From positions 1-64,000 of the forward strand of contig WLPU01000009.1 of the NCBI GenBank assembly GCA_009698615.1: 64,000 nt of DNA. Reading direction: 5' to 3'. Position 1 is the first letter of the stretch, and the number at the start of each line of letters is the position of its first letter. Below the pieces are notes generated by a model, which saw only the letters and a list, made by a program, of their open reading frames with translations, was not told the DNA's origin and did not search any database. Source of the stretch: Actinomycetota bacterium (GTDB lineage: Bacteria; Actinomycetota; Actinomycetes; Nanopelagicales; Nanopelagicaceae). Below are positions 1 to 64,000 of this stretch, piece after piece. Both the position numbers and the translations under genes were made by a program.

Positions 1-1187
1 ACATCACACAAAGTCTCACCTGTTGTGGTGTCCTTTAGACCCATAACAGCAACAATCATTCCAGCTCCTGCGCTGTCGCGTTCTTCGCGCTTGTTGGCGT
101 GCATCTGGTAAATCTTTCCGATGCGCTCTTTGCGATCCTTCGATGAGTTAAGAACTGCAGATCCAGTCTCAAGTACACCTGAATAAATACGGATGAAGTG
201 GAGCTTTCCAAGGTGTGGGTCGGACATGATCTTGAATGCAAGTGCCGAGAAAGGCTCTTTGTTATCTGGGTGACGGATTACTTCAACCTCTGAATCAGCC
301 ATGCTGTGTCCCACGATTGCTTCAACATCGAGTGGGCTAGGCAAATAACGAGTAACAGCATCCAACATTGGCTGTACGCCCTTGTTCTTGAATGCAGAGC
401 CACAAAGCACTGGAACAGCCTTCGCAGCCAAAGTTGCGCGACGGATCCCGTCGATGATCTCTTGCTCAGATAGTTCTGCACCGTCAAGATACTTTTCCAT
501 GACTTGGTCATCTGCTTCTGCAAGTGCTTCGATCAAAGTGTGACGGGCAACCTTGCACTTTTCTGCCAAAGCTGCAGGAATTTCTTCGATGAGGTAATCC
601 TCACCCTTCTTAGTTTCTCCTGGCCATACAAGTGCCTTCATCGCGATCAAATCAACGACTCCGAGAAAATCTGCTTCGTTTCCAATTGGAACTTGGAGAA
701 CAAGTGGCTTTGCATTGAGGCGAGAAACAATCATGCCTACACACATATCAAAGTTTGCTCCGGTGCGGTCTAACTTATTTACAAAACAAATACGTGGGAC
801 GTTATAACGATCTGCTTGACGCCATACAGTTTCAGATTGTGGCTCTACTCCTGCAACGCCATCGAAAACTGCAACTGCGCCATCGAGTACGCGCAATGAG
901 CGCTCTACTTCGACGGTGAAGTCAACGTGGCCAGGTGTATCAATAATATTGATGAGGTGGTCGTGCCACATACAAGTAGTAGCCGCGGAAGTAATCGTGA
1001 TACCGCGCTCTTGCTCTTGCTCCATCCAGTCCATTGTTGCTGCGCCTTCGTGTACTTCACCGATCTTGTAGTTGATACCGGTGTAGAATAAAATGCGCTC
1101 AGTGGTTGTGGTTTTGCCCGCGTCGATATGCGCCATGATCCCAATGTTGCGAACCTTGGCTAGGTCGATTGCAGTTTCCGTGGCCAC
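1..1187 (-). CDS. fusA: Elongation factor G, N-terminal part (cut by window edge)
   Basis: EF-G is the translational GTPase that drives ribosomal translocation. The minus strand reads from a GTG at 1187 ([20 protein letters not shown]) preceded by GAGGAG. The GTPase signatures are visible: P-loop [10 protein letters not shown] about residue 19, DTPGHVDF (G3) and NKLD (G4). About 395 codons are present, roughly the first 55 percent of a 700-residue family; the rest lies beyond position 1. The ORF track lists only shadows here because no stop codon is inside the window. It is the last visible gene of the rpsL-rpsG-fusA (str) operon, with a 51-nt gap after rpsG. Identification is firm; only completeness is unknown. 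Confidence 0.97.
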
Positions 1188-1238
1188 TTATGCTCCTCTA
1201 ATAGTTTCTTGTAAAAGTCTCGGATTTGGTTTCGGTAA

Positions 1239-1709
1239 TTACCAGCGGTAGTGAGCGAAGGCCTTATTGGCTTCGGCCATTTTGTGAGTGTCTTCGCGAC
1301 GCTTTACAGCAGCGCCAAGACCATTGCTGGCATCAATTAATTCATTTGTAAGACGCTCTGCCATCGACTTTTCGCGACGTGCGCGGGAGAAGTCGACTAA
1401 CCAGCGAAGTGCAAGAGTGGTTGAACGTCCAGCTTTTACTTCAACTGGAACTTGATATGTAGCTCCACCAACGCGGCGTGAACGAACTTCAACGGTTGGT
1501 TTGATGTTATCTAACGCGCGCTTCAATGTAATAACTGGATCCACCTGAGTCTTTGCGCGACATCCTTCGAGTGCGTTATAGACAATAGATTCAGCGGTAG
1601 AGCGCTTGCCATGAAGAAGAATCTTGTTGATGAGAGCAGTAACAACAGGAGAGTTATAAACCGGATCAGCAATGACCGGAGCCTTTATCGCAGGACCTTT
1701 ACGTGGCAT
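1239..1709 (-). CDS. rpsG: Ribosomal protein S7
   Basis: S7 nucleates assembly of the 30S head and contacts the 16S rRNA 3' major domain. The 156-aa product ([20 protein letters not shown]) has the family length and the typical [13 protein letters not shown] and [11 protein letters not shown] segments. Its ATG overlaps the rpsL stop by one base (TAATG), so translation is probably coupled to rpsL. It is the middle gene of the str operon before fusA. Confidence 0.98.
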
Positions 1710-2089
1710 TAGGAAGCCTTCTTCTCTCTCTTGGTGCCATAACGGCTACGTGATTGCTTACGATTCTTTACACCCTGTGTATCAAGGGAACCGCGAATGA
1801 TTTTGTAACGAACACCTGGAAGATCTTTTACGCGCCCACCGCGAACAAGAACAATGGAGTGCTCTTGCAAGTTGTGACCTTCACCTGGAATGTATGCCGT
1901 AACTTCCATGCCGCTAGTAAGACGAACACGTGCAACTTTACGAAGAGCAGAGTTAGGCTTCTTCGGTGTTGTTGTGTACACACGTGTACATACACCGCGG
2001 CGCTGTGGTGAACCTTTTAGCGCAGGTGTACTTGTCTTCGTGATCTTTTCTGCACGACCACGACGAACCAGCTGTTGAATAGTTGGCAC
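1709..2089 (-). CDS. rpsL: Ribosomal protein S12
   Basis: S12 sits at the decoding centre of the 30S subunit. The 126-aa product starts [12 protein letters not shown] and contains the conserved [12 protein letters not shown] and [13 protein letters not shown] loops. Both lysines whose replacement classically gives streptomycin resistance (in KKPNSA and RVKDLPG) are lysine here, so the protein looks streptomycin-sensitive at these sites. It is the first gene of the str operon; a 268-nt spacer with a short GC hairpin separates it from rpoC, which is transcribed in the same direction. Confidence 0.98.
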
Positions 2090-2136
2090 TACTTCTTCTC
2101 CATTCGTTACTACTTCATTTTTATTACGCTTAACGA

Positions 2137-2153
2137 CCGACCCACGCGGTCGG
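2137..2153 (-). other. Short hairpin in the rpsL upstream leader
   Basis: CCGACC-CACGC-GGTCGG forms a 6-bp GC-rich stem with a 5-nt loop about 50 nt upstream of the rpsL start. There is no U-tract on the minus strand, so it is not an obvious terminator. It could be a leader structure of the str operon, but I cannot show function. Confidence 0.3.
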
Positions 2154-2261
2154 GTGTGTTGCCCGATTCGCGCAGAAGATGTCCGCTAAATAAATAGTGG
2201 ATAACTAGCCGAAAAGCTCTAAAAAAGAGCAGACGCGAAGGGTAACTCAGGCAGAGCCCCA

Positions 2262-2310
2262 GCGTCAAAACGGCCTCTTCTACTCCTGGAGGAGTAAAAG
2301 AGGCCGTTTC
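2262..2310 (-). terminator. Intrinsic terminator after rpoC
   Basis: A near-perfect stem (AAACGGCCTCTT...AAGAGGCCGTTT, extended by TACTCC/GGAGTA) lies 48 nt past the rpoC stop in the rpoC direction. The stem spans about 18 bp with one internal mismatch and a 4-nt loop. The following U-tract is short (TTTT). It separates the rpoBC transcript from the str operon. Confidence 0.75.
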
Positions 2311-2357
2311 GACACGCCGATAATCTCTTTTCGTTGCTATCTGGGGTTATCCCACCT

Positions 2358-5300
2358 TTAGCGAGGGACCTCGAATTCATCGAGGCGAACTGCCTCACCT
2401 GAGCCCTGGGACTCAAATGGGGTGAAGTCATACTCATCATAAGCAGCGTAAACGGCTGCTTTTGCTTCCTCTGTTGGCTCAACCCGGATGTTTCGGTAGC
2501 GGGCAAGGCCGGTACCAGCTGGGATGAGCTTGCCGATGATGACGTTCTCCTTGAGGCCCAAGAGTGGATCGGACTTCTCAGAAAGTGCGGCATCGGTAAG
2601 GACTCGGGTCGTCTCCTGGAAGGAAGCGGCCGATAGCCATGACTCTGTTGCAAGGGATGCCTTCGTGATACCCATAAGTTCTGGGCGACCTGAAGCAGCC
2701 TTTGCACCCGTTGCAACTACGCGACGGTTTTCAGTTTCAAAGCGACCACGTTCTACGAGTTCACCAGGAAGTAATTCAGTATCGCCTGCTTCTAGCACTG
2801 TGATCCGTTTGAGCATTTGGCGAACAATTACTTCAATGTGCTTATCGTGAATGCCTACACCTTGTGAGCGATAGACCTCTTGAATTTCGTTAACCAAGTG
2901 AACTTGTGTTGCACGTGGTCCGAGAATGCGAAGTACCTGCTTTGGATCAATTGCGCCAACGACCATCTTCTGGCCAACTTCAACGCGCTGTCCTTCTTCT
3001 ACAAGTAACTTCTGACGACGGATGATTGGGTAGGCAACTTCTTCGCCACCATCATCTGGTGTAACGACGATCTTGCGTCCCTTTGCATCTTCGCGGAATG
3101 AGACAACACCTGCTGCTTCAGCAATCGGTGCAACGCCCTTTGGTGTGCGTGCTTCGAAAAGTTCAACGACGCGAGGCAAACCATGAGTGATGTCATCGCC
3201 TGCAACACCGCCGGTGTGGAAGGTACGCATTGTTAACTGCGTTCCTGGCTCACCAATTGATTGCGCAGCAATGATTCCAACAGCTTCGCCGACATCAACA
3301 ATCTTGCCAGCAGCCAATGAGCGGCCGTAGCACATTGCACACTGACCGACCTTGCTATCGCAAGTAAGTACAGAGCGGATCTTCACTTCTGAAACTCCAG
3401 CAGCGATGATCTCGTTGATGATGAGATCGCCCATGTCGCGGCCAGCAGCTGCAATTACTTTGCCGCTAACTTCAACTGGCTCAGCAAGGCTACGACCGTA
3501 AACAGAAGTCTCTACATCTTTGTGCTTTGTAAGTACGCCAGAGGCGTTCTTTTCAGCGATTGGAAGAGTAAGTCCGCGATCGGTACCGCAATCTTCTTCA
3601 CGGATAATTACATCTTGCGCCACATCGCACAGGCGTCGGGTCAAATAACCCGAGTCAGCGGTACGAAGCGCAGTATCTGCAAGTCCCTTACGGGCACCGT
3701 GTGTAGAGATGAAGTACTCAAGTACAGATAGACCTTCACGGAAGTTGGACTTAATTGGGCGAGGAATAATTTCACCCTTTGGGTTAGCAACAAGTCCGCG
3801 CATACCGGCAATCTGACGGATCTGCATCATGTTTCCACGAGCACCAGAATCAACCATCATCCAGACTGGGTTGTTACGTGAGCTCTTGAAGTTCTCTTCC
3901 ATCACTTCGCCAACTTCTTTAGTGGCTTGCGTCCAGATCTCGATCAATTCTTGACGACGCTCGTCATCGGTGATGAGTCCCTTTTCGTATTGTGATTGAA
4001 CCTTGTCAGCTTTTGTTTCATAGCTTTCTAGAATCTCACGTTTGCGAGGTGGGGTAACAACATCTTCGATACCGATCGTTGCACCGGCACGAGATGCCCA
4101 ATGGAATCCAAGCTCCTTCAACGCATCGAGCGTTGCAGCAACTGTGACCTTTGGATATGACTCTGCAAGTTGTTCAACAATCTTTCCGAGTTCGGCCTTC
4201 TTCACATCTTTGTCAACGAATGGATAATCAGCAGGGAGGGCTTCGTTAAACAATGCGCGACCAAGGGTTGTCGAAAGCGTGATTGATTCACGGCCATCGA
4301 TTCCGTTGGAGGCATCAAGACGAATCTTGATTTTTGCTTGAAGGGCAACGCTGTGTTGATCGTGAGCCATGATCGCTTCTGCGATCGAACCGAAGGCACG
4401 ACCTTCACCCAATTCACCATCGCGTGCACTAGTTAAGTAATACAGACCCAAAACCATGTCTTGAGTTGGGGTAGTAATTGGACGGCCATTTGCTGGTGAC
4501 AAGATGTTGTTAGAAGACAACATCAATACACGAGCTTCAGCTTGAGCTTCAGCCGATAGAGGTAGGTGCACAGCCATCTGGTCACCGTCGAAGTCTGCGT
4601 TAAATGCTGTACAGACCAATGGGTGAATCTGGATTGCCTTACCTTCAACCAGTTGTGGCTCGAAAGCTTGAATACCTAGGCGGTGAAGCGTAGGAGCGCG
4701 GTTAAGAAGTACTGGATGTTCAGCAATTACTTCTTCTAGAACATCCCACACCACTGGACGAGCACGCTCGACCATGCGCTTTGCAGATTTAATATTTTGT
4801 GCATGATTGAGATCCACCAATCGCTTCATTACGAAGGGCTTAAAGAGCTCCAACGCCATCTGCTTTGGCAGACCGCATTGATGCAACTTCAACTGTGGAC
4901 CTACAACGATGACCGAACGGCCAGAGTAATCAACGCGCTTTCCGAGCAAGTTCTGACGGAAACGACCTTGCTTACCCTTGAGCATGTCTGAAAGAGATTT
5001 CAGTGCTCGGTTACCAGGACCGGTAACTGGACGTCCACGACGACCGTTGTCAAACAAAGCATCTACTGCTTCTTGCAACATGCGCTTTTCGTTATTGACA
5101 ATGATCTCTGGAGCACCGAGATCGGCAAGACGCTTCAAACGATTATTACGGTTAATAACGCGGCGATAGAGATCATTTAGATCTGAAGTCGCAAAGCGTC
5201 CACCATCGAGTTGAACCATCGGGCGAAGATCTGGAGGAATAACAGGAACAACATCGAGCACCATTGATGCAGGATGATTGCTAGTAGTTAAGAATGCGTT

Positions 5301-6200
5301 AACAACTTTGAGACGCTTAATAGCACGAGTCTTCTTTTGACCCTTACCGTTCTCGCTCAAGTCATTCAAGATTGCATATTCGGCTTCAAGATCAAAGGTC
5401 TCTAGGCGACGCTTGATTGCAGCAGCGCCCATGTCTCCCTTGAAGTACATGCCGTAACGATCTTTCATCTCACGATAAAGACCTTCATCACCTTCAAGAT
5501 CTTGAACCTTCAAGTTCTTGAAACGTGCCCACACCTGCTCGAGACGATCGAGTTCGCGCTGTGAGCGATCGCGAATTTGCTTGAGCTCGCGCTCTGCACT
5601 CTCGCGCACCTTACGGCGAACATCTGCTTTGGCTTCTTCAGCCTCAAGTCCAGATAAATCTTCTTCTAACTTCTTGGTGCGAGCATCGAGATCATTGTCG
5701 CGACGAGTTTCGATCTTCTTCAGATCTTTTGCCAACTTGCTTTCAAGCTGTGGCAAATCTTCTTCGCGAAGTTCTGTATCTACTTCAGTGATCATGTAAG
5801 CAGCGAAGTAAATAACTTTTTCGAGGTCTTTTGGTGCAAGGTCAAGGAGGTAACCCAAACGACTAGGCACTCCCTTGAAATACCAAATGTGAGTAACGGG
5901 GGCAGCTAGTTCAATATGACCCATACGTTCGCGACGTACCTTTGCGCGAGTTACTTCAACTCCACAACGCTCGCAAATGATTCCCTTAAAGCGCACGCGC
6001 TTGTACTTACCGCAGTAGCACTCCCAGTCACGAGTTGGTCCGAAGATCTTCTCGTCGAAAAGGCCGTCCTTCTCAGGCTTAAGGGTTCTGTAGTTAATAG
6101 TCTCTGGCTTCTTTACTTCTCCAAAGGACCATTCACGAATATTGCTAGCAGAAGCTAGACCAATTTTCAGTTGATCGAAAAAGTTGACATCAAGCATCAT
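2358..6200 (-). CDS. rpoC: RNA polymerase beta' subunit
   Basis: This is the catalytic beta' subunit of RNA polymerase. The 1280-aa protein has the N-terminal zinc finger (CYCGKY...ICERCGVEV, about residues 60-78), the active-site Mg-binding loop [14 protein letters not shown], and the second zinc site ([13 protein letters not shown]). The length fits actinobacterial beta'. It follows rpoB with a 14-nt spacer and shares its transcript. The ATG ATG double start gives a one-residue ambiguity. Nothing is missing or unusual. Confidence 0.99.
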
Positions 6201-6214
6201 AATTTCCTCTCCCC

Positions 6215-9200
6215 TTAGACTTCTTCAACGCTGCTTGGCTCAACTCGTGACAAGTTGATACCTAGCTCTTCGGCGGCACGGAACACTTCTTCATCTGTGT
6301 CGCGCATTTCGATTGCGACACCTTCGGAAGAGAGAACCTCAACATTGAGGCAGAGAGATTGCATTTCTTTGACAAGCACCTTGAATGATTCAGGGATGCC
6401 AGGCTCTGGAATGTTTTCGCCCTTAACGATTGCTTCATAAACCTTTACGCGACCAAGCACGTCATCAGATTTAATCGTGAGTAATTCTTGAAGTGTGTAT
6501 GCAGCGCCATATGCCTCAAGCGCCCACACTTCCATTTCACCAAATCTCTGACCACCAAATTGCGCTTTACCGCCCAGTGGTTGCTGAGTGATCATGGAGT
6601 ATGGACCAGTAGAACGTGCGTGAATCTTGTCATCCACCAAGTGATGGAGCTTCAAGATGTACATGTATCCCACTGAGATTGGAGTTGGGTAAGGCTCGCC
6701 ACTTCGACCATCAAAGAGACGCGCTTTTCCGCTAGTTCCAACAAGTTGAACTCCATCGCGGTTTTTCAAAGTGCTACCGAGAAGACCTGTGACTTCTTCT
6801 TCACGTGCACCATCAAATACAGGTGTTGCAAGGTTGGTTCCGGGAGCGCCCTTTTCTGCGCCAATATCTTTGAGGTGCTTCTGCCATGCCTCATCGATTC
6901 CGCCGAGATCCCAACCAGTTTTTGCAACCCAACCTAAGTGCATTTCAAGAACCTGTCCGACGTTCATACGTCCAGGAACACCGAGCGGATTAAGGATTAC
7001 ATCAACAGGTGTGCCATCTTCAAGGAATGGCATATCTTCTTGAGGCAAGATCTTTGAAATAACACCCTTGTTGCCGTGACGGCCAGCAAGTTTGTCACCA
7101 TCTTGAATCTTGCGCTTTTGAGCTACGTAAACGCGAACCAACTGGTTAACACCAGCAGCTAATTCGTTTCCTTCTTCGCTTTCAAAGACGGTGACGCCAA
7201 TAACCTTGCCGGATTCACCGTGTGGAACCTTGAGTGAGGTATCGCGAACTTCGCGAGCCTTCTCTCCGAAAATTGCACGGAGCAAGCGCTCCTCTGGTGT
7301 GAGTTCAGTTTCGCCCTTTGGCGTTACTTTTCCGACCAAGATATCGCCAGGTACAACATCGGCGCCTACGCGAATAATTCCGCGGTCATCGAGATCTGCA
7401 AGAACTTCCTCAGAGACGTTTGGAATATCACGAGTAATTTCTTCAGCACCAAGCTTGGTGTCGCGTGCATCAACTTCGTATTCTTCAATGTGAATCGAAG
7501 TCAATACATCGTCTTGCACTAAACGCTGTGACAAGATGATTGCATCCTCGTAGTTGTGGCCTTCCCATGACATAAATGCCACGAGCAAGTTCTTACCAAG
7601 GGCCATCTCACCGTTTTCGGTACATGGTCCATCGGCAATTACTGATCCAACTTCAAGACGCTGACCTTCAGACACTATAACTTTCTGGTTATAGGAAGTG
7701 CCTTGGTTGGAGCGTGTGAACTTATGAAGTGGGTAGGTCAAATAGGTTGAGTCATCGTTCATCACTGTTACTTGATCTGCTGAAAGTTCGGTCACAACGC
7801 CAGCCTTTGTTGCAACGACTACATCGCCTGCATCAACTGCTGCGCGAAATTCCATACCGGTTCCGATAAGAGGTGCCTCCGCGCGCATCAAAGGAACGGA
7901 CTGACGCATCATGTTAGAACCCATCAAGGCGCGGTTAGCATCATCGTGCTCGAGGAAGGGAATCATTGCTGTTGCAACAGAAACCATCTGACGAGGTGAT
8001 ACATCCATGTAATCAACTTCATCAGCAAGGATGTATTCAACTTCTCCACCACGGCGGCGAACTAATACACGCTCTTCTGAGAAATGATTGTCGTCGGTCA
8101 ATGGCGCATTTGCCTGAGCGATGATGTGTTCATCTTCTTCATCAGCCGTTAAGTAATCAACTTGATCGCTCACGCGACCCTTAGATACTTTGCGGTACGG
8201 AGTTTCGATGAAACCAAAAGCTGTTACACGGCCATAGGTTGCAAGTGAACCGATAAGACCAATGTTTGGACCTTCAGGAGTTTCAATCGGACACATACGT
8301 CCGTAGTGAGATGGGTGAACGTCGCGAACTTCAAAGCCTGCGCGGTCACGAGATAAACCACCAGGTCCAAGTGCTGAAAGACGGCGCTTGTGAGTTAAAC
8401 CTGAAAGTGGATTTGTTTGGTCCATGAACTGCGACAACTGCGATGTTCCGAAGAACTCCTTGATTGATGCAACCACTGGACGAATATTGATCAAGGTCTG
8501 AGGAGTAATAGCCTCAACATCTTGGGTTGTCATACGTTCGCGAACTACGCGCTCCATACGAGATAGACCGGTACGAACCTGATTTTGGATTAGTTCACCA
8601 ACGGTACGAAGACGACGGTTACCGAAGTGATCGATATCGTCTTTTTCCACGCGAACTTCGCGGCCGTATTCCATAAGTAGATCGCCCTTATGCAGCGCTA
8701 CGAGATAGCGAATAGTGGCAACGATGTCTTGAATTGTGAGCAAGCCCTGCTTGAGTTCAAGATCTAAACCAAGCTTCTTGTTTACCTTAAAGCGACCAAC
8801 CTTGGCCAAGTCATAGCGCTTTGGTTTGAAGTAAAGGTTCTCGATCAAACTCTGTGCAGCTTCCTTTGTTGGAGGCTCACCTGGACGCAACTTGCGGTAG
8901 ATATCAAGCAACGCTTCATCTTGAGTATTGACGTTATCTTTTTCAAGAGTTGCGCGCATTGATTCGAAATCGCCGAATTCTTCAAGGATTTGTTCGGCGC
9001 TCCAACCAAGTGCCTTAAGGAAGACCGTGACAGATTGCTTACGTTTACGATCGATACGGACTCCGACAAGATCCTTCTTATCAACTTCAAATTCCAACCA
9101 AGCACCACGGCCTGGAATGATCTTTGCAGTAAATACATCTTTGTCTGAAGTCTTTTCGATCTTACGTTCAAAGTAGACACCAGGTGAGCGAACTAACTGT

Positions 9201-9670
9201 GAGACGACAACGCGCTCGGTACCGTTGATAACAAAGGTTCCGCGCTTTGTCATGACTGGGAAATCTCCCATGAAAACAGTTTGGGACTTAATTTCGCCAG
9301 TGATGTTATTGGTAAATTCAGCAGTTACGAAAAGTGGTTGCGAATATGTTGTATCGCGTTCCTTGCAATGTTCGATGGAATACTTAGGTGGCTCAAAGCG
9401 ATGGTCTCTAAATGACAGACTCATCGTTCCTTGCAAATCTTCAATTGGTGAAATTTCTTCGAAGATTTCTTCCAATCCAGATTGCTTCGGAAGCTCGCCA
9501 CGGCTTGTGACTTCAGCTTGTGCAAGACGCTCGCGCCACACATCGTTGCCCAATAACCAGTCAACGCTTTCGATTTGTAGCGCTAAGAGATTAGGAACTT
9601 CAAGAGGTTCGCGGATCTTTGCAAAAGAAATACGGCGTGGTGCTACGGATTTGGTTTTTGACGCGGCCAA
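6215..9670 (-). CDS. rpoB: RNA polymerase beta subunit
   Basis: This is the beta subunit of RNA polymerase, which binds the nascent transcript and rifampicin. The 1151-aa product starts [20 protein letters not shown]. The rifampicin pocket ([20 protein letters not shown] followed by [14 protein letters not shown]) carries the wild-type Asp, His and Ser, so it is predicted to be sensitive. The signatures [17 protein letters not shown] and [12 protein letters not shown] are intact. It is the first gene of rpoBC; a 189-nt spacer upstream probably holds its promoter, though I see no convincing -35/-10 pair. Confidence 0.99.
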
Positions 9671-9859
9671 GGAATGTCCTTCCGAACAGTTTTAGTGACG
9701 CACGGACAAAGGTCTCAGCCGCTATATGCATTGACCTCAAGGATTTTGTGCGAGGCGCAAGGGTATCTGGCAGGGCCTGCGCCTGTCCAACCGGCTGCTT
9801 GTATCACACCCAGGAAGGGCTTGCCATGGTTTTAGGAAGAATCTGTGGGAACCCAGCCT

Positions 9860-10264
9860 TTAGCGTGAGCGTGGATCTGGGGAATCCCCCTCTTTATTAG
9901 GTGCGAAGACCCAGAAGGCCCAGGCTGTGATCAAGGCGGGGATTGCATTCCAGCGCTCATCATGACTTTTAGAAAGGGAATTCACCACGGCGCTCAGGCC
10001 GCTCATAATCAGAAAAAAGCGTGGCAGCCATTGAGGGCGTACGGCTTTTGCGCCCCAAATCTGTAAGAGGGTCCATGCTTGAAGGAGCAAAAGCACAGTT
10101 GTGCCTAAGTAGGTCATGCGAATTCCAAGCGGAAATTGTGTGAATTGTCCACCAGCAGCGCGAGTCAATGAGAATGAGGAATTAAGGACAACTCCTACCA
10201 CGATAAAAATACTCCAAGCCATGGAAACAAGGGCTAAGGGTTTAAGAAGATCAGAGAGCTTCAT
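9860..10264 (-). CDS. Small integral membrane protein, unknown function
   Basis: The 134-aa product has about four hydrophobic segments: residues 8-28, 48-70, 82-96 and 105-120. The tail is polar (NKEGDSPDPRSR). I do not recognise the family. It lies alone between the rplL terminator and rpoB on the same strand, so it must have its own promoter or rely on read-through. Strand, composition and the hydrophobic pattern support a real gene; shadow ORFs opposite it are much shorter. Function cannot be inferred from the context, which is otherwise transcription and translation. Confidence 0.7.
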   Translation of the reverse strand: MKLSDLLKPLALVSMAWSIFIVVGVVLNSSFSLTRAAGGQFTQFPLGIRMTYLGTTVLLLLQAWTLLQIWGAKAVRPQWLPRFFLIMSGLSAVVNSLSKSHDERWNAIPALITAWAFWVFAPNKEGDSPDPRSR

Positions 10265-10307
10265 CTGCCAATGATGGAACTACTCAGGATGCCCGTCAAG
10301 AGCTCCG

Positions 10308-10352
10308 ATTCATAAAAAAGAAAGACCCCCGGCGAATGCCGAGGGTCTTTCT
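10308..10352 (-). terminator. Intrinsic terminator after rplL
   Basis: The stem GAAAGACCCTCGGC-ATTC-GCCGGGGGTCTTTC is followed by a T-rich run (CTTTTTTATG) on the minus strand, 28 nt after the rplL stop. It is a textbook rho-independent terminator ending the rplJL transcript. Confidence 0.9.
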
Positions 10353-10379
10353 CGCTAAATCTTTAAAAGGTGAAAGGAA

Positions 10380-10760
10380 TTACTTAACAGTGACAGTTGC
10401 GCCGGCTGCTTCTAGTGCTGCCTTTGCCTTATCAATTGCATCCTTTGGACCCTTTTCAATCAAAGTTGCTGGACATGCATCAACGAGATCCTTAGCTTCT
10501 TTCAAGCCAAGGCTTGAGTTGATGTTACGGACTTCCTTGATCACAGCAATCTTCTGTGAGCCAGCTGATTCAAGAATAAGCGTGAACTCATCTTGTGCAG
10601 CTTCGGCTGCAGCTGGAGCTGCTCCGCCACCTGCTGCTGCAACTGGTGCTGCTGCTGTTACGTCGAATTCAGTCTCGAATGACTTTACGAACTCTGAGAG
10701 CTCGACCAATGTCATTTCCTTGAACTGACTCAATAGGTCTTCAGTGCTGAGCTTTGCCAT
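10380..10760 (-). CDS. rplL: Ribosomal protein L7/L12
   Basis: L7/L12 forms the flexible stalk of the 50S subunit that recruits translational GTPases. The 126-aa product has the N-terminal dimerisation helix ([20 protein letters not shown]), an Ala/Gly hinge ([17 protein letters not shown]), and the C-terminal domain ([20 protein letters not shown], ...LVDACP). It starts 3 nt after rplJ and ends at a strong terminator. Confidence 0.98.
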
Positions 10761-10763
10761 GAT

Positions 10764-11414
10764 TTATTCCTTCTCTTCTGTAGCTTGGGGTGCCTCTACA
10801 ACTTCGGCGACGGTTTCTGCTGGTGCAGCATCTGCTGCTGGTGCTTCGGTAACTGCTTCGACAACTGGTGCCTCAGCTACTACTTCAGCAATTGCTTCAA
10901 CAACTGGTGCTGCTGGAGTTACTGGTGCTTCTCCGGCTTCTTTCTTAATGCGAAGAGCATCAATAGTGCGTACTGCCTTAGCAAGCGATGCCTTCATAGC
11001 GCCAGCAAGCTTTGCCAAGAGAACCTCACGGGACTCAAGATCTGCAAGCTTGAAGATGTCAGCGGCTGTAACTGCTTTGCCTTCGTAAATTCCACCCTTG
11101 ATAACAAGGAATGGATTTTCCTTAGCGAAATCGCGCAAGCTCTTTGCTGCATCAATTGGATCGCCCTTGATGAATGCCAACGCTGAAGGGCCTTTGAGGA
11201 GTTCCGAAGGAACATCAACGCCAGCTTCTTTTGCTGCAATCTTTGTCAGGGTGTTTTTTACAACCGAATACTTAGTGTTTGCACCAAGGTTTCGGCGAAG
11301 TTGCTTCATTGAAGTCACGGATAGTCCGCGATATTCAGTGAGCACAGTTGCATTTGCTGTGCGGAAATCTTCCGTGAGCTCTGCTACTGCTGCTGCTTTG
11401 TCTGGGCGAGCCAT
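10764..11414 (-). CDS. rplJ: Ribosomal protein L10
   Basis: L10 anchors L7/L12 dimers on the 50S stalk base. The ORF track starts at a GTG (11423), but the ATG at 11414 ([10 protein letters not shown]) has AAGGAAAGG at 7-nt spacing and is preferred, giving 216 aa. The first 170 residues are the normal family. The last 45 are an Ala/Val/Glu-rich tail ([20 protein letters not shown]) that is unusually long, acidic and probably disordered. It is the first gene of rplJL, with a structured leader of about 225 nt upstream. Confidence 0.96.
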
Positions 11415-11480
11415 TCGGTTCACCTTTCCTTATTCATTAAGTGGTGCATGGGGTAAAAACTAGGTCCTAGAAAATGAGAA

Positions 11481-11628
11481 AACCCGTGACGCGTAAGAGC
11501 GCACGGGTTAATCGTGAACACCTACGCTGGCGAGACTTTCGTCAATTTCATGGATTCACCTTGTGAGTAAATCCAGACCGGCGGTCTTTGGTTATTGCCC
11601 GAGGGTAGATGGCGACACCTACCCTCGT
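11481..11628 (-). promoter_or_regulatory. Structured leader between rplA and rplJ (candidate L10 leader)
   Basis: Two hairpins lie upstream of rplJ. CGAGGGTAG...CTACCCTCG (11600-11627) is a perfect 9-bp stem with a 10-nt loop. AACCCGTG...CACGGGTT (11481-11509) has an inner GCG/CGC extension and is followed by TTTTC on the minus strand. A short AGACC/GGTCT stem lies between them. L10(L12) autoregulation through an rplJ leader is well known, and this is its expected position. Alternatively, the U-rich second hairpin may partly terminate the upstream rplKA transcript. The assignment rests on position and pairing only. Confidence 0.5.
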
Positions 11629-11638
11629 CAAACTCGAA

Positions 11639-12346
11639 CTATTCTGCTGAGCCAGCCTCGCGTACCAAGTTGGGATCAACCTGAATGCCAGGCCCCATCG
11701 TTGTAGAAAGCGTCGCCTTCTTAATGAAGCGGCCCTTAGATGACGATGGCTTTGCGCGAAGAACTTCTTCAAGTGCTGCTGCATAGTTATCTGCAAGTTG
11801 GGCTGCGGTAAATGAAACTTTACCGATGATGAAGTGAAGGTTTGAATTCTTATCTACGCGGAACTCAATCTTTCCGCCCTTGATATCTGAAACTGCCTTA
11901 GCAACATCTGTTGTAACAGTTCCGGTCTTTGGGTTTGGCATGAGACCACGTGGCCCAAGCACCTTACCTAAACGACCAACTTTTCCCATCAAATCTGGAG
12001 TCGAAACAACTGCGTCATAATCCAGACGGCCCTTTGAAACTTCATCAATCAAGTCATCTGCGCCAACAATGTCAGCACCAGCTGCGCGTGCTTCTTCTGC
12101 GCGCTCTCCGCCTGCAAACACAAGTACGCGGACAGTCTTACCTGTTCCGTGTGGCAAGTTAACAGTTGAACGGATTGATTGATCGGCCTTCTTTGGATCA
12201 ACGCCAAGGCATAGTGCAACTTCAACAGTTGCATCGTATTTTGTAGTGGAGGTTTCGCGAACGAGTGTCACGGCCTCAAGCGGTGTGTAGAGATGATCAA
12301 TCTTAACTTTCTCTGCCGCTGCTTGATATTTCTTACTGCGCTTCAT
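11639..12346 (-). CDS. rplA: Ribosomal protein L1
   Basis: L1 forms the mobile L1 stalk near the ribosomal E site and often represses its own operon. The 235-aa product ([14 protein letters not shown]) has the family signature region [18 protein letters not shown] and the expected length. It follows rplK after a 120-nt spacer containing a hairpin, and precedes the rplJ leader. Confidence 0.98.
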
Positions 12347-12437
12347 TTCATTCCCCTTTTCTCCTCTTTCGAAGAGTTCCTCTTCTTGTCGAAGAGATAG
12401 TGGTTGTGGTTAGCGAACCAGCGAGGTTCTCCCACAT

Positions 12438-12460
12438 CTGCGCTCCGATTTGGAGTGCAG
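12438..12460 (-). other. Hairpin in the rplK-rplA spacer
   Basis: CTGCACTCC-AAATC-GGAGCGCAG (minus strand) forms a 9-bp stem with one G-U pair, 6 nt after the rplK stop. No U-tract follows. It may stabilise the rplK 3' end or be part of L1-dependent control; neither can be shown from sequence. Confidence 0.4.
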
Positions 12461-12466
12461 AAAGTT

Positions 12467-12898
12467 TTAGTTATCGACGGTGATACCCATCGAACGTGCT
12501 GTGCCGGCAATGATCAAACTGGCTGCATCAATGTCATTGGCATTGAGGTCTTCCATCTTGATCTTGGCAATTTCTTGTACTTGAGCCTTTGTGATTGAGG
12601 CGACTTTGGTCTTGTGAGGAACTGCAGAACCTTTTTCAACTCCGGCAGCCTTCAAGATTAAACGAGATGCTGGTGGCGTCTTGGTGATGAAAGTAAATGA
12701 ACGATCTTCGTAGACAGAGATTTCTACGGGAATGATCTGTCCCTTTTGCGAATCAGTCGCGGCGTTGTATGCCTTGACGAACTCCATGATGTTGACGCCG
12801 TGCTGACCAAGGGCTGGGCCCACTGGTGGTGCAGGGGTTGCAGCGCCAGCTTGGATCTGCAACTTGATCATCGCGGTGATCTTCTTCTTCGGGGCCAT
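12467..12898 (-). CDS. rplK: Ribosomal protein L11
   Basis: L11 binds the GTPase-associated centre of 23S rRNA. The 143-aa product carries the N-terminal signature [20 protein letters not shown] and the C-terminal Ala-rich helix region ending RSMGITVDN. It lies 47 nt after nusG and heads rplKA. Confidence 0.98.
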
Positions 12899-12945
12899 GA
12901 TGGTTTCCTTTTTCTCTGTCTGTTTCTCGGTGGATTAAATGGGGG

Positions 12946-13677
12946 TTAGATCTTTTGGACCTGGTGGAATGAAAGCTCTACTGGTGTTTCGCGACCAAAG
13001 ATCGAAACCAATACCTTGAGCTTTGCTTGCTCGGGCATGATCTCGCTAATTGATGCAGGAAGTGTTGCGAACGGACCGTCCATAACGGTGACTGATTCGC
13101 CAACTTCGAAGTCGATGACGCGAATATCTGGCTTATCTGACTTCTTCACTGGACGTGGAGCAAGAATCTTTTCGACTTCATCAAAAGTTAATGGGCTTGG
13201 GTGGTGGGCATTTCCTACGAATCCAGTCACACCGGGGGTATTTCGAACTGCAGACCAAGATTCGTCAGTTAGGTCCATGCGGACTAATACATAGCCCGGA
13301 TAGATGTTGCGCTTAACCATCTTGCGTTGGCCATTCTTAATTTCCATTACTTCTTCTTCTGGAACTTCAATTTGGAAAATAAAATCTTCCATGTTGAGCG
13401 AAGCAATACGCTGATTGAGGTTTCCTAAAACTTTCTTCTCGTAACCGGCATATGAGTGAACGACATACCAATCACCAGGGGCATTGCGCAGGGCTTGACG
13501 AAATTCTGCATTTGGATCATCTTCTACTTCTTCGTCATCGGTTGTACCAGATTCCGTTGCGAGCGCATCCTGTGCGTCCTCATCGGCTTCCAAAACTTCA
13601 ACAGCAACTGGAGTTTCCTCAACTGCGGAGGCAGCAAGAGCTGCTTCGAAAGCATCCAGTTTAATTTCTTCAGACAT
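12946..13677 (-). CDS. nusG: Transcription termination/antitermination factor NusG
   Basis: NusG binds RNA polymerase and couples it to Rho or to S10. The 243-aa protein has an N-terminal acidic extension of about 65 residues rich in Glu, Asp and Ala, as in other actinobacteria. The NGN domain begins at [15 protein letters not shown] and contains [11 protein letters not shown]. The C-terminal KOW domain contains [19 protein letters not shown]. It follows secE by 9 nt. Confidence 0.97.
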
Positions 13678-13686
13678 TAAAATTCC

Positions 13687-13914
13687 TTACCCAAATACCC
13701 AGAAAACGATCTTGGTTAAGATCAGATCAAGCAATGAAACAACCGCGATGATAAAAGTTACGAACACCAAAACTACAGAGGTATAAGTACTCAACTGCTT
13801 ACGCGTTGGCCAAACAACTTTGCGTAATTCTGCAACGACTTGTCGATAGAACAGGCCGATTCGCGCAACGAGGCCAAGTTTGGCTTCTTGCGTTGACTCA
13901 ATGACATCTGCCAT
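13687..13914 (-). CDS. secE: Preprotein translocase subunit SecE
   Basis: SecE clamps SecY in the Sec translocon. The single C-terminal membrane segment (YTSVVLVFVTFIIAVVSLLDLI) and the amphipathic RQVVAELRKVVWPTRKQ helix are typical of the one-TM form. The track starts at 13941, but the ATG at 13914 (MADVIESTQEAK) has GAAAGGAAGG at good spacing and gives 75 aa, the usual length; I chose it. It is the first protein gene of secE-nusG-rplK-rplA, directly behind tRNA-Trp. Confidence 0.95.
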   Translation of the reverse strand: MADVIESTQEAKLGLVARIGLFYRQVVAELRKVVWPTRKQLSTYTSVVLVFVTFIIAVVSLLDLILTKIVFWVFG

Positions 13915-13964
13915 TGCGTGCCTTCCTTTCATCCGTTTCAATCGTTCGAGCCGTACGTTCCTTG

Positions 13965-14038
13965 CAGGGCAGGAGGGACTTGAACCCCCAACCGCCGGTG
14001 TTGGAGACCGGAACTCTGGCCAGTTGAGCTACTGCCCT
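13965..14038 (-). tRNA. trnW: tRNA-Trp (CCA anticodon)
   Basis: The 74-nt cloverleaf has acceptor stem AGGGCAG/CTGCCCT, D-arm TAGCTCAACTGGCCAGAG, anticodon loop CTCCAAC with anticodon CCA, and T-arm GGGGGTTCAAGTCCC. The 3' CCA is not encoded. tRNA-Trp immediately before secE is a common actinobacterial arrangement. Confidence 0.97.
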
Positions 14039-14229
14039 TCGCGAGGGCATGGCGAAACCATAAGAATTACCAAATCCCCGTGAGCCCTGAAGTGTAGAGG
14101 TGTACTACCGCTTTGGTCTAACCCGAGTTTTTGCCCCTTGGCTTCTTGAGCGCACTATGCGGGCTTTTATGCGTAATGAGTACAACTAATTGGGGGTGCC
14201 TACCTCTTTATTACGGCAGACTTATAGCC

Positions 14230-15432
14230 ATGAGCGCACCTCGAATTTCACGTCGCATTGGAGCAATTGCTGAATCTGCTACTTTGGCAGTGGATGCAAA
14301 GGCGAAAGCTCTCAAGGCAGCAGGTCGCCCCGTCATTGGATTTGGAGCCGGCGAGCCAGATTTTCCAACTCCGTCATACATAGTTGATGCAGCGATTGAA
14401 GCGACAAAAGTTGTTTCTAATCATCGCTATACACCGACGCCAGGGTTGCCCGAACTTCGCAATGCGATTGTTGCAAAAACTAAACGCGATTCTGGATATG
14501 AGATATCAGTTGATCAAGTACTTGTTACAAATGGTGGCAAGCAAGCGGTCTACCAAGCATTTGCAACAATTGTTGATCCTGGCGATGAAGTTTTATTACC
14601 TTCTCCATATTGGACGACCTATCCCGAGTGCGTGAAATTAGCTGGCGGAATTTGTGTTGAAGTCTTTGCTGATGAAAAGCAAAACTACTTGGTCACGGTC
14701 GAACAACTCGAGGCTGCAAGAACTCCAAAGACAAAGGTCCTACTCTTTTGTTCTCCCAGCAACCCAACTGGCTCGGTTTATTCACCAGCACAAGTAAAAG
14801 CAATTGGTGAATGGGCGCTTAAGAATCATATTTGGGTTATTACAGATGAAATCTATGAGCACCTCCTCTATGACGCAGCTACAGCACCAAGCCTTCCTGT
14901 TTTAGTTCCAGAACTTGCAGATCAAACAATTATTCTTAATGGCGTCGCAAAAACTTATGCCATGACGGGCTGGCGAGTAGGTTGGATGATTGGCCCGAAA
15001 GATGTCATTAAAGCAGCAACCAATTTGCAATCTCATTTATCGAGCAATGTCTCCAACGTTTCGCAACGCGCCGCTATCGCTGCGCTCACTGGTGATCTGG
15101 CCGCAGTGCACAAGATGGGTGAGGCATTCAATAGGCGCCGCAAGTTAATTGTCGGCTTACTCAACGAGATTCCTGGATTTGAATGTCCGCTACCTACTGG
15201 CGCCTTCTATGTCTACCCATCTGTCAAAGGCGTTTTAGGAAAAACTATTCGCGGCAAGACTCCTCGCACTTCTGCCGAATTGGCAACGCTTATTTTGGAT
15301 GAAGTAGAAGTTGCTGCAGTTCCTGGTGAGGCGTTTGGCCCATCGGGATATTTGCGTTTTTCTTACGCTCTATGCGATGAAGATATTGTCGAAGGCATTG
15401 GTCGAATAAAGAAGCTAATTACTGAAGGTTAA
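14230..15432 (+). CDS. Class I pyridoxal-phosphate aminotransferase, aspartate type
   Basis: This is a fold-type I aminotransferase, probably moving the amino group of aspartate (and related acids) to 2-oxoglutarate. The core motifs are [12 protein letters not shown] (N-terminus), [23 protein letters not shown], and the PLP-lysine region [17 protein letters not shown]. The track ORF begins 33 codons upstream, but [16 protein letters not shown] at 14230 matches the family N-terminus and gives 400 aa. A ribosome binding site is weak at either start. It diverges from tRNA-Trp/secE and overlaps murB by 14 nt at its 3' end. aspC-like naming is likely, but substrate is not proved. Confidence 0.88.
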
Positions 15433-16438
15433 GTCCCACAAGATCTACTTCAGCCTCCAGGGTAATTCCAAAAACCTTCTTCACCTTTTCGCGTGCTTCT
15501 TGCGCCAAACTTGCAATGTCTGAAGCAGTGGCGCCACCAGAGTTTGTCAGAGCAAGAACATGCTTTGTCGAAATGCGAGCACCCGAAAGTGAATCACCTT
15601 TATTAACGCCAGCATGTTCCATTAACCATGCTGCAGATGTTTTTACTCGTCCATCACTTTGTGGCCACTGTGGAGCACCTGCCGGAAGTTTGGCGGCATC
15701 AGTTGCGCTAATTATGGGATTAGTAAAGAACGAGCCCGCAGACCAAGAATCATGGTCGGTTGGATCCAGCAACATGCCTTTACGTGCACGAAGTTCAAGG
15801 ATGGCAGTGCGAGTCTTAACGACAGTGGCCTTTTCACCAATTGCAATACCGAGTTCGGATGCGAGTTCTGCATAAGTTATGGGCTCAGTCAACTCTCCGA
15901 TGCGAAGTTGGAAGCTGACATCCAAAATGACGTATCTATGGCGTTCTGCTTTGAAGAGAGAACTTCTGTAAGAAAAGTTGCATTCGGCGTTAGTAAATGT
16001 TTTGAGGGCCCTATTTTTACGATCGTATGTGCGCACCCTTGTGATGAATTCACAGACTTCGTGACCATAAGCGCCTATGTTTTGAATAGGCGCAGCACCC
16101 ACGGTTCCGGGGATACCGCTTAAAGTTTCCAAGCCAGCAAAACCCCGCAAAATACTTGTCGCTACGAAGGAATCCCAGTTTTGCCCAGCCCCAATTTTAA
16201 GTGTCGCTCCACTGCAGGCATCGACTTCACTTTCAATGTGATCATCTGAAATTCGGATAACCGTCCCATCAAATCCATCATCGCTGACAAGCATGTTAGT
16301 TCCGGCTCCCAAAATCAGGATTGGACTATCGCCTGCAGATTCAATGGCCGAAATAATTTCAGCCTCAGTGGCAACTTCAATAAATTTCCTCGCAGGACCG
16401 CCAACGCGCAAACTCGTATATTGCGATAGATCGGTCAT
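15419..16438 (-). CDS. murB: UDP-N-acetylenolpyruvoylglucosamine reductase (MurB)
   Basis: MurB is the FAD- and NADPH-dependent enzyme making UDP-N-acetylmuramate in peptidoglycan synthesis. The 339-aa protein has [15 protein letters not shown], the FAD loop [33 protein letters not shown] and the type [10 protein letters not shown] region with its catalytic Ser. It is the last gene of the rpmG-hadA-hadB operon, 10 nt after the preceding ORF, and converges on the aminotransferase. Confidence 0.96.
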
Positions 16439-16448
16439 GGATGAAAGG

Positions 16449-17333
16449 TTAGCGTCGAGGACTCAAGATCGCATTCTTTCCGCGAAAGCGCTCAAGGATG
16501 CGGTCATAATTCTTCTTTGATTGAACCTCGCGAGTCTGCTCATCTGTGTCGTGGTAACCGTGATGGCGTCCTTGCTCGAGTGGAAGATCCATTTGCAAAA
16601 GGCGTCCTTGGGAGTGGCGAAGCCTGAGAGAAAATTCAATATCGGCATTTCTATAGTAGGTCGCCCTTTGATTGAATGCACCGGCAGCTAAAGCGGCTTC
16701 ACGATCAAAGGCTAAGAAATAACTAAAGAGAACATCTACTTCGCCAGCCCCTTTGTCATCGACGCTTCGCCATTCATCATCGAGATTGATCAACCCGCCA
16801 CGCCAACCAACTGCAGCAAATTCCCCATTGAGTAACTCACGACGTATTAGTGAAAATGCATCGCCAGTAAATCGCGTAGAAGGATCCATAAGAATTAAGA
16901 ACCGTACTTTCACGTTAGACATCAGTGCGTTTGCCGCCTCTGCCCATCCGCATTCTGTGAGCAAATGAATAACAGTGGTATTTGCATCGCACGCCTTCTC
17001 TATAGGGCCGATATCGCCAAGACATAAGATGACCATCGGAGCCGAAGTAAATTTGCGAACGCTTTCAATAGTCTCCAGCGCATCTTCTTGAAAGCCAGAA
17101 ACAATCATGGCGAAGGCAAATTCGCCGCATTCGATAGGTTTTATTGCTCGTGAACTCTCATAATCAATGTATGCCCGCTTCTTCTTGATTTCAAAAGTTC
17201 CAGACACATCAATAATCTCCCAACCCAGTGATTCAATTTCGTCACGAAGTTGATCAGCACGTGCAAAGTCTTTCGCTGCTCGAGCCTGCTCACGAGCCTT
17301 GCCTAAATTCCAGATTTCCTCTGGGGCGTTCAT
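16449..17333 (-). CDS. CysRS-tail / glycosyltransferase-2-like fusion protein
   Basis: Two parts are visible in this 294-aa protein. Residues 1-50 (AREQARAAKDFARADQLRDE, then GWEIIDVSGTFEIK) resemble the C-terminal end of cysteinyl-tRNA synthetase. Residues 65-290 resemble a GT-A family 2 glycosyltransferase: a nucleotide-binding-like beta strand (GEFAFAMIVSGFQEDALETI), an acidic motif FLILMDPSTRFTGDAF, and the late motif YYRNADIEFSLRLR. No synthetase active site (HIGH/KMSKS) is present. It overlaps hadB by 4 nt and precedes murB, so a cell-envelope role is plausible. The donor, acceptor and tail function are unknown. Confidence 0.65.
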   Translation of the reverse strand: MNAPEEIWNLGKAREQARAAKDFARADQLRDEIESLGWEIIDVSGTFEIKKKRAYIDYESSRAIKPIECGEFAFAMIVSGFQEDALETIESVRKFTSAPMVILCLGDIGPIEKACDANTTVIHLLTECGWAEAANALMSNVKVRFLILMDPSTRFTGDAFSLIRRELLNGEFAAVGWRGGLINLDDEWRSVDDKGAGEVDVLFSYFLAFDREAALAAGAFNQRATYYRNADIEFSLRLRHSQGRLLQMDLPLEQGRHHGYHDTDEQTREVQSKKNYDRILERFRGKNAILSPRR

Positions 17334-17728
17334 GATCGAGCTACTAGCGCCTTCGATATACCCAAGACCTTCACGCCGGCAGAAGTTGCAGTCAGATCTA
17401 AGCGAACTGTTGATTTATTAACTTCACTCACGATTCCAGAAACTGTGAGGTCGACATCAGCCCCTGCACCAACAATGACTGGTTTAGTGAAACGTCCAGA
17501 AATCTCCTTTACCGCACTTGCCCCGCCAGCCCAATCGCTTACAAATTTTCCAACCAACGCCATCGTCAACATCCCGTGGGCAATGACATCTGGAAGTCCG
17601 ACAGATTTGGCAAAAGTTTCGTTTTGATGAATTGGATTCTGATCGCCACTTGCATCGGCATAACGCTTGAGAAGTTCGCGATTGATCCAAAAAATGCGCT
17701 CTGGAATAACTGTTCCTACTTCAATCAT
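17330..17728 (-). CDS. hadB: MaoC-like (R)-hydratase/dehydratase, HadB type
   Basis: This is a hot-dog fold hydratase/dehydratase, expected to act on beta-hydroxyacyl thioesters. The 132-aa sequence has the MaoC hydratase motif YADASGDQNPIHQNETFAKS with its Asp and His, followed by GLPDVIAHGMLTMAL. It overlaps hadA by 4 nt (ATGA), and HadA/HadB form a heterodimer in mycobacteria. The neighbour order rpmG-hadA-hadB matches mycobacteria, where the complex acts in mycolate FAS-II; mycolates are not expected here, so a general fatty-acid role is more likely. Confidence 0.85.
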   Translation of the reverse strand: MIEVGTVIPERIFWINRELLKRYADASGDQNPIHQNETFAKSVGLPDVIAHGMLTMALVGKFVSDWAGGASAVKEISGRFTKPVIVGAGADVDLTVSGIVSEVNKSTVRLDLTATSAGVKVLGISKALVARS

Positions 17729-18114
17729 GCACGCACCACCAAAGTTGACCAGGTGGAAACTACAAGTTCCTCTCCAGAGTGCAAGTCTGAGCGCACTGTG
17801 ACGATCTCGTTTCCGGCAGCGACTTTATAATTTTCAATAGTTGATGAGCATCGAAGTTGATCCCCGGCAACGATCGGGCGAAAGATCTCAAATTTTTGAT
17901 CCCCATGTACCACGCGCGACCAATCCAAACCAACGCTTGGATCAGACAAAAGTGATTGAGATTGTTCCAAAGTAATGCGGATAGAAAATGTGGGAGGAGC
18001 TACCGAAAAATCCGTCTCGCCAATGACACTGGCAAATCCTTGGATTTCAGATTGTGTGACAGAAACTGACTCCGCACCATGAAAAGTGCGCCCGAGCGAA
18101 TCGGGATTGAGCAT
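17725..18114 (-). CDS. hadA: MaoC N-terminal-type dehydratase subunit, HadA type (UPF0336-like)
   Basis: The 129-aa protein is the non-catalytic or structural hot-dog partner of HadB. It has the segments PPTFSIRI, VVHGDQKFEIFRPIVAGDQL and EIVTVRSDLHSGEELV typical of FAS1-like dehydratase domains. The track start at 18159 would overlap rpmG by 46 nt. The ATG at 18114 overlaps the rpmG stop by one base (TAATG), implying translational coupling, and matches the family N-terminus ([13 protein letters not shown]); I use it. Confidence 0.85.
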   Translation of the reverse strand: MLNPDSLGRTFHGAESVSVTQSEIQGFASVIGETDFSVAPPTFSIRITLEQSQSLLSDPSVGLDWSRVVHGDQKFEIFRPIVAGDQLRCSSTIENYKVAAGNEIVTVRSDLHSGEELVVSTWSTLVVRA

Positions 18115-18284
18115 TAACGAGTTTCGCGGTGAAGTGTTGAAGCTTTGCAGCGAGGACAAAACTTTTTGAGTTCAAGACGATCTGGGTCGTTGCGGCGATT
18201 CTTCTTAGTAATGTAATTGCGCTCTTTGCAATCCACGCAGGCCATGGTGATCTTCGGACGAACGTCCGCGCTCTTACTTGCCAT
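18114..18284 (-). CDS. rpmG: Ribosomal protein L33 (zinc-binding form)
   Basis: L33 is a small 50S protein near the E site. The 56-aa product ([20 protein letters not shown]...) is missing from the ORF track because of its size. It has the family core [20 protein letters not shown] and two CxxC pairs (CVDC, CPRC), so it is the zinc-containing C+ form. An AAAAGGAGAT ribosome binding site precedes the ATG at 18284. It follows tRNA-Met and tRNA-Thr and is coupled to hadA. The conserved actinobacterial context supports it fully. Confidence 0.96.
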
Positions 18285-18384
18285 GGTGGATCTCCTTTTA
18301 TTATGAGGGCGTCAGGCTACCTGACCACCCTGCTTGTCGTGAAATTGCGCTTTTCTTCTCGTACATTGATCGTGCTTTTACTCG

Positions 18385-18458
18385 TAGCGGAGGCGGGATT
18401 CGAACCCACGACACAGCGATTATGAGCCGCTTGCTCTACCAAGCTGAGCTACCCCGCC
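18385..18458 (-). tRNA. trnM: tRNA-Met (elongator, CAT anticodon)
   Basis: This is a 74-nt cloverleaf with 5' GGCGGGG, D-arm TAGCTCAGCTTGGTAGAGC, anticodon loop CTCATAA (CAT) and T-arm GTGGGTTCGAATCCCGC. The first acceptor pair is G-U rather than the mismatched pair of an initiator, so it is the elongator. CCA is not encoded. Confidence 0.94.
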
Positions 18459-18470
18459 AAAGGTACTTCG

Positions 18471-18543
18471 AGCCCCCCAACGGAATCGAACCGTTGACCT
18501 CTTCCTTACCATGGAAACGCTCTACCAACTGAGCTAGGGGGGC
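18471..18543 (-). tRNA. trnT: tRNA-Thr (GGT anticodon)
   Basis: This 73-nt cloverleaf has acceptor stem GCCCCCC/GGGGGGC, D-arm TAGCTCAGTTGGTAGAGC, anticodon loop ATGGTAA (GGT) and T-arm AACGGTTCGATTCCGTT. It is 12 nt upstream of tRNA-Met. CCA is not encoded. Confidence 0.96.
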
Positions 18544-18608
18544 GCTGAACAATTAGCGAGCGTACAGGTTTACCTATCTATTCTGAAAATCATCTCCTTA
18601 TCCGAGCG

Positions 18609-19559
18609 TTAGAGCGCAGGATTCAAGGTCACTTTTCCAGTTGTTTGTCGACCAACGATCGCGCGATGAGCATCCCCCGCTCGGCTTAACGGGAAAATCT
18701 CTCCGATCACCGGAATGAGTGTGCCGGATGCGACCATAGAAAAAAGTTCAACGATTACATCGTTAAGTAATTCCTTATTGCCAAAACAATTACCGAGCCA
18801 AAAACCAACGATGCTTTTTGTTCCGCCAATAAGTGTGGAAGGTTGCACTGGCGTTGGCGGTTTACGAGAGGCCATTCCAAATGTCACTAGGCGACCAAAT
18901 GGTGCAAGAACTGCCAGTGAGTCATCAAAAGTTTTCCCACCCACCATTTCGAGAATGATGTCGGGCCTCTTGCCGCCATTAGCCTCGCGCATCGCCCCTT
19001 GCAGATCTTCGGCATTTGCATCAATCACGACATCGGCGCCCAATGATTTTGCTAGCTCAGCCTTTTTGCCAGCAGATGTCACGGCAATTACTTTCCCGCC
19101 CCACAACTTTGCCAATTGGATAGCTATCGAACCCACGCCGCCTGCAGCTGCATGAATCACGACCGTTTCACCTGGCTGTAAATGACCAACTGTCTTCAAA
19201 ATATGCCAAGCAGTAGTTCCTTGTACCAACATGGCAAGTGCCTGTTCGTCTGAAACCCCAGTTGGAATGTCAATCACTAGGTTCTTATTAGCAACGGCCC
19301 TTTGTGCATATCCCCCATGTCCCACTGAGGCAAGCACTCTTCGTCCCGAGACTGTCGTGCCAACAACTTCCAATCCGGGAAAAAGCGGCAAAGTTTGTGC
19401 AACCCTGTAACTGTTTTCAATTTGATGTGTATCTGCGTAGTTGACCCCAATTGAGGTCACGTTAATAAGCTCTTCATCGGGGCCGACAACTGGATCAGGA
19501 AGATCGATTAACTCCATGACTTCTGGGCCACCAAATTTGATTACTTTGATTGCCTTCAT
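18609..19559 (-). CDS. Quinone oxidoreductase (zeta-crystallin-like MDR family)
   Basis: This is a zinc-independent medium-chain dehydrogenase/reductase, expected to reduce quinones or other enones with NADPH in the cytoplasm. The 316-aa protein starts MKAIKVIKFGGPEVMELIDL and has the quinone-reductase signature VIHAAAGGVGSIAIQLAK in the Rossmann domain. The structural zinc cysteines of alcohol dehydrogenases are absent. It diverges from the GNAT gene across a 58-nt spacer that holds two inverted repeats. The true substrate is not deducible. Confidence 0.85.
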   Translation of the reverse strand: MKAIKVIKFGGPEVMELIDLPDPVVGPDEELINVTSIGVNYADTHQIENSYRVAQTLPLFPGLEVVGTTVSGRRVLASVGHGGYAQRAVANKNLVIDIPTGVSDEQALAMLVQGTTAWHILKTVGHLQPGETVVIHAAAGGVGSIAIQLAKLWGGKVIAVTSAGKKAELAKSLGADVVIDANAEDLQGAMREANGGKRPDIILEMVGGKTFDDSLAVLAPFGRLVTFGMASRKPPTPVQPSTLIGGTKSIVGFWLGNCFGNKELLNDVIVELFSMVASGTLIPVIGEIFPLSRAGDAHRAIVGRQTTGKVTLNPAL

Positions 19560-19564
19560 GCTCG

Positions 19565-19595
19565 CTAGCCTAAAGGGCTAGAGACGAATTGTCTC
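19565..19595. promoter_or_regulatory. Two inverted repeats in a divergent promoter spacer
   Basis: CTAGCC-TAAAG-GGCTAG (19565-19581) and GAGAC-GAATT-GTCTC (19581-19595) lie back to back between the divergent quinone reductase and GNAT genes. They could be operators or overlapping promoter elements. No clear -10/-35 pair is visible, and the assignment is from symmetry and position only. Confidence 0.3.
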
Positions 19596-19616
19596 GCAGT
19601 GTCCTACGCTGGCGCT

Positions 19617-20414
19617 ATGACTTCACAATTGCCCGATGGTGCGGGAGTAAACATTCGCACTCTTTCTGGAATCAAAGAGCTAAATTTGGCTCGCGCAATT
19701 TTGGATGAAGTGTGGCCGGGAGAAGATGGGACACAAATAACGGCTAACCTGCTGCAAGCGATGCTTCACAACGGCACATATCTCGCTGGTGCATTTTTTG
19801 CCGATGAAATTATCGCAACTGCTTTTGCGTTTCCAGGTGTCAGCGAGTCAAAAGAACTTCATCTGCACTCTCACATGGCTGCTGTAAAAGAGAAGTTTCG
19901 CAATCGAAACATTGGTAGCGCTCTCAAGCTTCATCAAAAGAATTGGGCGCTCGAGCATGGATTTAAGACCATTACGTGGACTTTCGATCCTCTCGTTCGC
20001 CGCAACGCCAAACTCAACATAATCAAATTGGGTGTTCAGGTTTTTGACTATTTTGAAGACTTTTATGGCGATCTTCCAGATGCACTCAACGCTGGTGACC
20101 CAACCGATCGCGTGATGGCTCATTGGGATCTCATTGGAAACCATTCAGCACTCGTTGGCGCCGAAGGTGCTGCAATCGCTTTGAGTATTGCCGATGGCAA
20201 ACCAGTAGAGCATGAAGTTAACACGCCTTTTGTCTTATGTTATCTGCCAGAGGACATCATTGAAATGCGTAGCAGCAACTCCTCTCTTTCTTTGCAATGG
20301 CGACTTGCGCTACGCAATCAACTCAAACCGCGCTTAGCAAACGGATGGCAAATAGCTGGATTGACTAGCGATGGCGCATACATTCTCAACCAACTCCAAC
20401 ACGTTAAGCACTAA
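19617..20414 (+). CDS. GNAT-fold acyltransferase (COG3375-like)
   Basis: The 265-aa protein has a GNAT-like core: VNIRTLSGIKELNLARAILD at the start, a beta-strand region LAGAFFADEIIATAFAFPGV, and an acyl-CoA-type segment VKEKFRNRNIGSALKLHQKN that fits the R/Q-x-x-G-x-A/G pocket. I recognise it as the COG3375 type. The upstream GTG at 19599 is an alternative start; neither has a good Shine-Dalgarno. It is 14 nt ahead of an OSBS/NSAR-like enolase-superfamily gene. In Geobacillus such a pair succinylates D-amino acids before racemisation, so an N-acylating role is a reasonable inference but unproved. Confidence 0.7.
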   Translation: MTSQLPDGAGVNIRTLSGIKELNLARAILDEVWPGEDGTQITANLLQAMLHNGTYLAGAFFADEIIATAFAFPGVSESKELHLHSHMAAVKEKFRNRNIGSALKLHQKNWALEHGFKTITWTFDPLVRRNAKLNIIKLGVQVFDYFEDFYGDLPDALNAGDPTDRVMAHWDLIGNHSALVGAEGAAIALSIADGKPVEHEVNTPFVLCYLPEDIIEMRSSNSSLSLQWRLALRNQLKPRLANGWQIAGLTSDGAYILNQLQHVKH

Positions 20415-20428
20415 GAAGAAGGTGGCCC

Positions 20429-21538
20429 TTGAAAATTAAATCTGTAGAATTGCGAACAATAAATCTGCCTCTCGTGCGCCCATTTCGAACTTCATTTGGT
20501 ACCCAATATGACCGCTCGTTGTTATTACTTAAAGTCACAACCCACGAAGGTTCTGAAGGTTGGGCCGATTGCGTTGCAATGGTTGACCCTCTCTACTCCC
20601 CTGAATATATGAGCGGAGCACAAGATGTTTTAGAGCGCTTCCTCTTACCTACAATTTTTCACCACGGAGAGATTCGAGCTGAAGACGTTGCAGAACTTCT
20701 CAAACCTTTTCTCGGTCATCAAATGGCTAAGGCAACAATTGAAACTGCAATTCTCGACGCCCAATTAAAACTTGAAGGGGTCTCCTTCGGCTCCTACCTT
20801 GGGTCTAATAAGTCCAAAGTTGATTGCGGAGTCTCCGTAGGAATTGCTCCCACAATTGATGCTCTCGTTGAAGAAGTTAGTCAGTACGTTACAGATGGAT
20901 ATCGTCGAATCAAATTAAAAATTGAACCGGGCTGGGATATCGAACCTGTGCGTGTGATTCGAGAGATGTTGCCAAACATGCCCTTACAGGTCGATGCCAA
21001 CCAGGCTTATTCCCGCACTGACACTGAATTACTAAAGGGGCTTGATGCCTTTAATTTATTACTTATTGAACAGCCTCTCGATGAGCACGATGTTTTGGGG
21101 CATGCTCTCTTGGCAGCATCTGTATCGACTCCAATTTGTCTTGATGAATCCATTACATCTTTGCAATCTGCCCGCGATGCAATTGCTATGAAGGCGACAA
21201 CAGTGATCAATATCAAGCCCGGACGTGTGGGTGGATATCTTGAATCACTCCGAATTCACGATTTGTGTGTGGAAGAAAATATTCCAGTCTGGTGTGGTGG
21301 GATGTTAGAAACTGGCGTGGGTCGAGCTGCCAATGTTGCACTTGCATCCTTGCCTGGATTCACGCTTCCTGGTGACACAAGCGCATCCTCACGATTCTTT
21401 AAACGCGACATTACCAATCCATTTGTTATGAAAGATGGACAACTTTCGGTACCGACAGGACCTGGAATCGGTGTAGAAATTGACAGAGATTTCATTGAAG
21501 AGCTCACCACCTCTTCTAAAGTAATTTTGGCTCCATAA
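20429..21538 (+). CDS. Enolase-superfamily OSBS / N-succinylamino-acid racemase-like enzyme
   Basis: The 369-aa protein belongs to the muconate-lactonizing subgroup. The catalytic lysine motif (IKLKIEPGWD), three metal ligands (QVDANQAY, LLIEQPL, CLDESI) and the second lysine (NIKPGRVGGYL) are all present. Members make o-succinylbenzoate in menaquinone synthesis and/or racemise N-succinylamino acids. The start is a TTG preceded by GAAGGTGG. The upstream GNAT favours the racemase reading; no men genes are in the window to support MenC. Residue motifs do not separate the two activities. Confidence 0.8.
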   Translation: MKIKSVELRTINLPLVRPFRTSFGTQYDRSLLLLKVTTHEGSEGWADCVAMVDPLYSPEYMSGAQDVLERFLLPTIFHHGEIRAEDVAELLKPFLGHQMAKATIETAILDAQLKLEGVSFGSYLGSNKSKVDCGVSVGIAPTIDALVEEVSQYVTDGYRRIKLKIEPGWDIEPVRVIREMLPNMPLQVDANQAYSRTDTELLKGLDAFNLLLIEQPLDEHDVLGHALLAASVSTPICLDESITSLQSARDAIAMKATTVINIKPGRVGGYLESLRIHDLCVEENIPVWCGGMLETGVGRAANVALASLPGFTLPGDTSASSRFFKRDITNPFVMKDGQLSVPTGPGIGVEIDRDFIEELTTSSKVILAP

Positions 21539-21539
21539 A

Positions 21540-22214
21540 TTGACATCTCTTCTCCTACTTAAACTTATATTGGCGCCTTCATTTGTAGCCTTCCTCAGCT
21601 TTATTCAACGCCGATGGGGCGACGGCCTCGGTGGACGATTAATCGGACTCCCAATTACTACTGGACCCTTTATCTTCATCATTTATCTTCAAGAAGGAAG
21701 TTCTTTTGCTTCAGATGCCGCGCATGGCGTGTTAGTAGGACAAGTTGCGCTCATTATTTTTGCTTGGTCTTATTCCACTTCTGCAGTGAAATTCCAGTGG
21801 CGACGGGCATTGGCTCAAGGCAGCGCAGCGTGCATTATCAGCGGAGCAATTCTTACGAGTTTCTATATTCCGCTTGGCTTGCTTTTACTCATACTTCTCA
21901 TTACATGGTCTGCGGCAACAAAATTTTGGCCTGAGTATTCAAATCCTCCACGCGAGAAATCTGCACCACGATGGGAACTGCCTGCCCGCCTCGTAGTCAC
22001 TGTTCTATTAATTCTTTCCCTCACCGGCTTTGCTTCATTACTTGGTCCCCGTGTGGCTGGAGCGCTATCAACATATCCAGTAATTACTTCGGTACTTGGT
22101 GCCTTTAATCAACGCCGTTTTGGTCCAGGTGCAACAGTTGCAACATTGCAAGGAATGGTTCAAGTACTACCTCTCACAATTTTCATTATGACCTTTTTAA
22201 CGATTTCGTTATAA
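21540..22214 (+). CDS. Integral membrane protein in the GNAT/NSAR operon
   Basis: The 224-aa protein has about six hydrophobic segments, including LLLLKLILAPSFVAFLSFI, GVLVGQVALIIFAWSY, ACIISGAILTSFYIPLGLLL and VVTVLLILSLTGFASLLG. It starts at a TTG one nucleotide after the preceding stop. Similar multi-pass proteins are found in some transporter-like families, but I do not recognise this one. Strict operon linkage suggests it moves or senses the substrate or product of the two enzymes; this is inference. Confidence 0.65.
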   Translation: MTSLLLLKLILAPSFVAFLSFIQRRWGDGLGGRLIGLPITTGPFIFIIYLQEGSSFASDAAHGVLVGQVALIIFAWSYSTSAVKFQWRRALAQGSAACIISGAILTSFYIPLGLLLLILLITWSAATKFWPEYSNPPREKSAPRWELPARLVVTVLLILSLTGFASLLGPRVAGALSTYPVITSVLGAFNQRRFGPGATVATLQGMVQVLPLTIFIMTFLTISL

Positions 22215-22297
22215 CCTCTTCATGCGGGTTGACCCTAGTTCAACTTCTCAATCGTAAACAAAGTACGTAGGATTGCAAAGAATATTAAGGGGAAAAA

Positions 22298-25200
22298 TTG
22301 TCCAGCCCGCCGCTTCCAACATCCCACGAGATTGATGGGCTAACGCACCAGGCAATTTCATTAGTTGAGCAATTACTCACAGATTCCGATGCGCAAAGAG
22401 AGCGCAGAGACAAAGCGAATCGAAAGAGATTTGCTCGACTGCTCAAAGATCCAGCTGCAATCGCACTGACCATGTCCCTCACCGATGAAGTGATGCGCAT
22501 GAGTTCTATGTCGCGCGCGGCAAAGACACTGCGCAAGATCACCAAAACCGCATCCCCTTCCGGGCTTGGCATCTGGGATTTCCTAGGCCTCAAGATAATT
22601 AGTGTCATTTCGTTTCTCTTCCCCACGTTGGTAATGCGCATAGTTCATCAACGAGTGCGAATGGCCGCTCATGGAATCATTTTGGGAGCAGAAAAACCAC
22701 TTCTATCTCGCCACATCGCAGATCGTGCGAATGACAAAGCGCGCCTCAATATCAACGTTCTCGGAGAGGCGGTGTTAGGAGACCATGAAGCAGCTGGCCG
22801 TTTGCAATCGGTTATTGAGATGGTGCAACGGCCAGAAGTGAATTATGCCTCCGTGAAAATTTCGTCGGTAGCGAGCCAGCTCATAACCATTGACCACCTT
22901 GGCTCTGTCGAGCGCGTAGCAACGAGCCTTCGTAAACTTTATTCCGAAGCTAAAAATAATAATACTTTCGTCAATCTCGATATGGAGGAATTTCGCGACT
23001 TAGAAATTACTGTTGAAGTTTTCAAGCAAGTACTCACAGAGGGTTCCTTCATGACTATGGACGCGGGCATTGTGCTGCAGGCTTATTTGCCCGAATCACA
23101 TGCAGTTTTTGCCGATTTAGTTTCTTGGGCAAAAATCAGACGAGCTAAAGGTGGAGGCACAATCAAGATTCGCCTTGTGAAGGGTGCAAATCTGGCGATG
23201 GAGAAAGCAGAGGCCGAGCTACATGGTTGGGTCGCAGCACCTTATGCGAGTAAAGCCGAAGTCGATGCAAGTTATGCCCGATTAATAGATACCGCTCTTA
23301 GCCCCGCTCACGCGGATGCGGTTCGAATCGGGATTGCCAGTCATAATCTCTTTCATGTTGCATTTGCAATTGAGGTTGCCAAGGCGCGTGGCGTCGAAGG
23401 GCAACTTGATATTGAAATGCTCGAAGGAATGGCAAACGCTGAAGCACTAGCAATCATCGGAAAGACCGGAAGTATTTTGCTCTACACCCCAGTGACTCGA
23501 CATGATGATTTCCCTGCAGCAGTTGCATACTTAGTAAGGCGTCTGGATGAGAACACTTCGACAGAGAATTACCTGCGTGCTTCGTTTGAGATGACGTTAG
23601 GCAATCAAAGGTTTATTGAACAGAAAGAACGCTTTCTTTCTTCAGTTTCAGAACGTCACAATATTTCAACCTTATCGCGTCGACATTTGCTGCACGATCA
23701 AGATTCAGGCGTTGCATTTTCCAAGGGCATGTTCGAAAATAGCAGCGATGGGGATGCGACAAATCCAACGTTCCGTAGATCCCTCCAATCGGCTTGGACG
23801 GATCTCTTTGACAAAAATGAAATCAAAATTCCGCTCGTCATCGATGGCAACGAGATCTTCAGCTTCGAAACCGAAGTAGGAGGCGATCCAAGTAACGAAG
23901 GCCAGGGTTGGTACACATACAGTGTTGCAAGCGCGAGCGAGGTAGAGCGTGCAGTTTCTTGTGCCCAGCAAGCAATTCATTCGTGGGATGGCATTGGCGC
24001 AATTGCGCGTGGTGAAATTCTTGGCCGTGCCGCGACGCTGATGGAAAATGAAAGTGCGCGCACTATCGCTGTGATGGCGCGCGATGCGGGTAAGACCGTG
24101 TCAGAGGCTGATCCAGAAGTCAGTGAAGCAATAGATTTTGCTCGCTTCTACGCGCTGTCATCACGCAATAAAACTCATGGATCTACACCAATGGGCGTTG
24201 TGCTCATTGTCCCGCCGTGGAATTTTCCTTATGCAATTCCAATGGGCGGAGTCTGCGCCGCACTTGCTAGTGGCAACACAGTGATCCTCAAGCCAGCACC
24301 AGAAACTGTGGCAACGGCTTGGACGATTGTTCAGCAACTGTGGACAGCAGGGGTACCTAGAGAGGTACTGCAATTTGTTCCCACTCGAGATGATTCCGTT
24401 GGCCAACATCTTGTCACCCATCAACATGTCAATGCAGTCATACTCACCGGAGCATTTGAAACCGCATCCATGTTTACAAAATGGAAGCCAGAGATGGTCT
24501 TGCTGGCCGAAACCAGTGGGAAGAATTCCATCATTATTTCAGCAAGTGCAGACATTGATGGAGCAGTGAAGGATTTGGTTCAGTCGGCCTTTGGACATGG
24601 CGGTCAAAAATGCAGCGCGGCAAGTTTGGCAATTGTCGAAAATAGTATCTATAACAATCCTTCTTTTCTACGCCAACTTGCAGATGCTGTAACAAGTTTG
24701 ACTGTTGGTGCGGGATGGAAATACTCGACAACAATGGGTCCAATCATTCGCCCGCCCGCTCCTTCCCTTTTGCGTGCCCTGACAACTGTCGATGAAGGTG
24801 AAAGTTGGTTGGTGCAACCTCGCCAACTAGATTCAAGCGGACACATGTGGTCACCTGGTGTGAAGTTGGGAATCAAAGCGGGTTCGTGGAGTCATAAGAA
24901 TGAGTGGTTTGGTCCAGTCCTTGGAATCATGCTGGCACCTGATTTAACAACTGCAATTTCCTGGCAAAACGAAGTTGATTACGGGCTGACTGCAGGATTT
25001 CACTCACTCGATGAAGCAGAGTGCGAGTTCTGGATCGCACGCGTCGAAGCCGGAAATCTCTATGTCAATCGCGGAATCACCGGCGCAGTCGTCAATCGTC
25101 AACCTTTTGGTGGATGGAAGCGCAGCAGTGTGGGTCCTACAGCCAAAGCGGGCGGGCACAATTACCTCAATAACTTGCGCACGTGGGCACCACTAGACGA

Positions 25201-25687
25201 TCTTGTTCAAAGCATTTCTTCGTCGACGAAATGGTGGCAGGAAATTGGAAGCCGCACGATTGATGCAGCTTCCTTAAATGTTGAACGAAATTACCAGCGC
25301 TATCTACCTTCACCTCATGGCATCCAAGTACGTATTGATTCAGCCACTTCGGAGTCCTGTCTAAAATACATAACTTTTATTGGAGAGCTAACAAAAAGCG
25401 CAATCTCATTGAGCTCTGCAACTCCACATGCCCTGTGCCCAGATGCCCGCGTTGAAAGTTCCAAAGAATTTATATCGCGAATCAGTGGCGTGGATCGAGT
25501 GCGCTGGCTATCACGTGAACAAGTTCCAGCAGTTGAACTTCTAGAAAATGGAATCTCAGTAGATTCTCGTTCTATTGCAGCCCGAGGAGATGTTGAAGTG
25601 CCACGTTGGCTATTGGAGCAAAGCGTTGCAATTACCAATCATCGTTACGGAAATGTAGGAGCGGGACCTAGGCCGCAAATAAGTTGA
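22298..25687 (+). CDS. putA: Bifunctional proline dehydrogenase / pyrroline-5-carboxylate dehydrogenase
   Basis: This enzyme oxidises proline to glutamate: an FAD proline dehydrogenase, then an NAD aldehyde dehydrogenase, with channelling of P5C. The 1129-aa protein starts at a TTG with AAGGGGAA. The PRODH barrel covers about residues 120-450 (IRLVKGANLAMEKAEAELHG, EMLEGMANAEALAI). The ALDH domain starts around residue 520: PPWNFPYAIPMGG near 635, ETSGKNSIII, and catalytic Cys in FGHGGQKCSAASL near 770. FGGWKRSSVGPTAKAGG is present near residue 940. A further C-terminal region of about 130 residues follows. There is no DNA-binding ribbon-helix-helix, so it is not the autorepressor form. The last 20 nt overlap tadC. 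Confidence 0.95.
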   Translation: MSSPPLPTSHEIDGLTHQAISLVEQLLTDSDAQRERRDKANRKRFARLLKDPAAIALTMSLTDEVMRMSSMSRAAKTLRKITKTASPSGLGIWDFLGLKIISVISFLFPTLVMRIVHQRVRMAAHGIILGAEKPLLSRHIADRANDKARLNINVLGEAVLGDHEAAGRLQSVIEMVQRPEVNYASVKISSVASQLITIDHLGSVERVATSLRKLYSEAKNNNTFVNLDMEEFRDLEITVEVFKQVLTEGSFMTMDAGIVLQAYLPESHAVFADLVSWAKIRRAKGGGTIKIRLVKGANLAMEKAEAELHGWVAAPYASKAEVDASYARLIDTALSPAHADAVRIGIASHNLFHVAFAIEVAKARGVEGQLDIEMLEGMANAEALAIIGKTGSILLYTPVTRHDDFPAAVAYLVRRLDENTSTENYLRASFEMTLGNQRFIEQKERFLSSVSERHNISTLSRRHLLHDQDSGVAFSKGMFENSSDGDATNPTFRRSLQSAWTDLFDKNEIKIPLVIDGNEIFSFETEVGGDPSNEGQGWYTYSVASASEVERAVSCAQQAIHSWDGIGAIARGEILGRAATLMENESARTIAVMARDAGKTVSEADPEVSEAIDFARFYALSSRNKTHGSTPMGVVLIVPPWNFPYAIPMGGVCAALASGNTVILKPAPETVATAWTIVQQLWTAGVPREVLQFVPTRDDSVGQHLVTHQHVNAVILTGAFETASMFTKWKPEMVLLAETSGKNSIIISASADIDGAVKDLVQSAFGHGGQKCSAASLAIVENSIYNNPSFLRQLADAVTSLTVGAGWKYSTTMGPIIRPPAPSLLRALTTVDEGESWLVQPRQLDSSGHMWSPGVKLGIKAGSWSHKNEWFGPVLGIMLAPDLTTAISWQNEVDYGLTAGFHSLDEAECEFWIARVEAGNLYVNRGITGAVVNRQPFGGWKRSSVGPTAKAGGHNYLNNLRTWAPLDDLVQSISSSTKWWQEIGSRTIDAASLNVERNYQRYLPSPHGIQVRIDSATSESCLKYITFIGELTKSAISLSSATPHALCPDARVESSKEFISRISGVDRVRWLSREQVPAVELLENGISVDSRSIAARGDVEVPRWLLEQSVAITNHRYGNVGAGPRPQIS

Positions 25688-26450
25688 GGTGGTTAATTGA
25701 TGGCCACAGGGCAAAGAGAATTGAAACCGGCAAAATAAGAAATACAACTGGAATCATCATTGAAATTTCGGCTTTCCCCGCTTTATCCATCAGGTGATTG
25801 CGCTGTATTTGTCTGGCTTCGGCTGCATGACGTTGTAAGACATCGATCAACGGCGCTCCCCGAAGCATTGCAGTGATGAGTGCATCTACAAACCTGCGAA
25901 TTACATCTGATTCAACTCTGCGTCCAAGGCCATCAAGTGCAAGATGAAAAGGGGCCCCGAGACGAACACTCTCTACAACCGTTCTAAACTCGAATGCTAA
26001 AAGCCCATGGGATCGCTCCGAGATTCTCGTCATCGCACCTAATGGGGTCTCTCCTGCAGAAAGGGCCAGCGTGAGCATCTCGATAATAGAAGGAAATTCG
26101 CTCTCAATAGAAGCGCGATAGCGAATGACCTCTTTCGAGAGTTGTCGATCAACGAGCAAGAAGGTTGCGGCGCAAGTAGAAATTGCCAACACGAGACCCA
26201 GTACAAAAGAGCGAGCAATAACTAACCCGATAAAGAGCGCAATTGCTGCAGCCAAGAGTGCCTTACTTACTTGCTTGACTCTAAAAGTTTCATAGGCGGC
26301 TTCTTGACCTATGCGAGCCAATCGCGTACGTACGCCAGAGGAATCTGGCAATCTCTTTATACGAGATAAGGAGCTATCTGTATCAACAATGAGTAGAAGT
26401 GCGCCAACCGCGGCCAGAAGTAAGGGGATCAGGATTTGTTTGGAATTCAT
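25668..26450 (-). CDS. tadC: Tad secretion inner-membrane platform protein TadC-like
   Basis: This is one of the two type II/IV secretion F-domain membrane proteins of the Tad (tight adherence) system. The 260-aa protein has N-terminal membrane segments (ILIPLLLAAVGALLLIV, ALLAAAIALFIGLVI, VLGLVLAISTCAATFLLV), the cytoplasmic F-domain FPSIIEMLTLALSAGETPLG, and a C-terminal pair ending VVFLILPVSILFALWP. It is the last gene of tadABC, 9 nt after tadB, and its 3' end overlaps putA. Confidence 0.85.
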   Translation of the reverse strand: MNSKQILIPLLLAAVGALLLIVDTDSSLSRIKRLPDSSGVRTRLARIGQEAAYETFRVKQVSKALLAAAIALFIGLVIARSFVLGLVLAISTCAATFLLVDRQLSKEVIRYRASIESEFPSIIEMLTLALSAGETPLGAMTRISERSHGLLAFEFRTVVESVRLGAPFHLALDGLGRRVESDVIRRFVDALITAMLRGAPLIDVLQRHAAEARQIQRNHLMDKAGKAEISMMIPVVFLILPVSILFALWPSINHLNLFAA

Positions 26451-26459
26451 GGCGGATCC

Positions 26460-27305
26460 TTAACTAAATACTCGTGGAGTTTTTGGCAATCGGCCAAGTC
26501 GACCCATCCAGAAATATGCCGTAAGGGTCAGAAGAATTCCAATGCACAAAATCGCGATACCTGTTGGTTGCGCAAAGGACTGCGCAGTACCAGGTTGGCT
26601 AGAAAGCAATAGCAGCAATAGCCAAGGCGCGGCCGATGAAAGGTGTGCGGAGTTTCTTATCCATCCATGCTTGATCTCAATTTCCTTGCGCAATGAAAGA
26701 TCCTGCCGCAAGAAATCACCAAGAGTTCGAAATATCTGCAAGAGCTCCGAGCCTCCAAGAGATTTTGCAAGTAATACGGCTTCTAATATCTGATCACTGC
26801 TGTGAGAATTGAACTGGGTCTTGAGGTTTTGTGTGGCAAGAGAAAAGTTCCCCTCACGAAGTAATTCTTGGTGGAACTCGGCAAACGCTGGTCGCAAAAT
26901 CTCCGGGCCTCTTGCTCCAAGTCCGACCATAGCTTCCGATAGTGAAAGTCCAGAGTGAATTCCAGAAATGAGATGATCGATAACTTCTGGCCAAAAATGC
27001 GCCACAGCGCTTTCGTTGCGGGCCGCTTTATTTCTCAAATATGTAAAAGTAATAAGCGTAGAAAAAAAGGAGAACGGAAAGGTAATAATCGCAGAACTTG
27101 TCCATATCAAAACAGCGATGCTTACGATACTTCCGGTAATCATCGACGAAACAATTGCCTTTTTATTGCGCCGGAACGATCCGGAAACTTTCTCTGCCTC
27201 ATTGTGGCTTCTCGTGAGAGGTTGTTGATACATCACACAAACTCCAACTCCGCACATTCCGGCTGCGACAAGTGCAATAAATAGCGCCTCTGCTATGTGC
27301 ATCAC
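26460..27305 (-). CDS. tadB: Tad secretion inner-membrane platform protein TadB-like
   Basis: The 281-aa protein is the TadB-type partner. It has N-terminal hydrophobic segments (LFIALVAAGMCGVGVCVMY, IVSIAVLIWTS), the F-domain FWPEVIDHLISGIHSGLSLSEAM, and C-terminal segments around [15 protein letters not shown] and GIAILCIGILLTLTAYFW. It overlaps tadA by 4 nt. It would form the platform on which the TadA ATPase drives Flp pilus assembly or a related secretion process. Confidence 0.85.
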   Translation of the reverse strand: MMHIAEALFIALVAAGMCGVGVCVMYQQPLTRSHNEAEKVSGSFRRNKKAIVSSMITGSIVSIAVLIWTSSAIITFPFSFFSTLITFTYLRNKAARNESAVAHFWPEVIDHLISGIHSGLSLSEAMVGLGARGPEILRPAFAEFHQELLREGNFSLATQNLKTQFNSHSSDQILEAVLLAKSLGGSELLQIFRTLGDFLRQDLSLRKEIEIKHGWIRNSAHLSSAAPWLLLLLLSSQPGTAQSFAQPTGIAILCIGILLTLTAYFWMGRLGRLPKTPRVFS

Positions 27306-28345
27306 TGTCCCCCAGCATTTGCCATCAAGATGCCGGCGTTTGCAAATTTCTCCGGGTGAGGGAGCGTTCCCAGGCCCCGCTCGTATTTATCTTTCTTCCA
27401 TATCCACAGGGTTTCCATTTCAATGCGATCATTTTCTACTCGCCCAGTCACGGCGGCAATTTCAATGATTCGGCGTTGTCCTGAAACATCTAGAGCAACC
27501 TGCACTACTACATCAATGGCTGCGGCAACTGTTGGAGCGATGAACTTTTGAGATATATTTTCCCCAGCAAGCAATGGCAAAGTTTGTAGTTTTACAATTG
27601 CATCCCGAGCAGAGTTCGCATGAATTGTTCCCATTCCTGGCAATCCAGAATTGAGTGCGATCAACATGTCTAGGGCTTCGGCCTCACGAACTTCGCCGAC
27701 AATAATTCTGGACGGACGCATTCGTAGAGATTCTTTTATGAGTCTTCGAAGCGGGATAGCTCCCTCGCCTTGTAAGTTGGCAGAACGTGTTTGCATGCTA
27801 ACTACATCCGGAAGGTTTGGCTTAAGCTCAAAGACTTCTTCTATTGTAATGACTCGCTCTTGAACTGGAATCGCAGAGACTAGGGCGTTAAGCAAAGTCG
27901 TCTTTCCTGCTTGCGTTGCTCCACTAACTAATATATTGATCCCTGCACATACGCAATCTGCAAGCAAGATTGCGATCTTCGGATTCATTGCTTCGCGAGC
28001 CGCTAAGTCATCAAGGGAAAGATTTCGAAGCAGGTGTTTTCTTATGTTGATGGCCCAATGTTCGGCTGTTATTTCTGGAATGGTGACGTGGAGCCGACTA
28101 CCGTCAGGCAATCGCGCATCAACAAAAGGGTGAGACAGATCCAATCGTCGCCCACTCCACATGAGTGCTCGTTCAACGATATTGCGAACTTCATCGCCTG
28201 TAAGGAGCAGATTTGTTAATTCATTCTTTCCGGATCGAGCAATAAAAATTCTTTCTGGTGAATTTATCCAAATTTCTTCAATGGAACTATCAGACATAAA
28301 TGTGGCAAGAGGTCCAAAGGTCAGAGCTAAATCTGGTGTTGTCAT
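27302..28345 (-). CDS. tadA: Tad/CpaF secretion ATPase TadA
   Basis: This hexameric type II/IV secretion ATPase powers Tad pilus extension and retraction. The 347-aa protein has Walker A VSGATQAGKTTLLNAL, an Asp/Glu box ERVITIEEVFELKP, Walker B RPSRIIVGEVREAEALDML and a His box GMGTIHANSARDA. It is somewhat shorter than typical CpaF because the N-terminal extension is small. It is the first gene of the cassette; the spacer to tRNA-fMet holds a terminator for the tRNA but no clear tad promoter. Confidence 0.93.
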   Translation of the reverse strand: MTTPDLALTFGPLATFMSDSSIEEIWINSPERIFIARSGKNELTNLLLTGDEVRNIVERALMWSGRRLDLSHPFVDARLPDGSRLHVTIPEITAEHWAINIRKHLLRNLSLDDLAAREAMNPKIAILLADCVCAGINILVSGATQAGKTTLLNALVSAIPVQERVITIEEVFELKPNLPDVVSMQTRSANLQGEGAIPLRRLIKESLRMRPSRIIVGEVREAEALDMLIALNSGLPGMGTIHANSARDAIVKLQTLPLLAGENISQKFIAPTVAAAIDVVVQVALDVSGQRRIIEIAAVTGRVENDRIEMETLWIWKKDKYERGLGTLPHPEKFANAGILMANAGGQ

Positions 28346-28443
28346 AGCCAGACTCTAAAATGAATAGGTTTTGAAGCCTCGTGAAACGATCAATATGGTG
28401 GACGACTTTAAATGGTGCACGCGATATTCGATGAAGAGCCCTG

Positions 28444-28480
28444 TCTCAAGAAAAAGAGCGCCTACCCGAAGGTAAGCGCC
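28444..28480 (-). terminator. Intrinsic terminator after tRNA-fMet
   Basis: GGGCGCTTACC-TTCG-GGTAGGCGCTC followed by TTTTTCTTGAG on the minus strand forms a tetraloop hairpin with one mismatch and a U-tract. It lies 18 nt downstream of the tRNA and insulates it from tadA. Confidence 0.8.
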
Positions 28481-28495
28481 CAACTTCATTGTTAC

Positions 28496-28572
<77 letters not shown>

Positions 28573-28624
28573 TCGGTAAGCGCAATCGTAGGTGAGAAGC
28601 ACCTAACTACCAAATCCGAAGAAA

Positions 28625-31468
28625 TTACTTACGTGCTTGAGCCGATAGCGCAGCAGTGATTGCTGATTTCAAACGATCCTGCGCGCGGCCATATGCAGCG
28701 AAGTCGCCCTTAGTAAGTGCGGCTTGTCCATCTGCAATTGCTTGCTTTGCACTTTGCAATGCTGCTACTAAGTCTGCAGATTTTGTACCAGTGGTTGCGC
28801 CACTAGTAGTTCCGGTTGTCGTTGTACTTGTTGTTCCAGAATTTCCACCAAATACTTGATCCAGTGCTCCCTTGAGATTGTCGTCATAACCAATCTGATC
28901 TCCAAAGGAAACTAATACTTTCTGGAGCAGTGGGTAGGAGGCAGCATTTGACGTTGCTCGAACATAAACAGGTTGTACGTAAAGCAAGCCTCCACCTACT
29001 GGAAGAGTAAGAAGGTTTCCTAGAACTACATCTGATCCGCCTTGTCGCAGCAATGAAAGTGAGTTTGCGACTTCAGGTTTTGCTTCAAAGTTAGAAGCAA
29101 CCTGTGATGGGCCCGCGATGTTGGTACTACGCGGCAATTGCAGGACTGTAATTTTTCCGTAATCAGGTCCCGAATCTGAATTAACAACTGCAAATGCGGA
29201 CAAGTTTTCACGGCCGCCACGAGGAACAAATGGTGTTGTCAAGGAGAATGCAGATTTGGTTGCACCAGGCAATTGAAGGGTCAGATAGTAAGGAGGTTGC
29301 GCGCTTGCGTTCGCACCAAATGTTGAAGGATCGCGAGGTACGCGCCAGAAATCTTGTCCGCCGTAGAACGCGCTAGCAGTCTTGACGTGATACGCACTCA
29401 AAATATCGCGTTGCACTCGGAAGAGATCCTCTGGGTAGCGGATGTGCTCCATTAAAGATGCTGAAATAGCACTCTTTGGCTTCACGATGTTTGGAAAAGC
29501 TTTACTCCATGTCTTCAAAACTGGATCCGTGGTATCCCACTGATACAGCGACACAGTGCCGTCATAGGCATCTACTGTAGCTTTTACAGAATTTCGGATG
29601 TAGTTAATTGAAGCATTTGACTGCGCAGTAATGGATGCTGAATTAGCGGTAAGGGCATCAGAAGTTGCACTCGAAAGAGTCGTCTTCTTTGAATATGGGT
29701 AGCCCGCACTGGTCGTGTAGCCATCAATGATCCATGTGATCTTTCCATCTACAAGGGCAGGATAGGGATCTCCATCCAGAGTCAACCATGGCGCCACTTT
29801 GGCCACACGATCACGGGGACTGCGCTCAAACAAAATCTTTGAATCAGCATTAATTAAATTAGATAATAAAATTCTCTGTTCTTGGTACTTGACTGCAAAA
29901 ACTAAGCGGTTGAATAGTGACCCCATTGGTACGCCACCGGCACCGCTATAGGTGACGTTCTTTTGTCCATTTGCAGAGGCGTCATCTGGGTAATCGAACT
30001 CGACAGGTGAGTTGGTCTTCTTGCCGCCAATAATTGAATAATCAGGAACATTTTCCCCGAAATAAACTCGAGGTTCGAAAGTCCCAAGACCTTTGGTTGG
30101 AGGTAGATCGCCCACAACAAATGAAGGTTTTCCATCGGCATCGCGAGCATTTCCAAGGGCTGCAACAAAACCAAAGCCGTGCGTGTAAACCAGATGGTCA
30201 TTGATCCAATTTCGACTTGGATTTCCGGCAATATTAAGTTCACGAACAGCAACAACGGTATCCCGCTGAACACCACCAACCTTGTAACGGTCAATGTCGA
30301 GGGATTCAGGGAAAGTGTAATAAGGCTTTATCTGTTGAAGTTGGCGAAAAGTCGCAGAAAGCACATTGGGATCCATCAGACGAATATTGGAAATTGTTGG
30401 TGCATCTTTTGAAAGTTGCCCTGCGGATGTTGAAATCGTTGCCTGATAATCAGAGACCGTAACTCCGTCTAATCCGTATGCGGTGCGCGTGGCATTAATA
30501 TTTTTTTGAATGAAAGGAGCTTCTTTAGAAGACTCACTTGGCTTGACCTGAAATTGTTGAATCACTCCTGGGTAGACACCTGAGATCAAGACTGATGAAA
30601 TTACAAGCAAGGCCACACCAGCTGATGGCAATACCCATGAGCGACGAACAATATTTGCAAAAAATAGTAGCGAGCAAACTACTGCGATGCCGGTCAGAAT
30701 TGCCTTAGCGGGCAAAACAGCATTCACATCTGTATAGGTTAAACCAGTAATTAATTTACCTTCTGCAAGTGCGAGGTGATATCGATCGAGCCAATAGGCC
30801 GCACCTTTGAGCAAGACGATGATCCCCAGAAGAATTGAAAGTTGTACCCGCGCGGTGACAGTCGTGCGGTCTTCGCGAACTTGAAGTCGAATCCCGCCGT
30901 AGAGATAGTGCACCACGGTTGCGGCCAAGAGAGACAAAATGACGGTGGAGATTGCCCATTGCAGCAACGCTTGCCAAAACGGCAGACGGAAGGCAAAGAA
31001 AGAAATATCTAGACCAAATTGTGGATCTTTAATTCCAAATGAGGTTGAGTTGCGAAAGAGCAGCCACATGTTCCACAACTGCGAACCGGCAGAACCCGCG
31101 AAATAGAAAAGCACTACAGCAATTCCTGTTGCCACCCAGCGACGGATTGGTTCGATCTGTCCGCGATAGCGCTCGAGATTATCGGCTTCCATATTCATCG
31201 GTGCATACAGCGGACGTCGTCTGAAGGCGATGAAAATATTTAAAGTAATGATCAACGAAGTAATCGCGCCAAATGCAACAAAGAGTTCGGCCTTTGTAGA
31301 GAGAATCGTTTTCCAAACCGAGGTGAAACTTACGGACTTAAACCAGAGCCAATCTGCGTAAAAACCACTCGTAGAAATCAGGACAATGATTGCGGCAACA
31401 ACAATTGCAAAGGTAATTGCAAGGGGACCGCGAGGCTTGGGCAGTTGGGGAGGGCGATTAAAACTCAT
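28625..31468 (-). CDS. UPF0182 family large membrane protein
   Basis: This 947-aa protein is the actinobacterial UPF0182 (COG1615) type. It has about seven N-terminal membrane segments within the first 320 residues (LAITFAIVVAAIIVLISTS, ELFVAFGAITSLIITLNIFI, VAVVLFYFAGSAGSQLW and others). A large extracytoplasmic domain follows, including FVPRGGRENLSAFAVVNSDS. The tail is Thr/Gly-rich (NSGTTSTTTTGTTSGATTG) and ends in an Ala-rich helix. The function of the family is unknown. Its position beside the Lon-like protease and DUF2342 gene is conserved in actinobacteria. Confidence 0.93.
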   Translation of the reverse strand: MSFNRPPQLPKPRGPLAITFAIVVAAIIVLISTSGFYADWLWFKSVSFTSVWKTILSTKAELFVAFGAITSLIITLNIFIAFRRRPLYAPMNMEADNLERYRGQIEPIRRWVATGIAVVLFYFAGSAGSQLWNMWLLFRNSTSFGIKDPQFGLDISFFAFRLPFWQALLQWAISTVILSLLAATVVHYLYGGIRLQVREDRTTVTARVQLSILLGIIVLLKGAAYWLDRYHLALAEGKLITGLTYTDVNAVLPAKAILTGIAVVCSLLFFANIVRRSWVLPSAGVALLVISSVLISGVYPGVIQQFQVKPSESSKEAPFIQKNINATRTAYGLDGVTVSDYQATISTSAGQLSKDAPTISNIRLMDPNVLSATFRQLQQIKPYYTFPESLDIDRYKVGGVQRDTVVAVRELNIAGNPSRNWINDHLVYTHGFGFVAALGNARDADGKPSFVVGDLPPTKGLGTFEPRVYFGENVPDYSIIGGKKTNSPVEFDYPDDASANGQKNVTYSGAGGVPMGSLFNRLVFAVKYQEQRILLSNLINADSKILFERSPRDRVAKVAPWLTLDGDPYPALVDGKITWIIDGYTTSAGYPYSKKTTLSSATSDALTANSASITAQSNASINYIRNSVKATVDAYDGTVSLYQWDTTDPVLKTWSKAFPNIVKPKSAISASLMEHIRYPEDLFRVQRDILSAYHVKTASAFYGGQDFWRVPRDPSTFGANASAQPPYYLTLQLPGATKSAFSLTTPFVPRGGRENLSAFAVVNSDSGPDYGKITVLQLPRSTNIAGPSQVASNFEAKPEVANSLSLLRQGGSDVVLGNLLTLPVGGGLLYVQPVYVRATSNAASYPLLQKVLVSFGDQIGYDDNLKGALDQVFGGNSGTTSTTTTGTTSGATTGTKSADLVAALQSAKQAIADGQAALTKGDFAAYGRAQDRLKSAITAALSAQARK

Positions 31469-31486
31469 GCGACAACGCTACCGAAT

Positions 31487-32254
31487 TCATTGCCAAGTGC
31501 AATGTGGGATGGAATTTCTCGCATCTTTTAACACTGAAACTGCCTCTTTGAGGCTGGAAACTGAATAGACCTTCAATCCACCGGGGATGTGGTGAACATC
31601 ATTGCAATTGGTGCTTGGTGCAAGGAAAACGCTCGCTCCAGAATTTTTTGCAGCAATCAATTTTTCATCGATCCCACCAATGGGTCCGACTGCGCCTTGT
31701 AGATCTATCGTCCCGGTTCCGGCAACTACGCGTCCGTGAAGAAAATCAATTGGGCTCAATTTTTCGATAATGCCAAGGGCGAAAATTAGACCACCACTTG
31801 GCCCTCCGGTTGCCTTCAAATTAATCGTCACCTTCACCGCGCTTTGGCTCGGCGCAAATCCTAAATACCCCAAAGCTGCTGAGCTGGCATTGTCTTGTGA
31901 GAGTTTCATATCCCCCGCAAACTCACTCTGAATCTGCTTGGCAGTTTTCTCTGGCGGAAAAACGACATCTCGCGGTAAGACGATGGATGTGCCGCGCATC
32001 CATGCATAGAGGAGCTCAAGACCAAAAATGTGCGAATCCGGGCTAGTAGCTAAGACGGTCGTGACGAGTAATTTTCCCGTCGTTGCGTAGGTAGGGGCGC
32101 CAGAAATCTTGATCACATTCGCAAGAACGTCCGTCCCCGCACCTGGTGAAACAACCACGTACGGCAGTGGAGCCAACGAGCTAGCAGTAAAAAAGAGGGC
32201 AACAAAAAAGACAGATATGCGGGGCAATCGAGAAAAACGCATGAGGACTGCCAC
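31487..32254 (-). CDS. Secreted/anchored Lon-like serine protease (YlbL type) without PDZ
   Basis: The 255-aa protein has an N-terminal signal or anchor segment (ISVFFVALFFTASSLAPLPY), the family start PYVVVSPGAGTDVL, and a C-terminal Lon proteolytic (S16) domain. The catalytic Ser lies in TGGPSGGLIFALGI and the Lys in GGIDEKLIAAKNSGASVF. YlbL relatives usually have a PDZ domain between the N-terminal strand and the protease domain (about 340 aa in total); only about 75 residues are here and no PDZ motif is visible. It is 18 nt upstream of UPF0182 and probably cotranscribed with it. Confidence 0.82.
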   Translation of the reverse strand: MAVLMRFSRLPRISVFFVALFFTASSLAPLPYVVVSPGAGTDVLANVIKISGAPTYATTGKLLVTTVLATSPDSHIFGLELLYAWMRGTSIVLPRDVVFPPEKTAKQIQSEFAGDMKLSQDNASSAALGYLGFAPSQSAVKVTINLKATGGPSGGLIFALGIIEKLSPIDFLHGRVVAGTGTIDLQGAVGPIGGIDEKLIAAKNSGASVFLAPSTNCNDVHHIPGGLKVYSVSSLKEAVSVLKDARNSIPHCTWQ

Positions 32255-32265
32255 CTTCGAACTAG

Positions 32266-32484
32266 CTAAAGACTCGCTGTAGGAGTTTCGTCTTTGCGAG
32301 GTTGTGCTCCGTCATCTTGGGCTTTAAAAGAACTTTGGAAGCGCTGAAATTGAGTAACCGAACGAGTGGTTTCATTATTGAATTTCGTCTGGAACTTTGT
32401 CACCCACACCACGTAGCCCAGTGCGCCGATTAAGGCGCAGAGCGGAACGATCCACCAGATCAAAGCTGAGAAAGCACTCGACAT
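32266..32484 (-). CDS. Small single-pass membrane protein
   Basis: The 72-aa protein has one N-terminal membrane segment (LIWWIVPLCALIGALGYVVW) and a basic/polar cytoplasmic tail (FQTKFNNETTRSVTQFQRFQ). It is 11 nt before the Lon-like protease in the same operon. I recognise small proteins of this shape at this locus in other actinobacteria, but no function is known. Confidence 0.7.
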   Translation of the reverse strand: MSSAFSALIWWIVPLCALIGALGYVVWVTKFQTKFNNETTRSVTQFQRFQSSFKAQDDGAQPRKDETPTASL

Positions 32485-32571
32485 GTCCCCAGCGTAGTAC
32501 CACGGGGAAGAAAGCGCGGGATTAGATTGTTATATGGCTGCAGGTAGAGTTGGTGAGAACGAGAGGCGGGG

Positions 32572-33861
32572 TTGACGTTGGCTGGTTTTGGTTTCACTCC
32601 CCCAGAAAATGGTGATGGAAACTCACCAGATTTTGCGGCAATTTTCGCTGCCCTTCAATCACAAATGCAATCCCAGTTTGGTCAATTCTCTTCAGAGAAT
32701 TTGTTAAATAATTTTCAACAATCTGGACAAGCACTCCCTGCAGAAGTTGTCAGGAGCGTTTCGAAGAAATTTATTTCCTGCGTTGATAGCAACCCCATTG
32801 GGACAACAGATATTGCTCAAGCCCGCGAAGCTATGGAGATTGCAGATTTGTGGCTGAACGAAGCGACCGTGTTTCCAACACACGCAAATGAAAAAAATGT
32901 TTATAGTCGAGCCGAATGGGCCGATGCCACTTTGGCTGGCTGGCAACTCACGGTTGAACCCCTCGCCGAGGGATTGGCCCATGCCATGACGCAAATTATT
33001 GAAAAGCAAGAACTCCCTCCAGAGGCAATGGCCGTGGGGCCAGCTGCAATGGGCGCAGTTGCTGGGATGTTGCGCACCTTCATTGGCACTTTGATCGCCA
33101 CACAATTAGGTCAGTGCATCGGTGGACTGGCCCTGAATGTCACAGGCGCCCACGATGTTGGTTTGCCCTTGCTTACTCCTGCACGGCCAGCCCTGCTTCC
33201 TCAAAATATTACGAAGTGGAGCGAAGATCTCGGAGTTCCAGACTCAGAAATACGTATTTTCCACGCACTTCGAGAAGGCGCTGTTGCTCGATTATTTGAT
33301 AACAATCCTTGGTTGGTGGATTACATGCGAAGTGCCATTGCTGATTACGGCAAAGGAATCAGGATTGATATTGAGAAGATCCAAACGCAAGCACAAGATG
33401 CCATCGAATCTGGCGCGATCGATCCAAGTAATCCAGAAACTTTTAGCATCGCACTTAACGAAGGGTTATTTACGCCAGATGAAAGCCCCGTGCAACGCAA
33501 TGCACTTGCAAAATTGGAGACCGCACTTGCACTCATCGATGGTTGGGCAGATGATGTAACAATTTCAGCCGCTGCGGGCCGACTTCCTTCACTCGAATCA
33601 CTTCGCGAAACAACTCGTCGCCGTCGTGCAACGTCATCTCCTGCACAGCAACTATTTTCTTCACTCTTTGGTTTAGAAGTTTCTCCACGAATGTCGCGAG
33701 AGGCGAGCGCTTTTTGGCAACAACTGCGCGAACTGCGCGATGTGGCGACTCGAGACCAGATCTGGAGTGGCATCTTGCCTACTCATGACGAGCTCACCGA
33801 TGTGGCTGCCTACCTTCGAAGCGTGGAGGTCCCTGATGACCTCTCGGGGCTCAACCCCTAA
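32572..33861 (+). CDS. DUF2342-family zincin-like protein
   Basis: This 429-aa protein matches the actinobacterial DUF2342 (zincin_2-like) family by its overall order: a disordered N-terminus with SQMQSQFGQF, then TVEPLAEGLAHAMTQI, an AMGAVAGMLRTFIGTLIATQ helix, the segment REGAVARLFDNNPWLVDYM, and C-terminal ALALIDGWADDVT. The segment corresponding to the expected metal site lacks a readable HExxH: RE is present but the following histidine position is Val. It may be a pseudo-enzyme or use different ligands. The start is a TTG. The gene diverges from the Lon-like protease operon. Confidence 0.75.
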   Translation: MTLAGFGFTPPENGDGNSPDFAAIFAALQSQMQSQFGQFSSENLLNNFQQSGQALPAEVVRSVSKKFISCVDSNPIGTTDIAQAREAMEIADLWLNEATVFPTHANEKNVYSRAEWADATLAGWQLTVEPLAEGLAHAMTQIIEKQELPPEAMAVGPAAMGAVAGMLRTFIGTLIATQLGQCIGGLALNVTGAHDVGLPLLTPARPALLPQNITKWSEDLGVPDSEIRIFHALREGAVARLFDNNPWLVDYMRSAIADYGKGIRIDIEKIQTQAQDAIESGAIDPSNPETFSIALNEGLFTPDESPVQRNALAKLETALALIDGWADDVTISAAAGRLPSLESLRETTRRRRATSSPAQQLFSSLFGLEVSPRMSREASAFWQQLRELRDVATRDQIWSGILPTHDELTDVAAYLRSVEVPDDLSGLNP

Positions 33862-33899
33862 CAGCCAACTCCCAGATATCCCTTGAGGGAAATGAAAAG

Positions 33900-33971
33900 C
33901 GAAGTCCCCGGGCGCACGATTCTTTATCTGCCTTCCCCTTGCAGATACAGAACGGTTATCCGAGGACTTCG
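33900..33971. other. 72-nt imperfect hairpin between DUF2342 and metallopeptidase genes
   Basis: CGAAGTCC pairs with GGACTTCG at the base, then CGG/CCG, TTCT/AGAA and ATCTGC/GCAGAT, closing on a CTTCCCCTT loop. About 21 pairs are interrupted by small internal loops. No U-tract follows on the plus strand and none is obvious on the minus strand, so it is not a simple terminator. It could be a structured RNA, a leader of the downstream gene, or a repeat element. Confidence 0.5.
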
Positions 33972-34041
33972 TAGCAGAAACGTAGATGACAATTCATCGA
34001 GAATCAACTGGCGAAGCATTGTTTTACGCTAGTTTCTTCAC

Positions 34042-34653
34042 ATGTCGGATGAGATTTATTCTCAAAACTCTGAAGTACGAGTTGAGAGCTTATTTATAGA
34101 ACAAGATGATTCGCCAGTCCTGCCGGGCATGGGTGAAGGCGAAATTATTGTTGTTCGATCTGCCCGACGTAAACGAAATATTTCTGCCTACCGGCAAGGC
34201 GGACAAATTGTCGTTTCGATTCCTGCTCGATTGAGTAAGGCCGATGAACGAGCCGTTGTCCCCGAGATGGTGGCCAAAATTCGGGCCCAGGAAGCTGCTC
34301 GCACCTTTGACGAATCAGCCCTGTCGATTCGCATTGATGGGTTGCTCAGTGCTTTGGCCCCAGAAATCAGCGAGCGCCCGGCCAGCGTCACCTGGCGCAC
34401 CATGCAGGAGCGGTGGGGCTCGTGCACCAGCGTCGATGGCACAATCCGCCTGACCAATCGCCTCCAAAGGGCACCCGAATATGTCTTGGACTTTGTCTTA
34501 TTTCATGAGGCGATCCATCTGCGATATGGCGACCACGGGGAAGAGTTTCAAGCCTTCCTCGCCCGCTTCCCTGAAGGAATCCGAGCCCAGGCCTACCTCG
34601 ATGGCTATGAAGCTGCCGAGGATCGCCTCCTGGCCCCAATTATTCGGAGATGA
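34042..34653 (+). CDS. YgjP-like M48-type metallopeptidase
   Basis: This is a WLM/YgjP-type (DUF45) zinc metallopeptidase domain of 203 aa. The core is RTMQERWGSCTSVDGTIRLT followed by the HExxH site VLFHEAIHLRYGDHGEEF, where His-Glu-x-x-His and a downstream His are present. N-terminal strands (VVRSARRKRNISAYRQGGQI) match the family. It is plus-strand, 180 nt after DUF2342. Family substrates are unknown. Confidence 0.87.
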   Translation: MSDEIYSQNSEVRVESLFIEQDDSPVLPGMGEGEIIVVRSARRKRNISAYRQGGQIVVSIPARLSKADERAVVPEMVAKIRAQEAARTFDESALSIRIDGLLSALAPEISERPASVTWRTMQERWGSCTSVDGTIRLTNRLQRAPEYVLDFVLFHEAIHLRYGDHGEEFQAFLARFPEGIRAQAYLDGYEAAEDRLLAPIIRR

Positions 34654-34809
34654 GACTGGGCCGGGACAATGGCGCCCACGCTCAAAAAGTTGCTCACTCG
34701 CCCGCGTAGAAGCCCCATTTCACGCCTAAGCAGGGGTATCGTGGCGCTCGCACGCTCGTGTGATTTCGGGAAACCTCCTGCGAACCGCTTGCGTCGATTG
34801 GAGCAAAAA

Positions 34810-34971
34810 ATGGCGGAGACATATAAGGGTGACGCTTACTGCGTTAAGTGCAAAGCAAAGCGTGATTTCGAGGGAACTGTAAAGGTCTCAGAATCTGGTC
34901 GTCGCATGGCACAGGGCATCTGCCCAGTCTGCGGTACCAAGGTGAACCGCATCCTCGGAAAAGCACAATAA
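34810..34971 (+). CDS. DUF5679 small zinc-ribbon protein
   Basis: The 53-aa protein MAETYKGDAYCVKCKAKRDF has two CxxC pairs (CVKC and CPVC) with FEGTVKVSESGRRMAQGICP between. This matches DUF5679, a short zinc ribbon conserved in actinobacteria. The track ORF begins 47 codons upstream at 34669, but the GGAG before the ATG at 34810 and the family N-terminus set this start. A strong terminator follows. Confidence 0.9.
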   Translation: MAETYKGDAYCVKCKAKRDFEGTVKVSESGRRMAQGICPVCGTKVNRILGKAQ

Positions 34972-35032
34972 CGCTAGATAGCACAACACCAGAATTAGTA
35001 ATGAGTCATTCGTGACTCGTTAGATTGTTAGG

Positions 35033-35075
35033 AACTGGCGCTCCCGCTTCGTGCGGGGCGCCAGTTTTCTTTTCT
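35033..35075 (+). terminator. Intrinsic terminator after the DUF5679 gene
   Basis: AACTGGCGC-T-CCCGC-TTCGT-GCGGG-GCGCCAGTT followed by TTCTTTT is a strong GC hairpin with a U-tract. A smaller GAGTCA-TTCG-TGACTC hairpin lies just upstream (35003-35018), also after the DUF5679 stop. Confidence 0.92.
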
Positions 35076-35198
35076 GCCAGACCAGACTTCTTGCACTCGG
35101 TAACGCAATCATCACGCAGGGCCAAGGAAGTCCGTGTCATCTCACAGGATTATCGAGCGCTTCACCCCCCTGCTTCCACTATTGCAACCCTTTGTCCT

Positions 35199-36311
35199 AT
35201 GACTACACATACTCAATTAGAAACGATGGAAGATCTAGCACCACGCCTGAAAGTCGGAACCCTTGTCCTTTCACAAGGTGAGCGCACAGTTATTGGGCGC
35301 ATTGATCACGCAATAGAAAGCAATCTGCCTGCCAGCGTCGCAAGTGCGCTCAACGGAAAAATTACCTGCAGGCAGGTGAGCCAACGAGCAGGAATCACCC
35401 TTGATGAGATGCTCCGCTTGGTCTCACAACTCGATACCGCAAATTTGCTCGATACCACGTCAACTAAAATTACAGTCGAGAGATTTCATTCATCTCATCC
35501 AAGCCGAAGCTCTCACAATAACGATGACAGCAATGACGGCGCCTACAAACAACTCCAATCGCGAATTGCACCAGAACTTACTTTCACCACTTGGTTCGAC
35601 AATGTTAAAGATGGAGGTGTCGAACTCATCGCAAATCGGCGCAATTGCGATGTGACCGTTATCGGGCGCTCTCGCGTTGCAACACTGCTGTACGGAATTC
35701 TTCTTGCTAGCGGGGTCTCCGAAACGAATCTTCAACCCCTGCGTGGCAACGCAACTATCAATGATCAAGATATGTGTGGGGGCTATTTGCACGCAAGCGA
35801 CATTGGCTTATCGCTTAAAACTAGAGCCGAGGAGCTTTCCCGTGAAATTTCGCTTTTCCCATTACCTGCCACTCACGAGAAAAAAGAAAATCGATCCCTG
35901 CAACACATTGTCGTTTGTGTCGGCGCCCCAGACCCTGATCAACTCCAGAAATGGATGAGTGATGGAACACCACACCTCCTCATCGAGGATCCCGAGTGCG
36001 CTTCTATCAATATCGGACCGCTAGTTCTTCCTGGAAAGACACCATGCTGGCGTTGCATTTGTTTGGCGCGCGAAGATCAAAATAATTCTTGGCACGATAT
36101 TGCCTTACAACGCATTGCTGCCGGCGCATCTGAAGTCCCCGTCTCGGTAGCACACCATGTCGCAGGTTTGATTGCACTTGAAATCTTGCGCTTTATTGAT
36201 ATCGGAAAATCAGAATTAATTGGCAATAGCGTTCGCATGAGTTATCACACACCACTGGATCTGGAGCATCGACTTCACGCACGCCATCCTGCCTGCGGGT
36301 GTAATTGGTAA
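35199..36311 (+). CDS. E1/ThiF-like protein of the TOMM cyclodehydratase-partner type
   Basis: The 370-aa protein (from the ATG at 35199; the track starts 58 codons earlier inside the terminator) resembles the ThiF-like leader-peptide-binding/E1 partner of azoline-forming cyclodehydratases. It has a winged-helix-like N-terminus, a Rossmann segment CDVTVIGRSRVATLLYGILL with a degenerate glycine motif, a strand HIVVCVGAPDPDQLQKW, and zinc-type cysteines at CWRCICL and HPACGC. No YcaO, precursor peptide or dehydrogenase is nearby, so a RiPP cluster is not supported. From memory the same protein occupies this slot in M. tuberculosis (Rv3196 region). The role is unknown. Confidence 0.65.
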   Translation: MTTHTQLETMEDLAPRLKVGTLVLSQGERTVIGRIDHAIESNLPASVASALNGKITCRQVSQRAGITLDEMLRLVSQLDTANLLDTTSTKITVERFHSSHPSRSSHNNDDSNDGAYKQLQSRIAPELTFTTWFDNVKDGGVELIANRRNCDVTVIGRSRVATLLYGILLASGVSETNLQPLRGNATINDQDMCGGYLHASDIGLSLKTRAEELSREISLFPLPATHEKKENRSLQHIVVCVGAPDPDQLQKWMSDGTPHLLIEDPECASINIGPLVLPGKTPCWRCICLAREDQNNSWHDIALQRIAAGASEVPVSVAHHVAGLIALEILRFIDIGKSELIGNSVRMSYHTPLDLEHRLHARHPACGCNW

Positions 36312-37751
36312 TTGAAGGTTCTCTTTCAAGATGCGAAGAAGGGGCAACTGCTTCAGAATACGCGGATGAGTTCAGGGGGGTCCGCGGATAATCTCGGCAA
36401 TATAACTGAGTCGGAAAACTTGGTTGAGTTGAGTGAATCGGCGATTCCGCAATCTGGAGCCTCGCGCACTGCGAAAATGATTTCAATTCCGCTAGGACTT
36501 GCTGGACGAAGCGCTTATGGTTTGGGTCGCCAACTTGTGGGTCAATCAGGCAACATGGTCTTTCAAGAAATTCAAGAAAAAACAGCGGAACAAATATTTA
36601 AAGTCCTTGGTGAGCTCAAGGGCGGGGCGATGAAATTTGGCCAAGCACTTTCAGTTTTTGAAGCCGCACTTCCGGAAAACATTGCAAAGCCATACCGAGA
36701 GACACTTACTAAATTACAAGAATCCGCCCCACCGCTTCCTGTACGGGTGGTCCATAAAGTTCTTGCTAAAGAATTGGGTGAGGATTGGCGAGATCACTTT
36801 GCATTTTTTGACGACAAGGCAACAGCGTCGGCATCGATTGGACAAGTACATCGTGCTACGTGGAAAGATGGCAGAGCGGTTGCGGTCAAGATTCAATACC
36901 CGGGGGCAGCTGAGGCTTTGATATCAGATCTCAATCAAATTCAACGGTTTGCAAAAATCTTTGGCCTCTTTATGCCCGGCCTAGATATGAAACCTCTACT
37001 TGAGGAGCTGCGAGCACGCATCATTGAAGAGGTTGATTATCGCTATGAAGCACAAGCTCAAGAAACATACGCCCGGGTCTATGACGGCGATCCTGATATT
37101 GCAATTCCGAAAGTTGTTATGGCTTCAGATCGCGTCTTGGTCAGTGAATGGCTAGATGGCACGCCTTTATCTCAAATAATTGCTAACGGAACAAAGCAGC
37201 AGCGAGACAACGCTGGTATGAAACTTGCACGTTTTCATTTCACTTCACCAGATCGTGCTGGACTTCTACATGCAGATCCGCATCCAGGAAACTTTCGACT
37301 TCTCGATGATGGCCGCCTAGGAGTGCTTGATTTCGGTGCATGCAATCGTCTGCCTGATGGTTTTCCAGAACCAATGAAGAACCTTCTTAAACACGCTCTC
37401 GACGATGATGCAGTTGCGCTTTATGAAGGGTTCAAAAAAGACGGTTTTATTCTCTCTGAGGTAGATGTCGATCCTCAATTAGTCCTTGATTATTTAGTTC
37501 CACTTGTCGAACCTTTGCGTACAGAGACTTTTCAATACTCGCGTGAGTGGCTACGCGATCAAAGTGCTCGTGTCGGAGATCCTCGTAATCCGACTGCAAA
37601 AATTGGATTCCAGTTAAATCTGCCTGCTGAATACGTGCTGATACATCGTGTGACCTTAGGTACTACAGGGATATTTTGTCAGTTAGAAGCAGAGGGAAAT
37701 TTCCGAGATGAAGCACTTTCGTGGTTCCCGGAAATCTCCCCCGTGCGTTAA
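36312..37751 (+). CDS. ABC1/AarF/UbiB-family atypical kinase
   Basis: This is an ADCK/UbiB-type protein kinase-like ATPase. The 479-aa protein has the signature KxGQ motif (GGAMKFGQALSVFEAALPEN), the Ala-rich nucleotide loop ATASASIGQVHRA, the VAIK-like lysine AVAVKIQYPG, the catalytic loop GLLHADPHPGNF and the DFG site GVLDFGACNRL. Start is uncertain: TTG at 36312 directly abuts the upstream stop, while ATGs at 36366 and 36478 are also possible. The 3' end overlaps whiB7 by 4 nt. Quinone-related or membrane-lipid roles are known for the family, not shown here. Confidence 0.9.
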   Translation: MKVLFQDAKKGQLLQNTRMSSGGSADNLGNITESENLVELSESAIPQSGASRTAKMISIPLGLAGRSAYGLGRQLVGQSGNMVFQEIQEKTAEQIFKVLGELKGGAMKFGQALSVFEAALPENIAKPYRETLTKLQESAPPLPVRVVHKVLAKELGEDWRDHFAFFDDKATASASIGQVHRATWKDGRAVAVKIQYPGAAEALISDLNQIQRFAKIFGLFMPGLDMKPLLEELRARIIEEVDYRYEAQAQETYARVYDGDPDIAIPKVVMASDRVLVSEWLDGTPLSQIIANGTKQQRDNAGMKLARFHFTSPDRAGLLHADPHPGNFRLLDDGRLGVLDFGACNRLPDGFPEPMKNLLKHALDDDAVALYEGFKKDGFILSEVDVDPQLVLDYLVPLVEPLRTETFQYSREWLRDQSARVGDPRNPTAKIGFQLNLPAEYVLIHRVTLGTTGIFCQLEAEGNFRDEALSWFPEISPVR

Positions 37752-38086
37752 GCCGCATCACTCACGAGTCGTGGGCGCCCGACGGTGCGCTTACGAGCAA
37801 TGATGGAGCCGTCTTCAAAGAGCTCGCCGCCCCATACTCCACATGGCTCAAGACGCGATAACGCGGCATCAAGACATTGGGAACGCACAGGACATGCTGC
37901 GCACAATGATTTTGCAACTTCAACTTCTGATTGCTTTTCAGAGAAAAACAATTCAGGGTCAGCGTTGTGACAAGGCAAGGCGAAAGCAACATCGGAGCCA
38001 TAGGCGCCAGTTACCTCACCTAGTCCGATCATGTCGCCATCGCTGGCCCAGCCGGGTACTAATAGTTCGCTAAAGAGAACAGCCAT
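37748..38086 (-). CDS. whiB7: WhiB7-type iron-sulfur transcription factor
   Basis: WhiB proteins bind a [4Fe-4S] cluster and the sigma factor region 4 to activate promoters; WhiB7 controls intrinsic antibiotic resistance in mycobacteria and Streptomyces. The 112-aa product has four cluster cysteines (C39, C62, C65, C71 in CAACPVRSQC), the turn motif GVWGGE at 83-88, and a C-terminal AT-hook GRPR, diagnostic of WhiB7. The ATG at 38086 with GGAAGG upstream is preferred over the GTG at 38095. Its position between an ABC1 gene and uvrD2 matches whiB7 elsewhere. A 49-codon uORF and a terminator lie in its leader. Confidence 0.9.
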   Translation of the reverse strand: MAVLFSELLVPGWASDGDMIGLGEVTGAYGSDVAFALPCHNADPELFFSEKQSEVEVAKSLCAACPVRSQCLDAALSRLEPCGVWGGELFEDGSIIARKRTVGRPRLVSDAA

Positions 38087-38150
38087 TGCTCTCACCTTCC
38101 TTTTTTATCGATAGTGGTGACGGATCCGGTTGGATTCATCTGGGTAGTAG

Positions 38151-38193
38151 GGAAAAGAAAAAGGGCCCGAATCCTTGTGGATTCGTGGCCCTT
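38151..38193 (-). terminator. Intrinsic terminator/attenuator in the whiB7 leader
   Basis: On the minus strand, AAGGGCC-A-CGAATCC-ACAA-GGATTCG-GGCCCTT is followed by TTTCTTTTCCC. The stem is 14 bp with one bulge and has a U-rich tail, ending about 65 nt before the whiB7 start. Lying between the uORF stop and whiB7, it is placed to abort transcription before the gene. The 3' arm ATTCGG can alternatively pair with CCGAAT at 38203-38208. Confidence 0.85.
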
Positions 38194-38200
38194 GAGGTCC

Positions 38201-38221
38201 CAATTCGGTTTTATCGAATTG
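38201..38221 (-). promoter_or_regulatory. Hairpin over the uORF stop codon, candidate antiterminator partner
   Basis: CAATTCG-ATAAAAC-CGAATTG on the minus strand forms a 7-bp stem enclosing the uORF stop (TAA). Its 3' arm CCGAAT is exactly complementary to ATTCGG in the terminator stem, so the two structures are mutually exclusive in one configuration. A ribosome at the end of the uORF would affect the balance. Confidence 0.6.
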
Positions 38222-38360
38222 AGCTCCAAGTGGCCATCTCGCTAAATGCGGGATACCAAGCGGTGCGCTTTGCGGCACGGTTGGTTGTGGCCTTATATGA
38301 ATGTGTATGTGAATGGACAGCACAGAGCGCTATAGTGAATTTATGCGTAGATAATTGCAT
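38211..38360 (-). CDS. Upstream ORF (49 aa) in the whiB7 leader
   Basis: ATG at 38360 is preceded by a strong AAAGGAG ribosome binding site at 7 nt. The ORF encodes MQLSTHKFTIALCAVHSHTH and ends at TAA 38211-38213, inside a hairpin and 18 nt before the terminator. It is below the ORF track cut-off. Length, RBS and position match the leader ORFs reported upstream of whiB7 in other actinobacteria. The peptide is His/Thr/Ala-rich with no recognised domain; it is more likely a regulatory leader than a functional protein. I see no convincing -35/-10 pair, so the transcript start is unknown. Confidence 0.65.
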   Translation of the reverse strand: MQLSTHKFTIALCAVHSHTHSYKATTNRAAKRTAWYPAFSEMATWSSIR

Positions 38361-38449
38361 TTTCGCGCTCCTTTACATTCGAAATAGCAATCTGGTGATT
38401 GCGTTGACTAAGGGTAAAGCACGAGCTATCAATGATGCAAATCAATTAA

Positions 38450-40114
38450 CTACTCTCCCGTGAGTAAACCGGCCTCACGTAAGAATCTGCTCGGTATTTG
38501 CCTGTAACTCACATGCAGGTGCGCCTTCGCACGCGTGATGCCCACGTAAAACAAACGCCGTTCTTCATCGGCCACGGCATCATGCGTAGGCAATATTCCC
38601 TCGCTCACGCCAATGACAAATACGTTCTCCCACTCAAGACCCTTCGCCGCATGGAGTGTGGCCAGAGTCGTCACGGGCATTGTGGGGGGATTATTTTGCT
38701 CAGCACGATCCTCGAGCTCGCGCAAGAAAGTACGCAAGATTTTGGGTGAAAATGCGGGGTCAGAATCTAATTCAGCAGCTAAATGCAAGAGCGCTGTAAT
38801 GCCATCGGTGGTTGTTTGCCTAATAAACGGCTGGGCCAACGTGCGCAATTCATCGAGCCAATAGACGCCTTCGGTAGGAATAACAGATGCCTGGCGCACT
38901 CCTTTCAGAAAATCGCGAACATCTGAGCGCTCAAAGAAGCGATCGTTATTTCTTACTTGATAGGCAATTTTCGCGGCGATGCACTCGCGCTCTAAAACTT
39001 TGAGTTGGGCATTGGTTCTTGCCAAAACGCAGATCTCTTGAGGTGGGACACCGGTACTTGTGAGTTTTTGTATCTCCATTACGACTCCGCTTACTTCACT
39101 CGCCTCATCATTATATTTGGTGAGCTCTGGGCTTGTGCCATGAGAATTAATAGCAACAATTTCTTGCCCCATGGAGGCGCTTCGTAAAACACTGTTAGCG
39201 GTTGAAATGATCTCTGGTGTAGAGCGATATCCAGAAGTGAGGCGAATTACTTCGGCATCTGGAAATCTCTTTGTGAATTGATTTAAGAATATTGGAGTCG
39301 CCCCTGCAAATGAATAAATAGTTTGTGCTGGATCTCCAACCACGCAAATCTCGTGGCGTCGGCCCAGCCAGGCATTAATCAACCTTTGCTGGAGTGGAGA
39401 AACATCCTGGTATTCATCGATAGTGAAAAAGCGATATTGATCATGAATCTGCTCACGCACTTCGCGTTCCTCTTCAATCATTGCGGTGGTGAGGAGTAAT
39501 ACATCTTCAAAATCAATGGCGTGCTCTTGGCGAAGCAAACTCATATACGCTGAATACACCTGCGCTACTTGGCCTTGCGTAATGCGATTGCGAACAACTC
39601 GGTCTTTTGATTCTGCCATGTAATCCTCAGGAGCAATCTCTGAAACCTTCGCCCATTCGATTTCTGTAGCGATATCTCTTAATAATTCCCGTGATGTTGC
39701 TGGTAGCGATCCGGTTAATCCAGCACGTGCTACCGCTTCTGTAAGAAATCCGCTCTTGGATGTCAGCAAATCTGGAGTTCTACCGCCGAAAACGCTGGGC
39801 CAAAAATAGAGAAGCTGTTTGAGCGCTGCCGAGTGAATCGTGCGAGCAGCAACACTTGGCACCCCCAGCGATCGCAAACGAGCCCGCATCTCACCTGCTG
39901 CTCGCGCAGTGAAGGTCAGGGCCAATACTTTCTGAGGATTCATGACTCCAATAGCGGCGGCGTATGCGATGCGATGTGTAATAGCGCGAGTTTTTCCTGT
40001 GCCCGCCCCTGCAATAACACACACGGGTCCCCTTGTAGCCATCGCAACTTGGCGTTGCTCATCATCCAATGCTGCAAGTATTTCTTCGGCTCTGAGCTCG
40101 TTGGCTTCACTCAC
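38450..40114 (-). CDS. uvrD2: Superfamily 1A DNA helicase UvrD2-type, short form
   Basis: This 3'-5' DNA helicase carries the Walker A CVIAGAGTGKTRAITHRI, motif Ia LTFTARAAGEMR, the DEYQDV box (FTIDEYQDVSPLQQ), GDPAQTIYSFAGA, and motifs V-VI (TLHAAKGLEWENVF, RRLFYVGITRAK). It has 554 residues. Mycobacterial UvrD2 is about 700 residues with C-terminal HRDC and tetracysteine regions; those are absent here. It overlaps nudC by 4 nt and lies upstream of the whiB7 leader, as in other actinobacteria. Confidence 0.92.
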   Translation of the reverse strand: MSEANELRAEEILAALDDEQRQVAMATRGPVCVIAGAGTGKTRAITHRIAYAAAIGVMNPQKVLALTFTARAAGEMRARLRSLGVPSVAARTIHSAALKQLLYFWPSVFGGRTPDLLTSKSGFLTEAVARAGLTGSLPATSRELLRDIATEIEWAKVSEIAPEDYMAESKDRVVRNRITQGQVAQVYSAYMSLLRQEHAIDFEDVLLLTTAMIEEEREVREQIHDQYRFFTIDEYQDVSPLQQRLINAWLGRRHEICVVGDPAQTIYSFAGATPIFLNQFTKRFPDAEVIRLTSGYRSTPEIISTANSVLRSASMGQEIVAINSHGTSPELTKYNDEASEVSGVVMEIQKLTSTGVPPQEICVLARTNAQLKVLERECIAAKIAYQVRNNDRFFERSDVRDFLKGVRQASVIPTEGVYWLDELRTLAQPFIRQTTTDGITALLHLAAELDSDPAFSPKILRTFLRELEDRAEQNNPPTMPVTTLATLHAAKGLEWENVFVIGVSEGILPTHDAVADEERRLFYVGITRAKAHLHVSYRQIPSRFLREAGLLTGE

Positions 40115-41028
40115 GGACGCCAGCTCTCACCCGTATCAATTTCACTTCCATACCAATGCTCAATCATTCGGCGTGCGACGCTAATCCGTGGAGGCAAGAG
40201 CACTTCTTGGCTTGCAACTGCATCCTTCATCTCATCGCGCGTAAACCATCTAATCTCGGTGATCTCCACTCCATCTGCTCGAGCAGTTGATACATCTGAA
40301 GTAATTGCTTCAAATGCAATCATGATCGAGGCAGGAAATGGCCATGGCTGCGACCCTAAATAATGAACAGAATGAACTTTCACCCCAGATTCTTCTTCTA
40401 CTTCTCGAACAACGCATTGCTCGAAGGATTCACCTGGTTCGACAAAGCCGGCAAAAGTAGAAAACCTTTTCTCTGGCCAAATAGGTTGATGACCTAACAA
40501 AATTCGATCATTAACATCTTTGATGAGCACGATGACAGCTGGATCAGTGCGCGGATGATGCTGACTCTGATCTTGCGTACACAGCCGTGCAGCACCACCA
40601 AGGTCCACTTGGGTCGCTTCTCCGCATTTTGGGCAACGAGGATGAGCGCTATGCCAATTACTCAAGGCAATCGCATGGACAGCAAGACCGGCTTCAAGAC
40701 TTGAAAGTTGCGCACCAATCTGCCGCAGAGTGCGAAGCTGATCCTCATCATGTTCTGTTGTGTGCCAAGCAAAATAACTTTGAGAACTGCCTTGGTCAAT
40801 TCCTAAGAAATATCTCTCGCCTTCGCCAGAAATTTCAGCAGAAGTAAAAAAAATAAGTTCTGAATCATGAGAGCTCACTTGATCATTGACAATGATCAGA
40901 ACTTTTGCGCTCTGCCACAACTCTTCTAGTTTGATTGTGTCGGTGCGTAATTCGCTTGCTCGATCTACAGCACTTCTTGCCAGAATGAGATTATTCAATC
41001 TGCCTGTGTTCATCTTGGCCGCGCTCAT
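40111..41028 (-). CDS. nudC: NADH pyrophosphatase / RNA NAD-decapping Nudix hydrolase
   Basis: NudC hydrolyses NADH/NAD+ and removes NAD caps from RNA. The C-terminal half has the Nudix box GFVEPGESFEQCVVREVEEE, the NudC-specific motif SQPWPFPASIM, and a zinc site starting CPKCGEATQ that seems to lack the second CxxC (a single C follows at LCTQDQ). The track start at 41085 overlaps the divergent gene; ATG at 41028 (MSAAKMNTGRLNNLILARS) is a better match, giving 305 aa, though 41013 is possible. It overlaps uvrD2 by 4 nt. Confidence 0.92.
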   Translation of the reverse strand: MSAAKMNTGRLNNLILARSAVDRASELRTDTIKLEELWQSAKVLIIVNDQVSSHDSELIFFTSAEISGEGERYFLGIDQGSSQSYFAWHTTEHDEDQLRTLRQIGAQLSSLEAGLAVHAIALSNWHSAHPRCPKCGEATQVDLGGAARLCTQDQSQHHPRTDPAVIVLIKDVNDRILLGHQPIWPEKRFSTFAGFVEPGESFEQCVVREVEEESGVKVHSVHYLGSQPWPFPASIMIAFEAITSDVSTARADGVEITEIRWFTRDEMKDAVASQEVLLPPRISVARRMIEHWYGSEIDTGESWRP

Positions 41029-41055
41029 GATGGGCGACACTACTAGCATGACCCC

Positions 41056-41859
41056 ATGCGCCTCACCTCGTGGAATCTCCTGCACGCAATGCCTATCCCG
41101 CCCTCGCCGACCGCCAACGGGAGCGCCCTACTGGGCCGCGCAATCATGGATCTTGATAGCGATGTGATCGGCCTTCAAGAAGTTGATTACTATCTTGAGC
41201 GCTCTGGCGCTGAAAACCAAGTCGAACGTGTTGCCAAATTACTTGGAGCAAAATCATGGGCATTTGCTCCATCTGTATTGGGCTCACCCGATGCTAAGTG
41301 GCGCAAACTCTCTCGTGATGATGCCGCAATCATTACATCAGTCGACCAACCACGCACTCCTTCATACGGAATAGGTCTAGTGTCTAAAATTCCAGTTGTG
41401 TCATGGCATCGCCTCGAATTCAAAGCAGCCCCGGTTGGCATGCCGATGGTAATTCCGGAAAATGGAAAAATGAAACTTTTCTACATGCGAGATCATCCTC
41501 GTTCAGCGATTGCTGCCGTATTGGAGAATGGTTGGCTGGTGATCAACACTCATCTTTCATTTGTTCCAATCTATAGTTTCGTTCAACTTCTCGCGATCAA
41601 GCGATGGGTCAAGCGATTACCCGTCCAAGATAAAGCCAAGATCGTCGTCATGGGCGATCTCAATATTCCCGTCAGTCTTTTTGTGCGCGGAATTGCGTGG
41701 AACTCACTGGCTAAACAGAAGGGCTACCCAAGTTGGCAGCCAAAAATTCAACTCGATTACTTACTTTCACAAAAAGTAGCTAGTGAAGATGTCGTCTATG
41801 TCGAGACTGCACGCTCTGGCATAAGCGATCACTTACCGCTTAGTGTTGATATTGACTAA
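41056..41859 (+). CDS. Endonuclease/exonuclease/phosphatase-family hydrolase
   Basis: The 267-aa protein has the EEP fold motifs in order: TSWNLLHAM, DVIGLQEVDYYLERSG (catalytic Glu), WLVINTHLSF, KIVVMGDLNIPV, and SGISDHLPLSVD. It may be a phosphodiesterase acting on nucleic acid or a phosphatase on small substrates. The ATG at 41056 gives the canonical MRLTSWN start. It diverges from nudC by 27 nt and its 3' end overlaps adnB by 4 nt. In mycobacteria a different gene fills this position, so it seems a local insertion. Confidence 0.85.
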   Translation: MRLTSWNLLHAMPIPPSPTANGSALLGRAIMDLDSDVIGLQEVDYYLERSGAENQVERVAKLLGAKSWAFAPSVLGSPDAKWRKLSRDDAAIITSVDQPRTPSYGIGLVSKIPVVSWHRLEFKAAPVGMPMVIPENGKMKLFYMRDHPRSAIAAVLENGWLVINTHLSFVPIYSFVQLLAIKRWVKRLPVQDKAKIVVMGDLNIPVSLFVRGIAWNSLAKQKGYPSWQPKIQLDYLLSQKVASEDVVYVETARSGISDHLPLSVDID

Positions 41860-44800
41860 ATCTTTTCAACCAATGCAATAAGTCCAGCCTCATCCAATAA
41901 ATCTGCGGGACGATCTGTCACTCCAGTTGGCACGTAATGAAAAGCAGCACTGACTTGCGAAATATCGCATCCCGACAATTTGGCCCATGCCAGGCGATAC
42001 ATCGCCAATTGCACCGCAGCAGATTTTCCAAGAGTCTTGGACCCTGTCTTCCAATCTATGACCTCAAACCCAAGAGCTGTTGCATAAACAGCATCAATGC
42101 GTCCACGGACAAGGACGCCAGCAATTGTTGTCTCGAAGGGAACTTCTACTCGTACCGGAGTGCGAGCGGCAAAATCACTGGCAAGCCATGCGCTCTTGAG
42201 AACTTCAAGCGTTGAGTCATCCTCTAACGGATCTAGGTAATCTAAATATTCATCGCCAAAGAGAGTTGCTGCTTGCGTAAATTGACGCTCCACCCATAAG
42301 TGAAATGCAGTTCCACGGCGCGAGTACTCATCTTGTCCGCGAGGCATGGGCCGGCGAATAGTCAGAGCTAATTCTGAAGGATTTTCTTGCAACGAAACCA
42401 AGGTGGAAGTCGATAGCCTGCTGGGAAGAGCAACTTCAAAATCTGTCTTGTTTTTACCGAGTTGTTCATTGATGAGTGCTTGCGCATCTTCAATCCATGA
42501 ATTGATTTCGCTATCTGGCGAACTCACTAACGTATGAGCATCGCTTGAATCAACAAGCGCAATTGCTGCGTCAAATTCAGTACGATGATTGCCAAGTGGA
42601 TCACGTGGCCACTGCGCGCTCAAAGGATTTTCTAGTGATGGATTTCTTGCATCATCGGCTGGGCTTTGCATCTGGCTGAGCGCTTGACCACCATGTGTGC
42701 TTGCAACCTGAGAGATGAGTGCAAAAACTTCGCTGGGGGCAACCGCTGTGCTTCCACCTCTCCACCACGAAGTAGTACAGAGCAGATGTGTTTTGGCTCG
42801 AGTCACCGCCACATATGCCAGACGCATTTCTTCGCGCATCTTGATCTCGTCGACACATCGAGAACCAAAATCTTTTATTGCTTTGGATGCATCTGAATTT
42901 TTCGTGATGCCCTCCAAGCTAAATTGCGGAAGCTCGCGTGCGTCACCTCGTAATGGAAAAGGGATATGACGTTCATTTTTTAACCAGTTATCTGGATCAT
43001 TGTGGTTGACGCCAGGAAAGGTTCCTTCGGCAAGACCTGGTATCGCAACAGCGCTCCACTCTGCACCTTTGGCCATGTGCACCGTCAAAATCTGGATCAC
43101 ATCACTGCGCACCTCTGGCGCACCAACCTTGAGGCCACCTTCTTCTTCAGAGGCAACATCAAGCCAATCTAAGAATGATGTAATGGTGCCCCCGCTGCGT
43201 TCAAACTTAGATGCCTCATCCAAGAAGCGATCCAAATGTCTGCGACCTGATTGCGAGCCATCTCGCAAAATTAATTCAGTTTCTAATGAAAGATAATTCT
43301 CGATTTCACAGATTAAATCTGTAACTTGGCCGCCGGCCCGAGAGCGTAGGCGTCGAAGTTCGGATGCAAACTGAACAAGGCGCTGATATCCAATATCTGA
43401 AAAGTTAACAGCCTTCGCGCTATGAATTTCATCCAAAGTATCAATCAAAGATCCTGCAAATTGATCATCGGCCTCCAACTGATCAGGATTACCAGCGGCC
43501 ACCCGCATGATGAAAGTCTTTGAATCTGCATGGCTGGCTTTGGCTCTCTCGCGTGAAAAAGCCCCTAACGCTGCAACATCCCGAGGTCCTAAGTTGATTC
43601 GCGGACCAGTGAGGTGTCGCATCAAAGCAGCACCAGCATCTGGGTTTGTAATAACTTTCAGAAGCGTCACGACATCTGCAACTTCTGGCACATGAATAAG
43701 CCCACCGATGCCAATGACTTCCACAGGTAAATTCTGCTCTCTAAGTGCGCTTTCAATGACAGCAATTTGGCTGCGCTTTCTGACTAGAACTGCGAAAGTT
43801 TTTCCAGTTGATGGATCCCACAAATCTTTGAAGTACTCCGCAATCCCTTGCGCTTCGGCTTCGGCAGTTTCGTAAATTCCATACGCCAACTCTCCTGCGC
43901 CAGCGCCTGGTCTTGCCTCAAGTTGAACAACTTGTCGTCCGTTGCTTTGCCGAATCACATCTGAGATCGCATTTGCTGCCTGCAAAATAATGGTGTCGTT
44001 GCGAAAGGTAGTAGGCAGGGAGAATTGTTGCTCACCAGTTTGATCTGAATTCTTCGGAAAGTACTTACTAAAGGAGGCCATGGTGCCAGCTGATGCCCCG
44101 CGCCATGTGTAGATCGCTTGGGAGGGATCACCTACGGCCATTACCGGGTGGCCGTCTCCAAACAACGATGAAAGCATGCGCACTTGTGATTGCGAGGTGT
44201 CTTGATATTCATCGAGCAGAACAACTTTATATTTTCCTCGCTCTAATTGACCGACATCTGAAAAGTCTTCGCAGATGTCAGCTGCCAAAGCCATTTGATC
44301 ATCAAAAGAAAGTTCACCACTTGCTTTGCGTCTTTGCATAAATGTTTCAACCATCGGAAGCAAAGAAGTGCGTTGTTGCATCGCGCGAGCTACCGCGCGG
44401 ACCTCATCATTTTTAGCACCAGCAAGCAGTTGAAGTTGGTCATAGATGCGAAGGTCAATATCAACTATGTCACTTGCTTTTACCTGGTGTTCGAGCATGA
44501 GTTTAGAAAGTCCAAGCAAGTCTTTAATGACAGTGCTGACTGCGCTTTGATTGCGATAGCCGTCATCAGACCAATTGCGAACTACATCGGAGGCAATTTG
44601 CCACATCGCTGCTTCACCTAATGGCTGGGCATCTGCATCAATTCCACATCGAATTGCATGCTCGCTAAGGAGCTTGCCCGCATAAGAATGATATGTAGTC
44701 ACAGAAGTAGAATTAGACGTTCCTTTCGCAACTAACCCAATGGCGCTGAGCTGGCGCAGACGGCGGCGAATACGAGCAGAAAGCTCACCTGCTGCCTTGC

Positions 44801-45050
44801 GGGTAAAGGTGAGACCGAGTATTTCATCGGGCTTGGCAAGTTCGTTTGCCACCAAATAGAGAACGCGATTGCTCATTGTTTCTGTCTTACCAGAACCTGC
44901 TCCAGCAATAACAACTGCAGGCTCGAGTGGATTGCTGCGGGCGGAAATAATGCGTGATTGATGGGGAGTAATTGGCTTAATTTGATCGCCAAACTTCTCT
45001 TGCAGCTTTGCAATAATTTCTTCGGGTGAATACTTCTCGTTGAAATTCAC
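41856..45050 (-). CDS. adnB: AdnB-type UvrD helicase-nuclease subunit
   Basis: AdnAB resects double-strand breaks in place of RecBCD/AddAB in many actinobacteria. The 1064-aa AdnB has Walker A AVVIAGAGSGKTETMSNRV, motif Ia LTFTRKAAGELSARI, motif II VVLLDEYQDTSQSQ, GDPSQAIYTWRGA, and motifs V-VI (LTVHMAKGAEWSAVAIPGLA, RLAYVAVTRAK). A C-terminal RecB-like nuclease shows RGRIDAVY, FEVIDWKTGSK and QLAMYRLAW. It overlaps adnA by 4 nt. AdnB is usually the dominant motor. No Cys-cluster is apparent here; the four cysteines are in AdnA. Confidence 0.92.
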   Translation of the reverse strand: MNFNEKYSPEEIIAKLQEKFGDQIKPITPHQSRIISARSNPLEPAVVIAGAGSGKTETMSNRVLYLVANELAKPDEILGLTFTRKAAGELSARIRRRLRQLSAIGLVAKGTSNSTSVTTYHSYAGKLLSEHAIRCGIDADAQPLGEAAMWQIASDVVRNWSDDGYRNQSAVSTVIKDLLGLSKLMLEHQVKASDIVDIDLRIYDQLQLLAGAKNDEVRAVARAMQQRTSLLPMVETFMQRRKASGELSFDDQMALAADICEDFSDVGQLERGKYKVVLLDEYQDTSQSQVRMLSSLFGDGHPVMAVGDPSQAIYTWRGASAGTMASFSKYFPKNSDQTGEQQFSLPTTFRNDTIILQAANAISDVIRQSNGRQVVQLEARPGAGAGELAYGIYETAEAEAQGIAEYFKDLWDPSTGKTFAVLVRKRSQIAVIESALREQNLPVEVIGIGGLIHVPEVADVVTLLKVITNPDAGAALMRHLTGPRINLGPRDVAALGAFSRERAKASHADSKTFIMRVAAGNPDQLEADDQFAGSLIDTLDEIHSAKAVNFSDIGYQRLVQFASELRRLRSRAGGQVTDLICEIENYLSLETELILRDGSQSGRRHLDRFLDEASKFERSGGTITSFLDWLDVASEEEGGLKVGAPEVRSDVIQILTVHMAKGAEWSAVAIPGLAEGTFPGVNHNDPDNWLKNERHIPFPLRGDARELPQFSLEGITKNSDASKAIKDFGSRCVDEIKMREEMRLAYVAVTRAKTHLLCTTSWWRGGSTAVAPSEVFALISQVASTHGGQALSQMQSPADDARNPSLENPLSAQWPRDPLGNHRTEFDAAIALVDSSDAHTLVSSPDSEINSWIEDAQALINEQLGKNKTDFEVALPSRLSTSTLVSLQENPSELALTIRRPMPRGQDEYSRRGTAFHLWVERQFTQAATLFGDEYLDYLDPLEDDSTLEVLKSAWLASDFAARTPVRVEVPFETTIAGVLVRGRIDAVYATALGFEVIDWKTGSKTLGKSAAVQLAMYRLAWAKLSGCDISQVSAAFHYVPTGVTDRPADLLDEAGLIALVEKI

Positions 45051-48000
45051 TCGATCACCGTGCGTCCATCACTTTGTACGGGACAAGAATTGCGCACCGC
45101 ACAGCCTTTGCACCGTTTGTTAATTGCTGCAAGAAAAGTAGCGCCGCCCATTCCTTCAGCAATTCCGGTAATAGTTTTCTTAGTCTCCGCGACATCAATC
45201 TCATGCTGGGGGCGAATAGTTGGAGTTTTCTTTGTCGTTCCCAGATAAACCAATTCAGATCCAGCACTTACTTTTCCTTCTGCAAAACCGCCCTCGAGAA
45301 CGCCAAGTTGATAACTGGCTAATTGAAGATTCTTTTTGGCCTCTTCCTTGGTGATGGCTTGAGAACTTGTTTTGAAATCTATAATAAATAAAGAACCATC
45401 AGCCTCTACTTCAAGACGATCCACGCTTCCAATAATTCGTGCACGCCCAAGTTTGATGTCAAAACGAAGTTCAGCACCAGCAATAGTTCGAGTTGAATCT
45501 TCGTGGTAGGAAACAAACTTGTTCAGCATCTCTACTGCATTTTCGAGGGCAGAATTACTCACCCACCCAGAATTAGGATCGATTAACTTCCAGGAGTTCC
45601 TGAGGTTGGCAATCAAATCTTCTTTGGTTGTCCCCGGTTCCTTCACCATCTTTGCTGCAAAGGCGTGAATGGCCGAACCTAATACTTGAGCACTACTATC
45701 TCCGTCTGTGCCACCATTGTTTTGCAAAAACCATTTGACTCCACATTCAAGAAAAGATTCTGCGCCGCTAGGTGAAACGACAACTTCCATCTCTGGCGCC
45801 ACAACAGGGCTGTCAGTGCTCAATGGGACTGACCCGACCCAGCTTTGCGGATCTGCAAGGAAAATAGATTCGGCCTGAAGTTTCTTCAACAAAGAAGCAG
45901 CTTCCTGGGACTTTTCACCTCTTAAGTGACTACGCAATTCAGCAACTAACGCTGGTGTTGTAATCGGGCGAGGAACTTGGGTAATAACTGGGTTCTCGTC
46001 ATCGGTCTTATTGACCATCACTTCAATTGCCTCGAAAAATTGTGAGGGTTCTTCGTCATCCCTATGAACTGCAGTAATAAACAGTTGGGAACGCGCACGG
46101 GTCAGAGCCACATGAAATAGGCGTTCTTCATCTTGCAACAATCCTGCCGATGCAATGACATCCAGTTGTTCGCGCGGAATATCGGGGTGGCGTTGTCTTT
46201 CCACTAATCGCTCAGCTCCAAGAAGCGAGCTACGTTGCTTTAAATTAGGCCAGATGCCTTCTTGTAATCCCGCTATAGCAACGATCTCCCATTCGCGACC
46301 TTTAGCGCTATGGACAGTAAGAATTTCTACAAAATCTGGGCGAACTCCTTTTGCAGTGATCACATCCCCAGCAATATCTTCTGCTGTTATTTCTTGAATA
46401 AAAGCCGCTGGCCCAGAACCTGGAAAACGTTCTGCAAATCTTTGTGCTGATTCGAATAGTTGAATCATTGCATCCAGGTCGCGATCTGCCGCTGCTCCTC
46501 GGATCCCGGGGCGAAGTGCTTGATTGCGCCAGGCCACGGAAAGTTTTTGATCATCACTTGTCACTGCGTTTTCCCAAATCATCCAGAGAAGCTCATCGGC
46601 ATGAGCAGTTTTCTTTCGCGCAACACTGCGCGCTTTCTTGAGCAGGTCATGGATTCGCTGTAAGGCTTGTGCTCCTTCTATAAAAATTTCTCCAGTTTCT
46701 ATTGCATCGAGTAATAGTTGAGTGCCACTTCGATCATCGCCTTCTTGGCGAGCAGCAATGAGAGCGCGTCGCATTCGTCGAATCGAAATCGAATCGGCGC
46801 CACCAAATTCGCTGAGCAAGAGTTTTTCTGCAGCATCCAGAGTCAAGAGTTTGGGGTTAATCGCAATACGCGCCAACAGTAAGAAGGGCGTAATTGCAGG
46901 ATTGCCAGCCAAAGCTTGCATTGCGGTGGCTACTGGAATCGATACTTGTGCAAAAGCCCGTCTCAGTGCCGTTGCACTCACTCCTGGGGTTCGCAAAATG
47001 ACTGCCATCTGGGAATACGCAATGCCTTCACGCAGATGCGCACTTCTAAATTGATGAGCGATAAAGGCCGCTTCTTCGCTTCCAGAACGAAAGCGATCCA
47101 CCCGCACAATGGATTGACCATCGATGGCGCAGGTGCGTTTTCGAGTATGTGGGGCGCCTCTAAAATATTTCACATACTCGCTTCCAACATCAAAGATTGC
47201 TGGCGCGCTGCGAAATCCCAGATTCAAAACTATTTCTTTAGAACGATAGGGATCTAGTGCGGCTGATAGTCCATCGGGATCAGCGCCACGAAATCGGCCA
47301 ACTGCCGAATCTGCGTCCGCACATATGATCACATCGCCTCCTGCAAGAAGTGAAAGCAACTCTCGTTGTGCGGGATCACTTTCTTGAAATTCATCAACCA
47401 TGATCGTTGCAAATCGCTCTCTTAATTGAGCCAAGAGTTCAGGATTTCGCTTGAGGTGTACAGATGCTCGAGAGACAAGTTCGGATGGATCAATGCGTAA
47501 CTTGGAATCAGAAGCGCTTATTTCTCGCATCACCATCGAGTTTAAGTAACGCTGCCAAAACTTTGCGGCGGCCGCCCAGTATTTTTCATTCTCTGCAAGT
47601 CCAAGTTGCTCTAGCTCTGTCGGTCCTATTCCACGTTCAGCGGCGCGCAAAATCAAATCTCGAAGTTCGCGCGCAAATCCATTTGTTCTCAGCGCAGCAT
47701 GGAGATCTTCTGGCCATTCGCGATTGCCATCTGAAATATCACCTTGTAGTAAATCTTTAATATAACTTTCCTGCTCCGGTCCGCTCAGCAGAATTGGTTC
47801 GGGGTCTTGCGCATCAGCCTTCATTTTCAGAATTGAAAAGGCGAGTGAATGAAAGGTACGCGCTAGCGGTTCGAACATTGTTTTGGTTGTTCGCAATGCA
47901 ATCGCATCACGTAGCTCACTCGCCCGTTCGCGACCATATGTAAGGAGCAAGATTGAATCTGGATTTTGCCCATCGCTTATGCGTGAAAGTGCGGCATGTA

Positions 48001-48169
48001 TTAAGACTGTAGTTTTTCCAGTACCAGGGCCGCCCATGACAACCAGCGGTGATCCACGATGAGCAATGACCGATTGTTGATCTGGCGAAAAAGGTATCTC
48101 GCGAAAGGCCAAGGGTCGTCTAATGAGCTTGGCGCCCTCACCTTTGGCTTGCTTACTCACACCGCTCAT
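45047..48169 (-). CDS. adnA: AdnA-type helicase-nuclease subunit with Fe-S cysteines
   Basis: The 1040-aa partner carries Walker A VVMGGPGTGKTTVLIHAA, TYGRERASELRDAI, motif II TIMVDEFQESDPAQRE, and TVHSAKGREWEIVAIAGL. The C-terminal nuclease has IIGSVDRLEVE, LFIIDFKTSSQ and QLASYQLGV. Four cysteines consistent with an AddB/AdnA-type [4Fe-4S] cluster flank the nuclease: ESFLECGVKW and CKGCAVRNSCPV. It is 31 nt after typA on the same strand and overlaps adnB, so the two subunits are made stoichiometrically. Confidence 0.92.
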   Translation of the reverse strand: MSGVSKQAKGEGAKLIRRPLAFREIPFSPDQQSVIAHRGSPLVVMGGPGTGKTTVLIHAALSRISDGQNPDSILLLTYGRERASELRDAIALRTTKTMFEPLARTFHSLAFSILKMKADAQDPEPILLSGPEQESYIKDLLQGDISDGNREWPEDLHAALRTNGFARELRDLILRAAERGIGPTELEQLGLAENEKYWAAAAKFWQRYLNSMVMREISASDSKLRIDPSELVSRASVHLKRNPELLAQLRERFATIMVDEFQESDPAQRELLSLLAGGDVIICADADSAVGRFRGADPDGLSAALDPYRSKEIVLNLGFRSAPAIFDVGSEYVKYFRGAPHTRKRTCAIDGQSIVRVDRFRSGSEEAAFIAHQFRSAHLREGIAYSQMAVILRTPGVSATALRRAFAQVSIPVATAMQALAGNPAITPFLLLARIAINPKLLTLDAAEKLLLSEFGGADSISIRRMRRALIAARQEGDDRSGTQLLLDAIETGEIFIEGAQALQRIHDLLKKARSVARKKTAHADELLWMIWENAVTSDDQKLSVAWRNQALRPGIRGAAADRDLDAMIQLFESAQRFAERFPGSGPAAFIQEITAEDIAGDVITAKGVRPDFVEILTVHSAKGREWEIVAIAGLQEGIWPNLKQRSSLLGAERLVERQRHPDIPREQLDVIASAGLLQDEERLFHVALTRARSQLFITAVHRDDEEPSQFFEAIEVMVNKTDDENPVITQVPRPITTPALVAELRSHLRGEKSQEAASLLKKLQAESIFLADPQSWVGSVPLSTDSPVVAPEMEVVVSPSGAESFLECGVKWFLQNNGGTDGDSSAQVLGSAIHAFAAKMVKEPGTTKEDLIANLRNSWKLIDPNSGWVSNSALENAVEMLNKFVSYHEDSTRTIAGAELRFDIKLGRARIIGSVDRLEVEADGSLFIIDFKTSSQAITKEEAKKNLQLASYQLGVLEGGFAEGKVSAGSELVYLGTTKKTPTIRPQHEIDVAETKKTITGIAEGMGGATFLAAINKRCKGCAVRNSCPVQSDGRTVIE

Positions 48170-48200
48170 TCAACCTGAAAGCGGTGACATTGCGCAGTAT

Positions 48201-50099
48201 CTAGCTCTGGTTGGCCTTTTTTGCTCGAGAAGTGGCGCGTGCGCGATCGGATCCATCGAGAACGAGCTTTCGGATGCGCACAACAGCTGGTGTTACCTCA
48301 ACGCATTCATCTTCACGACAAAATTCGAGTGCGCCTTCCATGTTGAGTTTCTTGGGCGGAATTAAGCGCTCAGTTTCATCGGTACCCGAAGCACGCATAT
48401 TCGTGAGCTTCTTTTCGCGAACACAGTTAACGTCCATATCTTCAGATCGAGAGTTTTCGCCAATAACCATGCCTTCATACACTTCATCACCAGGTTCTAC
48501 GAAAATGCTTCCACGATCTTGAGTCCCATAGAGTGCATAAGAAGTAACCGTGCCCATGCGATCTGAAACTAGTGATCCGGTAGAGCGAGTACGAATATCG
48601 CCGTGCCATGGTTCGTAACCATCGAATACGTGGTGAAGCAAACCTGTACCGCGAGTTTCTGTAAGGAACTCAGTACGGAAACCAATTAATCCTCGCGATG
48701 GAACGCGGTAATCAAGACGAACCCAACCGGTACCGTGATTAACCATTTGAACCATACGTCCTTTACGAAGTGCCATTAACTGAGTGAGTACACCTAAGTA
48801 CTCCTCCGGCGCATCAATGGTGAGAGATTCCATTGGCTCATTTGTCTTGCCGTCAATAATTTTAATAACTACTTGCGGCTTCCCGACTGTAAGTTCAAAT
48901 CCTTCGCGCTTCATGATTTCAACAAGTACTGCGAGCTGAAGTTCTCCTCGTCCTTGAACTTCCCACGTATCTGGACGTTCGGTATTGAGAACGCGCAATG
49001 AAACGTTACCTACCAACTCAGAATCCAAACGACTCTTTACTTGGCGAGCGGTGAGCTTGCTTCCGCTCTTTCCAGCAAGAGGTGATGTGTTGATACCAAT
49101 TGTCATCGAAATTGATGGCTCATCAACGATGATCAGCGGTAGCGCCACGGGATTTTCGTTGTCGGCAAGTGTTTCGCCCAAAGTGATTGTCTCGATACCC
49201 GCAACAGCGATGATGTCGCCTGGATATGCTTCTTGGGCAGGGACGCGCTCTAATGCTTCAGTAATGAGAAGTTCCGAAATCTTGACGCGCTCCATAGTTC
49301 CATCAGTCTTAATCCATGTAACTTGCTGACCTTTCTTAATGACACCTTCGCGCACACGACACAGCGCTAAGCGACCAAGAAATGGTGAAGAGTCAAGGTT
49401 GGTGACGTGTGCTTGCAAAGGTGCACCTTCGTGATAAACCGGCGCTGGGATTGCAGAAAAGATTGTGTCGAATAAGACATCGAGGTTTTCTTCCTCAGGC
49501 ATTCCACCATCTGCAGGACGAGTAAGAGATGCACGACCTGCTTTCGCGGATGCGTAGACAACGGGAAATTCAATCTGAGTTTCATCTGCATCTAAGTCAA
49601 GAAACAACTCGTATGTCTCATCGACAACTTCAGCAATTCGTGAGTCAGGGCGGTCAACTTTGTTAATGAGCAAAATAACTGGCAGGTTTTTTTCCAACGC
49701 CTTACGCAAGACGAAACGAGTCTGCGGAAGTGGACCTTCTGAGGCATCCACAAGCAAAATTACTCCGTCAACCATTTCAAGCCCGCGCTCAACTTCGCCA
49801 CCGAAGTCAGCGTGTCCTGGAGTATCAATAATGTTGACGATTGTGTTTCCGCGCTTCACCGCGGTGTTCTTGGCAAGAATCGTGATGCCTTTTTCGCGTT
49901 CCAAGTCCATTGAGTCCATCATGCGCTCTTGGCCCTCACCTTGCTTTTTGTAAGCAGCAAAGGCACCTGACTGCCATAACATGGCATCAACCAAAGTGGT
50001 CTTGCCATGATCTACGTGGGCGATGATCGCAACGTTACGTAAATCGTCCCGAGTCTTCTTGGGCAGGCCAGCTAAATGGGCAGTTGATGCTTTAGACAT
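48201..50099 (-). CDS. typA: Translational GTPase TypA/BipA
   Basis: TypA/BipA is a ribosome-associated GTPase of the EF-G family needed under stress and for ribosome assembly. The 632-aa protein has IIAHVDHGKTTLVDAM, DTPGHADFGGEVER, INKVDRPDSR and the EF-G-like domains III and V (FIDAPEEYLGVLTQLMALRK-like, RGLIGFRTEFLTETRGTGLL). The length fits actinobacterial TypA. It is divergent from the class III aminotransferase. Confidence 0.96.
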   Translation of the reverse strand: MSKASTAHLAGLPKKTRDDLRNVAIIAHVDHGKTTLVDAMLWQSGAFAAYKKQGEGQERMMDSMDLEREKGITILAKNTAVKRGNTIVNIIDTPGHADFGGEVERGLEMVDGVILLVDASEGPLPQTRFVLRKALEKNLPVILLINKVDRPDSRIAEVVDETYELFLDLDADETQIEFPVVYASAKAGRASLTRPADGGMPEEENLDVLFDTIFSAIPAPVYHEGAPLQAHVTNLDSSPFLGRLALCRVREGVIKKGQQVTWIKTDGTMERVKISELLITEALERVPAQEAYPGDIIAVAGIETITLGETLADNENPVALPLIIVDEPSISMTIGINTSPLAGKSGSKLTARQVKSRLDSELVGNVSLRVLNTERPDTWEVQGRGELQLAVLVEIMKREGFELTVGKPQVVIKIIDGKTNEPMESLTIDAPEEYLGVLTQLMALRKGRMVQMVNHGTGWVRLDYRVPSRGLIGFRTEFLTETRGTGLLHHVFDGYEPWHGDIRTRSTGSLVSDRMGTVTSYALYGTQDRGSIFVEPGDEVYEGMVIGENSRSEDMDVNCVREKKLTNMRASGTDETERLIPPKKLNMEGALEFCREDECVEVTPAVVRIRKLVLDGSDRARATSRAKKANQS

Positions 50100-50254
50100 T
50101 GAACTTTGACTCCAGACTAGTGTGCTCCGGAAGATGTCAACGGCAGCGGGCGAACAATAGCATTAAGCACGAATAACTCTTAAATCGCGTGACTTTTACG
50201 CGCAACTAATGATTAGATTGCTAAGAGAATTCCAAAACAATTAAGGGGCACCCA

Positions 50255-51607
50255 ATGACCAATCCAGTTGCTGATCCTGCAAAAGGGGCGCAAGTTTATG
50301 CCGCAGATCGCGCACATGTATTTCATTCTTGGTCTGCTCAAGCACAGATCACGCCCATCCCTGTCGCTGGTGCCCAAGGCTCGTATTTCTGGGATTACGA
50401 CGGAAAGAAATATCTGGATTTTTCATGTCAATTGGTTTTTACAAATATTGGTCATCAGCATCCAAAAGTCGTAAAAGCAATTCAAGAACAAGCTGCAGTC
50501 CTGACAACCATCGCTCCACAACATGCCAACACGGCACGTAACGAAGCGGCGGCACGCATCATTGAATTAGCAGGATCAAAATTTGAAAAAGTATTCTTCA
50601 CAAATGCTGGAGCAGATGCAGTTGAAAATGCTATCCGAATGGCACGCCTGCACACTGGTAAACAAAAGATTTTTTCAACTTATCGTTCTTATCATGGCAA
50701 CACTGGTGCTGCGATTAGTGCGACGGGTGATCCTCGTAGATTTCCCAATGAGAATGCAATTGGCCACGTGCACTTCTGGGGCCCATATCTTTATCGCTCA
50801 GCCTTCTGGGCAAAAGATGAAGAAGAAGAATGTCAGCGGGCGCTTGAGCACCTAGAGCAAACAATTATTTTCGAAGGGTCTAAAACTGTTGCTGCAATTC
50901 TCCTTGAATCAGTGCCCGGAACAGCCGGAATACTTGTCCCACCTAAAGGCTATCTCGAAGGTGTACGTGCGCTTTGCGATAAGTACGAAATTCTTTGGAT
51001 TGCAGATGAAGTGATGGCTGGATTTGGGCGCACTGGTAAGTGGTTTGCATATGCGCACTCAACAGTAGAGCCAGATTTGATCGCCTTTGCCAAAGGTATT
51101 ACATCTGGCTACATCCCACTTGGCGGAGTAGTAATTCCTAACTACATTGCAAAGACATTTGATGATCGCGTATTTCCTGGTGGGCTGACATATTCTGGAC
51201 ATCCGTTGGCATGCGCTACTGCAGTGGCAACAATCGATGCCATGAAAGAAGAACGCATGGTCGAAAATGCCGCACACATCGGAGAAACGATTCTTGGTCC
51301 TGGACTTCGTGAATTGGCGAAGAAGCACAAAGTTATTGGTGATGTCAGAGGCGCAGGTGTTTTCTGGGGCATGGATATCGTGACAGATCGCCAATCTCGC
51401 ACCCCTATTGCTCCATACGGTGCTTCAAGCACAGCTATGAATGAATTAATTGCTGCATGTAAGAAGAATGGGCTGATGCCCTTTCCAAACTTTAACCGTT
51501 TGCACATGACGCCACCGTGCAATATTTCCGAAGCTGATGCTCGCCTTGGTTTAGAAATGTTGGATAAGGCACTTTCCGAAATTGCAAAACACTACACAGG
51601 TGCGTAA
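50255..51607 (+). CDS. Class III omega-aminotransferase
   Basis: This PLP fold-type I enzyme transfers terminal or omega-amino groups (candidates: beta-alanine/taurine/4-aminobutyrate with pyruvate). The 450-aa protein has FFTNAGADAVENAIRMAR, the PLP region FDRSYHGNTGAA-like (TYRSYHGNTGAAISATGD), WIADEVMAGFGRTGKW, and the Schiff-base lysine LIAFAKGITSGYIPLGG. AATTAAGGGG precedes the ATG. It stands alone between typA and ychF with its own promoter, so the substrate cannot be read from context. Confidence 0.9.
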   Translation: MTNPVADPAKGAQVYAADRAHVFHSWSAQAQITPIPVAGAQGSYFWDYDGKKYLDFSCQLVFTNIGHQHPKVVKAIQEQAAVLTTIAPQHANTARNEAAARIIELAGSKFEKVFFTNAGADAVENAIRMARLHTGKQKIFSTYRSYHGNTGAAISATGDPRRFPNENAIGHVHFWGPYLYRSAFWAKDEEEECQRALEHLEQTIIFEGSKTVAAILLESVPGTAGILVPPKGYLEGVRALCDKYEILWIADEVMAGFGRTGKWFAYAHSTVEPDLIAFAKGITSGYIPLGGVVIPNYIAKTFDDRVFPGGLTYSGHPLACATAVATIDAMKEERMVENAAHIGETILGPGLRELAKKHKVIGDVRGAGVFWGMDIVTDRQSRTPIAPYGASSTAMNELIAACKKNGLMPFPNFNRLHMTPPCNISEADARLGLEMLDKALSEIAKHYTGA

Positions 51608-51610
51608 GAA

Positions 51611-52684
51611 CTAAACGTTGAACCTAAACTCAACAACATCCCCATCATGCATGATGTAATCCTTGCCCTCCATGCGGACTTTTCCGTGAGCTTTCGCCTC
51701 AGCCATGGAGCCTGTAGAAACTAAATCTTCAAAAGAAACAATCTCGGCTTTGATAAATCCTTTTTGGAAATCAGTGTGGATTACTCCGGCAGCCATAGGT
51801 GCGGTGTCGCCGACATGAATTGTCCAGGCGCGCGCTTCTTTGGGACCGGCTGTTAAATAAGTTTGAAGCCCCAGAGTTCTAAAGCCCACATGCGCCAACG
51901 TCGCAAGTCCTGGCTCTTTGAGTCCGATGGATTCAAGAAGTTCGAGAGCATCTTCATCGCTGAGCTCTGCAAGTTCTGCCTCAGTTTTCGCATCAAGGAA
52001 AATCGCTTCAGCCGGTGCCACCAGGGCGGCGAGCTTGGCTCGTAACGCCGTATCATTGAGTTCTGCTGCATCGACGTTAAAAACATAGAGGAATGGTTTT
52101 GCAGTCATCAGTTGTAATTCTGCAATGAGGGAAAGATCAACTTTACTGCTCGAGAGTGGTTTACCGTCATTGAGAATCTTCTCTGCCTCTTTAACCGCAT
52201 CTACAACATGTTGACGATCTTTGTTAGTTCGAGCCTCTTTTTCGATTCTAGGCAAAGCTTTTTCGATTGTTTGCAAATCTGCGAGCGCTAATTCAGTATT
52301 AATAATTTCCATATCGCTGGCGGGATCAACGCGACCTTCAACGTGAACGACATCGCCATCGTTGAATACGCGGATGACCTGACAAATCGCATCGGTTTCG
52401 CGAATGTTTGCCAAAAACTTATTTCCAAGACCGGCACCTTCTGATGCACCCTTAACAATTCCTGCAATATCCACGAACGAAACTACTGCGGGCAAGATTG
52501 CTTGAGATCCAAAAATCTCTGCCAGCTTGGCTAGCCGAGGATCTGGGACACCGACCACGCCAACATTGGGCTCAATAGTGGCGAAGGGATAGTTGGCCGC
52601 AAGCACGTTGTTTTTGGTGAGGGCATTAAAAAGGGTGGACTTACCCACATTGGGCATGCCGACGATTCCGATTGAGAGGCTCAC
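51611..52684 (-). CDS. ychF: Ribosome-binding ATPase/GTPase YchF (Obg family)
   Basis: YchF/OLA1 is a universally conserved Obg-family nucleotidase that binds ribosomes. The 357-aa protein has [40 protein letters not shown], the TGS-type C-terminal end [15 protein letters not shown], and the characteristic NVDAAELND (N-x-x-E-like G4 variant, ATPase form). It converges on the aminotransferase with a 3-nt gap and diverges from rmuC. Confidence 0.96.
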
Positions 52685-52735
52685 AAGGAGTAGAGCCTAC
52701 GGTGCTTCGTCAGTGGTTCCTGCCACGATAAGCCC

Positions 52736-53875
52736 ATGACCATAGTGATAGGCGCGATAGCCCTGCTTGCCGGGATTGGGATCGGGTTTGGTTTGGCTCG
52801 CAATCGCAGCGCTGGATCAGCTGCGCTACTTGATGATTACAAAGCCCAACTCGCCGCTGAGCGAGGTAAGACCGAATCAACCGTGAAATTAAACGCCGAA
52901 CTTAATGCGATGAAGGAGTCCGTACAAAAGCTCTCGACGCAATCCAACGAAGCCAACCGCATTCGCACCGAAGCCGAAGCCAAACTTGAGACAACTATTA
53001 ATGAAATGCGTCGCGCCTCTGAATCTATTTTTGATGAGACAAAGAAGATTGCTGGCGCGTTATCAAATAACCAAACCCGTGGAAAATTCGGCGAGGCCCA
53101 ACTCGAGCTGCTCTTGCAAGGCGCCGGATTGCGCGAAGGCCACGAATACAGCCGTCAAAGGTCTACAACTGATGCCGACTCATCTGGCATTCCAGATATC
53201 ACTGTCAAGATGCCAGGTGGCAGTTCTATATTTATTGACTCCAAATTTCCCTTCGATCGCTTCGTGGAGGCTTTTGGCACCGATGATCAAACGCAGCGAG
53301 ATGAATTCTTAGGCCAGCACACAAAGGATTTGCTTAAGCATGTTGAGGCTCTAGCAAAACGTGGTTACCACAAGTCTCAAGGCTCTCCTGATTTCGTCGT
53401 GCTCTTTGTGCCATTCGAGACTCTTCTTTCTGAGGCGCTCCGCATTGATCCGCACTTCTTGGAAAAGGCTTTTAAGGTCGATGTGACTGTAGCAACTCCA
53501 ACCTCCATGATGGCGCTGCTTCGCACCATCGGATATATCTTTACACGTAACAAACTTGCTGAAAATGCTGATGAAATTCAAAAAGTTGCCAGTACTTTCT
53601 TGAAGAACATCACTTTGCTCCATACCAAGATTGTTGCTGTGGGTAAGGCGATTACCTCCACTGCAAAGGCCTATGAGGATTTGATTCCTACCGCCGAGAA
53701 GACAGTATTGAGTCCTGCCCGCAGAATTCACAACTTGGGTGTGAGTGGCGACAAAGACAAACTTGCGATTGAATATCCTGAAGCACCCAACTCTGTGCGC
53801 GAACTCAATGGCAATCTAGTCCTTGATGCACCCGATGATTTTATTGATGCAGAAGAAGTAGATGAGGAGAAATAA
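52736..53875 (+). CDS. rmuC: RmuC-family DNA recombination protein
   Basis: RmuC limits inversions and has a restriction-endonuclease-like fold. The 379-aa protein has an N-terminal membrane anchor (VIGAIALLAGIGIGFGLA), a coiled coil (AQLAAERGKTESTVKLNAELN), and the conserved domain GKFGEAQLELLLQGAGL, YSRQR..., IFIDSKFPFDRFVEAF and FVVLFVPFETLLSEALR. There is little room for a Shine-Dalgarno. It abuts the DUF6542 gene. Confidence 0.9.
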   Translation: MTIVIGAIALLAGIGIGFGLARNRSAGSAALLDDYKAQLAAERGKTESTVKLNAELNAMKESVQKLSTQSNEANRIRTEAEAKLETTINEMRRASESIFDETKKIAGALSNNQTRGKFGEAQLELLLQGAGLREGHEYSRQRSTTDADSSGIPDITVKMPGGSSIFIDSKFPFDRFVEAFGTDDQTQRDEFLGQHTKDLLKHVEALAKRGYHKSQGSPDFVVLFVPFETLLSEALRIDPHFLEKAFKVDVTVATPTSMMALLRTIGYIFTRNKLAENADEIQKVASTFLKNITLLHTKIVAVGKAITSTAKAYEDLIPTAEKTVLSPARRIHNLGVSGDKDKLAIEYPEAPNSVRELNGNLVLDAPDDFIDAEEVDEEK

Positions 53876-54295
53876 ATGACTTCCCCGATGGTTGAACGCA
53901 CGCCCAGCAAGGTTTCTGCCATCAAACTTACCAAGCCTGGCGTCATAGTCTTGCAATCTCTCTTCTTAGCTCTCTTCGCATTACTTGAACTCATATTTCG
54001 CCATGGCATTGGAATCATCACGGGCTTAGCAATCTGCCTGGTTGTCATCGGAGGAATCCGATTCGGCAGACCTGGCACAAGTTACGTTGCAGCCGTCACT
54101 CCACCGATTGCTTTTGCTGGTGTTGTGCTACTTGCCATCATTGGGATCGACGGACTGCATCCATCCAAAGTTGGATTAGATTTCATTGCATCTCTTGCAA
54201 GCGCTGCGCCGTACTTGATTATCGGTGCGGGCTATGGGTGGCTTAACTTCTTTCAATCTCGCAAAAAGCAGAAAGAGTTACTTACTTCCGCCTAG
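53876..54295 (+). CDS. DUF6542-like membrane protein
   Basis: The 139-aa protein has four membrane segments (IVLQSLFLALFALLELIF, GIITGLAICLVVIGGIRFG, TPPIAFAGVVLLAIIGID, LIIGAGYGWLNFF). It begins right after the rmuC stop (GAGGAGAAATAAATG), so it is cotranscribed. Small proteins of this type commonly follow rmuC/ychF in actinobacteria. Function is unknown. Its end overlaps the minus-strand small gene by 18 nt. Confidence 0.75.
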   Translation: MTSPMVERTPSKVSAIKLTKPGVIVLQSLFLALFALLELIFRHGIGIITGLAICLVVIGGIRFGRPGTSYVAAVTPPIAFAGVVLLAIIGIDGLHPSKVGLDFIASLASAAPYLIIGAGYGWLNFFQSRKKQKELLTSA

Positions 54296-54457
54296 TAATC
54301 GAGAAAAGAATCCGCCATCAGTATTGGTTGACTGAGCATCCACATCACACGAACAGCGTTGTTCCTGAGGAATACCATGTAGGGCTTCTTCGATATGTTC
54401 TCCGCATCCTGACCACGTCGCCTTGCCACAAGTTCTGCATATTTCTTTGCTGCACAT
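54278..54457 (-). CDS. Small Cys-rich (zinc-ribbon-like) protein
   Basis: The 59-aa protein MCSKEICRTCGKATWSGCGE has a cluster of seven or more cysteines (CxxC at 7/10, SGCG, CSCD later) and resembles widespread short zinc-ribbon proteins of unknown function. The track ORF starts 17 codons upstream; the ATG at 54457 with AAGGAGAAG is clearly preferred. The tail GGFFSRLLGGSK is basic and may be membrane- or nucleic acid-associated. Confidence 0.75.
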   Translation of the reverse strand: MCSKEICRTCGKATWSGCGEHIEEALHGIPQEQRCSCDVDAQSTNTDGGFFSRLLGGSK

Positions 54458-54513
54458 ATTTCTACTTCTCCTTAATGGGAAATGATTTCTTATTCGGTGC
54501 AGATGCAAAATCT

Positions 54514-55734
54514 CTAGGGGCGAATCCTGACGCCAGCAGCTCTAATCTCGGAAACATTTCGAGTACCAGTCAAAGCCATGGTGTTCACTAATTCACTCCT
54601 GAGAATTTCAATTACTTTATCTACACCTCGGCCACCATCAGCCATAACGCCATAGAGGTAGGCGCGGCCAATCAAAACACCCTTGGCGCCGAGCCCTATC
54701 GCTGCATAGACATCTTGCCCAGTGAGGACTCCGCCATCAATATAAACATCAACCTTGCTGCCAACAGCGCCAACAATTTCTTCAAGAATTTCTAGCGGGA
54801 CGGTACCTCTATCGAGCTGACGACCGCCGTGATTGGACAGAACTATTGCTTGAATTCCTATTTCCACAAGCATGCGTGCATCTTCAACACGCTGAACACC
54901 TTTAACAATAATCGGGCCATCCCACACTGAGCGCAACCACTTTACATCTTCAAAAGTCACAGATGAATCGAAGATTACTGATGCTAATTCAGAAAGAGAT
55001 TTCGTCCATCCGCGAAAGGCTGCAAACTCGAGTGGCGCGGTAGTCAAAAGATTCATCCACCATCGTGGCTTTCTGGCGATTGCCAAAATGGTCCCGAAAC
55101 GGATTTTGGGAGGAATCGTCAATCCATTTCGTACATCTTTTAAGCGGATTCCGCTGACGGCGGTATCAACAGTCAAAATTAAGGCTTCGAACCCACTATC
55201 TTTTGCTTGCTTAATAACTCCCAGACTGTCTTCTCGGTTCTTCATTAAATACAACTGGAACCAACGTCGCACGCCAGGAACAGCATCCCCTAGCTCTTTA
55301 GGCGAAGTCGTACCCATCGTTGAAAGGCAATAAACCATATTTTTAGCCTCTGCTACTTCAGCCACTGCAGGTTCGCCAGTGTGATGCATGAAGCGGGTAT
55401 AACCGGTGGGCGCAAAAATTATTGGCAGGTCAACTTTCTTGCCAAAGATCTCGGTAGAAGTGTCGATCTTGGAGGAATCCCTTAAGACAAACGGATTAAA
55501 TTCCACTCTCGAAAAAGTTTCTTTAGATCTGGCAATACTGATTTCCTCAAATGCGGCGCCATCCACATAATCAAAAACAACTTTAGGAACACTCTTGCGC
55601 GCGACCTCAGCAATATCTTTCACGGTCAGCGCTCTCTTCATGTGGAGTTTGCGCCTATTAAATGCTGGGCCGTTCCACTCAACTAATGAAAAGAAATACT
55701 TAGGGCTCGGCAGCTGCCGCTTACTTTTTGCCAT
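54514..55734 (-). CDS. lldD: FMN-dependent alpha-hydroxy-acid (L-lactate) dehydrogenase, copy 1
   Basis: This is an FMN (S)-2-hydroxy-acid dehydrogenase/oxidase, likely oxidising L-lactate and passing electrons to the quinone pool. The 406-aa protein has VFDYVDGAAFEEIS, FAPTGYTRFMHHTGEPAVA, WFQLYLMKNRE, RLKDVRNGLT and the active-site [13 protein letters not shown] with catalytic His and substrate Arg. It is about 50 percent identical by eye to the copy at 56607-57833 (paralogs, not tandem repeats). It lies 37 nt after the SDR on the same strand. Confidence 0.88.
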   Translation of the reverse strand: MAKSKRQLPSPKYFFSLVEWNGPAFNRRKLHMKRALTVKDIAEVARKSVPKVVFDYVDGAAFEEISIARSKETFSRVEFNPFVLRDSSKIDTSTEIFGKKVDLPIIFAPTGYTRFMHHTGEPAVAEVAEAKNMVYCLSTMGTTSPKELGDAVPGVRRWFQLYLMKNREDSLGVIKQAKDSGFEALILTVDTAVSGIRLKDVRNGLTIPPKIRFGTILAIARKPRWWMNLLTTAPLEFAAFRGWTKSLSELASVIFDSSVTFEDVKWLRSVWDGPIIVKGVQRVEDARMLVEIGIQAIVLSNHGGRQLDRGTVPLEILEEIVGAVGSKVDVYIDGGVLTGQDVYAAIGLGAKGVLIGRAYLYGVMADGGRGVDKVIEILRSELVNTMALTGTRNVSEIRAAGVRIRP

Positions 55735-55771
55735 GTGACACCCTAACTCTTAATCCGAATTGGCCAAAAAA

Positions 55772-56506
55772 TCATTTCGGAATGCGGAGACCCTGAAGAC
55801 CTCCATCGACACCCAGAGATGTGCCAGTGGTAGATCCTTGCATTGGGCTAGCCAAATAACAGATAGAACTGGCGACTTCTTCGGCAGAAACTAAACGGCC
55901 CATAGGTTGACGTGCTTCAAGTGCTTTTCTTTCGGCGGCAGGGTCTGACGCATTTCCAAGTAAGCGCTGTACCCATGGAGTATCTGCCGTACCAGGATTA
56001 ACGCAGTTAACTCTAATTCGATCCTTTAAGTGATCAGTTGCCATGGCTAGAGTCAATGAAAGCACGGCGCCTTTGGTGGCGCTATAAATTGCGCGATTTG
56101 GAATTCCGGCGGTAGCAGCAACAGAACAAGTATTGACTATTGCTGCCGCTTTGCTCTTTCGTAGCAATGGCAAGGCAGCACGTGAAACTCTCGCAATTCC
56201 GACAACATTAATATTGAAAACCTTGAGCCATTCTTCATCGGTGGCAGTCTCAATAGTGCCACTAGCTCCAATCGCCGCATTATTGATAACGATGTCGAGA
56301 GTAGAAATCTTCTTAAAAGCCTCTTGAACAGAAGCATCATCACTAATGTCGCATTTAACCCAGGTAGCGATTCCTGACATACCGCCTTCATTGAGATCAA
56401 AGCCGTAAACGCTCGCTCCACGATCGCGCAACATTGCAGCGGTAGCCAACCCAATTCCAGAACCAGCTCCCGTAACAATTGCGGTTAAGCCTTGGAACTC
56501 ACTCAT
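55772..56506 (-). CDS. Short-chain dehydrogenase/reductase, possible 2-keto-3-deoxy-sugar-acid dehydrogenase
   Basis: The 244-aa SDR has the NAD-binding TGAGSGIGLATAAML, the NNAAIGASG motif, the catalytic Ser and YSATKGAVLSL with Tyr-x-x-x-Lys, and NPGTADTPWVQRLLG. The C-terminal GTSLGVDGGLQGL is usual. The TPWVQRLL and EARQPMGRL segments recall 2-keto-3-deoxy-L-fuconate dehydrogenases from memory; this is not decisive. It sits between two lactate-type dehydrogenases, one of which diverges from it. Confidence 0.8.
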   Translation of the reverse strand: MSEFQGLTAIVTGAGSGIGLATAAMLRDRGASVYGFDLNEGGMSGIATWVKCDISDDASVQEAFKKISTLDIVINNAAIGASGTIETATDEEWLKVFNINVVGIARVSRAALPLLRKSKAAAIVNTCSVAATAGIPNRAIYSATKGAVLSLTLAMATDHLKDRIRVNCVNPGTADTPWVQRLLGNASDPAAERKALEARQPMGRLVSAEEVASSICYLASPMQGSTTGTSLGVDGGLQGLRIPK

Positions 56507-56542
56507 TCTTTCTCACTATTTCTCTCGTCAGTGTGTAACTTG

Positions 56543-56560
56543 TAGGAAATCCTATACGAT
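56543..56560 (+). promoter_or_regulatory. Dyad TAGGA-AA-TCCTA with an overlapping -10 box
   Basis: In the 100-nt spacer between the divergent SDR and lldD copy 2, TAGGAAATCCTA (56543-56554) forms a 5-bp dyad with 2-bp centre. It is followed directly by TACGAT (56555-56560), a fair TAnnnT -10 box. A palindrome just upstream of a -10 is a classic repressor site. No -35 is clear, and no regulator gene is adjacent. Confidence 0.4.
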
Positions 56561-56606
56561 AAAGGACGAAGCGCCTAGATACGAGAAATTAGAATGAGGC
56601 ATAGCA

Positions 56607-57833
56607 ATGAAGAGAAGGTTTCCACGCGTTCGAGAACTTAAGGGATTACTCCGCTTTCGCAAGCCGATCCTTAGCTCGAAAAAGCGCCGATTAGCGCGCG
56701 CACTTACTATTTACGATCTTCGAGTTGTGGCAAAACGTAGAACTCCTAAGGCTCCATTTGACTACACCGACGGTGCTGCCGATACCGAAGTAACTCTCTT
56801 GCGTGCACGCCAAGCATTTGATCGTCTTGAATTCCAACCACGTGTATTACGCGATGTTGCCAGCGTTGATACATCAACAATGATGCTCGGTAAAAAGTCC
56901 ACGTTGCCTTTCGGAATCGCTCCAACAGGTTTTGCTCGAATGATGCAAACAGAAGGAGAGATTGCAGGTTGTACTGCAGCAGAGCAAAAGGGAATCCCTT
57001 TTGCATTATCAACTCTTGGTACAACTTCCATTGAAGATGTTTGTGCTGCAGCACCTACTGGTAGAAATTGTTTTCAGTTGTACATGTGGAAAGACCGTGA
57101 TCGCAGCATGGCGTTGGTTAATCGCGCAAAGGATGCTGGCGTAGATACTCTGATCTTGACAGTCGATGTTCCCGTTGCTGGCGCGCGTTTGCGTGATGTT
57201 CGCAATGGCATGACAGTCCCGCCATCTCTCACGTTGCGCACGATTGGAAACGCGATTCCACGTCCAGCCTGGTGGATTAATTTCCTAACAACTGCCCCAT
57301 TAGAGTTTGCATCTCTTGATACCTGGAATGGCACTGTTGCCGAACTACTCGATTCGATGTTTGATCCGCACCTCACATTCGAAGATGTGAAATGGCTTCG
57401 TAAGCAATGGCAGGGAAAACTCGTTGTTAAAGGAATTCAACATGTAGCCGACGCAGTCGAAGCATTTTCTTGCGGTGCCGATGCGATTGTGCTTTCTAAT
57501 CATGGTGGCCGACAACTAGATAGGGCCCCAGTCCCCTTCTATTTACTTCCAGAAGTTCGAAAAGAGCTTGGTCCTAACTCTGAAATTCATTTAGATACCG
57601 GAATTATGCACGGCGCAGATATCGTCGCGGCCATAGCCATGGGTGCTAACTTCACGTGGATAGGTCGCGCCTATCTCTACGGTCTCATGGCCGGTGGCCG
57701 AGAGGGCGTGGATCGCTCACTAGATATTTTGCATCAGCAAGTAGTACGAACAATGAAACTCGTGGGGGCCAAGTCCATTGCTGAACTTGAGCCATCACAG
57801 GTGAAATTCCTTAGAGAAGGAAATCTCGCTTAA
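56607..57833 (+). CDS. FMN-dependent alpha-hydroxy-acid (L-lactate) dehydrogenase, copy 2
   Basis: The 408-aa protein has the same fold as the copy at 54514-55734: [54 protein letters not shown] and the catalytic [13 protein letters not shown]. The N-terminus is more basic ([20 protein letters not shown]), possibly for membrane association. It is on the plus strand, divergent from the SDR. The two paralogs may differ in substrate (lactate versus glycolate or other 2-hydroxy acids). The 3' end is 4 nt from the convergent Gfo/Idh gene. Confidence 0.87.
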
Positions 57834-57837
57834 TTCA

Positions 57838-58806
57838 CTATTTCTTCATGCTTGCAAAGATTTCATCGAAGAACTCAGCAAATGCTAATGATTCTGTGAG
57901 CGGCATTAGCCATGCTCGCTCTCCCCGAATCTTGCGGGCAAATGAATCAGCCATAAGGCGATAAGGGTCACACGCTGCAAAAGTTTCGACAGTTTTATTG
58001 CCGTCTATCGTTATTTCAATCGTACTCTCTGCATTACACGAATTAAACGCCGCATTGCCGCCCATTGCGATTGTGCCTTTGCTGCCGGTGACATCAAAAT
58101 ACAAAGTATCTGGGGTATTCATTGATGTAACTGTTTCTGCCTTTGCTCCACCAATTGTAAAATTAGTCTTAACGGTTTCGTCAGAACCTTTTGGATGCCA
58201 TTTAACATCTGTCGAAATAATTTTGTGTGGAGCGAAATCCATCAGCCACAGTGGGGCAACTACAGAATATGGTCCGAGATCGTAGGTACCGCCACCTCCT
58301 AATTCTGGCTCAGTGCGAATGTTCTCTGGATCAAGGCCATCATAGGTAAAGCAACTCCGAATCGACTCAACCTTTCCTATCACTCCAGAATCAACCAATT
58401 CTTTAAAGCGAACGGTGCGTGGATGCCAACGATTCCAACTAGCTTCCATAAATAGTTTTCCAGTCTTTGCCTGCACTGCCATGGACTCTCGTACCTCTGA
58501 AGCGTTCATTGCAAGAGGCTTTTCACAAAGAACATGCTTTCCGGCCTGCATGGCTTTAATCGACCATGGAATATGCAATGAGTTTGGCAAAGAGATATAA
58601 ACTGCTTCAACTTTTGGATCCACCAGCATCTCTTCATAAGTGCCATAGATGGGTCCAGTTGGTTCGAGCTCGGCTGCTCGCTCCGGATGGTGTGAAGCGA
58701 CCGAGTAAATTTCGCCAACAGTGGAGCCCTTCAGCGCAGGGTAGAGCGCCTTCTTTGCAATCATTCCAGCGCCAATAAAACCCCAACGAACTTTTTCCAT
58801 TTTCAT
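57838..58806 (-). CDS. Gfo/Idh/MocA-family oxidoreductase
   Basis: The 322-aa NAD(P)-dependent oxidoreductase has the Rossmann start VRWGFIGAGMIAKKALYPAL, the signature HVLCEKPLAMNASEVRES and the catalytic-region GGGTYDLGPYSVVAPLWLM. Members act on sugars, inositols or diols. It is the last gene of the hydroxyproline operon (18 nt after the epimerase), but its substrate in that pathway is not evident. Confidence 0.85.
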   Translation of the reverse strand: MKMEKVRWGFIGAGMIAKKALYPALKGSTVGEIYSVASHHPERAAELEPTGPIYGTYEEMLVDPKVEAVYISLPNSLHIPWSIKAMQAGKHVLCEKPLAMNASEVRESMAVQAKTGKLFMEASWNRWHPRTVRFKELVDSGVIGKVESIRSCFTYDGLDPENIRTEPELGGGGTYDLGPYSVVAPLWLMDFAPHKIISTDVKWHPKGSDETVKTNFTIGGAKAETVTSMNTPDTLYFDVTGSKGTIAMGGNAAFNSCNAESTIEITIDGNKTVETFAACDPYRLMADSFARKIRGERAWLMPLTESLAFAEFFDEIFASMKK

Positions 58807-58824
58807 CTCCTTTTGTTTGCGAAT

Positions 58825-59829
58825 TTAAACTAGAAAGCCTGCAGGAAACGGATCAGCTGGATCTAGGGTCCATGTTGCTTCACCCATCACCCAAGCTCTT
58901 CCGGTGATTGCCGGAATAATTGCTGGAAAATCTCCTACTGTTGTCCTGCCAACAATGCGACCTTGGAATTGTGAGCCGATCCAAGATTCATTTGCAAGTA
59001 CATCGCCATCGCTAAATTCACCGCGAGCAACCATTTGCGCTAAACGTGCACTCGTACCCGTTCCACATGGAGAACGATCAAACCAGCCAGGATGAATTGC
59101 CATTGCGTTCCTCCAATGGAATTTATTGTCACCTGGTGAGATGAAATCAATATGATGACAGACTGCAATTTCAGGATTTTCTGGATGCACTGGGCGATTC
59201 TGTTCATTGATTGCATTTGAAATCGCCAGACCGGCTGTTAAGAACTTTTGGCCGTTTTCTCTTGCAAAATTAATTTCTACCCGATCTACCGGAATAATTG
59301 CGTAGAAATTTCCTCCAAATGCCATGTCGTATGTGATCTTTCCGTATCCAGGTACATCTACTACTTGATCAAGGGCATAGGAAAAAGATGGGACGTTGAT
59401 TAACGTGACGTTGAGTGCCTTGCCATTTTTTACCGCAACTTCGACGGTGACGACACCAGCAGGTGTATCTAAGCGAATGGTCGTGATTGGCTCTACAACT
59501 TTCACCATCGCTTTTTCGACAAGGACTGTCGCAACGCCAATAGTTCCGTGTCCACACATTGGTAAACAACCAGAAACCTCTATGTAAAGAACTCCCCAAT
59601 CACAATCTGGACGCGTGGAAGGTTGCAAGATCGCACCACTCATCGCGCTATGCCCACGAGGTTCATACATCAACCATTGACGAATTTCATCCATGTGCTC
59701 AAGGAAATATTGGCGACGCTCGAACATTGTCTTGCCAGGGATTACTTCGACACCACTTGTCACAACGCGTGCTGGCATGCCCTCAGTGTGAGATTCGACG
59801 GTGGTGACGGTGCGAAGACTTTTCTTCAT
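58825..59829 (-). CDS. 4-hydroxyproline 2-epimerase (proline racemase family)
   Basis: This enzyme interconverts trans-4-hydroxy-L-proline and cis-4-hydroxy-D-proline by a two-base mechanism. The 334-aa protein has both catalytic cysteines: LPMCGHGTIGV and DRSPCGTGTSARLAQM. In trans-3-hydroxyproline dehydratases the first of these is usually Thr or Ser, so an epimerase/racemase is indicated; a proline racemase cannot be excluded. It is fifth in a six-gene operon with D-hydroxyproline dehydrogenase and the deaminase, which supports the hydroxyproline substrate. Confidence 0.88.
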   Translation of the reverse strand: MKKSLRTVTTVESHTEGMPARVVTSGVEVIPGKTMFERRQYFLEHMDEIRQWLMYEPRGHSAMSGAILQPSTRPDCDWGVLYIEVSGCLPMCGHGTIGVATVLVEKAMVKVVEPITTIRLDTPAGVVTVEVAVKNGKALNVTLINVPSFSYALDQVVDVPGYGKITYDMAFGGNFYAIIPVDRVEINFARENGQKFLTAGLAISNAINEQNRPVHPENPEIAVCHHIDFISPGDNKFHWRNAMAIHPGWFDRSPCGTGTSARLAQMVARGEFSDGDVLANESWIGSQFQGRIVGRTTVGDFPAIIPAITGRAWVMGEATWTLDPADPFPAGFLV

Positions 59830-59841
59830 GTGGCCTAAACG

Positions 59842-60750
59842 TTATTTCTTTCGTTTAGCGTAAAAATCCAATGCCTTTGCAACATCTTTGCGCAATTGCG
59901 CTTCATCTCCTGCTGGTAATGGCAATCGTGGTAAACGAGTTGGACCACCGTAGCGACCAACAATATCCATCGTCACCTTAATTGCTTGAATAAACTCTTT
60001 ACGACTGTCCCAATGAAAGAGATTGTGGACTGCTGCATACGCCGGCGCAGCTTCGGTGAACTTCCCGGCAAGCGCCAAATTATAAATCTCTGCAGATTCT
60101 TTCGGCATTGCATTTGGAAATCCTGCGATCCAACCGACAACTCCTCCGGTGGCAAGTTCTAGCAAAACATCGTCAGCGCCAATTAGCACTTCGATACGTG
60201 GGGCGTGATGATGAATCTGCCAGACACGACGAACGTCTCCAGAGAATTCCTTAATTGCTACAACATTTTCGACAGCATCGGCAATCTTTGCAACTAATTG
60301 CGGGGTCACATCTACTTTCGTATCAAATGGATTGTTGTAAGCAATGATTGGCATTCCAACTTTGCCGACCTCTTTGTAATGAGCGACCACTTCGTCATCA
60401 TTGGCGCGGTATGAGGTTGGTGGAAGCAACATCAGCGCATGCGCACCAGCTTCTGCTGCATGTTCTGCCCACTTGCGTGCCTCAGTGGCGCCATATGCGC
60501 CAACTCCGGCAACAATATGAAAACCTTTTGGCGCAGCAGCAATAGAAGTTTCGAGGAGTTTACGGCGCTCCTCTGGAGTCAGGACTTGATACTCCCCAAG
60601 TGAGCCATTTGTGATCGCTCCATGAGTGTCGTTAGCAGCTAACCACTGAATGTGTTCCCCGTATTTATCAAAGTCCAGACTTAAGTCAGCGCGAAACGGA
60701 GTCGCTGTCGCAGTGAGAATTCCATGCCATGGTTTCGTTGATTGGGCCAT
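59842..60750 (-). CDS. DHDPS/NAL-family enzyme, likely 1-pyrroline-4-hydroxy-2-carboxylate deaminase
   Basis: This is a TIM-barrel Schiff-base lyase of 302 aa. The start is typical for the family (GILTATATPFRADLSLDFDK), and the Schiff-base lysine lies in VVAIKEFSGDVRRVW. GSLGEYQVLTPEERRKL is the family GxxGE region (Gly-Ser-Leu-Gly-Glu). In context it probably deaminates and dehydrates the D-hydroxyproline oxidation product to 2-oxoglutarate semialdehyde. DapA activity is less likely as lysine genes are absent. Confidence 0.82.
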   Translation of the reverse strand: MAQSTKPWHGILTATATPFRADLSLDFDKYGEHIQWLAANDTHGAITNGSLGEYQVLTPEERRKLLETSIAAAPKGFHIVAGVGAYGATEARKWAEHAAEAGAHALMLLPPTSYRANDDEVVAHYKEVGKVGMPIIAYNNPFDTKVDVTPQLVAKIADAVENVVAIKEFSGDVRRVWQIHHHAPRIEVLIGADDVLLELATGGVVGWIAGFPNAMPKESAEIYNLALAGKFTEAAPAYAAVHNLFHWDSRKEFIQAIKVTMDIVGRYGGPTRLPRLPLPAGDEAQLRKDVAKALDFYAKRKK

Positions 60751-60778
60751 GGCGTTTAACTTAGTGCCTGATCAAGAC

Positions 60779-62191
60779 TTATTCAATGTGGGGAGCGTGT
60801 TCAAGTATTCCTAGGGGTAGAGGAGTGACAATTGGCCGACTTGATGCCGATATATAATCTTGAATTGTGGGATTAATCCCTGATTCTCTTCCAACAATGT
60901 CGATAACGGCTCGACCACATATCCTGCCTTGGCACATACCCATTCCTGTACGAGTAAATAGTTTTACGGTGCGCGCATCAGTGGCTCCGAGTTCTGTGAT
61001 GCTGTCTTGTATTTGCTCCATAGTTACTTCTTCACATCGACAGATGCAAGTATCAGGGGCTAGCCACTCTTGCCAACCAGGTTTGACTGGATAACTTGAA
61101 ATAAGTGCCGAGGCAAATTTTCGTTCTTTCTTTCTCTGTGCCAAGAGTGGCTCTAACTTCCCCTTTAGTTCGACATCAGTTAAATGGCCAAATTGAGCTG
61201 CTGCTGCAAATCCGGCAATCTTGCCTTCTGTGAGAGAGAGTTGATGGCCACCAATTCCTGTGATCTCGCCAGCAGCGAAAACATTCTGCATACTTGTTCT
61301 CTGCATTTCATCGACAGTGACGAAAACACTTTTGTCTTCTTCTAATACATCCTGTTTTAAGTTCAAGTTACTTGCCAGTGACAAATCTGCAGTGAATCCC
61401 CATCCCACTGCAAGTGAGTCACACTTGATAATCTCTTGAGCTTTTGCTCTAAAATTTCGCCCTATCGTTGCAATCGTGACACTTTCCAGTGTGCCATCAG
61501 ACCCAGCGTTTGCCTGGATCACGGCACTACCGCGTTGTTGCCGAATCTTGTATTTCGCTAGAGTTTGAAAGTAACCGAGGCCTTCTCTGAGTTTCGCTCT
61601 ATTTGCAAGAACGATATGAAACTTCGGGATCCAACGCGTCAGCCGATTTGCATCCAGCAAAGCAACTATTTCTGCTCCGGCTTCTGCCAAGCCTGCCGCG
61701 ACAGGAAGTAAAAATGGGCCAGTACCTGCCACCACTATCCGCTTTCCCGGCAATACATAATTTCCTTTAAGTAGTCCTTGCGCACCCCCTGGTGTCATAA
61801 CACCAGGAATATCCCACCCAGGAAAAGGAAGTGATCGGTCATAGGCACCTGTTGAAAGAATTAAATTTTTTACATCAATGGTGCGGCCAACTCCGCCAAC
61901 GAGCAGATGAAGAGTGATGTGCTCATCGTGTGGCGAGGCACGCCACACATGTGCATTGGATAGAACTTCAATATTTACAGATTGCGCGACCCGTTGTCGA
62001 AGTTGATTTCCTTTTTCAAAATCATGGCGGATTGCCTCTTGCTTACCCCATGCACCATTTTCTGGAAGATGTCTCCAGTATTGACCGCCAAGTCGCGGAG
62101 CGCTGTCAATGAGCAAAACTTTCGACCCTGATTCTCCTGCTGCAAGAGCTGCAGCTAACCCAGCCGGACCACCTCCGATTATTGTGATCAC
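60779..62191 (-). CDS. D-hydroxyproline dehydrogenase-type FAD/[2Fe-2S] subunit (HcnB-like)
   Basis: The 470-aa flavoprotein has an N-terminal FAD site (ITIIGGGPAGLAAALAA), a second nucleotide motif (RIVVAGTGPFLLPVAAGL), and a C-terminal BFD-like Cys cluster (CICRCEEVTMEQI...GMCQGRICG). It resembles the alpha subunit of the heterotrimeric D-hydroxyproline dehydrogenase/opine oxidase/HcnB group. It overlaps the small ferredoxin-like subunit by 4 nt, consistent with complex assembly. Confidence 0.85.
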   Translation of the reverse strand: MITIIGGGPAGLAAALAAGESGSKVLLIDSAPRLGGQYWRHLPENGAWGKQEAIRHDFEKGNQLRQRVAQSVNIEVLSNAHVWRASPHDEHITLHLLVGGVGRTIDVKNLILSTGAYDRSLPFPGWDIPGVMTPGGAQGLLKGNYVLPGKRIVVAGTGPFLLPVAAGLAEAGAEIVALLDANRLTRWIPKFHIVLANRAKLREGLGYFQTLAKYKIRQQRGSAVIQANAGSDGTLESVTIATIGRNFRAKAQEIIKCDSLAVGWGFTADLSLASNLNLKQDVLEEDKSVFVTVDEMQRTSMQNVFAAGEITGIGGHQLSLTEGKIAGFAAAAQFGHLTDVELKGKLEPLLAQRKKERKFASALISSYPVKPGWQEWLAPDTCICRCEEVTMEQIQDSITELGATDARTVKLFTRTGMGMCQGRICGRAVIDIVGRESGINPTIQDYISASSRPIVTPLPLGILEHAPHIE

Positions 62192-62469
62192 GAAGCGCCT
62201 TCAATGGGATAAGCACCCGAACCTTGTTGATTGATTACTTGTATTGCTTCTGCAACTTCAGTAAGACATGCTCTCTGATTTGGAACTCCATTGATGACAA
62301 CGAGGCAATCAAAACAAACACCGATCCCACAGAACATTCCCCGTGGCTTATTCTCGATACGTGTAGAACGCAAAACTTTCGTTCCACTTTCGAGCAGCGC
62401 TGCACCAATACTCTGTCCGGGAATTGCAGAGACCTCGATTCCGTCAAAGAAAAAAGTTAATTTCTTCAT
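62188..62469 (-). CDS. [2Fe-2S] ferredoxin-like small subunit (HcnA-like)
   Basis: The 93-aa protein MKKLTFFFDGIEVSAIPGQS has the plant-type ferredoxin-like Cys spacing GMFCGIGVCFDCLVVING...NQRACLT. The track ORF begins 48 codons upstream inside the flavoprotein gene; the ATG at 62469 overlaps that gene's stop by 4 nt and is the true start. It joins the two flavin subunits as the electron-transfer subunit. Confidence 0.88.
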   Translation of the reverse strand: MKKLTFFFDGIEVSAIPGQSIGAALLESGTKVLRSTRIENKPRGMFCGIGVCFDCLVVINGVPNQRACLTEVAEAIQVINQQGSGAYPIEGAS

Positions 62470-63647
62470 GATGCTAGTACTGCTGTAAATCTGGCCGGTG
62501 AAAAAGCACTTGCATCCATAAACGGTGTAGCCGCTGTTACTTGTGAAGTGATGAGTTCTGCAGTAGCTGGAGCTAAACCGATGCCAGCGCCTTCGTGTCC
62601 TGCTGCGTGCCATAATCCTGTTACCAGCGGATCTTGCCCAATTACCGGAAGGTGATCTGGCGCATAAGGCCTAAATCCTCTATATGCGCGCACGAGTTGA
62701 ACATTGCGCAATACCGGAAAGAGCGAAATAGCTTGCGCCGCTAGTACCCGCAAAATAGAAATATCGAGGTCTGATTTAAAACCCACTCTTTCTCGACTAG
62801 CGCCAATCAAAATAGTTCCACTCTTTGTTCCTTCGACAACTGCGCTCGATTGCAAATCGGCATCTCCGCTTGCAACATTTGCTACATAGTCAGAGTCATA
62901 GACTTTATGAGAAATCAAGTGAGCAGCTGGGGCAGTTACAAGAATGAATCCTCGCCGCGGTGCTATTGGCAAGAACGAACCAGCCAGTTGTGCGATCTCT
63001 CCCGCCCATGTTCCAGTGGCGTTAACAACAATCCGAGTCGCAAACTCCCCTTGATTGGTGAGTACGCTCTTGACTCCTACTGAATCTTTGTTGATTGCAA
63101 TCACATCTGCACCCGAAATAACGTTTCCACCACGCTGGCGTAAAATTCGCAGCATTCTCGCTGCTGCGAGCATTGGTTGGCATTGCGCATCACCTGGATA
63201 ATGAATTCCGTAATCCACTTCATGAGACAAATACGGTTCTAATAGGCGAAGCTCCTTGCTTCCCACTTCAATGGCTTCAACTCCGGCGACTTCCTGCTGT
63301 CGGCTAAGAGATCGCAGCGCAGTTTTCCCGTTGTCGCTTCGAGATACGACAATTCCACCCTTGGCTTCTAATTCAAATCCTCCGCCAATTTCTTCAGAAA
63401 TTTCAAACCATGCATTTCTGGATCGCATCGCTAAAGTAAGTTCGGCCCCAGGTTCTTTATCTGAAACTAAAATATTTCCTTCGCCAGCACCTGTCGTCCC
63501 ACCTGCAATTGGTCCACGATCAAGGACTAAAACTTTTAACCCCGCGCCACTAAGTTTCAGCGCACATGCAGCCCCGACAACTCCTGCACCAATAACTATG
63601 GCATCCGGGTGAGACTTGAAATCTGGCACGCCGTAGAGGTTACTCAC
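62466..63647 (-). CDS. FAD-dependent D-amino-acid/D-hydroxyproline dehydrogenase catalytic subunit
   Basis: The 393-aa DAO-family flavoprotein has DAIVIGAGVVGAACALKL, GGTTGAGEGNILVSD and the C-terminal RPYAPDHLPVIGQDP and HAAGHEGAGIGLAPATAELI. It is the likely catalytic beta subunit of the three-part dehydrogenase that oxidises cis-4-hydroxy-D-proline, feeding electrons to the quinone chain through the two Fe-S subunits. The start is a GTG without a clear Shine-Dalgarno; leaderless translation is possible. It is the operon's first gene, divergent from korA. Confidence 0.85.
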   Translation of the reverse strand: MSNLYGVPDFKSHPDAIVIGAGVVGAACALKLSGAGLKVLVLDRGPIAGGTTGAGEGNILVSDKEPGAELTLAMRSRNAWFEISEEIGGGFELEAKGGIVVSRSDNGKTALRSLSRQQEVAGVEAIEVGSKELRLLEPYLSHEVDYGIHYPGDAQCQPMLAAARMLRILRQRGGNVISGADVIAINKDSVGVKSVLTNQGEFATRIVVNATGTWAGEIAQLAGSFLPIAPRRGFILVTAPAAHLISHKVYDSDYVANVASGDADLQSSAVVEGTKSGTILIGASRERVGFKSDLDISILRVLAAQAISLFPVLRNVQLVRAYRGFRPYAPDHLPVIGQDPLVTGLWHAAGHEGAGIGLAPATAELITSQVTAATPFMDASAFSPARFTAVLAS

Positions 63648-63746
63648 TTATTGCGGCGGGCGTGAGAGCCTGCTCTGAGATGAAAATTATTGCCTTTGTT
63701 CTAAAAAGCCCTAGTCAAATGGCTCCAAAGTGAGCAAGATAAAGGG

Positions 63747-64000
63747 GTGACCAAGCCAGTAGTTTCACTTGCTCAGGTAACTATTAGATTCGCTGGAGAC
63801 AGCGGTGATGGCATGCAACTTACGGGTGATCGCTTTACTATGGATACCGCAAGTTTGGGTAATGACCTTTCCACTCTTCCAAATTTCCCTGCAGAGATTC
63901 GTGCTCCTGCCGGAACCGTTCTAGGAGTTTCATCGTTCCAGTTGCACTTTGCCGACCATCATGTTCAAACTCCTGGCGATGCTCCGGATGTTCTAGTCGC
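63747..64000 (+). CDS. korA: 2-oxoacid:ferredoxin oxidoreductase alpha subunit (cut by window edge)
   Basis: The first 84 codons read [20 protein letters not shown] then [19 protein letters not shown] and [20 protein letters not shown]. This is the gamma-domain start of KorA, the 2-oxoglutarate:ferredoxin oxidoreductase alpha subunit. The GTG at 63747 has AAAGGG unusually close, so the exact start is uncertain. The ORF continues beyond the window. A link with hydroxyproline catabolism, which yields 2-oxoglutarate, is plausible but positional. Confidence 0.85.

Follow-up and report, generated by a model that had tools for sequence, protein, structure and literature searches.

The locus analysed here raises the question of how whiB7 is controlled in a freshwater actinobacterium of the 'acI' lineage (Nanopelagicaceae) with a low-GC genome of 1.50 Mb, and in which direction any switch in its leader would act. 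A first-pass annotation of the window, the whole 64,000-nucleotide stretch of DNA that was analysed, proposed that the whiB7 leader looks like a transcription attenuator coupled to a uORF. The comparative evidence supports this proposal, with an attenuator of the whiB7/wblC type, and from the sequences compared here we consider it very probable that the leader is a ribosome-mediated transcription attenuator. The regulated gene is as follows:

37751..38086, minus strand: whiB7, a WhiB-type Fe-S regulator with a GVWGG motif and a C-terminal AT-hook GRPR

The encoded protein matched Pfam PF02467 above the cut-off (64.0 bits, at 37826-37972), and this match, the GVWGG motif, the GRPR hook and the uvrD2, nudC and MABP-1-like neighbours identify the gene as a whiB7 orthologue. 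Of 151 Nanopelagicaceae genomes, 140 yielded an orthologue, as did 81 of the 83 that are of good quality. On the same strand, uvrD2 (38450-40114, a UvrD-type helicase gene) ends just upstream, and a gene for a NudC-like Nudix protein, assigned by sequence only, lies at 40111-41085. An ABC1-kinase gene (36312-37751, plus strand) is convergent with whiB7; among NCBIfam models it is most similar to the macrolide-binding ATPase MABP-1, at 470 bits and below the cut-off of 800. In mycobacteria, too, whiB7 is flanked by uvrD2/nudC and a MABP-1-like ABC1-kinase gene. The Shine–Dalgarno sequence of whiB7, GGAAGGTGAG, and a protein start of the form MxVLFSELLVPGW are common to the relatives, which places the start codon at ATG 38086. 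A GTG at 38095 was rejected as the start, falling as it does within this Shine–Dalgarno sequence, and the 3′ end of the leader is therefore 38087. In one congener (L022), stop codons occur in the whiB7 frame near the start, reflecting either sequencing error or decay.

The 5′ part of the leader contains the elements expected to start and drive its transcription:

38444..38447, minus strand: AT box (AATT of TTAATT), a putative WhiB7 autoregulation site 3 nt upstream of the -35 element
38411..38440, minus strand: promoter conserved in the family, with -35 TTGCAT (38435-38440), an 18-nt spacer and -10 TACCCT (38411-38416)
38382..38401 (approximate), minus strand: short hairpin GCAATC-ACCA-GATTGC at the presumed transcript start, recurring in congeners

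Nearly all family leaders reaching far enough upstream contain TTTAATTnnn-TTGCnn-(18)-TACCCT or near variants (38447-38411 here), and the 18-nt spacing and TANNNT are kept in those that extend to the promoter. Transcription is predicted to start at about 38404. In known target promoters the WhiB7/WblC box sits 3 nt upstream of -35 (PMC7157823). Because the conserved AT box has this same position, WhiB7 likely activates its own promoter, an autoregulatory arrangement to which sequence and conservation both point. A whole-genome search for a WhiB7 regulon with a strict box-plus-promoter pattern returned whiB7 itself plus chance-level matches only; the second strict-pattern match in this genome lies in the glnA region (L122), and the search gave no basis for a regulon. 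About 16 of 20 congeneric leaders (L002-L022) have a 5′ hairpin at the same place, with varying sequence; it is perhaps an mRNA-protecting element.

Downstream of the promoter lies the uORF:

38368..38374, minus strand: Shine–Dalgarno sequence AAAGGAG of the uORF, 7 nt upstream of its ATG
38211..38360, minus strand: uORF of 49 codons (ATG + 48 codons + TAA), encoding MQLSTHKFTIALCAVHSHTHSYKATTNRAAKRTAWYPAFSEMATWSSIR followed by the stop, conserved in the family with the stop-codon hairpin at its end
38244..38258, minus strand: W-Y-P-A-F codons, 11-15 before the stop, marked by conservation and by the boundary in the ribosome-position scan

This is the 49-codon ORF with AAAGGAG that the first-pass annotation had reported. 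It is readable in nearly all of 79 distinct family leaders, with the stop-codon hairpin at its end. Across 20 congeneric leaders, the K, R, W and F of the KRTAWYPAF stretch in the peptide are invariant and Y-P-A nearly so. Codons -10 to -23 contained 22 synonymous and 18 nonsynonymous single-base differences within the genus, where 28% synonymous would be expected, and this synonymous excess indicates that selection acts on the uORF peptide and not on the RNA alone. The uORF is thus translatable, led by a Shine–Dalgarno sequence and conserved as coding sequence. Measured against four long genes of the window, Ala (20.7%), Thr, Ser, His, Trp and Tyr are overrepresented in the family's uORFs, and Leu, Glu and Asp are underrepresented. 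Of the 70 family leaders in which a promoter can be seen, 52 have a Shine–Dalgarno sequence, the type to which the window's leader belongs, and in 17 the uORF starts, with ATG or GTG, 6-9 nt after the -10 element. Such uORFs, found in several sister clades, are probably leaderless (L056, L065, L069, L071, L091, L095, L105, L106, L109, L111, L112, L113, L115, L118 and others).

Two hairpins follow, one over the end of the uORF and one before whiB7:

38197..38224, minus strand: hairpin over the uORF stop, arms 38215-38224 and 38197-38207, with UAA in the loop; the tip of the antiterminator, supported by folding and arm permutation
38153..38193, minus strand: intrinsic terminator, arms 38179-38193 and 38161-38174, U-tail 38153-38162, supported by folding and compensatory changes

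Both had been recognized in the first-pass annotation, which put the terminator 65 nt before whiB7; we correct the distance from the U-tail to the whiB7 ATG to 66 nt. The terminator has 14 bp with one bulged A, a loop ACAA, a folding energy of -23.8 kcal/mol and the tail TTTTTCTTTT. Of its base pairs, 97.5% are preserved, where slid controls gave 28-68%; three pairs show compensating changes, and the sequence is nearly invariant within the genus. These data place an intrinsic terminator between the uORF and whiB7, and in nearly all of the 79 family leaders the stop hairpin is located 50-65 nt ahead of the U-tract. A generic terminator scan by itself found 1 terminator with 1.0 expected and did not reach significance, and an Rfam search of the window at the gathering score returned tRNAs only, with no family match for the whiB7 leader.

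The same part of the leader may offer another route to control. In a whole-leader fold, the stretch after the terminator pairs with the U-tract, which is complementary to the purine-rich Shine–Dalgarno region of whiB7 in that stretch (38087-38162, minus strand), so that control could be mainly translational, through masking of that region by the pyrimidine-rich U-tract or the leader, and not through termination. We consider this very unlikely as the main mode of control, since the U-tailed, GC-rich 14-bp terminator has conserved pairing and known whiB7 leaders terminate at such a terminator (PMC4128351). It is conceivable from the fold that the pairing of the U-tract with the Shine–Dalgarno region acts as a further translational brake on whiB7.

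Control by transcription attenuation requires a fold that competes with the terminator. Two arms for such an antiterminator were found:

38226..38236, minus strand: 5′ arm within the uORF (TGGCCACTTGG), supported by pairing in the nascent fold and covariation between clades
38186..38195, minus strand: 3′ arm (TCAAGGGCCA), overlapping the terminator 5′ arm, supported by the nascent fold and covariation

When folded as far as the terminator loop, the nascent RNA forms a single composite hairpin of -25.6 kcal/mol, in which UGGCC(A)CUUGG (38236-38226) pairs with UCAAGGGCCA (38195-38186) and the stop-codon hairpin forms the tip. No fold is lower in energy than this antiterminator before transcription reaches 38161, the last base of the terminator 3′ arm. 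While it holds, the terminator's lower, GC-rich half beside the U-tract stays open. At full length, the antiterminator with the upper terminator hairpin reaches -35.6 kcal/mol and the terminator with the stop hairpin -36.3 kcal/mol; given this small energetic advantage of the terminator state, the switch would have to act kinetically.

Mere pairing is weak evidence, because a GC-rich arm easily finds a chance partner. The uORF arm held at least five terminator-arm bases in 79 of 79 leaders early and 73 of 79 late, and shuffled arms did so in 79% and 48%, respectively. Synonymous recoding of the window's uORF arm did not significantly weaken the antiterminator (z -0.76), so the case for it rests on comparison. 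When partners were swapped among 23 clades, the antiterminator scored -16.64 with its own partners and -14.33 (sd 0.54) with permuted ones, and none of 2,000 permutations was as good, although clade permutations remove relatedness only partly; the stop hairpin and the terminator likewise gave 0/2000. With the register made explicit, double changes are seen at pair 10 (A-T, C-G or T-A) and at pair 4 (T-A or C-G). The Planktophila-type GAGGCC:GGCCTC is matched by GCGG:CCGC elsewhere, and CTTGG:CCAAG by CCTGG:CCAGG. Covariation was assessed with our own alignment and the swap tests, as MAFFT shifts the register between clades (bulge versus internal loop). The comparison of leaders among relatives that the first-pass annotation had suggested has thus found the uORF and both hairpins conserved, together with an antiterminator that permutation does not reproduce.

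The alternative fold proposed in that annotation was a different one, in which CCGAAT after the stop codon (38203-38208) would pair with ATTCGG (38167-38172) in the 3′ arm of the terminator and so serve as the antiterminator. The 6-nt complement does exist in this sequence. Across the 23 clades, however, own partners gave -4.03 kcal/mol and permuted partners -4.38 kcal/mol, with 1,789 of 2,000 permutations as good, and in clades whose terminator 3′ arm differs (GGATTTGGAGGTCC, GGATGAGCGGTCC) the complement is lost and the stop hairpin kept. The complementarity stands, but as an alternative fold it is unconserved, and we regard its role as the antiterminator as exceedingly improbable. The composite hairpin formed with the uORF arm is the antiterminator that we consider further.

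The uORF, the stop hairpin and the terminator all recur in approximately 75 Nanopelagicaceae whiB7 leaders and class-wide. In each of 21 congeneric genomes, a covariance model built from the family leaders gave one strong match (E 2.6e-21 to 3.5e-26), at the leader upstream of whiB7. Searching this genome with the model revealed no second place comparable to the whiB7 leader. One congener contains a second, partial match (G001:C17:12216-12282, E 4e-7) away from the whiB7 leader. Relatives outside the family, with genomes of 2-10 Mb, keep the order of Shine–Dalgarno sequence, uORF, stop hairpin and terminator in most cases, with ...TGGAG... near the uORF end.

These data also bear on whether the terminator serves only to end the nudC-uvrD2 transcript arriving from upstream, with the short ORF playing no part. 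Transcripts of uvrD2, which ends at 38450 on the same strand, would indeed also reach the terminator of the whiB7 leader. A dedicated, conserved promoter between uvrD2 and the uORF, the selection on the uORF peptide, the covariation of the antiterminator and the tie of the attenuator element to whiB7 in every congener all speak against this reading; we judge it highly improbable.

The geometry of the attenuator also bears on its direction, which the first-pass annotation had held could not be determined from sequence alone. We placed a ribosome at every uORF codon, its footprint reaching at the leading edge 12 nt beyond the first A-site base. The antiterminator was blocked in almost all leaders when 0-8 codons separated the A site from the stop; it was partly available at 9-11 codons and available from 12 on, a boundary that may shift by one or two codons because the footprint size is assumed. 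This on/off boundary coincides with the W-Y-P-A-F codons. We do not count the position scan by itself as proof of the antiterminator, as shuffled arms often pair too; structure, geometry and covariation argue that antiterminator and terminator are mutually exclusive and that full translation of the uORF blocks the former. Its geometry, with the position scan, gives the direction: a finished uORF would mean termination, and an upstream stall or no translation would mean read-through.

We infer the following course of termination and read-through, and the signals that would induce the switch. RNA polymerase would initiate near 38404, at a promoter probably activated by WhiB7, and a ribosome would follow on the 49-codon uORF. 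On reaching the stop, this ribosome would cover the last uORF codons, which form the antiterminator 5′ arm (...GGCC-A-CTTGG...); with the antiterminator prevented, the 14-bp terminator would form and the transcript would end ahead of whiB7. If the uORF is untranslated, or if a ribosome stalls at least about 12 codons before the stop (through a ribosome-targeting drug or a lack of charged tRNA), the arm would stay free and could capture the base of the terminator 5′ arm as it emerges, the stop-codon hairpin forming the tip. Only the upper terminator hairpin would then fold, away from the U-tract, and transcription would read through into whiB7.

In sister clades, the counterparts of WYPAF at the decision boundary are FYAAFYA or FAAY. 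It is possible, though we hold it only tentatively and think it rather doubtful, that the uORF is a tuned sensor, in which this conserved aromatic/alanine motif occupies the last stall positions that permit read-through. Under such a scheme whiB7 would respond, beyond antibiotics, to shortage of alanine or aromatic aminoacyl-tRNAs or to peptide-specific arrest, and about a quarter of the family would have swapped Shine–Dalgarno-led for leaderless uORF initiation with the switch unchanged. In passages of PMC13236596 and PMC11550727 that cite Poulton 2024, alanine starvation is described as activating whiB7 in mycobacteria.

The same architecture and direction have been reported for mycobacteria and Streptomyces (PMC11550727, PMC4128351, PMC13236596, PMC13393426). 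As here, the mycobacterial whiB7 attenuator (M. tuberculosis, M. smegmatis, M. bovis and M. marinum) has a Shine–Dalgarno-led uORF and a U-tailed terminator between the uORF and whiB7, its transcript starts roughly 300-350 nt upstream and a stalled uORF leads to read-through (PMC4128351, PMC13236596, PMC13393426). Unlike in mycobacteria, the genome here is a low-GC, freshwater one of 1.5 Mb, the uORF peptide differs (WYPAF...TWSSIR) and the antiterminator is a compact composite with the stop-codon hairpin as its tip. The Streptomyces wblC attenuator is also similar: relatives of family f19 (7-10 Mb, probably Streptomyces) have, in the same order, a Shine–Dalgarno sequence, a long uORF ending ...PWSDPA before its stop, a stop hairpin, an CCCTGGAG:CTTCAGGG antiterminator and a GC-rich terminator, and the WblC box of Streptomyces wblC lies 3 nt upstream of -35 (PMC7157823), as in the whiB7 leader here. 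The uORF has 49 codons here, whereas that of wblC has about 90-110, and the two resemble each other in sequence only in the ...TGGAG... arm. In the trp and ilvB1NC amino-acid attenuators, too, the choice between terminator and antiterminator depends on where the ribosome stands on a leader ORF (ilvB1: PMC13236596); unlike in those systems, the target here is a stress regulator and the uORF has no run of one regulatory codon.

The kind of switch is therefore already known, and the Nanopelagicaceae would be a new lineage for the whiB7 attenuator. The outcome is a model with a defined direction that can be tested base by base, and the antiterminator located by covariation and the uORF decision point are transferable to better-studied relatives. 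A translation-stress switch of pathogens and antibiotic producers would thus be kept in a family that belongs to the most abundant freshwater bacteria with reduced genomes and, if the uORF is indeed a tuned sensor, nutrient stress may be a larger part of the role of whiB7 in these planktonic bacteria than drug defence.
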